Notes under the pieces: model-generated
What the model was told of the DNA's origin: nothing
The model's database searches: none
What the model saw: only the letters and a program-made list of their open reading frames with translations
IMG/VR virus record: IMGVR_UViG_3300025536_000189
Coordinates: 1-30,868 of that record
Length of the DNA stretch: 30,868 nt
Strand: one strand, 5' to 3'
DNA from: a virus
Made by a program: the position numbers and the translations under genes
In this document: piece after piece, positions 1 to 30,868 of the stretch
Layout of the letters: each line of letters begins with the position of its first letter
Numbering within the stretch: position 1 is the first letter of the stretch

Positions 1-936
1 GTGAATGACCTCGGAAGTGTCGAGAACATGGCATACCTTCTGAAACACGACACAGTATATAGAGAATGGAAGCATGAGATAAAATCAGTAGGGCAGGAAA
101 TAGATATAGATGGTGTCAAGGTAAAAGTCTTAGCGGAAAAAGAACCAAGCAAGCTTCCTTGGAAAGATTTGGGCGTGGATGTGGTTGTGGAATCTACCGG
201 ACTTTTTGTAACTTATGATAAAGCAAAGGCGCACATAGATGCTGGTGCTAAAAAGGTTGTAATTTCTGCTCCAGCGAAAAAGGGGGAAGATGAGAGTGTG
301 CAAGGTGAGACTATATTGCTTGGGGTCAATGAAGACAAATTTGGCACTTGCGATATAACTTCGAATGCGTCTTGTACTACAAATGCCGCTTCACCACTTA
401 TTGCAATCTTAGATGAAAGCCTTGGCGTAGAGAAAGCACTCTTGAATACTGTGCATGGGTACACTGCGAGTCAAAGTATAGTCGATGGACCAAATAAGAA
501 AGACTTTCGAGAAGGACGCGCGGCGGCGCAAAACATTGTTCCGAGTTCTACTGGTGCAGCTATTGCGGTAACAAAAGCATTTACCAAACTCTCTGGACTT
601 TTTGACGGTATTTCTATGCGTGTGCCAGTGCCAGCTGGATCAATCGTAGATATTACTTTTATTTCCAAAAAGTCGACAACGGCTGAAGAAGTGAATGCTA
701 TTTTAAAGAAAGCCTCGAAAGAAAAAAGATGGGAGGGAATTTTCAGTGTGACAGAAGAAGACCTCGTCTCGAGCGACATTCTCGGCAGCCCGTATGGCTC
801 TATCGCTGACCTCAAGCTCACTCGCGTCGTCGGTGGGAACCTAGTAAAAGTCATGGGCTGGTATGATAACGAAATGGGGTATACACACACGTTGGTGGAA
901 CACGTCATTAAAACCGGAAACACGATCTCGCACTAG
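1..936 (+). CDS. gap: Type I glyceraldehyde-3-phosphate dehydrogenase (5'-truncated by window edge)
   Basis: Glycolytic GAPDH, which oxidises glyceraldehyde-3-phosphate to 1,3-bisphosphoglycerate with NAD in the cytoplasm. The reading frame is open from the first base and begins at the VNDLG stretch that normally lies about 30 residues into the protein, so the N-terminal dinucleotide-binding Gly motif is outside the window and the GTG at position 1 is not the true start. The active-site motif SNASCTTN has its nucleophilic Cys near residue 125 of the visible part. The partner His lies in VHGYTASQ near residue 152. The C-terminal WYDNEMGYTHTLVEH signature is complete. A strong terminator follows 27 bases after the stop. 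This is a host housekeeping gene marking the left flank of the prophage. The substitution pattern recalls Patescibacteria (recollection of the family, not a search). A phage-carried copy is possible but less likely. Confidence 0.97.
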   Translation: MNDLGSVENMAYLLKHDTVYREWKHEIKSVGQEIDIDGVKVKVLAEKEPSKLPWKDLGVDVVVESTGLFVTYDKAKAHIDAGAKKVVISAPAKKGEDESVQGETILLGVNEDKFGTCDITSNASCTTNAASPLIAILDESLGVEKALLNTVHGYTASQSIVDGPNKKDFREGRAAAQNIVPSSTGAAIAVTKAFTKLSGLFDGISMRVPVPAGSIVDITFISKKSTTAEEVNAILKKASKEKRWEGIFSVTEEDLVSSDILGSPYGSIADLKLTRVVGGNLVKVMGWYDNEMGYTHTLVEHVIKTGNTISH

Positions 937-962
937 TTAAAAACCCACACAGAATTTAATAG

Positions 963-995
963 AAAAACCCCCTGTCTAAAAAACAGGGGGTTTTT
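963..995 (+). terminator. Intrinsic terminator after gap
   Basis: A perfect 12-bp stem (963-974 with 984-995) of five A, five C and TG pairs with CA, five G and five T around a 9-nt loop. The 3' arm ends in a T run. The A-rich 5' arm and T-rich 3' arm could also let it work in the reverse direction. It separates the host gene from the phage genes. Confidence 0.93.
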
Positions 996-1005
996 CTATT
1001 GCCCC

Positions 1006-1035
1006 TTGACTCACCTGAAAGGTCGAAATTATCAA
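1006..1035 (+). promoter_or_regulatory. Probable early promoter of the phage block
   Basis: TTGACT (1006-1011, 5 of 6 to the -35 consensus) and TATCAA (1030-1035, 4 of 6 to the -10 consensus) are 18 bases apart, directly after the gap terminator and about 18 bases before the first phage start codon at 1053. The -10 box is weak. Confidence 0.5.
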
Positions 1036-1052
1036 CCAATCAGGCAAAGGTT

Positions 1053-1475
1053 ATGAAATCACAAATAGCGTTCGTAAAAGCCAGACCCAAAGACCTAAAT
1101 GGTTCCGGCGGAAAAGGCACGATGTATATCGACTACGAGGCATTGGTAAAAGCCTTTGGAAAGCCTCATGACCGCACTAAGGAAGGTCCATGGCGATCAG
1201 GTGATGGGAAGGTCCGCGCAGAGTGGGCATTCAAAACCTTCGCTGAAGGAAAACTTCTCACCCTCACGATCTACGACTACAGGCAGCCCAATACGCCAGT
1301 AGAACAGGTTAAACAATGGAGCATCGGCCTAAAAGGAGACATCCAAATAGCCGCATCCTTCCTAGCTTCGAGATTGGGACAACACTGCTTCAGGACACAC
1401 AAAATTGTTCTCGTCGAAAAGCGGCTTTCCCAAGGTAGCACGATCCTAATGAGTGCAGAAAGGATCAACAATTAA
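1053..1475 (+). CDS. Small conserved phage protein of unknown function
   Basis: A 140-residue protein with no known enzyme motif. It has the pattern DYEALVKAFGKP, then DGKVRAEW, then LTIYDYRQP, then WSIGLKG. This resembles a family of small phage and plasmid proteins that I know only as hypothetical proteins of early regions. The frame could open further upstream at 999, but that codon lies within the promoter spacer region. ATG 1053 is preferred because an AAAGG stretch lies just before it and the family-like sequence starts soon after. It is the first gene of the early block. There is no membrane segment or signal peptide, so a cytoplasmic protein is expected. Confidence 0.75.
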   Translation: MKSQIAFVKARPKDLNGSGGKGTMYIDYEALVKAFGKPHDRTKEGPWRSGDGKVRAEWAFKTFAEGKLLTLTIYDYRQPNTPVEQVKQWSIGLKGDIQIAASFLASRLGQHCFRTHKIVLVEKRLSQGSTILMSAERINN

Positions 1476-1489
1476 TCACTAACTCATTG

Positions 1490-1517
1490 TCCCGAAAGGG
1501 ATCGGTCCGACGGGGCC
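1490..1517 (+). promoter_or_regulatory. Tandem hairpins in the leader of the SymE-like gene
   Basis: Two adjacent small hairpins: TCCC-GAAA-GGGA (1490-1501), a 4-bp stem with a GNRA tetraloop, then GGTCC-GACG-GGGCC (1504-1517), a 5-bp stem with one G-T wobble. They end 11 bases before the ATG at 1529. No T run follows, so a terminator is unlikely. A role in translation or RNA stability is possible. Confidence 0.45.
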
Positions 1518-1528
1518 TGACGCTAACA

Positions 1529-1804
1529 ATGGAAAAACTCAAAAGCACCCGGGCGGTTACCTACAGACGATATGGCATACCCGCTGTAATCCTTGAAGGT
1601 AAATGGCTCACAGAAAAGTATCGATTATCCATAGGTGATGTTGTCGATATCACCTTTCATCCGAAAGAGATTCATTTGCAGAAAAACAAGACCCTCAGTC
1701 TTGAACGCAAAAAGAAACTCCAAGCAATAAAGGAAATCAAAAATAAGTTCTATGACAAAACTGAGAATTTTAGCGAGAGAGGCACTGAAGCTAACGAAGG
1801 ATAG
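1529..1804 (+). CDS. SymE-like / AbrB-fold small protein
   Basis: A 91-residue basic protein. Residues about 5-45 contain RRYGIPAVILEGKWL, then LSIGDVVDITFHPKEIHLQ, which fits the SymE family of the AbrB/MazE swapped-hairpin superfamily (typical pattern IP.L.L.G.WL followed by a G...V.V strand). In E. coli SymE is an SOS-linked protein that condenses nucleic acid, while other AbrB-fold proteins are DNA-binding regulators. Which role applies here is not known. The tail (residues 50-91) is rich in Lys and Glu and probably helical. ATG 1529 is chosen over the TTG at 1487 because the intervening codons coincide with leader hairpins and show no family similarity. The 3' end overlaps the next gene by 53 bases. 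Confidence 0.65.
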   Translation: MEKLKSTRAVTYRRYGIPAVILEGKWLTEKYRLSIGDVVDITFHPKEIHLQKNKTLSLERKKKLQAIKEIKNKFYDKTENFSERGTEANEG

Positions 1805-2051
1805 AGCGCCGGCAATAGTCAGCGAAAGAATCCTTCCTTCTGTGCTTGATGAGGTATCCGACTATGTCGGCGAACTCATGGGAAAGCTGACCAATCTTCC
1901 ACCGGAAAACGAGACAGCCATAGCAATGGCCCACGGAATCATTCGGGACAGATTGATCACAGAAATCACCGAGCAACTCAAAGAGAGTATGCACGAAGAC
2001 CTAGATAAAAGACTGAAGAAATTCAGCACATTAACAACTGAGAAAAAATAA
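1752..2051 (+). CDS. Small helical hypothetical protein
   Basis: A 99-residue protein with no recognised domain. It is predicted from composition to be almost wholly alpha-helical, with a charged C-terminal segment (LKESMHEDLDKRLKKF) that could form a short coiled coil. It starts 53 bases inside the SymE-like gene in another frame, which suggests translational coupling. The next ATG (1878) would remove over 40 residues. A wrong start for either gene is possible, although both frames look protein-like. Confidence 0.6.
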   Translation: MTKLRILAREALKLTKDRAPAIVSERILPSVLDEVSDYVGELMGKLTNLPPENETAIAMAHGIIRDRLITEITEQLKESMHEDLDKRLKKFSTLTTEKK

Positions 2052-2060
2052 AAGACCCCC

Positions 2061-2108
2061 CGAAGGGAGCCTCTTACGAACAGATACATTGTATCAAAGA
2101 CCCCTTCG
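2061..2108 (+). promoter_or_regulatory. Nested inverted repeats upstream of the Sak4-like gene
   Basis: The outer arms CGAAGGG (2061-2067) and CCCTTCG (2102-2108) are perfect complements. Inside lie TCTT (2072-2075) with AAGA (2097-2100) and the near-perfect palindrome GATACA-T-TGTATC (2083-2095). The palindrome could be a DNA operator, or the whole block could fold as an mRNA leader ending 21 bases before the ATG at 2130. The sequence does not decide between these. Confidence 0.5.
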
Positions 2109-2129
2109 TCGAGTCAAGCAAAAAATATT

Positions 2130-3302
2130 ATGCAAACACAAGAACGAAGTGTGTCCCCGACGTCTGAAGATACATTCTTCACGGCCATTGGGAATACAAA
2201 ACCCTACTTCAAAGCGGCATTTGAAGGAGAGCCGGGAACCGGCAAAAGTTGGACTGCCGCATTAGTAGCGATTGGTCTTCATAAGAAGATCAACAGTAAG
2301 AAGCCGATTGTGCTTATTGATACCGAGAAAGCATCAAAGTTCTTGGTCCCGCTTTTCAAAGAGCATGGGATCGAAGCGATGGTGCGCGAGACTCACTCGC
2401 TGGCCGACTTGGTAAAAGCAATGAAGCTCTGTTCAGACGGATACTCCGACATTATGGTGATCGACAGTATCACTCACATCTGGATGGACTTCCAAGAGGC
2501 GTACAAGCGAAAGCTAAACCGACAAGTGTTCCAGATTCAAGATTGGATGTCGATCAAGAGCGAGTGGAATAAATACTTCTCAATTCCACTTGTACAATCG
2601 CCCCTCCATATTCTTGCAACCGGCCGTGTGTCGGATCGCATGGAACAGGAAGTCGATGAGGATGGCCGAAAGGAGTTCACCAAGACCGGAGTGAAGATGC
2701 AAGCGGAAAAGAACGCAGCATACGAATTCGATGTCTTGGTCCTCATGGAACGCCACGAACTCATCCAACGCAAGAAGCGTGAAGTCTGGCGACAGTCGGT
2801 GGTCCTTAAAGGCCGAGGCAATCTCCTCGACGGTGCGGTGTTTAAAAACCCTACCTACGACGACTTTGCTCCTGCAATTGAAGCGATCATCAAAGACCCC
2901 GTCGCGGCCCGATTCAGCTATGCCGAGCAAGATGCCGGAGAGCTGATCAAGACCGAACAGGATAAGCGCCAATGGATCAATGCCAAGAAGCGATGGCTAG
3001 AAGAAATCGAGGGATACCTCGTATCGATCTGGCCAAGCACGAGTGCTGCGGAAAAGAAAAACAAAACCGACGCGCTCGAGCATGCCTTCAATACTCGAAG
3101 TTGGTCCGCCATCGAAATGATGTCACCGGAACTCCTCGAGGATGGCTACGCCCGGGTCCGAGAATTTGCTCAGGCAAAGATTGCTGAAGCAAAAGGCGAA
3201 CTTCCACCGGAACCAACTCCGGCCGAGAAGTTTGATAAAGACCTGCGAGATTCAAAAGAAGACGTACCTAAAAAAGACAAGGCTAAGAAAAGTGGCAAAT
3301 AA
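2130..3302 (+). CDS. Phage RecA-fold ATPase, Sak4-like recombination protein (AAA_24)
   Basis: A 390-residue P-loop ATPase. Walker A is GEPGTGKS (residues 33-40). Walker B is IMVIDSI (about 110-116). A sensor-like segment, HILATGRVSDR, follows. The Walker A/B spacing, the TEKASKF segment between them and the phage context fit the AAA_24/Sak4 group, RecA-like proteins that stimulate single-strand annealing and phage homologous recombination. The last 40 residues are Lys/Glu/Asp-rich and probably disordered. Neighbours are a replication initiator and RusA, which together make a replication-recombination module. No separate SSB gene is seen. The start at 2130 follows an A-rich leader without a Shine-Dalgarno site. 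Confidence 0.85.
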   Translation: MQTQERSVSPTSEDTFFTAIGNTKPYFKAAFEGEPGTGKSWTAALVAIGLHKKINSKKPIVLIDTEKASKFLVPLFKEHGIEAMVRETHSLADLVKAMKLCSDGYSDIMVIDSITHIWMDFQEAYKRKLNRQVFQIQDWMSIKSEWNKYFSIPLVQSPLHILATGRVSDRMEQEVDEDGRKEFTKTGVKMQAEKNAAYEFDVLVLMERHELIQRKKREVWRQSVVLKGRGNLLDGAVFKNPTYDDFAPAIEAIIKDPVAARFSYAEQDAGELIKTEQDKRQWINAKKRWLEEIEGYLVSIWPSTSAAEKKNKTDALEHAFNTRSWSAIEMMSPELLEDGYARVREFAQAKIAEAKGELPPEPTPAEKFDKDLRDSKEDVPKKDKAKKSGK

Positions 3303-3308
3303 GTAAAT

Positions 3309-3395
3309 TGGCCACTGACTCAGCCCTTGTCGTAGTGGCGTGAGGGCTGAGATCGGTGGCTAAGTACCGATAAGGCCATAAAGGTCGAACCTAAA
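3309..3395 (+). ncRNA. Candidate structured RNA: H-type pseudoknot plus hairpin
   Basis: No ORF lies in 3303-3427. S2 is a perfect 9-bp stem CTCAGCCCT (3319-3327) with AGGGCTGAG (3343-3351). Its 15-nt loop contains GTGGC (3335-3339), which can pair with GCCAC (3311-3315) just 5' of S2 and so form an H-type pseudoknot. A second GTGGC (3356-3360) competes for the same GCCAC. A third perfect stem follows at once, ATCGGT (3352-3357) with ACCGAT (3366-3371), and overlaps that second GTGGC. AGGT-CGA-ACCT (3382-3392) is a further short inverted repeat. The mutually exclusive pairings resemble a switch or attenuator in the leader of the replication gene. It matches no riboswitch or ribozyme consensus I can recall. 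Confidence 0.5.
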
Positions 3396-3402
3396 AACAA
3401 TC

Positions 3403-3439
3403 AGAGAGAAACATCGATTAAACATCGATGCTTCTCTCT
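3403..3439 (+). promoter_or_regulatory. 15-bp hairpin just upstream of the replication initiator start
   Basis: AGAGAGAA (3403-3410) pairs with TTCTCTCT (3432-3439), and CATCGAT (3412-3418) pairs with ATCGATG (3424-3430), separated by one A-C mismatch around a 5-nt loop. It ends 12 bases before ATG 3452 and has no T run, so it looks like an operator or translational control element rather than a terminator. The centre is also a direct repeat (AAACATCGATT followed by AAACATCGATG). Confidence 0.6.
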
Positions 3440-3451
3440 TCCAACAAAACC

Positions 3452-3994
3452 ATGGACGAACACAAAAGTAGCTTAATACCAAATAGTACACAAATTCCAA
3501 ATCTTATTTTGGATTTAGTTATTCCGCGTATATCCGAAATCGAAGGACGATGTCTGCTCTACATTTGCCGTCGCACATTCGGATTCCATAAAGACACTGA
3601 CCGCATTAGTTTCTCTCAATTCACCGAGGGCATAAAAGACCGGCGAGGCGTGGTCTTGGATTACGGTGCCGGGATTGCACGATCCTCGGTCGCCAAAGGC
3701 CTCAAGCATCTTGTCCAAGCCGAAGCCATCAGGATCAGGAAAACCACTAAGGGAAACTACTACCAAATAAACCTGCATATGGATGTGGAAAAAGTAGTCC
3801 GTCTGACGAACCAGTTCGCCGGACGGATCGAAAGTGGTCCGTGGCGCGTACCGAAATCGGTTCGTCGGACGAACACACAAAACCTAGGAAACAAAGAGAA
3901 ACAAAGTATTACGCACCCTGTGCATAACTTCGGGGAAATGACCCGGGAACTTGCAAGAAAAATGAGCATTAATAACAGAAAAAATAACCACTAA
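3452..3994 (+). CDS. Replication initiator, phage O-protein N-terminal domain type
   Basis: A 180-residue protein. Residues about 8-100 match the winged-helix pattern of the phage replication protein O N-terminal domain: STQIPNLILDLVIPRIS, then the helix of EGRCLLYICRRTFGFHKD, then IARSSVAKGLKHLVQ as the likely recognition region. Such proteins bind the phage origin and recruit helicase. The C-terminal 70 residues are basic and disordered-looking and may carry the helicase-loading part, but no lambda P or helicase gene follows. ATG 3452 is preferred over in-frame ATG 3428 because the latter lies inside a hairpin and adds only eight non-conserved residues. RusA follows after 6 bases. Confidence 0.8.
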   Translation: MDEHKSSLIPNSTQIPNLILDLVIPRISEIEGRCLLYICRRTFGFHKDTDRISFSQFTEGIKDRRGVVLDYGAGIARSSVAKGLKHLVQAEAIRIRKTTKGNYYQINLHMDVEKVVRLTNQFAGRIESGPWRVPKSVRRTNTQNLGNKEKQSITHPVHNFGEMTRELARKMSINNRKNNH

Positions 3995-4000
3995 AAAGAA

Positions 4001-4414
4001 ATGAAAAAAATCACTTTCATGATCAAAGGAAATCAGGAAGACATACATGGCAATCCTATCCCGTATGTACGAGTCGTCAAACGCGCACTCTGGCTTCCTG
4101 AAGCTAAGCGTTACAACGCATGGAAAAGTTTCGTTCGCCGATCATTCTATGGCGACTATCCGGAATACCTGATGCGTGCGGCCAACACACTTCTCACAGA
4201 GCTTCAACCGTTCACTACAAACTCCGGAGAAAAAGCACGAATGGATGTTCGCATTTACTGGCGCAACGGCCTGCACGGCGACCCCGACAATATCTTCAAG
4301 GGTATTGCTGATGCGCTCTTCAAGAACGACAAGTTTCTTGATGGTAGTTTTGAAACCCATTATTCACCGGAAGGGAAAGGCCGAGTCGAAATAGACATAA
4401 CACTGAATATTTAA
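4001..4414 (+). CDS. rusA: RusA-family Holliday junction resolvase
   Basis: A 137-residue endodeoxyribonuclease that would resolve Holliday junctions and branched DNA during phage recombination or before packaging. The diagnostic motif HGDPDNIFKGIADALFKND is present, with the acidic metal ligands D94 and D96, K100 and a further acidic residue near 110-113 corresponding to the RusA active site. Length fits the family (about 120-140 residues). RusA is typically a prophage gene beside replication functions, as here. The start lies 6 bases after the previous stop, and the upstream AAAAGAA is at best a weak ribosome-binding site. Confidence 0.9.
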   Translation: MKKITFMIKGNQEDIHGNPIPYVRVVKRALWLPEAKRYNAWKSFVRRSFYGDYPEYLMRAANTLLTELQPFTTNSGEKARMDVRIYWRNGLHGDPDNIFKGIADALFKNDKFLDGSFETHYSPEGKGRVEIDITLNI

Positions 4415-4416
4415 AT

Positions 4417-4803
4417 ATGAACACTCAAATCTATAAAGAAAAGTTTGCTGAAGAAATGCATGAGCAAATCTGGCGCAAGTGCATGAATCTTGAATACGAT
4501 AAAACAAAAATCCCGTCGGTCCAAAAACTCCAGACTGACAAGTTCAAGGAACTCAACGAGATGAAGGCTGAGCTTGCCGGCATCGATCCAAAGGATACGA
4601 CAAAGGTAACGCGTACCAAGCGCAAAGAATTAGAAGGGAAGATCGAAAAGGCTGAGGAATTTATCGTGAGCTGCGATGAGACGATCAGCCTGATAAACGA
4701 AAGCACAAGAAAAGATAAAGAAAAAATAAAGAATCTGAAAGAGCGGGTCGACTTTGCCAACAACTTCGTCTATGACGAATCCAACTATGCAAACGACAAT
4801 TAA
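4417..4803 (+). CDS. Coiled-coil hypothetical phage protein
   Basis: A 128-residue protein with no recognised family. Residues about 35-115 are dominated by Lys/Glu heptad-like sequence (ELNEMKAELAG, KELEGKIEKAEEF, KEKIKNLKERVDF), so a long coiled coil is expected. A single short CD.. segment gives no metal-binding pattern. It starts 2 bases after rusA and its end overlaps the preferred start of the ParB-methyltransferase by 17 bases, so it belongs to the same operon. A structural or accessory role for the replication genes is a guess. Confidence 0.75.
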   Translation: MNTQIYKEKFAEEMHEQIWRKCMNLEYDKTKIPSVQKLQTDKFKELNEMKAELAGIDPKDTTKVTRTKRKELEGKIEKAEEFIVSCDETISLINESTRKDKEKIKNLKERVDFANNFVYDESNYANDN

Positions 4804-6052
4804 AATCTGTGACTTGAAGCGTGCCGACTACAATCCTCGGATCATGCCTGACTCTGAAATGGCCGCCTTGAAAACAAGCATCAAGACCTTCGGCTTTGTA
4901 GAGCCTATCGTTGTAAACAGCAATCCTGATCGCTATGGCGTGCTTGTGGGTGGACATCAACGCCTGAGCGCCTTAGAAGCGATACTGGCAAGTGGTACGG
5001 TCCCGGGCGGCATTACTGAATCAGACGAGACTGGTGTCTATTTGGTCCCGGCATCTTTCGTTGATTTATCAATGGATGATGAAAAACTTCTAAACTTGGC
5101 ATTAAATAAAATTAAAGGAAAGTGGGATGAAGAAAAACTTGCTGAGATCATAATCGCTCTCAAAGAAGACCCGCATATCCCGGCGTCCGGATTTAGAGAT
5201 GACGAAATAAGTCGCATCCTTGATCAAACTTTAGAAGACGAAGAAAGCGAAGAAGAACCAATCGATGAAACAAAAGAGGCACGGTCAAAGGTTGGCGAGA
5301 TATATGAACTTGGTCCGCACCGTTTAATTTGTGGTGACTCAACAGACCCGGAAGTGTATCGAGCGCTTCTCGGAAAAGAAAAAGCAGACATGATATTCAC
5401 TGATCCGCCATACAACGTGAACTATCACTCGCGCGGAGAAAAGCTCAAGGGCGAAGAACTGGAGAAAATCAAAAATGACAATATGACAGCCGAAGAATTC
5501 AAAGTATTTATTGACGGTGCATTCTACGCAATGTTTATGCACGCTCAAGAAGGTGCTTCGTTTTATATCTGTTCCGGGTGGTCCTCGTATCCGCAATTTT
5601 TACAGAGCATGCTCTCGAACGGCTTCAGACACTCCGGCGTGATCATCTGGGTAAAGAACGTGCCGAGCATGGGATGGAATGATTACCGTTACAAGCACGA
5701 ATGGATCGCTAAGGCCAAGAAGCCCGATCCTAAGACGGCAGAGAGCATCATTTACGGATGGAAGACCGGCACTCATACCTTCTTCGGCGATAACGAATAC
5801 GACGTATGGGAAATGCCACGCAAGGCCACAGCTCGATACCTACATCCAACGGAGAAGCCTGACTGGCTCGCAATGCGTGCGCTCCGCAACTCAACCAAAA
5901 GAAACGACATTGTCCTTGATCCATTCGGTGGGTCCGGCAGCACTATGATGGCTGCGGAAAAGACCGGGCGCCGGGCGTACATGATCGAGCTTGATCCTAA
6001 ATTTTGCGATGTTATTCGTGATCGTTGGGATAGAGCAAATCAAATAAAATAA
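4787..6052 (+). CDS. ParB/Srx-fold domain fused to DNA adenine/cytosine-N4 methyltransferase
   Basis: A 421-residue two-domain protein. Residues about 1-110 are a ParB-like N-terminal nuclease/CTPase fold: ADYNPRIM, FGFVEPIVVN, VLVGGHQRLSAL. Residues about 170-421 are an N4/N6 methyltransferase with ICGDSTD, motif IV DPPYN (from D206) and later motif I DPFGGSGS (from D378), the beta-class order. It would methylate phage DNA with S-adenosylmethionine, probably to resist host restriction. ParB-methyltransferase fusions just upstream of terminase genes are a known phage arrangement. In-frame ATGs also exist at 4754 and 4772. 4787 is preferred because the conserved domain starts at once. No cognate nuclease is adjacent, so this is an orphan enzyme. 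Confidence 0.88.
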   Translation: MQTTIKICDLKRADYNPRIMPDSEMAALKTSIKTFGFVEPIVVNSNPDRYGVLVGGHQRLSALEAILASGTVPGGITESDETGVYLVPASFVDLSMDDEKLLNLALNKIKGKWDEEKLAEIIIALKEDPHIPASGFRDDEISRILDQTLEDEESEEEPIDETKEARSKVGEIYELGPHRLICGDSTDPEVYRALLGKEKADMIFTDPPYNVNYHSRGEKLKGEELEKIKNDNMTAEEFKVFIDGAFYAMFMHAQEGASFYICSGWSSYPQFLQSMLSNGFRHSGVIIWVKNVPSMGWNDYRYKHEWIAKAKKPDPKTAESIIYGWKTGTHTFFGDNEYDVWEMPRKATARYLHPTEKPDWLAMRALRNSTKRNDIVLDPFGGSGSTMMAAEKTGRRAYMIELDPKFCDVIRDRWDRANQIK

Positions 6053-6054
6053 AG

Positions 6055-6096
6055 GATTTTTCAAAAATAACGACGAATCACGACGAATGAAAAATC
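6055..6096 (+). promoter_or_regulatory. Inverted repeat covering a start codon, with tandem repeat in the loop
   Basis: GATTTTTCA (6055-6063) and TGAAAAATC (6088-6096) are perfect complements. The ATG at 6087 enters the 3' arm, so the stem would hide the start codon. The 24-nt loop holds two tandem copies of a 10-base unit (ACGACGAATC, then ACGACGAATG, the second running into the arm). Translational control is plausible. The arms are A/T-rich, so chance is not excluded. Confidence 0.4.
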
Positions 6097-6251
6097 ACCC
6101 TTACAAAAAGATATGTCACCTCCAACACCTCATCAAGCAATACCGAGCCGAAAAGAACTGGCTCAAAGTAGATCAGCTCAAGCATACGGTCCGGCTTGCC
6201 ATCAAAGAAGCCAAACACATCAATGAAAAAACCACGGGTCCAAGAAGATAA
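6087..6251 (+). CDS. Small basic helical protein, 54 residues
   Basis: Short ORF of 54 codons from ATG 6087 to TAA 6249-6251. The translation begins MKNHPYKKICHLQHL and continues as a basic, amphipathic helix rich in Lys, His and Ala. It fills what would otherwise be a 140-base gap between the methyltransferase and the packaging genes and overlaps the next gene by 29 bases, in keeping with the tight packing of this region. Function is unknown. Small basic proteins just before terminase genes can be regulators or packaging accessories, but nothing here proves it. Confidence 0.55.
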   Translation: MKNHPYKKICHLQHLIKQYRAEKNWLKVDQLKHTVRLAIKEAKHINEKTTGPRR

Positions 6252-6804
6252 GATCAAGCGAACAATCAGGGATGCAATAGTCATCGACCCGCTAATTTCA
6301 ATTGCCAAATTGCAGGATGCTCTCTTTGACAAAGGATATCGCACCGCCGCGAACGCTCCTCTTCATTGGCACTATGTGGCAAAGCTGCGTGACAAGATGC
6401 ACCGCCAAGCGATCGAGAATGTGGACCACAAAAAAGTAAATGAGCGTGTGTCAGAAATGAAGGAAAGATATCGCCTTGTATTCGAGCGACTTATACGCAT
6501 CGCTTTTTATAGCGATGACTTAAAGAAAGAAGGAGTACAACCGCCAAGCTACCGGGACCAGATCAGCGCACTCCGAGAGATCAGTCGTCTCGACGTTGCG
6601 ATATTCAACGCTGAACTTGATGCCGGAATCTTCGAGCGACACATTGGTACGCTTGAAATAGAAAAGCGCAGCAGACCACTGCCGCCAGAATTAAAAATGC
6701 AGATGCTCAAAGCATTCGCAAATTGGGGAATCATTCCAAAAGAAATACTACATGCAGAGCCAACCATCACAATCAAACCCGAACGAGCAAGAGTGGTGGA
6801 GTAA
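6223..6804 (+). CDS. Probable terminase small subunit
   Basis: A 193-residue protein directly upstream of the large terminase gene, which is the usual place of TerS, the subunit that recognises phage DNA and hands it to TerL. The N-terminal 45 residues (DAIVIDPLISIAKLQDALFDKGY) could form a helix-turn-helix. The middle (about 55-130) is helical and may oligomerise. The C-terminus, ITIKPERARVVE, could be the TerL-contacting tail. No clear TerS signature is visible, so the call rests mainly on position and architecture. An in-frame ATG at 6196 would lengthen it by nine residues. 6223 gives the smaller overlap with the preceding gene. Confidence 0.6.
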   Translation: MKKPRVQEDKIKRTIRDAIVIDPLISIAKLQDALFDKGYRTAANAPLHWHYVAKLRDKMHRQAIENVDHKKVNERVSEMKERYRLVFERLIRIAFYSDDLKKEGVQPPSYRDQISALREISRLDVAIFNAELDAGIFERHIGTLEIEKRSRPLPPELKMQMLKAFANWGIIPKEILHAEPTITIKPERARVVE

Positions 6805-8209
6805 TAGCGTCGCGTTTCCTGACGACTATCAAGTACGACGAATGCTCGCCAAAACCCTCACAGGATTTTGTCTTGTGTATTTGTCGCATTACTTGGAGAT
6901 AGAACCGGCGTCCTTTCATCCCGAACTGTTGGATACGCTTGGCGACCACAAAGAAAAGATGATCGAGATCATCGGCTTTCGAGGTAGTGCTAAAAGTACA
7001 TTCGGTTCGCTTGCACTTCCGTTGTGGGCAGCGCTTGAGTACCCAGATCGGTATAAGTTTATTCTTCCCATTGCAGATACCGGACTGCAATCAGCAATCA
7101 ACATCGCCAACATAAAAAATGAACTGGAAAATAATCCGTACATCAAGCAAGACTATGGAGAAATAAAAGGGGAGTTCGTAGCAGACTGGACCCTCGAGAG
7201 CGAAGAAGAATGGCAAGCAAAGAATATGCTTCTCTCAAATGGGGTTCGTATTCTTGCACGGTCCCGGGGACAGAAAGTGCGTGGACTGCGTCACAATCAA
7301 CATCGACCAAAGCTCATCATCGTAGACGACCCGGAAGATTTGGAATGGGTACGGACCAAAGAAAACAGAGACAAGACTGAGCGATGGCTACGTGGTGAAG
7401 TGATACCTGCCATCGATGAATTAAACGGTCGCCTTGTCGTGATCGGAAACCAACTACACACCGATGCGCTTATGGCCCGCTTGAAGCGAGACAAAACATT
7501 CAAGCAGTTAGACTATCCGCTTGTTAAAAAAGGAAAGATCATGTGGCTTGGAAAATATCCGGACCAAGCCGCTCTCGATGCACAAAGAGACAAGGTGGGT
7601 TTGAATGCATACCAACGTGAGTACCTTCTCAAGGTGGTCCCGGAAGAAGGAGCTGATGTGCATGAAGACTGGATCAAATACTACGACAGAGTTCCTCCTG
7701 AAATGGAAGGTGGACTCAACGGTACAGGCATTGACCTCGCTATCTCAAAAAAAGAAACGGCAGACTACACCTCGATGGTCTCCGGTGTATCGTTTGTGCG
7801 TGACGGCATCCCGAAGATTTACATCAAGCCAAACCCGATCAATGCTCGACTCTCATTCCATGAAACCATAGAGACAACGAAAGCAATGTCAGTCACCAAT
7901 CCGTTCGGAATATTTTTCGTGGAAGATGTTCAGTATCAACGCGCAGCGATAGAAGAAATGGAACGCGCACTCTTGCCTGTCATCGCCATGCGTGCCGGCG
8001 GCGACAAGCGTGCGCGACTGCGTGCAATCGCAATCTACATTCAAAATGGCACGATCGTATTCCCGAGAAAGGGATGTGAAGATTTAATTATTCAACTGCT
8101 TGGATTCGGTGTGGAAGAACACGACGACTTAGTCGATGCGTTTGTGTATCTCATCCTCGGCCTTGTACAACAGGGCATGCAGAATCCCGAAGTAATAGGA
8201 CTCATATGA
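6752..8209 (+). CDS. terL: Terminase large subunit
   Basis: A 485-residue packaging motor. The ATPase domain has Walker A GFRGSAKST (75-83) and Walker B LIIVDDPED (188-196), followed by a coupling region with VVIGNQLHTD. The RNase H-fold nuclease domain has GIDLAISKKETADYT (D328 as first acidic ligand) and a C-terminal HDDLVDAF (457-464) supplying the last acidic ligands. It cuts concatemeric DNA and pumps it into the prohead through the portal. Length is standard. The start at 6752 overlaps the preceding gene by 53 bases. ATG 6842 would also keep Walker A, so the exact start is uncertain. Confidence 0.95.
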   Translation: MQSQPSQSNPNEQEWWSNSVAFPDDYQVRRMLAKTLTGFCLVYLSHYLEIEPASFHPELLDTLGDHKEKMIEIIGFRGSAKSTFGSLALPLWAALEYPDRYKFILPIADTGLQSAINIANIKNELENNPYIKQDYGEIKGEFVADWTLESEEEWQAKNMLLSNGVRILARSRGQKVRGLRHNQHRPKLIIVDDPEDLEWVRTKENRDKTERWLRGEVIPAIDELNGRLVVIGNQLHTDALMARLKRDKTFKQLDYPLVKKGKIMWLGKYPDQAALDAQRDKVGLNAYQREYLLKVVPEEGADVHEDWIKYYDRVPPEMEGGLNGTGIDLAISKKETADYTSMVSGVSFVRDGIPKIYIKPNPINARLSFHETIETTKAMSVTNPFGIFFVEDVQYQRAAIEEMERALLPVIAMRAGGDKRARLRAIAIYIQNGTIVFPRKGCEDLIIQLLGFGVEEHDDLVDAFVYLILGLVQQGMQNPEVIGLI

Positions 8210-8397
8210 ACCAACCGCCTAAAATCAGAGTGACTCGTGAGGTCCCACCGGAATGGGAAGAAATCATGCATCTTGCCAAGCAGATAAAGATGGGCGAGAT
8301 CGTGATTAAAATACAAGACAATAAGGTCATTTTGGCTGAATACACCATAAAGCGTCGGACCGACAGCTCGGATGACTTTACAGCCTTTCCACTCTGA
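8206..8397 (+). CDS. Small DUF2292-like protein
   Basis: A 63-residue protein translated from an ATGA overlap with terL. Its core, MGEIVIKIQDNKVILAE followed by KRR, resembles the DUF2292 family, short proteins with a G.I.I.IQDGKV...E...K.R pattern found in bacteria and phages. Function is unknown. No Cys or His metal sites and no membrane segment are present. It is the last gene before the promoter and structured RNA at 8405-8543. Confidence 0.7.
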   Translation: MNQPPKIRVTREVPPEWEEIMHLAKQIKMGEIVIKIQDNKVILAEYTIKRRTDSSDDFTAFPL

Positions 8398-8404
8398 AAA
8401 ATGC

Positions 8405-8432
8405 TTGCACCCTAAATGAGATTTGATATAAT
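8405..8432 (+). promoter_or_regulatory. Sigma70-type promoter before the structured RNA
   Basis: TTGCAC (8405-8410) and a perfect TATAAT (8427-8432) are 16 bases apart. Transcription would begin near 8439. It is the best-matching promoter I see in the window and points at the short RNA and, if read-through occurs, the head operon. Confidence 0.7.
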
Positions 8433-8438
8433 AAAGGG

Positions 8439-8543
8439 GTAAGTTGAAAATTTAAGTGCGTCCAGTCTGACTTGTAACCCAAGAGGGCTTGTGACATGAA
8501 TTCGTCTCGAAAGAGATGCGCTCATGTTGCAAGCCCTTTTTTT
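8439..8543 (+). ncRNA. Self-terminating structured RNA between terL and portal (~105 nt)
   Basis: This stretch starts at the predicted promoter start site and ends at a T run. The 5' domain pairs GGGT-AAGT (8437-8444) with ACTT-gta-ACCC (8470-8480). A second AAGT (8454-8457) competes for the ACTT. After a 3-nt linker comes a long hairpin: AGGGCTTG (8484-8491) with CAAGCCCT (8530-8537), a tandem TG/TG wobble, ACATGA (8494-8499) with TCATGT (8522-8527), an interrupted segment, then TCTC-GAAA-GAGA (8505-8516) capped by a GNRA tetraloop. It could be a phage small RNA, or a leader whose terminator is controlled to gate the head genes. It matches no known family that I recognise. Confidence 0.6.
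8484..8543 (+). terminator. Long hairpin with T run (terminator or attenuator)
   Basis: A 16-bp lower helix (8484-8499 with 8522-8537, including two G-T wobbles), an interrupted middle and a GAAA-capped 4-bp tip, followed by T7 (8537-8543). The portal ATG lies only 12 bases after the T run, so transcripts for the head genes must pass it or start elsewhere. Confidence 0.75.
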
Positions 8544-8554
8544 GTTGCCATTTT

Positions 8555-10750
8555 ATGAATTTTTTAGATAAAGCATTAAACACAATAGGTCTCCTCCGCA
8601 AGGCAAATAATTTGTCGCTTGCTTCTGGTATTTCAGAAAATGATCCATTCACTCTTTGGAGTAGATCAAGAAAAACATCCATGGATAAAGCGATGAGTGT
8701 TTATAACTCATGGGTCTATGCGGCTGTGCGTGCCATTGCCGAGGAATTGGCAAAAACGTCTTTCAGGCTTTTTCAAGTAAACAAAGATGGTGTGCATGAA
8801 GAAATATTTGACCATGAACTTCTCGATCTTTTAGATGGCGTTAACCCTTTTCAGACCGGTTACGAATTACGGTATCTTACCGCTTCGCATCTTGAGCTTA
8901 CGGGAAATTCATACTGGCTTTTAGACGGCGTTGAAAAAGATACCGACAAACCGAAGGCAATTTTTCTCCTCAATCCACGCTATACCAATCCGGTCCCTGC
9001 TCCACTGCCGGAGTTTATAAAAGGCTATAGCTATTCGATTGATGGCAAGACTGTAACCTACAAGCCAGCGCAAATTCTTCATCTTAAATATCCTGATCCA
9101 AATGATCCCTATCAAGGTATCGGTACTGTTCAGGCAATAATCGACTGGATCGAGTCAGACAACTTTGCATCGGAAGTAAATCTTAACTATTTCAAGAACG
9201 GTGCTCGTCTCGGCGGACTTCTAAGCTCCGAAAATGCAATTACCGATGCGCAGATGAAAGTTCTTCGTGCTTCATTTGAAAATTTGTACAAAGGCGCAGG
9301 CAACGCATATCGAGTTGCGGTGCTTCCTAAGGGAGTTAAATACGATGAAGCATCCAGTAATCCGAAGGATATGGATTTTGCAAACCTTCAGCAAGTAATG
9401 CGGGACAAAATTCTTGCAGGATTTCGTGTCCCCAAAACTATTCTTGGTGGATCGGAATCGGAAACTAATCGAGCTACTGCTGAAACTTCTAATTATGTTT
9501 TTGCCGCTCGCACAATCAAGCCAAAAATGGAAATGATCGTTCAGCAACTGAATGAATTTCTTGTTCCAAGATATGGAGACAATCTATATTTGGATTTTGT
9601 TGATCCGGTTCCTGAAGATAAGGTACAAAAAATTGAAGAAATGAAAGCCGCCGTAGCCCTTCAGCCAGTTATGAGTGTCAATGAAGCTCGAGAAGAATAT
9701 TTCGGTCTTGATGGAGTAGATAACGGTGAGAATGTCATGACTGATTTTTCAAAAGTAGCACTTGGAAAACCTAAGCCAAAGTCTCTCAATCGAACAGGCA
9801 GGAAAAACACTACTGCTGATAAGAAACCCTCAACCAGAGGGGCAAAAAATACGAAGGCACGAAAAGTAATGTCCGAAGAAATCGCAAAGCGTGTTGCCGA
9901 CTCAATTGATGCAAGCAAAAAGCAATTCGAAGAAGTCAAAACCAAAGCTCGACGAGATCTCTCTGGTCTTTCAAATTCAGAGTATGAAGTTTTGTATAAA
10001 GGCTTCGTACTTCGAGTTACTCGCTACGAAAATTTACAGCATGAAGCAATAAAGAAGTTTAATGACAATCAAAAAGCGGTTGTCCTGTCAAACCTGAATC
10101 GATTTGTTGAAAAGAAGTCTTGGAAAATAACTCAAGAAGATATTTTTAATAAAGAAAATTGGATTGGTGTAATGGTTGATCTGTCCAAACCTATCTTGAG
10201 TAACTTGTATGAATCGGAAGGAAAAGAAGCAATGCAGCTCTTGGGATCGAGCGACTTCCGAATCACTCCAGAAGTTCGTAGGGCATTAGATCGGTCGATA
10301 GAACTAATGGCTGAAAGTTATAACGAAACCACTTTGGGTCTTCTTAAGGATGCTATCGAAGAAGGTCTTGCCGAAGGAGCGTCACTTCCACAGTTGGAAA
10401 GCAAAATCTCGAATATTTATGCTTTTAGTGACGAAGTCCGTGCAGCACAAGTTGCCCGAACGGAAACATTCAGAATCGCAAATGATTCAACGAAGGAAGC
10501 GTGGAAACAAACCGGTGTAGTAAAGACGATCAAGTGGTATACGGCCGTTGATGAAATGGTCTGCCCATGGTGTGAAGCGATGAACGGAAAAGTTATCTCC
10601 ATCGATGAGAATTTTTATAACCAAGGTGATGTGCATACGGGTAACGATGGAAATGATTTAGACATAACTTATGACGATGTTGGAGCTCCACCGCTTCATG
10701 TGAGCTGTCGATGCTACACCAGACCGGAGGAGATAAGTATAGAAGGATAA
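8555..10750 (+). CDS. Portal protein fused to Mu F-like head morphogenesis domain
   Basis: A 731-residue fusion. Residues about 1-400 are an HK97-type portal, the dodecameric ring through which DNA enters: VYAAVRAIAEELAKTSFRLF near the N-terminus, LELTGNSYWLL, and FRVPKTILGGSES in the C-terminal half. Residues about 405-455 are a Lys/Arg-rich linker. The C-terminal part ends in a phage Mu F-type minor head domain: ARTETFRIAN, then VCPWCEAMNGKV, then PPLHVSCRCY, whose Cys and His residues suggest a metal site. Mu F-like domains are normally a separate gene, or an effector-bearing one, next to the portal. ATG 8555 is chosen because the in-frame codons from 8516 lie within the terminator hairpin. 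Confidence 0.9.
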   Translation: MNFLDKALNTIGLLRKANNLSLASGISENDPFTLWSRSRKTSMDKAMSVYNSWVYAAVRAIAEELAKTSFRLFQVNKDGVHEEIFDHELLDLLDGVNPFQTGYELRYLTASHLELTGNSYWLLDGVEKDTDKPKAIFLLNPRYTNPVPAPLPEFIKGYSYSIDGKTVTYKPAQILHLKYPDPNDPYQGIGTVQAIIDWIESDNFASEVNLNYFKNGARLGGLLSSENAITDAQMKVLRASFENLYKGAGNAYRVAVLPKGVKYDEASSNPKDMDFANLQQVMRDKILAGFRVPKTILGGSESETNRATAETSNYVFAARTIKPKMEMIVQQLNEFLVPRYGDNLYLDFVDPVPEDKVQKIEEMKAAVALQPVMSVNEAREEYFGLDGVDNGENVMTDFSKVALGKPKPKSLNRTGRKNTTADKKPSTRGAKNTKARKVMSEEIAKRVADSIDASKKQFEEVKTKARRDLSGLSNSEYEVLYKGFVLRVTRYENLQHEAIKKFNDNQKAVVLSNLNRFVEKKSWKITQEDIFNKENWIGVMVDLSKPILSNLYESEGKEAMQLLGSSDFRITPEVRRALDRSIELMAESYNETTLGLLKDAIEEGLAEGASLPQLESKISNIYAFSDEVRAAQVARTETFRIANDSTKEAWKQTGVVKTIKWYTAVDEMVCPWCEAMNGKVISIDENFYNQGDVHTGNDGNDLDITYDDVGAPPLHVSCRCYTRPEEISIEG

Positions 10751-10776
10751 AAATTATTAGAGAAATTATAAACATT

Positions 10777-11901
10777 ATGAAAAAAGAAGTTACATTTCAA
10801 AAAATAAATGACGAGATACTAGAGAAAGTATCATTGGCTATTACCTCAAAAGAATTTAAAGAGGCGATTGAAAAAACTAAAGCAGCAACCGACTCTGGAA
10901 ACTTTGAAGTCATTATTTCTACTGCCGATGAAGATCGACAGGGTGAAATAATAAATCAGGACGGCTGGGATTTTACTAATTACAAAAATAATCCAATTGT
11001 TCTATGGGGCCACAACTATTATGACTTGCCGATTGGAATAACTGATGAAATTTATACAAATGATAAAGGTCAAACAATTGCAAAAGGACGATTCGCTCCA
11101 GAAGAAGCCAATCCGTTCGCACAGCAAGTGCGCCGCCTTTACGATGCGAAGATCGTAAAGACTACCTCCGTAGGATTTATTGCCCGAGAAATGGAAGGCA
11201 ATGTGATCACAAAAGCCGAGCTTCTCGAATTCTCATTCGTACCGGTCCCTGCAAATCCTATGGCTCTCTCTTTGGCTAAGCAATTCAACCTTGATGCCGG
11301 TGAATTAATCACGAAAGGAATTTTTACAAAATCAGAACCTCAAGAAGGTGATATCTGTACTTTAGAGGATGGAACTGAAGGCACACTAGAGCCGGATGAG
11401 TCCGGCGGACTAGTGTGCCAAGCAAAGTCTGAAAAGACGGAAACTCCAGCTGAAGAAAATGAAGAAAAAGCGGAAGTGCCAGATCTTGTTCAGAAAATCG
11501 GTGCTGAACTTTCAGCGATTCAAACAGAAACGGATAGCTCGATCAATGAGCATTCCAAAGCTATTCTCGCTCTCGTCAGCTCGGAAAGTTCGAACGATGA
11601 GAGTGATGAAGTGAAAGCCGAAAAGACTGCACGAGTGCGAGAGCTGATGAGTCGCACAAAAATCAAAATTGCCATCAACGGTATGAAAGCCACAATCGCC
11701 GCCTTAGAGGAGCTACTCGAGGGTGCCGAAGGGAAAGAACATCTCGATGGAGATGCCCTGAAGAAAAGGTCGAACGCCGCAGGGTCGGAGGTCATTGAAG
11801 CTCTCAAAGCTTTCAATGCTAACCGTCAGGTCTTGCGAATGATTAATAACATCACGAGTGATGCATTGCGAAAAATTAATGACACTCGTGAAAAAAAATA
11901 G
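10777..11901 (+). CDS. Prohead protease with acidic scaffold-like C-terminal extension
   Basis: A 374-residue protein. Residues about 30-190 are the HK97-type prohead serine protease (herpesvirus-protease fold): the catalytic His in LWGHNYYDLPIG, Ser in KTTSVGFIAR and the acidic partner in LLEFSFVPVPANP. It matures the capsid by cleaving scaffold and capsid N-termini. The remaining half has a CTLEDGTEGTLEPDESG segment, an acidic linker and long predicted helices (RELMSRTKIKIAING, KATIAALEELLEGA), resembling a fused scaffold. No separate scaffold gene lies between protease and capsid, which supports that reading. The in-frame start at 10711 is rejected because it overlaps the portal gene. Confidence 0.88.
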   Translation: MKKEVTFQKINDEILEKVSLAITSKEFKEAIEKTKAATDSGNFEVIISTADEDRQGEIINQDGWDFTNYKNNPIVLWGHNYYDLPIGITDEIYTNDKGQTIAKGRFAPEEANPFAQQVRRLYDAKIVKTTSVGFIAREMEGNVITKAELLEFSFVPVPANPMALSLAKQFNLDAGELITKGIFTKSEPQEGDICTLEDGTEGTLEPDESGGLVCQAKSEKTETPAEENEEKAEVPDLVQKIGAELSAIQTETDSSINEHSKAILALVSSESSNDESDEVKAEKTARVRELMSRTKIKIAINGMKATIAALEELLEGAEGKEHLDGDALKKRSNAAGSEVIEALKAFNANRQVLRMINNITSDALRKINDTREKK

Positions 11902-11902
11902 T

Positions 11903-13087
11903 ATGGATCAAAAACAATTAGAATTGATCAAAAGCCAACTTCAGACTGCCGTTGAGGAAGTCATGGAGAAGCGGCTCGGCGAAGCTGTATCGCCTCTTGT
12001 TGCCAAGGAAACTCGCGCAATCGTAGAGAAGATGCAGATGGAGCGTGCAATTTTTGGCAGAGATATGACTGGTCTCTCAGGAGAACAGAAGTCTCAGTTT
12101 GTCGATGTTGTCCGCGCCGCAGCAGGACTCAAGGTCAAAGCAAATGAAGCATTGATCTCCGAGCAGGATAACCGGGGAGGTTACCTTGTTTCCAAGGAAG
12201 TCGAGTCTGCAATCTTAAGGATTGCTGCATCGGTTGGTCTTGTGATGAGCCAAGCTCAGAAGTGGCCTATGGGTACTGATGAGAAGGCAATCCCAAGCTA
12301 TACCGGTGCATTTCTTGAAGGAGAATTTCTTGGTGTTGATGCTGCAGGCAGTATCACTGGAATTACATTCGGTGCCGCTAATCTTATTGCCAAGAAATGG
12401 CAGCTCGCCTTCGTGGTCGGAAACGATCTCTTGGTTGATGCTGACGTCCAGCTTGCTGACTGGCTACTTGCCCTTGGAGGCGAAGCACTCGCCAACATGA
12501 CTGACAAGCAGGGTCTCACAGGCACAGGTAGTCCGTTCGTCGGAGTATTAAACCATTCTGATGTCACGGTCTACACACTCGCATCCGGCAAAGACACCTT
12601 TGCTGAGTTTGATGTGGTAGTGGATACCGCTGACACGATTGCGCAGGTTGAAGAATCTGTGCTTGATGGTGCTGCTTGGTACATGAACCGTACGGTGTGG
12701 GCAAAACTTCGCACACAAAAGGATTCAGCCGGAGCATTTATCTTGCCTCAGGCAGGAGCGATCTCCGCAGGAGTACTTGCGAACAACCCGACTGGCGGCG
12801 GCATCCGGCCTATGGGTGAAATGGGAGGATTCCCAGTTTTCACCTCTAAGCACTTGCCTTCAAACAGCGCGTCCGCTGTTTCAACGAAGTACATTATCTT
12901 CGGCAACCTAAAGGCTCTGGCATTCGGTGAAAAAGGCGAAATGACCGTGTCACAACACGAGTCAGGAACCTTCGGTGGAAAAGAAATTGCGCTTGCAGAC
13001 CAGAGAGCTCTTGTTTACAAGAAACGAGTGGCACTCACGGTCGCACTCGGTGCAGCATTTGTAGTCGTCAAAACCGCTGCTTCTTAA
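11903..13087 (+). CDS. Major capsid protein, HK97 fold
   Basis: A 394-residue capsid protein of the Phage_capsid family, forming the icosahedral head. Residues about 1-60 are a charged helical delta-like domain probably removed by the protease upstream. The body has NRGGYLVSKEVESAIL, then AKKWQLAFVVGNDLL, WYMNRTVWAKLR, GGFPVFTSKHLP, and IIFGNLKALAFGEKGEM near the C-terminus, in the order typical of the fold. ATG 11903 follows the protease stop by one base. The in-frame ATG 11858 overlaps the protease gene and was rejected. No Shine-Dalgarno site is seen. Confidence 0.93.
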   Translation: MDQKQLELIKSQLQTAVEEVMEKRLGEAVSPLVAKETRAIVEKMQMERAIFGRDMTGLSGEQKSQFVDVVRAAAGLKVKANEALISEQDNRGGYLVSKEVESAILRIAASVGLVMSQAQKWPMGTDEKAIPSYTGAFLEGEFLGVDAAGSITGITFGAANLIAKKWQLAFVVGNDLLVDADVQLADWLLALGGEALANMTDKQGLTGTGSPFVGVLNHSDVTVYTLASGKDTFAEFDVVVDTADTIAQVEESVLDGAAWYMNRTVWAKLRTQKDSAGAFILPQAGAISAGVLANNPTGGGIRPMGEMGGFPVFTSKHLPSNSASAVSTKYIIFGNLKALAFGEKGEMTVSQHESGTFGGKEIALADQRALVYKKRVALTVALGAAFVVVKTAAS

Positions 13088-13113
13088 TAATTAATCGTTT
13101 GAGTACATCACAT

Positions 13114-13458
13114 ATGAGTGAAAAACTATTCCCATACACAGTCCTGAAACCGATCTCCTTCAAAAGCGATCGCATCGAAAAAGGATCGGTCATTCGCATG
13201 ACACCAGAGGAAGCCGAGAATATCGGCGACGAATTCCTAGAACCGGCTGAAGAAGCTGACGAACAGGAAACTTCAACCGCTGATGAATCGACTGACGAAA
13301 CAGACACCGACGAATCAAAAGATTCCGACGGCGATTCTGACGATGTCGACAAGCCGGAAGGCGACAGTGAAGGAACTGAAACCAAAGAAGATGAAAATTC
13401 TTCTGAGGAAAATGCGGAAGATACTCAAACCGGCAACCAGCCAGACGAAACTATATGA
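13114..13458 (+). CDS. Small head-region protein with highly acidic tail
   Basis: A 114-residue protein. Residues 1-45 (KLFPYTVLKPISFKSDRIEKGSVIRMTPEEAENIG) form a compact domain similar in style to short phage proteins located after the capsid gene. Residues about 48-114 are low-complexity Asp/Glu/Ser/Thr sequence, certainly disordered. The protein's net charge is strongly negative. It overlaps the next gene by the ATGA at 13455-13458. A head accessory or assembly-chaperone role is inferred from position only. A TTG at 13099 in the same frame is possible, but ATG 13114 is the better start. Confidence 0.75.
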   Translation: MSEKLFPYTVLKPISFKSDRIEKGSVIRMTPEEAENIGDEFLEPAEEADEQETSTADESTDETDTDESKDSDGDSDDVDKPEGDSEGTETKEDENSSEENAEDTQTGNQPDETI

Positions 13459-13850
13459 AATCAGTCTATGACGCAGTAAAGTTTCTCGTTTCGCTTGTCC
13501 CTGCGGTACGCACGGCAGATGCAAACGGTTCGGCAGTTGATACGAAGGGATTCGGATCGGCTGTGCTTACCATCTCTGCCGGCGACATTGATCTCGCCGA
13601 TACTAACGAAACCTACGCATTCAATGTGGAGGAATCTGCAGACGGATCAACGGGATGGGCAGCTATCTCGGGCGCAACGGCGGCGGTAACTGCAGACAAC
13701 GATGTAAAGCTCATCCGATTGGAAGGGCTAAACACCGGAAGTCGCAAACGTTACCTTCGTGCTGTTTTGGATGTCGGTGGTACCTCTCCGTCAATCCCAT
13801 GCTCGGCTGTGTTCGCACTTTCGCGCGCATACAACGAGCCGGTGAACTAA
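13455..13850 (+). CDS. Probable head decoration/accessory structural protein
   Basis: A 131-residue protein with alternating beta-strand sequence. It carries VDTKGFGSAVLTISAG, ESADGSTGWAAI, RKRYLRAVLDVGGTSPSIP and ends near SRAYNEPVN. This matches a set of small siphophage virion proteins found next to the capsid gene, with a VDT.GF.SA...... opening and a YLR.V....GTS..I. strand pair, usually regarded as head-surface or connector-associated. The specific role is not established. It is translated from an ATGA overlap with the acidic protein. Confidence 0.75.
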   Translation: MKSVYDAVKFLVSLVPAVRTADANGSAVDTKGFGSAVLTISAGDIDLADTNETYAFNVEESADGSTGWAAISGATAAVTADNDVKLIRLEGLNTGSRKRYLRAVLDVGGTSPSIPCSAVFALSRAYNEPVN

Positions 13851-13859
13851 TCGCTTGCG

Positions 13860-13911
13860 ATTGATTCTCGGCTCTCCCTCTCGAATTGGGAGGGAGTGAC
13901 CGGGACTCAAT
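13860..13911 (+). promoter_or_regulatory. Two-part hairpin ending three bases before a start codon
   Basis: The outer arms (13860-13871 and 13900-13911) pair over 12 positions with one T-C mismatch and one G-T wobble. The inner stem is a perfect 7 bp, CTCCCTC (13874-13880) with GAGGGAG (13890-13896), around a 9-nt loop. It fills nearly the whole 64-base gap between head and connector genes and abuts ATG 13915. No T run follows, so translational or processing control is more likely than termination. Confidence 0.6.
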
Positions 13912-13914
13912 CCG

Positions 13915-14529
13915 ATGAACACTATGGAACCACGAGCATACGCACTAACAACGGTAGACCGAGTACGAAACGTCAGACTCAGAATTGAGAATGACGGTTT
14001 TGACGTACTCTTCGCAAATCTGATAAACGCAGTCAGTGATTACATAGAAGGCGAATGCAATCGTCGCTTTATGGAAACTGACTACGAAGAATTGCACACG
14101 GTCCACACTTACGGACAGCAAATACTCGTGCTTCGACAAGCGCCAGTCAGTGAAGTCACAGCGTTTGAATATCGATCAGGAGCAAAGACCACTCCGACAT
14201 GGAATGATTACGATCCCGATAGTTGGGAACTGGATGAAGACGCGGGGATCATAGAAGTAAACACTATGCTTGAGAAGTTTCTCCGGGTCTCTTACACGGC
14301 CGGCTATTTGATTGATTGGGAAAATGAAGACGACATTACAAAGCATACGCTTCCATTTGATCTTACCGATCTCGCCGAACGCATTGTTGTGAAGTGGTAC
14401 AAGCGAAAGGAAGCTGAAGGAAAACTTTCCGAAGGGTTCGACGGAGCGCAGATTGCATGGCGTGAAGGATTAACAAAAGAAGATGAAGCGACTATCGCAC
14501 GATACCGCCGCATTCCTGTCCTTCCATAA
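13915..14529 (+). CDS. Head-tail connector (gp6-like adaptor)
   Basis: A 204-residue protein. The N-terminal half (TTVDRVRNVRLRIEN, LINAVSDYIEGECNRRF) forms the helical start typical of gp6-like connectors that sit below the portal. A central beta region (ILVLRQAPVSEVTAFEYRSG) and a C-terminal helix pair follow (LTDLAERIVVKWYKRKEAEG). Position after the head genes and before a gp10-like protein supports the call. An in-frame ATG at 13924 would shorten it by three residues. It is expected to join the portal to the tail completion proteins. Confidence 0.8.
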   Translation: MNTMEPRAYALTTVDRVRNVRLRIENDGFDVLFANLINAVSDYIEGECNRRFMETDYEELHTVHTYGQQILVLRQAPVSEVTAFEYRSGAKTTPTWNDYDPDSWELDEDAGIIEVNTMLEKFLRVSYTAGYLIDWENEDDITKHTLPFDLTDLAERIVVKWYKRKEAEGKLSEGFDGAQIAWREGLTKEDEATIARYRRIPVLP

Positions 14530-14531
14530 CT

Positions 14532-14990
14532 ATGGCAATCGTTGAAGTTGAAATTAAAAACATTAAAGCGCTCACACAGTCATTCAGGCGCTATCCAAAA
14601 ATCTCGGAACCGGTTCTTCAAAGAGCCGTAGATGCAACACAGGCGATATTTGCCAAGCATTCTCTTAAAGACGATCCGATTCCGTGGCGCACCGGAAATC
14701 TCTTGCACAGCTTCCGATTCAGATCGGGAAAACTACAAGCGGCATGGTTTCCAACCGCACGCTATGCGCCATTCGTTGAGTACGGCCGAGGATACGTGTA
14801 TCCGAAGCAAAAGAAAGTTTTGTCGTGGGTGAATCAGGGTGGACAAAGAGTGTTCGCAAAATTCTCCCGACCATCAAAGCCTCGTCCTTTCATGAAGCAA
14901 ATAGTCGAAAAATCTGCGAAGGACGTGCAAAACATCTTCCGCCAAGCGGGAGACATTATCATCCGCGAAATAGGAAAGCTCTCAAAATAA
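14532..14990 (+). CDS. HK97 gp10-like head-tail joining protein
   Basis: A 152-residue protein. The segment WRTGNLLHSFRFRSGK followed by ARYAPFVEYGRG is the signature of the HK97 gp10 family (TG.L..S......A.....YA..VE.G). Next come a basic middle region and KPRPFMKQIVEKSAKDV, where the conserved RPFM..... appears. These proteins sit at the head-tail interface or tail completion site. It starts 2 bases after the preceding stop and ends 1 base before the next start. Confidence 0.85.
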   Translation: MAIVEVEIKNIKALTQSFRRYPKISEPVLQRAVDATQAIFAKHSLKDDPIPWRTGNLLHSFRFRSGKLQAAWFPTARYAPFVEYGRGYVYPKQKKVLSWVNQGGQRVFAKFSRPSKPRPFMKQIVEKSAKDVQNIFRQAGDIIIREIGKLSK

Positions 14991-14991
14991 A

Positions 14992-15441
14992 ATGCCCTCA
15001 TCACTCGGAACCATTATCAAAGGAAAGATAAAAGAAAAACTGGACGCACTCGTTACAAGCGGCGTGCTGAAGTTTGCGATGGTGGACGATCTGAAAGCGA
15101 ACGCATCTCTTGATAGAGACATTCCGTCATTTCCTGCTGCGATACTTGTGTCTCCAAGTTCTGAAGGAAGCTACTCAACGAACCGATCAAACCTCCGCAC
15201 TTACACCTTCGCAATCACGATCGTGCAGAAAGCGGAAAACATCGAATCAAGCGACGATGTTGAATACCTGAGCGATCAGTTGCTCGACGCCTTCGACAAT
15301 GATCCGACACTTGCCGGTTCTGCTATCGGTGGACTCGAACCATCAAGCAGTAATCCGGAGGCGATCACTTCGCAAGATAAGTCATACATCGTGTTCACTG
15401 TCACATTAAAAGCGCACGCGGATAAAACACTTACATTCTAA
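14992..15441 (+). CDS. Probable tail terminator/completion protein
   Basis: A 149-residue protein with mixed alpha/beta sequence. Its N-terminal helix is GTIIKGKIKEKLDALV. Strands follow, containing PAAILVSPSSEGSY and TYTFAITIVQKAEN, then a helix LSDQLLDAFDNDP, and it ends in YIVFTVTLKAHADK. The arrangement fits small tail terminator proteins (gpU-like), which cap the tail tube and join it to the connector. The order gp6-like, gp10-like, this gene, tail tube is the canonical one. No diagnostic motif is visible. Confidence 0.65.
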   Translation: MPSSLGTIIKGKIKEKLDALVTSGVLKFAMVDDLKANASLDRDIPSFPAAILVSPSSEGSYSTNRSNLRTYTFAITIVQKAENIESSDDVEYLSDQLLDAFDNDPTLAGSAIGGLEPSSSNPEAITSQDKSYIVFTVTLKAHADKTLTF

Positions 15442-15446
15442 GCACT

Positions 15447-15629
15447 ATGCAAACAAAAGATAAAACCAAAATGCTCGGGTCACCGCAAGAATATTTCTTC
15501 CCGGGTGGGCTTGAATATAAGCCGCTAACAGTCACTGCACATTCTCAAGAAGAAGCGGAAGAAATCTATGAGAAAGAAAAACAAAAGGTCGAACCATTAC
15601 AACCTAGTGAAGAAGAAAAAACTGTATGA
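15447..15629 (+). CDS. Small acidic hypothetical protein
   Basis: A 60-residue protein. It has an N-terminal FFPGGLEYKPLTVTAHSQEEAEEIYEK stretch and an acidic Glu/Lys tail. The ATGA overlap with the tail tube gene suggests translational coupling. A function cannot be assigned. Short proteins of this sort often occur before the major tail gene. Confidence 0.65.
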   Translation: MQTKDKTKMLGSPQEYFFPGGLEYKPLTVTAHSQEEAEEIYEKEKQKVEPLQPSEEEKTV

Positions 15630-16612
15630 GTAAAGGAATAGGAAGACTGTTCCAAGTTGGAATAGCAAAAGAAACTACTCGGGGAACTCCACAAGGATCA
15701 GCAACATTTTGGATTCCATTCTCCGAGCTTGGTATTGAAGAAAAGGATAACAAAATCTTTGAAGAACAGGCATATGGAGTGATTGAAGATTCCATCGGGT
15801 CCGTAATCACAAAGCAATGGGCTGAAGGAAGTCTCAAAGCGCCAATCGGTGACAAACACTTTGGCCTAGTTCTTCTTGCAGCTCTTGGTGACGTATCATC
15901 AAGCACTCACTCAGGCGAAACCATAGTATATGACCACGCATTCAGCGTACAGCAAGGCGCACAGCATCAGGCGCTGACATTGTTTCTTGATGATCCACTT
16001 GCAGGGCAGGATTACAAACATGCCCTAGCTGTCATCGATACACTTGAAATCAACTATGAGCCGGGTGATTACATTAGCTACACCACAAATGTGCGTGCTA
16101 AGAAAGGCGCAACAGCAACGCTCACGCCCGCACTTACTACTGAGGGTAAGTTCACGCACAAGCACTTCACGTTCAAAATTGCATCGGACTTGGCCGGTCT
16201 TGGAGCGGGTACAGCAATAGCGCTCAAGTCGCTCACACTTTCCATCACCAAGAACCTCGAGGATGATGATGTTCTCGGAAGCATTACTCCTAACGACTTC
16301 CTTAACAAGCAATTTGTTATTGAAGGAAAACTTGAAGCCCTATGGCAAAACGAAAGCGATTTCAAAACCAACACACTCGCAGGAACCATGAAAGCGGTTC
16401 GTCTCGATCTAGTGAATACGGATACTACGATCGGAAACGCAGCAAATCCTACCGTCCGTATCGATCTAGCAAAGGTGACATTCACCGAGATAACCCGACC
16501 GATTCAGATCAATGAAATGGTCAAACAAAGTGTGTCATTCAAGGCGCATTATTCAACGAGTGATGCGAAGATGATCGCCGCGCTCATTACAAACCTAACA
16601 GCAAGCTACTAA
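15626..16612 (+). CDS. Major tail tube protein
   Basis: A 328-residue predicted beta-rich protein of the siphovirus tail-tube type. The start, GRLFQVGIAKETTRGTPQ, and the segments EGSLKAPIGDKHFGLVLLAALG and ALKSLTLSITKNLE are typical of Phage_tube_2-like proteins. It ends with TRPIQINEMVKQSVSFKAHY, the usual final strands. It stacks as hexamers to build the non-contractile tail and lies just upstream of the tail chaperone and tape measure, as expected. No extra Ig-like domain is obvious despite its moderate length. Confidence 0.82.
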   Translation: MSKGIGRLFQVGIAKETTRGTPQGSATFWIPFSELGIEEKDNKIFEEQAYGVIEDSIGSVITKQWAEGSLKAPIGDKHFGLVLLAALGDVSSSTHSGETIVYDHAFSVQQGAQHQALTLFLDDPLAGQDYKHALAVIDTLEINYEPGDYISYTTNVRAKKGATATLTPALTTEGKFTHKHFTFKIASDLAGLGAGTAIALKSLTLSITKNLEDDDVLGSITPNDFLNKQFVIEGKLEALWQNESDFKTNTLAGTMKAVRLDLVNTDTTIGNAANPTVRIDLAKVTFTEITRPIQINEMVKQSVSFKAHYSTSDAKMIAALITNLTASY

Positions 16613-16617
16613 TTATT

Positions 16618-16965
16618 ATGGAAAGAGAAACCAAAAAAATAACCACACCATCAGGTGTAGTCGTCGAGTTTTATACCTACCTAACTGGAAAGGAAGCTCG
16701 CCAACTACAATCCATCTTCCTGAAACATTCAAAGTTTCAGACAGGTGAAGGAGAAAAATCAAAAGTCGTGGACTTTGATCCTCTTGCAGTACCGGAAGCA
16801 GAAGAACAGGCACTTCGCCTCGTGATTGTGTCCGTAGATGACAATAAAGATAATCCCGCAGAAAGAGTAGAAAATATGCGGCAGGAAGATTACAGGTCGG
16901 TCATCAAAGCGATCAATGAAGTCACCAAAGACGCATTCGACCCTAGCGATTTTTTAGCCAAGTAG
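16618..16965 (+). CDS. Tail assembly chaperone, zero-frame product (gpG-like)
   Basis: A 115-residue protein upstream of the tape measure gene, equivalent to lambda gpG. It has KITTPSGVVVEFYTYLTGKEARQL, an acidic middle and the C-terminal helices EDYRSVIKAINEVTKDAF. It coats the tape measure protein during tail assembly and is not expected in the virion. The last codons contain a -1 slippery heptamer, so a fraction of ribosomes should make the longer GT form described separately. Confidence 0.85.
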   Translation: MERETKKITTPSGVVVEFYTYLTGKEARQLQSIFLKHSKFQTGEGEKSKVVDFDPLAVPEAEEQALRLVIVSVDDNKDNPAERVENMRQEDYRSVIKAINEVTKDAFDPSDFLAK

Positions 16966-17168
16966 AGTACGACTACTCCGTACTCATCGAAACCGGCAAA
17001 GGTCGCGTTCCTGACGAATTGTTTATGGTCATGCTTTGCGAGAAATTCGGATGGACATACCAAGAATTAATAGCTCAGCCGTGGTGGTTCCCCGAGATAG
17101 TAAAAATTCAACTTCGTGTCGATGGTGAAAAGCACAAACGCGACATGAAGAAAATAGAGAAACATTAA
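16618..17168 (+). CDS. Tail assembly chaperone, -1 frameshift product (gpGT-like)
   Basis: A 183-residue fusion made if ribosomes slip back one base at 16950-16956. Translation then continues in the -1 frame from 16956 to the TAA at 17166-17168, giving a 70-residue extension with ELFMVMLCEKFGWTYQEL, then WWFPEIVKIQLRVDGEK and a basic end. This extension has no start codon of its own near its beginning and exactly fills the 204-base gap before the tape measure gene. In lambda and many siphophages the T part binds the tail tube protein while G binds the tape measure. The arrangement here is the standard one. Confidence 0.85.
16950..16985 (+). other. Programmed -1 ribosomal frameshift signal
   Basis: The slippery heptamer T-TTT-TTA (16950-16956) is in the correct zero frame (GAT TTT TTA). 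An 8-base spacer follows, then a perfect 6-bp stem GAGTAC (16965-16970) with GTACTC (16980-16985) around a 9-nt loop. The zero-frame stop TAG lies at 16963-16965, only six bases after the heptamer. Confidence 0.87.
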
Positions 17169-17169
17169 T

Positions 17170-18669
17170 ATGGCAGCACAAGATGTAAAACTTCAGATCG
17201 TGGTCAACGCTCGCGATGAAGCGAGTAAAACTCTTAAAGATATCGGCATTCAAACCGAGAATCTAGAAAAGCAGACCAAAGGATACGGAAACGCTCTCCA
17301 AGGCGCTCTGGGTTTTCTCTCTGCCTACGCAGGAGCGCAAGGTTTGACGGCTCTTATTAATGCAACTGAAGAAAGTAATAAGCAACTCGCACAAGCTCGT
17401 TTCTTTTTGGCCGGATACGGCAAGAATGTTGACGATAATTTCACGATATTAAAGGAATGGGGCGCACAGCAACAGCGCACCATTGGAGTTGGGGATGAAT
17501 ATGCAACACTTGTCGCATCTAAACTTCTTCCTCGTGTTCAGAAAATGAATAAGGCTCAGGAATATGCAAATGTCCTTCTTCGCGGACAGCGTATAGGAAT
17601 GTTAAATGCGAATGAAGCTGCAAACATGATGATTCGTGCAACAGAAGGAAACGAGCGAGCGCTTAGATTTCTTCTCGAGCAATTCGGTATTGCAGCTCCA
17701 GAATTCGTGAGCTTGCAGACACTCTTTGAAGAATTGGCGCGTCGAGTAGAAGAAGGAGAAAAGGCGATGAGTCCCTTCTCAATCCAATGGGCAAGACTCA
17801 AGGAAACGGCCGGCGACTTTATGGAGAATGCCGGCGCACCTCTCGTGCAATGGCTCGGGACAGCGATCGGATGGATCAATGATTTGATTGAGAAGTTTCC
17901 ATGGCTTTCGAAAGTAATATCGGCGGCGATGTTAGTGATTGCGGGTGTCCTTGCTATCGCCGGAGTCGCCATGACAGTCCAGTTCTTGATGCCACTTCTC
18001 TCGGGAATCGGTGCGCTTGGAGCTGCAATCGTTCCGTTTCTTCTTAATCCGTGGACTCTTGCCATTATCGCACTTGTTGCGCTCGGGATTCTACTCTACA
18101 CGCATTGGGATCAAGTAAAAGAAATTATAAAAAATGTATGGGCTGCAATTAAAAATGTCTGGACGGTAACAGTCGATTATTTGTCTGACAAAATGCTCTC
18201 GTTCTACAACACACTCGTCGCTCTGTGGACTGGTTTCAAAGATTTCTGGATAGGCATATGGCAAGCGATCAAAGACACGATAAAGAGCGCATCGGATTAC
18301 ATAAACAACATCATCAATCAAGCGATTCAAGCTGTAAACAATGCGATATCGGCTGTATCAAATCTTGCAAGCAGAGTCGGTAGCAGTATTAGTAGCGGTG
18401 TTACTTCTGTCATTAACACAGTGACCGGAAAGAAAGCCGGTGGTGGAACTGTCGAAGCCGGCCGAACATATCTCGTGGGAGAAAAGGGTCCCGAACTATT
18501 CGTGCCGAATGGTGGGGGATCAATAATCGCAAATGGTGCAGGTGTTGGCGGAGGTAGCGTTATGGTCGACATGAGAGGCGGAGTATTTCTCGATCGCACA
18601 GTAGCTGTGCAGATCGGTGACATGATAATTCGCCGTCTTCGGGAAATTCATCGCATAAGCACAAACTGA
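17170..18669 (+). CDS. Tape measure protein (short)
   Basis: A 499-residue protein that sets tail length. Residues about 1-250 are helical, opening with IVVNARDEASKTLKDIG, which is common to many tape measures. Residues about 250-315 are strongly hydrophobic and form two or three membrane segments, expected for DNA passage through the cell envelope. A helical region rich in Trp (AIKNVWTVTVDYL, FKDFWIGIWQAIKD) follows, then the GGGTVEAGRTYLVGEKGPELF motif seen near tape measure C-termini. By the usual rule of about 0.15 nm per residue the tail would be near 75 nm, short for a siphovirus. No peptidase domain is visible. Confidence 0.92.
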   Translation: MAAQDVKLQIVVNARDEASKTLKDIGIQTENLEKQTKGYGNALQGALGFLSAYAGAQGLTALINATEESNKQLAQARFFLAGYGKNVDDNFTILKEWGAQQQRTIGVGDEYATLVASKLLPRVQKMNKAQEYANVLLRGQRIGMLNANEAANMMIRATEGNERALRFLLEQFGIAAPEFVSLQTLFEELARRVEEGEKAMSPFSIQWARLKETAGDFMENAGAPLVQWLGTAIGWINDLIEKFPWLSKVISAAMLVIAGVLAIAGVAMTVQFLMPLLSGIGALGAAIVPFLLNPWTLAIIALVALGILLYTHWDQVKEIIKNVWAAIKNVWTVTVDYLSDKMLSFYNTLVALWTGFKDFWIGIWQAIKDTIKSASDYINNIINQAIQAVNNAISAVSNLASRVGSSISSGVTSVINTVTGKKAGGGTVEAGRTYLVGEKGPELFVPNGGGSIIANGAGVGGGSVMVDMRGGVFLDRTVAVQIGDMIIRRLREIHRISTN

Positions 18670-18670
18670 T

Positions 18671-20209
18671 ATGGCACTCACACTTAAGATTAATGATGTA
18701 GATAAAAGTTCGGAGATTGAATGGTCTTCTCTTGAGAAACAAGATGTTCTGACAAAAGAGCCTGACCGTTTAGAATTCAAGATCAAGAATTATGGATTGA
18801 AAACTTATCGTCCCACTCACGGGGATGATGTGACTCTTTTTGAAGGAGCGACAAAGATATTCGGTGGTGTTGTCGTGGAGACTTCCGAAGAAAATATTGG
18901 ATATGTTCAATACTACAGCGTTCTCTGTAAAGATTATCAACAGCTCATGGATCGCAAGCTCGTGAATAAAACATATACGAGCATGACAATCGACGATATT
19001 ATTGCGGATATTGTCTTGAATTATATTCAATCTGGGTTCACAACAACGAATGTTCTTGCAACTGACCTCATTCAAAAAATAGTTTTCAACGATGAACAGC
19101 CATCAAAGTGTTTTCAAAGATTGGCCGATCAAATCGGGGACTGTGACTGGTATGTCGACTACGACAAAGACATTCATTTCTTTAAAGAAGGAGTGGAAGT
19201 TGCACCATTTAGTCTTGATGATACGAATGGCAACTATATCTTCGGTAGTCTTTCTGTTGGTCGGAATATAAACCAAATCAGGAATACAGTCATTGTGCGT
19301 GGAGGTGACAAAGAAAGTTCCTCACTCACAGAAACAAAAATAGCCGATGGTCAGCAGAAAACATTTGTTGCAAAACCAAGTCTAAAAAATCTAACAATTG
19401 AAAAGTCCACAAATTCAGGTGGTTCATGGTCAACGCTTACTATCGGCCAAGATGGTCTGACCGACCCTGCTACGAAAGATGTTCTCTATAACCCAAACAA
19501 CGGATTCGTTATCTTTAGATCAGATAACAAGCCGGCATCAGGTGATTACATCAAGTGGTCTGGAAATCAGGTCTATCCAATCAAGATTATTCGACGCGAT
19601 TGGTCGAGCATCGCAGAGTACGGGGAATACCAATACATAATTCGTGATGCGACGATTAAAAGCGAAACACAAGCTACACAGCGTGCATATGCAGAACTTA
19701 AGAAATATGCACATCGCGCGAACGAAGGAATATTCCGCACAACAAAATCAGGTCTTCGTTCTGGTCAATCAATAAGCGTCAACTCTATTGCGCTCGGTAT
19801 AAATGAAACCTTCAAGATTGTGCGTGTGATAACCAAAGCACTTACTCCGAACAGTTTCGAGAATGAAGTACATCTTCTTGCATCTGAAGATGTAGGAGTA
19901 ATTGATGTCCTTGGAAAACTTCTTGTCGGTGATCCAGCTTCTCAATTCACCACTCAAGAGAATGAGGTGCTTGTGCAAGTCGAAGGTTTTCTTGAAGACA
20001 TGGCTATCGTTGAAGATGGATACATCGCAACTAAATATCCTCGTGGCAGTCCCTCTTATACGGAAGCGATGGCCTTCGGAGAAAACAATAGAGTGAATCC
20101 GTTCGGTTTTGGTGTCGGTTTTATCTGGGTCGCTGGTCCATACTTTCCAATCAATCCGAGCGATAGAAATAGAACACTCTGGACAGATCATTCATGCGTA
20201 ATTAATTAA
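18671..20209 (+). CDS. Baseplate hub / tail-tip protein
   Basis: A 512-residue protein directly after the tape measure. Residues about 1-215 have the hub-like order seen in gp27/gpD-type tail proteins: an N-terminal beta domain (RLEFKIKNYG, GDDVTLFEGATKIFGGVV), then YSVLCKDYQQLMDRKLV, then ADQIGDCDWYVDYDKDIHFF. The C-terminal 120 residues (from about QFTTQENEVLVQVEG) look like a separate, possibly surface-exposed domain. No endopeptidase or lysozyme motif is seen. It would close the tail tube and anchor the fibres. Homology to a named family is judged by eye only. Confidence 0.72.
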   Translation: MALTLKINDVDKSSEIEWSSLEKQDVLTKEPDRLEFKIKNYGLKTYRPTHGDDVTLFEGATKIFGGVVVETSEENIGYVQYYSVLCKDYQQLMDRKLVNKTYTSMTIDDIIADIVLNYIQSGFTTTNVLATDLIQKIVFNDEQPSKCFQRLADQIGDCDWYVDYDKDIHFFKEGVEVAPFSLDDTNGNYIFGSLSVGRNINQIRNTVIVRGGDKESSSLTETKIADGQQKTFVAKPSLKNLTIEKSTNSGGSWSTLTIGQDGLTDPATKDVLYNPNNGFVIFRSDNKPASGDYIKWSGNQVYPIKIIRRDWSSIAEYGEYQYIIRDATIKSETQATQRAYAELKKYAHRANEGIFRTTKSGLRSGQSISVNSIALGINETFKIVRVITKALTPNSFENEVHLLASEDVGVIDVLGKLLVGDPASQFTTQENEVLVQVEGFLEDMAIVEDGYIATKYPRGSPSYTEAMAFGENNRVNPFGFGVGFIWVAGPYFPINPSDRNRTLWTDHSCVIN

Positions 20210-20213
20210 ACTT

Positions 20214-20831
20214 ATGAAAACACAAAATACACAATTGAAGATGAATGGTGGACTGAATACAATTCGGGACTTCCTGCGCGCGCTCGTAACAGGTGCAGTG
20301 CCGGGTTACCGATTTTATGTCACTCCGCTCACTCCATGTACTGAAGATGAAATAAGAAAATTGAAAAAGATTCCCTTCCTTCTTCCAATATGGATATCAA
20401 ATATCCTCGGTCGAGTGCTCATCGGGCGTCAGGTTCGTATGTATAAATACCACAACATAATCCCAACTGTATCAAGGGAGCAAATAGGGAAGGCACTCTC
20501 AGGGAATATCGCCTCGATCAATGAAATCAAAATAACCCATCAAGAACTTGGAACTGGTACAAATAGCCCTTCTAATGCAGATACAGGCCTTCAGACCCCT
20601 ACCGGGGCCACTCGCAAAAGCGTTTCCTCTTTAGCTTACTCTCTGAATCAGATCAATATCGCCAGTTTCTGGGCAGCCGGTGAAGCAACAGGTACATGGA
20701 GAGAATACGCTGTCTTTATTAATGGCTCGGGTACGTCGAACTCGGGTGTCATTTTCAATCGTGTAGCTATCAATATCACTGTTGCGGGAAGTGACGCACT
20801 GACGCTTGATGGAACTGTAACGATTATATAA
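20214..20831 (+). CDS. Tail-tip/fibre-associated protein
   Basis: A 205-residue protein. The N-terminal 85 residues contain a hydrophobic stretch (IPFLLPIWISNILGRVLIG). From about residue 75 it has the pattern HNIIPTVSREQIGKAL, then ALGTGTNSPSNADTGLQTPT, then REYAVFINGSGTSNSGVIFNRVAINI and a final TLDGTVTI. I recognise this as a recurring siphophage tail protein layout (HN..PT.GR......, LGTG...P...DT.L, G...SG.L..RV.IN.T). Role in adsorption apparatus is inferred. No catalytic motif is present. Confidence 0.65.
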   Translation: MKTQNTQLKMNGGLNTIRDFLRALVTGAVPGYRFYVTPLTPCTEDEIRKLKKIPFLLPIWISNILGRVLIGRQVRMYKYHNIIPTVSREQIGKALSGNIASINEIKITHQELGTGTNSPSNADTGLQTPTGATRKSVSSLAYSLNQINIASFWAAGEATGTWREYAVFINGSGTSNSGVIFNRVAINITVAGSDALTLDGTVTII

Positions 20832-20835
20832 AACC

Positions 20836-21090
20836 ATGTCATACCAATGGACAGCCGGTGAGGAAGTAACCGCAGAAAAATTAAATAAAACAGTTGGTGG
20901 ATTCAATAATGCTGACATTACATACAACAATGATGACCAGCCGACAACCATCACCGATCCTGTCACTGGTGTCGTGTATACACTGACTTATGACAGCGAG
21001 GGTAGACTTTTCACAGCAAGTGACGGAACGAATACCTACACGATCACCTACAACGGTGATGACAGTATTACTAGCATAGTAAAAACATAA
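20836..21090 (+). CDS. Small YD-repeat-like tail protein
   Basis: An 84-residue protein. After a short leader (WTAGEEVTAEKLNKTVGG, resembling the start of many tail fibre accessory proteins) it consists of about two YD-like units: ITYNNDDQPTTITDP, LTYDSEGRLFTASDG and ITYNGDDSITSI. YD repeats form beta shells in RHS and teneurin proteins, but here far too few are present to make one, so it could be a fibre segment or adhesin piece. It lies between two tail-tip genes and is 2 bases from the next gene. Confidence 0.65.
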   Translation: MSYQWTAGEEVTAEKLNKTVGGFNNADITYNNDDQPTTITDPVTGVVYTLTYDSEGRLFTASDGTNTYTITYNGDDSITSIVKT

Positions 21091-21092
21091 TT

Positions 21093-22685
21093 ATGATTGA
21101 CCTTCAAATAAAAAACACAGACGATTCGGGAGGCTTGAAGCGAGGCCTTCACTACTACCCAGTTGTAAAAATGGATAAATGTCTTCAAGTCGGTCTGACC
21201 AAGCGAAGTGATGGCACGACTGATGCCGACGGTATTCTTTATCCCATTAATCTAAATAACAGCACAAACCTCGGTACATTAAATTCCTTCCTAACTAACC
21301 TAGGTGGAATATTGGGAGTAAGTACAAATGATGAAATGTTTTCAGATAATCAAACGAGAGTTTTTGTAGGGTCGGAATGGTTTTCAAAATACAAGAGACT
21401 CATACATCTTTCCTTAATGAGTGGAATCAAATCTCGTCAGGCAGCAACCTCGCAAAGCACTGATTCAAATACTGGTCCATGGAAGATAATACCACTTGAT
21501 AGCTCACGTGCTCTAAATCTTTTCAAGGCCGCAGGTTCAGGTTTGTTTGCACAGGTAATGTCTAGGGATGGCAGTAATATCATAACTTACGGAACTGCAC
21601 AACAGATTCATCCTAACAATGAAGGTTCAAGTAAAGAAGTTGTAGATGGAGTGCTGATTGATACTGATAAAGTTTTTGTTGTTTATACCGAAGGCGGTAC
21701 TGGAAAAGCCATGGTGTTGTCTATTTCAGGGACTACAATCACCGCGGGATCATCTGTGACAATTCAAGATAGCACTAGTGCAAGTTGTATCGGTGTAACA
21801 AAACTAGATACAAATAAAGTTGTTATCTGTTGGCAAGAAAGCTCAACTTGTTTTGTTGAATGCTGTACGGTGTCCGGCACTACGATCACTGAAGGTACAG
21901 CAGTGAACGCAGGAGGTACAAGATCAAATCCGTATGTCCTCGGAGATAGTACTACGACTGCACTCCTGATTATGAAAGTTAGCAGTGGTAGTGGTGAAAA
22001 AGGTCGAGTGCTTTCAATCTCAGGGACGACTATCACCGCAAACACCGAAGCTGATGTCTCAACAACGGGAAATGTGACACGAAGGCATCAATACTTCAAA
22101 GCAGCAAGTAATAAATTTGTTTGCTTTACTACAGATAACAAAGGAATCGTTATCTCGGTATCTGGTACATCATTCTCTGTGAACAGCAATAACATGTCCA
22201 CCGGATTTATTAGTACTTACGGCAGCTCATGGGGTGCCTTGATTGAGATTACTGCAGGAAGTATCTATCAGTATTATCAAGGACTTGGCGGTAGTAATTA
22301 CGGAATTCGTGTATGCACAATCACTGTGTCTGGCACAACAGTATCAGACGGTACCGCTGAAACACTTACAACAGATACGAGTGGCAACCAACAATATATG
22401 TACCAAATCCACGCTGATAAATGGGGATCAGATATAGGTATTTTGTCTCTTGGAAATCAAAATACATTCTCTATTTACATCGCTGCGGCAGGGACAACGA
22501 CCTACGAGTTGTACAACGACAATACAATCATCGGAAGTACGCGTACTGACAATTTTAGTTTTGTCTCAAAGGCAATCGTTGCTGATGCAAATGTGAATTC
22601 AAAAAAGATGTATTTCGGAATCAAAAATACATCTGGTGCAGCAAGATACATATCTCTTATAAGTCTAACGGCGGAAGTTAAATAA
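21093..22685 (+). CDS. Probable receptor-binding tail fibre with propeller-like repeats
   Basis: A 530-residue protein, the largest after the hub and the last tail gene, so the best candidate for host recognition. Residues about 1-130 probably attach it to the tail. Residues about 200-430 carry at least four or five imperfect repeats of 43-53 residues, each with a [LVI]S[IV]SGTT[IV] strand followed by a Thr/Ser-rich strand and sometimes a D..KVV....W strand, as in beta-propeller blades. The C-terminal 100 residues are beta-rich (YELYNDNTIIGSTRTDNFSF, ARYISLISLTAEV). No pectate-lyase or endosialidase catalytic motif was seen. Confidence 0.7.
   Translation: MIDLQIKNTDDSGGLKRGLHYYPVVKMDKCLQVGLTKRSDGTTDADGILYPINLNNSTNLGTLNSFLTNLGGILGVSTNDEMFSDNQTRVFVGSEWFSKYKRLIHLSLMSGIKSRQAATSQSTDSNTGPWKIIPLDSSRALNLFKAAGSGLFAQVMSRDGSNIITYGTAQQIHPNNEGSSKEVVDGVLIDTDKVFVVYTEGGTGKAMVLSISGTTITAGSSVTIQDSTSASCIGVTKLDTNKVVICWQESSTCFVECCTVSGTTITEGTAVNAGGTRSNPYVLGDSTTTALLIMKVSSGSGEKGRVLSISGTTITANTEADVSTTGNVTRRHQYFKAASNKFVCFTTDNKGIVISVSGTSFSVNSNNMSTGFISTYGSSWGALIEITAGSIYQYYQGLGGSNYGIRVCTITVSGTTVSDGTAETLTTDTSGNQQYMYQIHADKWGSDIGILSLGNQNTFSIYIAAAGTTTYELYNDNTIIGSTRTDNFSFVSKAIVADANVNSKKMYFGIKNTSGAARYISLISLTAEVK
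21713..22370 (+). repeat. Imperfect internal repeats in the tail fibre gene
   Basis: Units encoding the SGTTIT-type strand recur near 21720, 21867, 22018, 22158 and 22327, about 140-170 bases apart. The first and third are alike at DNA level too (TCAGGGACTACAATCACCGC against TCAGGGACGACTATCACCGC), which suggests fairly recent duplication or recombination between blades. Confidence 0.6.
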
Positions 22686-22690
22686 AATTT

Positions 22691-23023
22691 ATGTTTAAAA
22701 AAGCAACAATAAAAGAATATATAAAAGTTACTGATCCAACTGGAAAGATTCTCCAAGAACTAGGATTCACTGCTGAGATTGAAATTGAAGGAACTCAAGA
22801 AGTAAAAAGGGTGCAAATTTATCTTACTGGCGATCAGCTTGCAAAAGAAGTCCCGGGAAACAGTGCTGAGAAAAATGTAATCTGGGGAGTCATCATGAGA
22901 TACATTCGAGAGAATTATTCCGTGTGGGCCAAAGAGAGAGGAGCTAAACAAACATCTGTAAAGTTTACTACCAGTGAAGACATTATCAATGAGTTCGGAA
23001 CTCATATTATAAACACTCTTTAA
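22691..23023 (+). CDS. Hypothetical protein before the lysis genes
   Basis: A 110-residue soluble protein with no recognised family. The N-terminal part is beta-like (EYIKVTDPTGKILQELGFTA), the middle is helical (VIWGVIMRYIRENYSVWAKERG), and it ends in IINEFGTHIINTL. It sits between the last tail gene and the lysis module. A tail-fibre chaperone or lysis accessory would fit the position but cannot be shown. Confidence 0.65.
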   Translation: MFKKATIKEYIKVTDPTGKILQELGFTAEIEIEGTQEVKRVQIYLTGDQLAKEVPGNSAEKNVIWGVIMRYIRENYSVWAKERGAKQTSVKFTTSEDIINEFGTHIINTL

Positions 23024-23032
23024 TTTATGCCT

Positions 23033-23221
23033 ATGGAAAAACGAATTGAAAAACTCGAGGAGGATATAAAAGAAATAAAGGAAAATCACTTGAGTCATAT
23101 TCAGGAAGACCTTGCAGTAGTGAAGACCAACCAAGAGTGGATCATGAAGTTTTTCTGGATTGTCTCAAGTGCATCCATCGCGGGATTAATTACTGGCCTC
23201 ATTAATTTATTAATAAAGTAA
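23033..23221 (+). CDS. Small coiled-coil membrane protein, XhlA/holin-like
   Basis: A 62-residue protein. Residues 1-35 are a charged coiled coil (RIEKLEEDIKEIKEN, DLAVVKTNQEW). Residues about 40-61 form one hydrophobic segment (FFWIVSSASIAGLITGLINLLI). This coiled coil plus single C-terminal membrane helix is the layout of haemolysin XhlA-type phage proteins that act with holin and amidase in lysis. The amidase gene follows 13 bases later. The alternative ATG at 23027 adds two residues. Confidence 0.75.
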   Translation: MEKRIEKLEEDIKEIKENHLSHIQEDLAVVKTNQEWIMKFFWIVSSASIAGLITGLINLLIK

Positions 23222-23234
23222 ATATAAAAAAGTT

Positions 23235-23840
23235 ATGAACATTCAATTAAAGCAAACACCAAACTACACACCTTCAGATACAAAGAAGGTCGCAATTGTC
23301 CTTCATTTCACACTTGGCGCCTATGCCGGGGCGGTAAGTTGGCTTTCAAATGCCAATCGTCCAAATCGGTCATCAGCTCATTTTGTAATTGGTCGAAAAG
23401 AAGGAGAGATTGTACAGCTCGTCAAAGTGACCGACATCGCATGGCACGCGGGTGTTATAAGTAACCCGAATGATCGTGCAAAAAAGATAATGAGAAAAAA
23501 TATTGATGGCTCATGGGTCAACCCAAATCAGTACACGATCGGAATTGAACTCGCAGCCGGCTATGATGTTGATCAAGATGGTACGGTCGAGCTGAGCGAA
23601 AACGACATCACGGAATGGCAGTATCAACAACTCACTGAACTTGTGAAATCGTTCGCAAATAATCCTGACACAGCATTCATTCTCCATGAGAAAAATATTG
23701 TAGTCCATGGTGACATTACCGACTACAAAGAAAAGCTGGAGACTGTTCGTACTGAGCTTCTCAAACGTCTCTTTCCAACTCAGACATCGAGTAAGGAGGC
23801 GATCAAGGCTCAAATTATCAGCTTAGTAAATCAACTTTAA
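23235..23840 (+). CDS. N-acetylmuramoyl-L-alanine amidase (endolysin)
   Basis: A 201-residue Amidase_2-type zinc hydrolase that would cut the bond between N-acetylmuramate and L-alanine in peptidoglycan. The first His ligand is in IVLHFTLGAY (H24). SSAHFVIGRKEGEIVQLV and DIAWHAG (W70-H71) are the family's conserved core. IGIELAAGYD holds the usual Glu region. A second His lies in VVHGDITDYK (about 158). The usual H.DI.P.RK.DPG ending is altered: the DPG with its third metal ligand is not recognisable. There is no signal peptide or cell-wall-binding repeat, so export would need a holin, in line with the membrane proteins on both sides. Confidence 0.85.
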   Translation: MNIQLKQTPNYTPSDTKKVAIVLHFTLGAYAGAVSWLSNANRPNRSSAHFVIGRKEGEIVQLVKVTDIAWHAGVISNPNDRAKKIMRKNIDGSWVNPNQYTIGIELAAGYDVDQDGTVELSENDITEWQYQQLTELVKSFANNPDTAFILHEKNIVVHGDITDYKEKLETVRTELLKRLFPTQTSSKEAIKAQIISLVNQL

Positions 23841-23844
23841 TTTT

Positions 23845-24021
23845 ATGGAAATATACAAATCAGCATCCAAGATCGTATTCATTCTGATGGCCATAGCGAC
23901 CGTTATAGGCATGTTTATGGGTAAAATTGACCCCAAAGACTTCCTAACCCTCGCGTCTATGGCTTTTGCCTTTTACTTTGCAAATAAAGGGGAAAACAGC
24001 CAACCTTTCGCAGGGAAATAG
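23845..24021 (+). CDS. Small hydrophobic protein, probable holin
   Basis: A 58-residue ORF from ATG 23845 to TAG 24019-24021. The N-terminal segment IVFILMAIATVIGMFMG is a clear membrane helix. A second moderately hydrophobic helix, FLTLASMAFAFYFA, follows a KIDPKD turn, and the C-terminus is polar. Two helices, small size and position 4 bases after the amidase fit a class II-like holin that opens the membrane for the endolysin. It is the last gene of the phage block before the operator at 24029. Confidence 0.7.
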   Translation: MEIYKSASKIVFILMAIATVIGMFMGKIDPKDFLTLASMAFAFYFANKGENSQPFAGK

Positions 24022-24028
24022 GTACTCG

Positions 24029-24082
24029 TTGCGTTATCTGCTATAAAGTGCTATTATCCGATATATAGCTTATAGCAGATAA
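24029..24082 (+). promoter_or_regulatory. Operator-like inverted repeat and promoter before fic
   Basis: TTATCTGCTATAA (24034-24046) and TTATAGCAGATAA (24070-24082) are perfect 13-base complements, with GCTAT (24050-24054) and ATAGC (24065-24069) nested inside. The block contains four related half-sites with the core GCTATWA, two in each direction. A weak -35 (TTGCGT, 24029-24034) and good -10 (TATTAT, 24052-24057) at 17-base spacing lie within it. The right arm ends one base before ATG 24084. This is the layout of an autorepressed promoter. The Fic protein's C-terminal winged helix is a candidate binder. Confidence 0.7.
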
Positions 24083-24083
24083 T

Positions 24084-25148
24084 ATGGACAACAATAAGAT
24101 AAAATTTGACCATCGGCTTCAAACGCCCCAACCACACATTCTTCAGCTGATCGCTGAGATTGATGGTATTCGCGGTGAATTTAAGTCAGGATTGCGAATG
24201 ACCCCGCAAGCAATCACGAGCCTAAAACGCTCTGTGCTTGTTACTTCTGCAGGTGCATCCACTCGTATCGAGGGAGCAAAAATAACAGACGAAGAAGTTG
24301 AAAAAATTATGCAAGGTCTTGCGGTCTCAAAATTTGCAGATCGTGATTCACAGGAAGTGCAGGGATATCTCGAGACTTTGCAAAACGTGTTTGATAGTTT
24401 TCAATCACTACCACTTCGTGAAGGAATGATTCAATCACTCCACAACGAACTTCTTAAATACTCAGAGAAAGATAAACTTCATAAAGGAAAATATAAAAAA
24501 GGTGAAAACACTGTAGGTGTGCTTGATGAAAAAGGCAATATTGCAAAAATCATGTTTGATCCTACACCGGCATGGGCTACGCCGGCTGAGATGACAGAAC
24601 TCGTGGAATGGACACAGGTAGCCCTTGAGGAAAACAGATTCCATCCATTACTCGTAGTGGCCAATTTTATAGTTGAATTCCTAAAGATTCACCCGTTTGA
24701 AGATGGTAACGGCCGTCTTTCGCGCGTAATCACAAACCTCCTGCTCCTCCGATCGGGCTATTTATTCGTGCAATATGTCTCTCACGAACAGATTGTAGAG
24801 CGTCGCAAGGATGAATACTATGTTGCTCTTCGTAAATCACAGGAAACATTCAAGACTCCTGATGACACCATCGGCCCGTGGCTCAATTTCTTCCTCTCGG
24901 TTTTGAAAGAGCAAGCTACAAAAGCTCTCACATACCTTGAAGAAGAACATGTAGAAGACACTCTCTCACCGAAACAATTCGAAGTCTGGAAGTATATATC
25001 GAAAGTTGGTGAAGCAAGCCCGGGGGAAATTGTAAAAGCGACCGGAATAGTAATGCCCACGGTCCGTCAAGCACTTCTTAGATTATTAGAACTGGAAAAA
25101 GTAAAGCGCATAGGTCGAGGTCCGGGAACTAGATATGTAAAAATTTAA
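24084..25148 (+). CDS. Fic family AMP-transferase with C-terminal winged helix
   Basis: A 354-residue Fic protein. The catalytic motif HPFEDGNGRLSR (from H203) matches HxFx(D/E)GNGRxxR fully, so adenylyl (or another nucleotidyl) transfer from ATP to protein hydroxyls is expected. An N-terminal inhibitory motif STRIEG (S59-E63-G64; S/TxxxEG/N) shows a self-inhibited class II enzyme. The flap region KGENTVGVLDEKG lies between. The C-terminus (about 295-354: LSPKQFEVWKYISK, ATGIVMPTVRQALLRLLELEKV) is a winged helix, suggesting DNA binding. Targets are unknown. It opens the operon: Mod starts 3 bases after its stop. The role may be regulation of the cassette or an added toxin activity. Confidence 0.9.
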   Translation: MDNNKIKFDHRLQTPQPHILQLIAEIDGIRGEFKSGLRMTPQAITSLKRSVLVTSAGASTRIEGAKITDEEVEKIMQGLAVSKFADRDSQEVQGYLETLQNVFDSFQSLPLREGMIQSLHNELLKYSEKDKLHKGKYKKGENTVGVLDEKGNIAKIMFDPTPAWATPAEMTELVEWTQVALEENRFHPLLVVANFIVEFLKIHPFEDGNGRLSRVITNLLLLRSGYLFVQYVSHEQIVERRKDEYYVALRKSQETFKTPDDTIGPWLNFFLSVLKEQATKALTYLEEEHVEDTLSPKQFEVWKYISKVGEASPGEIVKATGIVMPTVRQALLRLLELEKVKRIGRGPGTRYVKI

Positions 25149-25151
25149 TTT

Positions 25152-27089
25152 ATGTCAAAAAATACTAAAAAAATAAACTTAACATCGTCAGATCTTAGTG
25201 AAGAAAAACTTCAAGAACTAAGATCAATACTTCCGGAAGTTTTTTCTGAAGAAAAAATCGACTGGGAAAAACTCCGAGCAGTTCTCGGGGATAATATTGA
25301 TCCGCGCGTTGAAAAGTTCAGTTTTACTTGGGCGGGTAAAAGCACTGCGATTAAGAATGTGATCATCCCAAGCACATCAACTCTTCGACCTGCGAAAGAT
25401 GAAAGTATTAATTTTGATACTTCAGAAAATATTTTTATTGAGGGAGATAATTTAGAGGCTTTGAAACTGCTTCAAAAAGCATATTTTGAAAAAATAAAAG
25501 TAATTTACATCGATCCTCCTTATAATACGGGATCAGATTTTGTTTACAAAGATGACTTTAAATCTGCACTAAAAGGATACCTTTCTCAAACAGGACAAGT
25601 TGATGGCGAAGGGCATAAATTACAGACAAACAAAGAGACAAGCGGTCGATTCCATAGTGACTGGCTTTCAATGATGTACCCACGTCTTAAATTAGCATGG
25701 AATTTAATGTCTGATGACGGGGTTATTTTCATCAGTATTGATGATAATGAGGCTCATCACTTGAGAGTGGTATTGGATGAAATATTTGGTGCAGAAAATT
25801 ATCTGAATACATTTTGTTGGGTAAATAACTTAAAGGGGCGCCAAATATCTGGATCGGGAGCTGCAAAAACTTATGAATATGTAATTGCATATGCTAAGAA
25901 AATAGTAAATGTTGGACTATTTGATATGTCTATTGAAAAATTAAAGGCATTAATGCCAAGCACCTATAAAGGTTTTAATTATGAAACCGAAAGTGACGGT
26001 GATGGTGATTATGTTGTAAAAAATGAACTATATAATACAAACTCAGCCTTCAATGAAGAAACTCGTCCGAGTCTCGTATTTAATATTTATTACAACTTTG
26101 AAACGAATGATGTGAAGTTTTCTTCAACAAATGAAGACGTAGATTATGAAGGTTATACAAAAATTGTTCCAAAAAAGAATAATAACGGTACTCACAAATA
26201 CCATGCATGGCGATGGAGTAAAGATAAGATAAAAAATGAAACAGATGATCTAAAATTTGTTAAAACCGATGATGGTGCAAAAATTTATACGAAAATTAGA
26301 GAGTATCTAAATACATCCCTTAAAGATCTTATAACTGATATAACAACCTCGAATGGGGCAAGCGATTTAAAAGAACTTTTTGATGGAAGTAAGTATTTTG
26401 ATTATCCAAAACCTGTTGCGTTACTAAAAGTTTTCTTGAGACAAGGTTCTGAAGATTCTATAATCATGGACTTTTTTGGTGGATCGGGGACTACAGCACA
26501 GGCAGTAATGGAATTGAACGAAGAAGATCAGGGAACTAGAAAATTTATCTTAGTACAACTACCTGAAATAATTGATCCATCTGACCCAGCTTATAAAGCA
26601 GGATTTGTAACTATAGCTGATATTGCAAAAGAAAGAATCCGCAGAGCTGTCAAAAAGCTTAATTCTGGATTCAAAGTTTTCAAGCTTGGTCTCTCAAATT
26701 ACCCAGAAAATAATTTTGAATTTGATCCAGAAAAATCTGAATCAGAAAACAAGATTGCATTCCAAAACTATTTGGTAAAAGCGAAGCAAACTTCGTTATT
26801 TGAAGATGACGAAAATCAAATTGATATTGTTTTTGAAAACATAATTAAAGAAGGTTTCTCTTTAAACTCAAAAATAACCGAAACTAAACTAGCAGAAAAT
26901 AATCTCTATATTGTCGAAGACAATAGCAGAAAGCTATTAATTTGTTTAGATAAGAAGGTCGAAAACAGCACAATTAAAATACTGACGGGTGCTGAATATA
27001 AAAACCAAGTCTTTATTTGCATCGACCAAGCCCTTGATGACACAGATAAGGCTAATCTTGGATTGAGTCTAGAATTAAAAACTATCTAA
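25152..27089 (+). CDS. mod: Type III restriction-modification methyltransferase (Mod)
   Basis: A 645-residue DNA N6-adenine methyltransferase. IEGDNLEALKLLQ precedes motif IV DPPYN (D121-N125), and motif I DFFGGSGTT (from D440) comes later, the beta-class order used by type III Mod proteins. The long middle section (about 200-400) between them is the target recognition domain that sets specificity. Mod binds as a dimer, modifies one strand of an asymmetric site, and is required for Res. Length is normal (about 600-680). It has no frameshift or simple-sequence tract that would mark a phase-variable mod. By eye it is more A/T-rich than the phage genes, hinting at separate acquisition. Confidence 0.92.
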   Translation: MSKNTKKINLTSSDLSEEKLQELRSILPEVFSEEKIDWEKLRAVLGDNIDPRVEKFSFTWAGKSTAIKNVIIPSTSTLRPAKDESINFDTSENIFIEGDNLEALKLLQKAYFEKIKVIYIDPPYNTGSDFVYKDDFKSALKGYLSQTGQVDGEGHKLQTNKETSGRFHSDWLSMMYPRLKLAWNLMSDDGVIFISIDDNEAHHLRVVLDEIFGAENYLNTFCWVNNLKGRQISGSGAAKTYEYVIAYAKKIVNVGLFDMSIEKLKALMPSTYKGFNYETESDGDGDYVVKNELYNTNSAFNEETRPSLVFNIYYNFETNDVKFSSTNEDVDYEGYTKIVPKKNNNGTHKYHAWRWSKDKIKNETDDLKFVKTDDGAKIYTKIREYLNTSLKDLITDITTSNGASDLKELFDGSKYFDYPKPVALLKVFLRQGSEDSIIMDFFGGSGTTAQAVMELNEEDQGTRKFILVQLPEIIDPSDPAYKAGFVTIADIAKERIRRAVKKLNSGFKVFKLGLSNYPENNFEFDPEKSESENKIAFQNYLVKAKQTSLFEDDENQIDIVFENIIKEGFSLNSKITETKLAENNLYIVEDNSRKLLICLDKKVENSTIKILTGAEYKNQVFICIDQALDDTDKANLGLSLELKTI

Positions 27090-27093
27090 CACT

Positions 27094-29721
27094 ATGAAGC
27101 TTAAATTTGATGCAAACCAAGAATACCAAATTGATGCAATAAAAAGTGTTGTAGGTCTCTTTGAAGGTCAAAACAAGGAGGTAAGTAAATATATTGCAGG
27201 AAACGGAATTCTCGGAATATATCCCAATGCACTATCTATTTCAAAAGAAGATATTCTTGAAAATACAAAAAGGATTCAAGAAGGAAACGATATAAAAACA
27301 AATGAAAACGTCAAAGATCTAGACTTTTCGATTGAGATGGAAACTGGTACAGGAAAAACGTATGTGTATTTGCGTACGATTTTCGAGTTAAATAAAAACT
27401 ACGGATGGAAAAAGTTTATTATTCTCGTACCATCAGTGGCTATTCGTGAAGGTGTTATAAAAACATTAAACATAACAAAGGATCACTTTGCTGATCTTTA
27501 TAATGGCACACCTTATCGTCATTACGAGTATCAATCAAAAAATATTTCTCAGGTTAAACATTTTGCAGATAGTAGCAATCTTGAGATCATGGTGATGACA
27601 GTTGGAGCTTTCAACAAAGATTCAAACGTACTTTATAGTGAACGTGATCAGATGCATGGGGAACAACCGATCAGTTATATTCAAAAAACAAATCCTATTT
27701 TGATACTTGATGAGCCGCAAAACATGGAAGGAGAATCCACAAAGAAAGCACTGGAAAACTTCAACTCATTGCTTCGACTTCGATATTCAGCAACACACCG
27801 AAACTTATACAACCTAGTCTATCAACTAGCTCCTTATGATGCATATCAATTGGGACTTGTGAAAAAGATAGAAGTCTTCTCTGTGGTTGACGATGGTGAT
27901 GCGGGTAACGGTCCGGCAATAACTCTGCTCGAAGTTAAACCAAGCAAAACTGCGCTCAAGGCTCAGATTGAAGTTGTAGTGAAGGACGATCATGGAAATA
28001 ATAAGAAAAAGAAAATTGCTGTAAAACAAGGTGACGACCTTGAAAAGAAAACAAATAATCGTTCGTATGAAGGTTACATTGTCGATGAGATGACCGCAGA
28101 TGCTCCAGATTTCGGGTCTGTTGGATTAATCAGATTTAGAAACAACATCCAAATTAAACAAGGTGAAGGTGTTGGTGGAAATAAAGAAGATTTGATGCGA
28201 GAACAGATAGTTGAAACGATCAAGCTCCATTTTGAAAAAAAGAAAAAACTTAAAGAATTCAATATAAAGGTATTGTCATTATTTTTCATTGATAAAGTAA
28301 GTAGTTATGTAAGTGATGATGGTTTTATAAAAAGTACATTTATTAAAGAATTTAATACAATTAAAAAAGAATACGATGCCGATGACCTCGATGTAGCTCA
28401 AGTACACAAAGGTTATTTTGCGATGAAAAATGCAAACGAATATTTAGAAAGAGATTCCGCGATAGCAGAAAACAAAGAAGCATTCGAACTAATCATGCGA
28501 GACAAAGAAAGACTTCTATCTTTTGATGAGCCTACTGAGTTTATATTTTCACACTCAGCCCTAAAGGAAGGATGGGACAACCCAAATATTTTCAATATTT
28601 GTACTCTCAACATGACAAGCTCGACTGTTAAGAAGCGACAAGAGATTGGTCGTGGAATGCGTCTTTGTGTAGATCAAACAGGTCAACGAATATTCCAGCG
28701 AAACATTAATCTACTTTCTGTTATTGCAAACGAGAGCTACTCAAGCTACATCTCAAGTCTACAAGCAGAATTTGTAGAGGATGGAATCTATAAAGCACCT
28801 CCTGCACCTCACAATGCGAAACAAAAAGTTACTGTTAAATTAAAGAAAGGATTTCAAAATGATAATAACTTTCAAGCTATATGGGATCGTATCTCGAAAA
28901 AGACACGCTATGTGGTACGCATTGATGCAAATGAAGTAGTAAAAAGAGCAGCAAAAAGAATCGCAGAACTCAAGGTTCAAAAGCCTCAGATTAGAGTAGA
29001 AAGGGCAGGTATATTAATCGCTAAAGAGGGGATTAATGCGACAATTATTGGAGGTCAATCGCAAGAATTATCTCAAATTAAACGCTCGATCAATTGTATT
29101 GAGACTATTAAGAATGAAACAAAACTAACACGAAACTCTGTAATTGAAATACTTGAGAAAGCGAAGAACTTCGAATCTTTAATTAATAATCCAGAAAAAT
29201 TCATTTACGAAGTTATAAAAATAATTCGTGAGGAATTGGTACTTGATTATATTCAACAAGTCAGTTATGAAATTCTGCCTGAAGAATATGGCATTGAACA
29301 ATTTGAAAATATTCAAAGTTATAAAGATTCAACACAGCCAGTAAAAAACTCAATTTATGAGGCAATTGTATTTGATTCAGAAGTAGAACAAAAATTCGCT
29401 CTGGACCTTGATAAGGATGAACGAATAAAGCTATTTATAAAACTACCGGGATGGTTCAAGGTCGGAACTCCTGTCGGTGGATATAACCCAGACTGGGCGA
29501 TTGTCACAAGTAAGATTGATCTTCAGGGTAATGAATCGAGTGAAAAAGTTTACTTTATAATCGAAACAAAAGGTGGCACAAACCTTCGTCCAACAGAAAA
29601 GGCTAAAATTAATTCTGCCAAGAAACACTTTGAAGTGATATCTGTAAATTATAAAGAGATCAATGCGGGTTATGATCAATTTAATAGAGAATGTTTATCA
29701 AATTATGAAAGACAGAATTAA
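27094..29721 (+). CDS. res: Type III restriction enzyme Res subunit
   Basis: An 875-residue helicase-nuclease. Walker A is TGTGKT (84-89), the motif II box is LDEPQ (about 203-207) in place of DEAD/DEAH, and the helicase end has SALKEGWDNPNIF and QEIGRGMRL (about 516-525). The C-terminal PD-(D/E)xK nuclease is seen as NPDWAIV (about 798-804) and IIETKG (about 822-827). With Mod it slides or signals along DNA by ATP use and cuts 25-27 bases from one of two head-to-head unmodified sites (established for EcoP1I/EcoP15I). It starts 4 bases after mod, and all motifs are intact, so an active system is likely. Confidence 0.92.
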   Translation: MKLKFDANQEYQIDAIKSVVGLFEGQNKEVSKYIAGNGILGIYPNALSISKEDILENTKRIQEGNDIKTNENVKDLDFSIEMETGTGKTYVYLRTIFELNKNYGWKKFIILVPSVAIREGVIKTLNITKDHFADLYNGTPYRHYEYQSKNISQVKHFADSSNLEIMVMTVGAFNKDSNVLYSERDQMHGEQPISYIQKTNPILILDEPQNMEGESTKKALENFNSLLRLRYSATHRNLYNLVYQLAPYDAYQLGLVKKIEVFSVVDDGDAGNGPAITLLEVKPSKTALKAQIEVVVKDDHGNNKKKKIAVKQGDDLEKKTNNRSYEGYIVDEMTADAPDFGSVGLIRFRNNIQIKQGEGVGGNKEDLMREQIVETIKLHFEKKKKLKEFNIKVLSLFFIDKVSSYVSDDGFIKSTFIKEFNTIKKEYDADDLDVAQVHKGYFAMKNANEYLERDSAIAENKEAFELIMRDKERLLSFDEPTEFIFSHSALKEGWDNPNIFNICTLNMTSSTVKKRQEIGRGMRLCVDQTGQRIFQRNINLLSVIANESYSSYISSLQAEFVEDGIYKAPPAPHNAKQKVTVKLKKGFQNDNNFQAIWDRISKKTRYVVRIDANEVVKRAAKRIAELKVQKPQIRVERAGILIAKEGINATIIGGQSQELSQIKRSINCIETIKNETKLTRNSVIEILEKAKNFESLINNPEKFIYEVIKIIREELVLDYIQQVSYEILPEEYGIEQFENIQSYKDSTQPVKNSIYEAIVFDSEVEQKFALDLDKDERIKLFIKLPGWFKVGTPVGGYNPDWAIVTSKIDLQGNESSEKVYFIIETKGGTNLRPTEKAKINSAKKHFEVISVNYKEINAGYDQFNRECLSNYERQN

Positions 29722-30868
29722 AGATACAATTCAAGATTGCAATATAAACTTCCTGATTGGATCAGGTCTTTCTTCTCCATATCTTAAACCGCTTGGCAAT
29801 ATCGAAATACTATTGACTAAACTTGAAGATCAAGAAATTAGTGACATAGAGAAAAAGGTTATACGTGCTTCGTTATATAAAAAGTTTTTTGAAGATGCGA
29901 TATTTAAAAATTCTAAAATATTGGAACCAGATACTGATGTCGAAGCGGTTTTGAAACACTATCACAATTTTTTGAAATCAGTGAACTCAATTTTGCTTCG
30001 TCGAAAGAGTACCATCCTTAGCAAAGAAGTGAATTTGTTTACAACCAACTTTGACATTTTTCTTGAGAAAGCTCTCGAGGACACAGCACTCGAATTTAAT
30101 GACGGTTTCAATGGTAGATTTCTTCCACAATTTAATCTTACTAATTTCAAAAAGTCTAGATTTAAGAAAAGTCTGCACTACGATAATATTTCAGAAATAC
30201 CAGTATTTAATCTATTAAAATTGCATGGTTCGCTATCATGGGAGCTTATAGATAGGTCGGGTAATTATGAGATTGTATTTTCCTGTGATCTAAAACATCT
30301 TACCGCTATCCAAGGTAAGCTACCTGCTGCGGCACATTTAATTGATGTACAAGCCGACTCAACAATAGAAACACTCATAGCAGCCGCGGCAGGCAAGACA
30401 CTCGATCCGTCAGTTCAAGTATTTATGGAAGCATACGAGAAATTACCGATAGTTAATCCAAATAAAGACAAGTTTCGTCACACCCTTCTAAACCAGACTT
30501 ATTATGAGATGTTACGCATTTATTCAAATGAACTAGAAAAAGAAAACACAATTCTTTTTGTTATGGGTTTTTCATTTGCAGATGAACACATACGAGAAAT
30601 CACACTTAGGGCTGCTAATTCTAATCCCACAATGATGATTTACATTTTTGCGTATAGTTCAAAAGGCAGAGCAGAAATACAAGCACGATTTGATTCAAAA
30701 AACATCAAAAATAATAATGTTTTGGTTATTGGACCTGAAATAAAAGATGACGGGGGCGACAAATTCAAGTACGATCTTGAAACAATAAATTCACAAATCT
30801 TCGACTGCCTCCTTGATAAAGAGGATTCAAAAGAAACACCACCAGATGCACCTAACGCATCTGCATAA
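29705..30868 (+). CDS. SIR2-like protein, probable antiphage NADase
   Basis: A 387-residue SIR2-like (SIR2_2) protein. It has the dinucleotide loop FLIGSGLSS (G19-S20-G21), NLFTTNFDIF (N115 and D117), LLKLHGS (H174) and VMGFSFADEHIREI (about 288-300). The Asn and His correspond to the catalytic pair needed for NAD hydrolysis in ThsA-type and SIR2-HerA proteins. Such effectors deplete NAD during phage infection. Length resembles the SIR2 partner of SIR2-HerA systems. The start overlaps res by 17 bases, so it is co-translated with the type III system. An in-frame ATG at 29663 is less likely. The stop is the last codon of the window, so any HerA partner cannot be seen. Confidence 0.85.
   Translation: MKDRIKDTIQDCNINFLIGSGLSSPYLKPLGNIEILLTKLEDQEISDIEKKVIRASLYKKFFEDAIFKNSKILEPDTDVEAVLKHYHNFLKSVNSILLRRKSTILSKEVNLFTTNFDIFLEKALEDTALEFNDGFNGRFLPQFNLTNFKKSRFKKSLHYDNISEIPVFNLLKLHGSLSWELIDRSGNYEIVFSCDLKHLTAIQGKLPAAAHLIDVQADSTIETLIAAAAGKTLDPSVQVFMEAYEKLPIVNPNKDKFRHTLLNQTYYEMLRIYSNELEKENTILFVMGFSFADEHIREITLRAANSNPTMMIYIFAYSSKGRAEIQARFDSKNIKNNNVLVIGPEIKDDGGDKFKYDLETINSQIFDCLLDKEDSKETPPDAPNASA

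Follow-up and report, generated by a model that had tools for sequence, protein, structure and literature searches.

A terminator-overlapping RNA hairpin as a probable transcription attenuator before the late genes of Patescibacteria phages

Introduction

What is the role of a short leader, bounded by a promoter sequence and a terminator, that lies between the terL gene and the portal gene of a virus? The question arose in the window analysed here, the whole stretch of 30,868 nt at positions 1 to 30,868 of the IMG/VR record IMGVR_UViG_3300025536_000189. The leader is flanked by terL (6752-8209; phrog_38 match, 3e-66) on one side and by the portal gene (PF04860, 4e-63) on the other, in agreement with the neighbours named in an earlier note made from the sequence alone. 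The portal gene (8555..10750, + strand), whose start at 8555 was taken from alignment, encodes a portal/Mu-F fusion protein and is the first gene of the late operon. Between terL and the promoter sits an ORF for a small protein of 63 aa (8206..8397, + strand), which is DUF2292-like under the Pfam cut-off and which we treat as a candidate regulator. Elsewhere in the window, a GAPDH gene truncated at the contig start (1-936) is either prophage host flank or a phage-borne metabolic gene, and the right end (24084-30868) carries a defence cluster with a Fic protein, type III restriction-modification (mod gene, 25152-27089; res gene, 27094-29721) and a SIR2-domain protein (gene at 29663-30868).

Results

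The promoter sequence consists of a weak -35 box, TTGCAC (8405-8410, + strand), where relatives have TTGACA or TTGCNN, and, after a spacer of 16 nt, the extended -10 box TGATATAAT (8424-8432, + strand). The TATAAT box to which the earlier note had drawn attention is indeed present at 8427-8432, and it is extended by TG at 8424-8425. Nearly all of the 37 distinct cassettes compared have a TATAAT-like box upstream. Transcription is expected to start near 8438-8441, and the terminated product would be an RNA of ~105 nt, the length of the leader with the terminator at its end. The A/U-rich 5' segment AAGTTGAAAATTT (8441-8453, + strand) recurs among relatives, and A[AG]TT[TGA][AG]A was found in 16 of 37 distinct cassettes versus 3.1 in shuffles. 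The fold of 8437-8543 reached -43.2 kcal/mol compared with -23.4 kcal/mol for shuffles (z = -5.9), and none of 200 shuffles was as good. A leader peptide was considered and rejected, as the relatives contain no consistent short ORF.

Two further DNA motifs accompany some of the promoters. In a subset of cassettes (L004, L008-L010, L012, L013, L038 and L117), GGNCCG occurs just upstream of the -10 box, between it and the -35 box, and is possibly an operator or a Q-binding-like DNA site. A perfect DnaA box, TTATCCACA, lies ~35-50 nt 5' of the -10 box in 11 of 42 distinct upstream segments, with 0.01 expected; examples are both cassettes of G410 (L217; 7508 and 13797), L122 and L009-L013, and the window is without it. 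Host DnaA may influence late transcription at such loci.

Within the leader, the central feature is a putative antiterminator hairpin of 26 nt (8464-8489, + strand). Its outer helix P1 has 5 bp (AGUCU at 8464-8468 with GGGCU at 8485-8489), its inner helix P2 has 4 bp (CUUG at 8471-8474 with CAAG at 8480-8483), the internal loop places GA (8469-8470) on the 5' side opposite a single A (8484) on the 3' side, and the hairpin loop is UAACC (8475-8479). The family keeps this layout, with P1 of 5 bp, GA or AA facing a single A, P2 of 4 bp and a loop of 4-5 nt; the invariant positions are the loop-closing pair and the flank of the internal loop, and the loop sequence itself varies. The last five bases of the hairpin are also the first five of the 5' arm of a very strong intrinsic terminator hairpin (8485-8536, + strand) that is followed by a T7 tract (8537-8543, + strand). 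This switch strand, GGGCT (8485-8489, + strand), has as its partner either the 5' arm of P1 (8464-8468) or the 3' arm of the terminator (8532-8536). The earlier note had described a 5' stem domain and a GNRA-capped hairpin; the GAAA-capped hairpin with its T7 tract was recovered at these positions, and the 5' stem of the minimum-energy fold proved not to be conserved, unlike the hairpin at 8464-8489. The GNRA cap is not kept among relatives, and a pairing of 8437-8440 with 8477-8480 belongs to the window only, being lost in L004 and others.

Variant forms were also seen. Upstream of the portal, L050 and L124 have cassettes with no internal loop and with GCGAAA/GCGCAA loops, and their small proteins have an NEGRPVQ motif in common. 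L025 carries, at 3596-3680, a promoter and a minimal GAGTATTATTATAATACTC-T7 hairpin where the full switch is expected, possibly a reduced switch.

To find relatives, we scanned IMG/VR with terL and inspected the terL-portal gaps of the resulting 35 loci by eye; about 18 of them showed the same layout as the window, so that conservation between terL and portal, on which the earlier note had made its proposal depend, was found. A portal-profile scan contributed 78 further viral loci as well as GTDB genomes, with 80 kept per scan of the >550 relatives found. The GTDB contigs with related loci come from Taylorbacteria, Nomurabacteria, Kaiserbacteria, Peribacteria and other Patescibacteria, and together with the viral loci they identify the carriers of the element as phages and prophages of the ultra-small Patescibacteria. 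Altogether, 42 distinct cassettes from these phages and prophages have the 26-nt hairpin upstream of a terminator. A strict scan of both strands of all loci fetched by then (2.7 Mb) returned 24 distinct matches, each directly 5' of a portal gene, whereas block-shuffled DNA returned none; in a relaxed scan over whole loci, the top match was always directly 5' of the portal. We also built a covariance model of the element (R1) and ran it on whole records and on 380 Patescibacteria genomes. Only three of these sampled genomes gave strong matches, all of them with the cassette at the portal locus, which indicates that the element is not a housekeeping leader of the host. The host-genome matches L174-L176 (E ~0.01) are not the cassette, an exact 20-mer match in L002 lies away from cassette anatomy and was put down to chance, and the weak matches G006:5127 and G388:14299 lack that anatomy. 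In INPHARED, no phage portal among the matches listed exceeded 27% identity, and hence these matches offer no cultured model phage.

The pairs of the hairpin survive changes of sequence. In 36 aligned elements (A4), 96.8% of cells pair, a percentage inflated by the pairing-demanding scanner that collected the elements, compared with 29-48% when partners are slid; the first ~18 relatives had instead been read by eye, all at the same fixed place in the gene order. Both sides had changed in 71 cells versus 19.8 in shuffles, compensatory change was present in 6 of 9 pairs, and RNAalifold returned the identical structure when no structure was supplied. The switch strand was then compared with its two partners in the 42 distinct elements. 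It pairs with P1 at 96.7% and with the 3' arm of the terminator at 97.6% of positions, values subject to the same inflation, and both pairings are possible at 94.3% of positions, compared with ~81% when arms are permuted. Since both pairings of one shared strand are conserved, the two folds exclude each other, which is the anatomy of an antiterminator/terminator attenuator: two conserved, exclusive hairpins, the second of them a terminator before the gene to be controlled. Judged from these sequence comparisons, the element is a real and conserved RNA switch family in Patescibacteria phages.

The predicted energies of the two states lie close together. Across elements, terminator energies span -15 to -42 kcal/mol; the terminator state is ahead by a median of 4.3 kcal/mol (range 7.3 to -1.8), is favoured in 38 of 42 elements, and leads by 6.4 kcal/mol in the window. 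This narrow gap, despite the wide range of terminators, fits a balanced switch. In every leader folded, the terminator was the minimum-energy state, and with so small a gap this suggests that termination is the default and that binding of a factor could override it.

Three phages contain two or three cassettes, placed before portal, protease-capsid or fibre genes. G410 has an extra cassette upstream of its head protease-capsid operon, G395 has extra ones before the protease-capsid operon and before a small fibre-block gene, and the prophage G006 (in AMOR_Bin_147) has one before a gene for a 652-aa fibre-like protein. Each extra cassette has its own TATAAT-like promoter and its own terminator, and a start codon follows the T tract closely. 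The portal and protease genes of G410 and G395 are separated by other genes, and a cassette of its own precedes the protease operon in both. Where a phage has several copies, their P1 or P2 sequences differ and the layout is constant. Such extra cassettes at other late operons argue for one trans-acting late regulator.

The best candidate for this regulator is the small protein. None of the 47 element-bearing loci with upstream sequence lacks it, and phages with several cassettes still have only one copy of it. Its match to DUF2292 (PF10055) scores 17.1 bits against a gathering cut-off of 22, and a weak match was obtained for 4 of 13 members. The protein is not obviously basic, a PDB sequence search gave noise only, and the predicted fold (a helix and a beta hairpin; pLDDT 68, pTM 0.37) is uninformative and too poor for a fold search. 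Protein and element are both present in L073 and both missing in L066, two loci with 66% identity between their portals; four loci (L025, L062, L095 and L272) have the protein and no recognisable element. In L118, L121, L012, L064 and L048, other sequence lies between the protein gene and the cassette, which remains with the late operon. The intervening sequence in L118, a Nomurabacteria prophage, includes a reverse transcriptase gene (2693-3859; RVT_1, 6e-24).

The proteins of L045, L054 and L121, whose RNAs have an AA/AC internal loop, form one clade (support 0.965). The portals of these three are not sisters, and that of L045 is nearest to that of L046 (73%), which has the standard RNA. The protein subfamily thus appears to follow the AA/AC variant better than the portal tree does, which is only suggestive of protein-RNA co-variation, as linkage could explain it because protein and RNA are close neighbours. 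Known regulator families were also searched for: the 13 phage records, some of them maybe fragments, contained no CAT_RBD (PF03123), no NusG family (PF02357) and no Phage_antitermQ domain (PF06530), the last being the only Q family searched.

Discussion

We consider it quite probable that the element is a transcription attenuator gating the late particle genes of Patescibacteria phages. The earlier note had offered an antitermination-controlled leader as one of its readings, and this one is supported by a conserved hairpin that competes with the terminator and by the extra copies before other late operons. According to the mechanism that we propose, a sigma70-type promoter after terL would begin the short leader. 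By default, as we infer from the energies, the terminator would fire and give the ~105-nt RNA, so that the portal gene and the head-tail genes downstream of it stay silent. Late in infection, a trans-acting factor would be made that binds and holds the 26-nt hairpin; the lower 5 bp of the terminator would then stay unformed and its stem would no longer abut the U tract, and RNA polymerase would read through into the late genes. Extra cassettes at other late operons of one phage would answer to the same factor.

For this factor, the DUF2292-like protein encoded just upstream is the likeliest choice, which we put forward tentatively; possible alternatives are an elongation factor of the host and a small ligand. 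More speculatively, the protein might belong to a new class of RNA-binding antiterminators, fixing the hairpin and turning on all late operons, and late genes throughout the phage family might be under RNA attenuation, with protein and RNA as a dedicated, co-evolving pair.

Among other explanations, processive antitermination of the Q type fares best and is still improbable. In this reading, a regulator would load onto either DNA or RNA polymerase, and the hairpin would signal pausing or loading instead of competing with the terminator. The gene order is alike, from the small regulator candidate through the late promoter and the terminator to the late genes, and the GGNCCG subset has its motif where lambda Q, AlpA and perhaps GafZ have DNA elements (PMC11150451). 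However, GGNCCG is lacking in the window and many relatives, the Phage_antitermQ domain was not found in the records searched, and a pause hairpin needs no arm in common with a terminator, yet the arm is shared in 42 cases.

It is very unlikely that the leader acts in the manner of put, as a cis RNA that modifies RNA polymerase and requires no phage protein. The hairpin is near the promoter, and L045, L048, L061 and L120 have a second hairpin upstream, but this second hairpin is not universal, an adjacent terminator would be pointless, and both the terminator overlap and the near-balanced energies are, to our knowledge, foreign to put. The comparison with put RNAs drawn in the earlier note therefore holds only in part.

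We give even less weight to a small regulatory or packaging RNA as the end product, with a terminator that merely ends the transcript. Promoter and terminator do bound ~105 nt beside terL, and an RNA of this length is what termination would be expected to leave; yet structure is kept and sequence is not, so there is no sign of a base-pairing small RNA, and the portal starts 11 nt past the T tract, too tight for a second promoter. A phi29-like pRNA, another suggestion of the earlier note, is not supported: some copies lie away from terL, in front of protease or fibre genes, and in Rfam neither the window nor seven relatives gave a match at gathering score, the pRNA covariance model included; an E-value search produced only chance microRNA matches under the gathering score. 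Least credible is a riboswitch that senses a small molecule through a very small aptamer. The attenuator anatomy could speak for it, as could the invariance of the loop-closing pair and of positions next to the internal loop, but not the 26-nt length, the variable loop, the lack of an Rfam match and the occurrence in phages and at late genes only.

The attenuator reading thus supplies a defined, testable RNA switch and a candidate regulator that together occupy ~250 bp plus a 63-codon gene, small enough for tests in E. coli or in vitro that bypass the uncultured host. In the open-access literature searched, we found no description of this element, nor of late gene control in Patescibacteria phages. 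If the proposal is true, it would give a DUF2292-like protein its first role and define a late-gene switch distinct from Q.

Several known systems share parts of this design. In the Caulobacter GTA cluster, GafYZ gates capsid genes from one upstream promoter by antitermination, as proposed here; GafZ is thought to ride on polymerase, and the available text describes no RNA switch for GafYZ (PMC11150451). Like the phi29 pRNA, the element is a phage RNA near packaging genes, but it has regulatory anatomy, no Rfam match and no tie to a packaging gene. With the HK022 put RNAs it shares promoter-proximal hairpins tied to read-through; we know of no put RNA that overlaps a terminator, whereas the two folds here are mutually exclusive. 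In lambda, a short transcript from the late promoter stops at a terminator before the late genes, and the regulator gene lies directly upstream. By sequence, the cassette has the same late promoter and leader terminator before late genes as Q/pR'/tR' (6S RNA), with a regulator candidate upstream; it differs from the lambda system in the conserved hairpin that overlaps the terminator, in the absence of PF06530 from the records searched, in the several cassettes of some phages and in a switch seated in RNA structure. The RAT elements of BglG, SacY and LicT come close in another respect, since there, as here, a short hairpin with an internal loop overlaps the terminator stem and a protein would fix it; unlike RAT, the element has a single 2x1 internal loop, no CAT_RBD protein among the records searched and phage structural genes as its target. 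By the criteria applied, it belongs to neither the lambda Q nor the RAT class.
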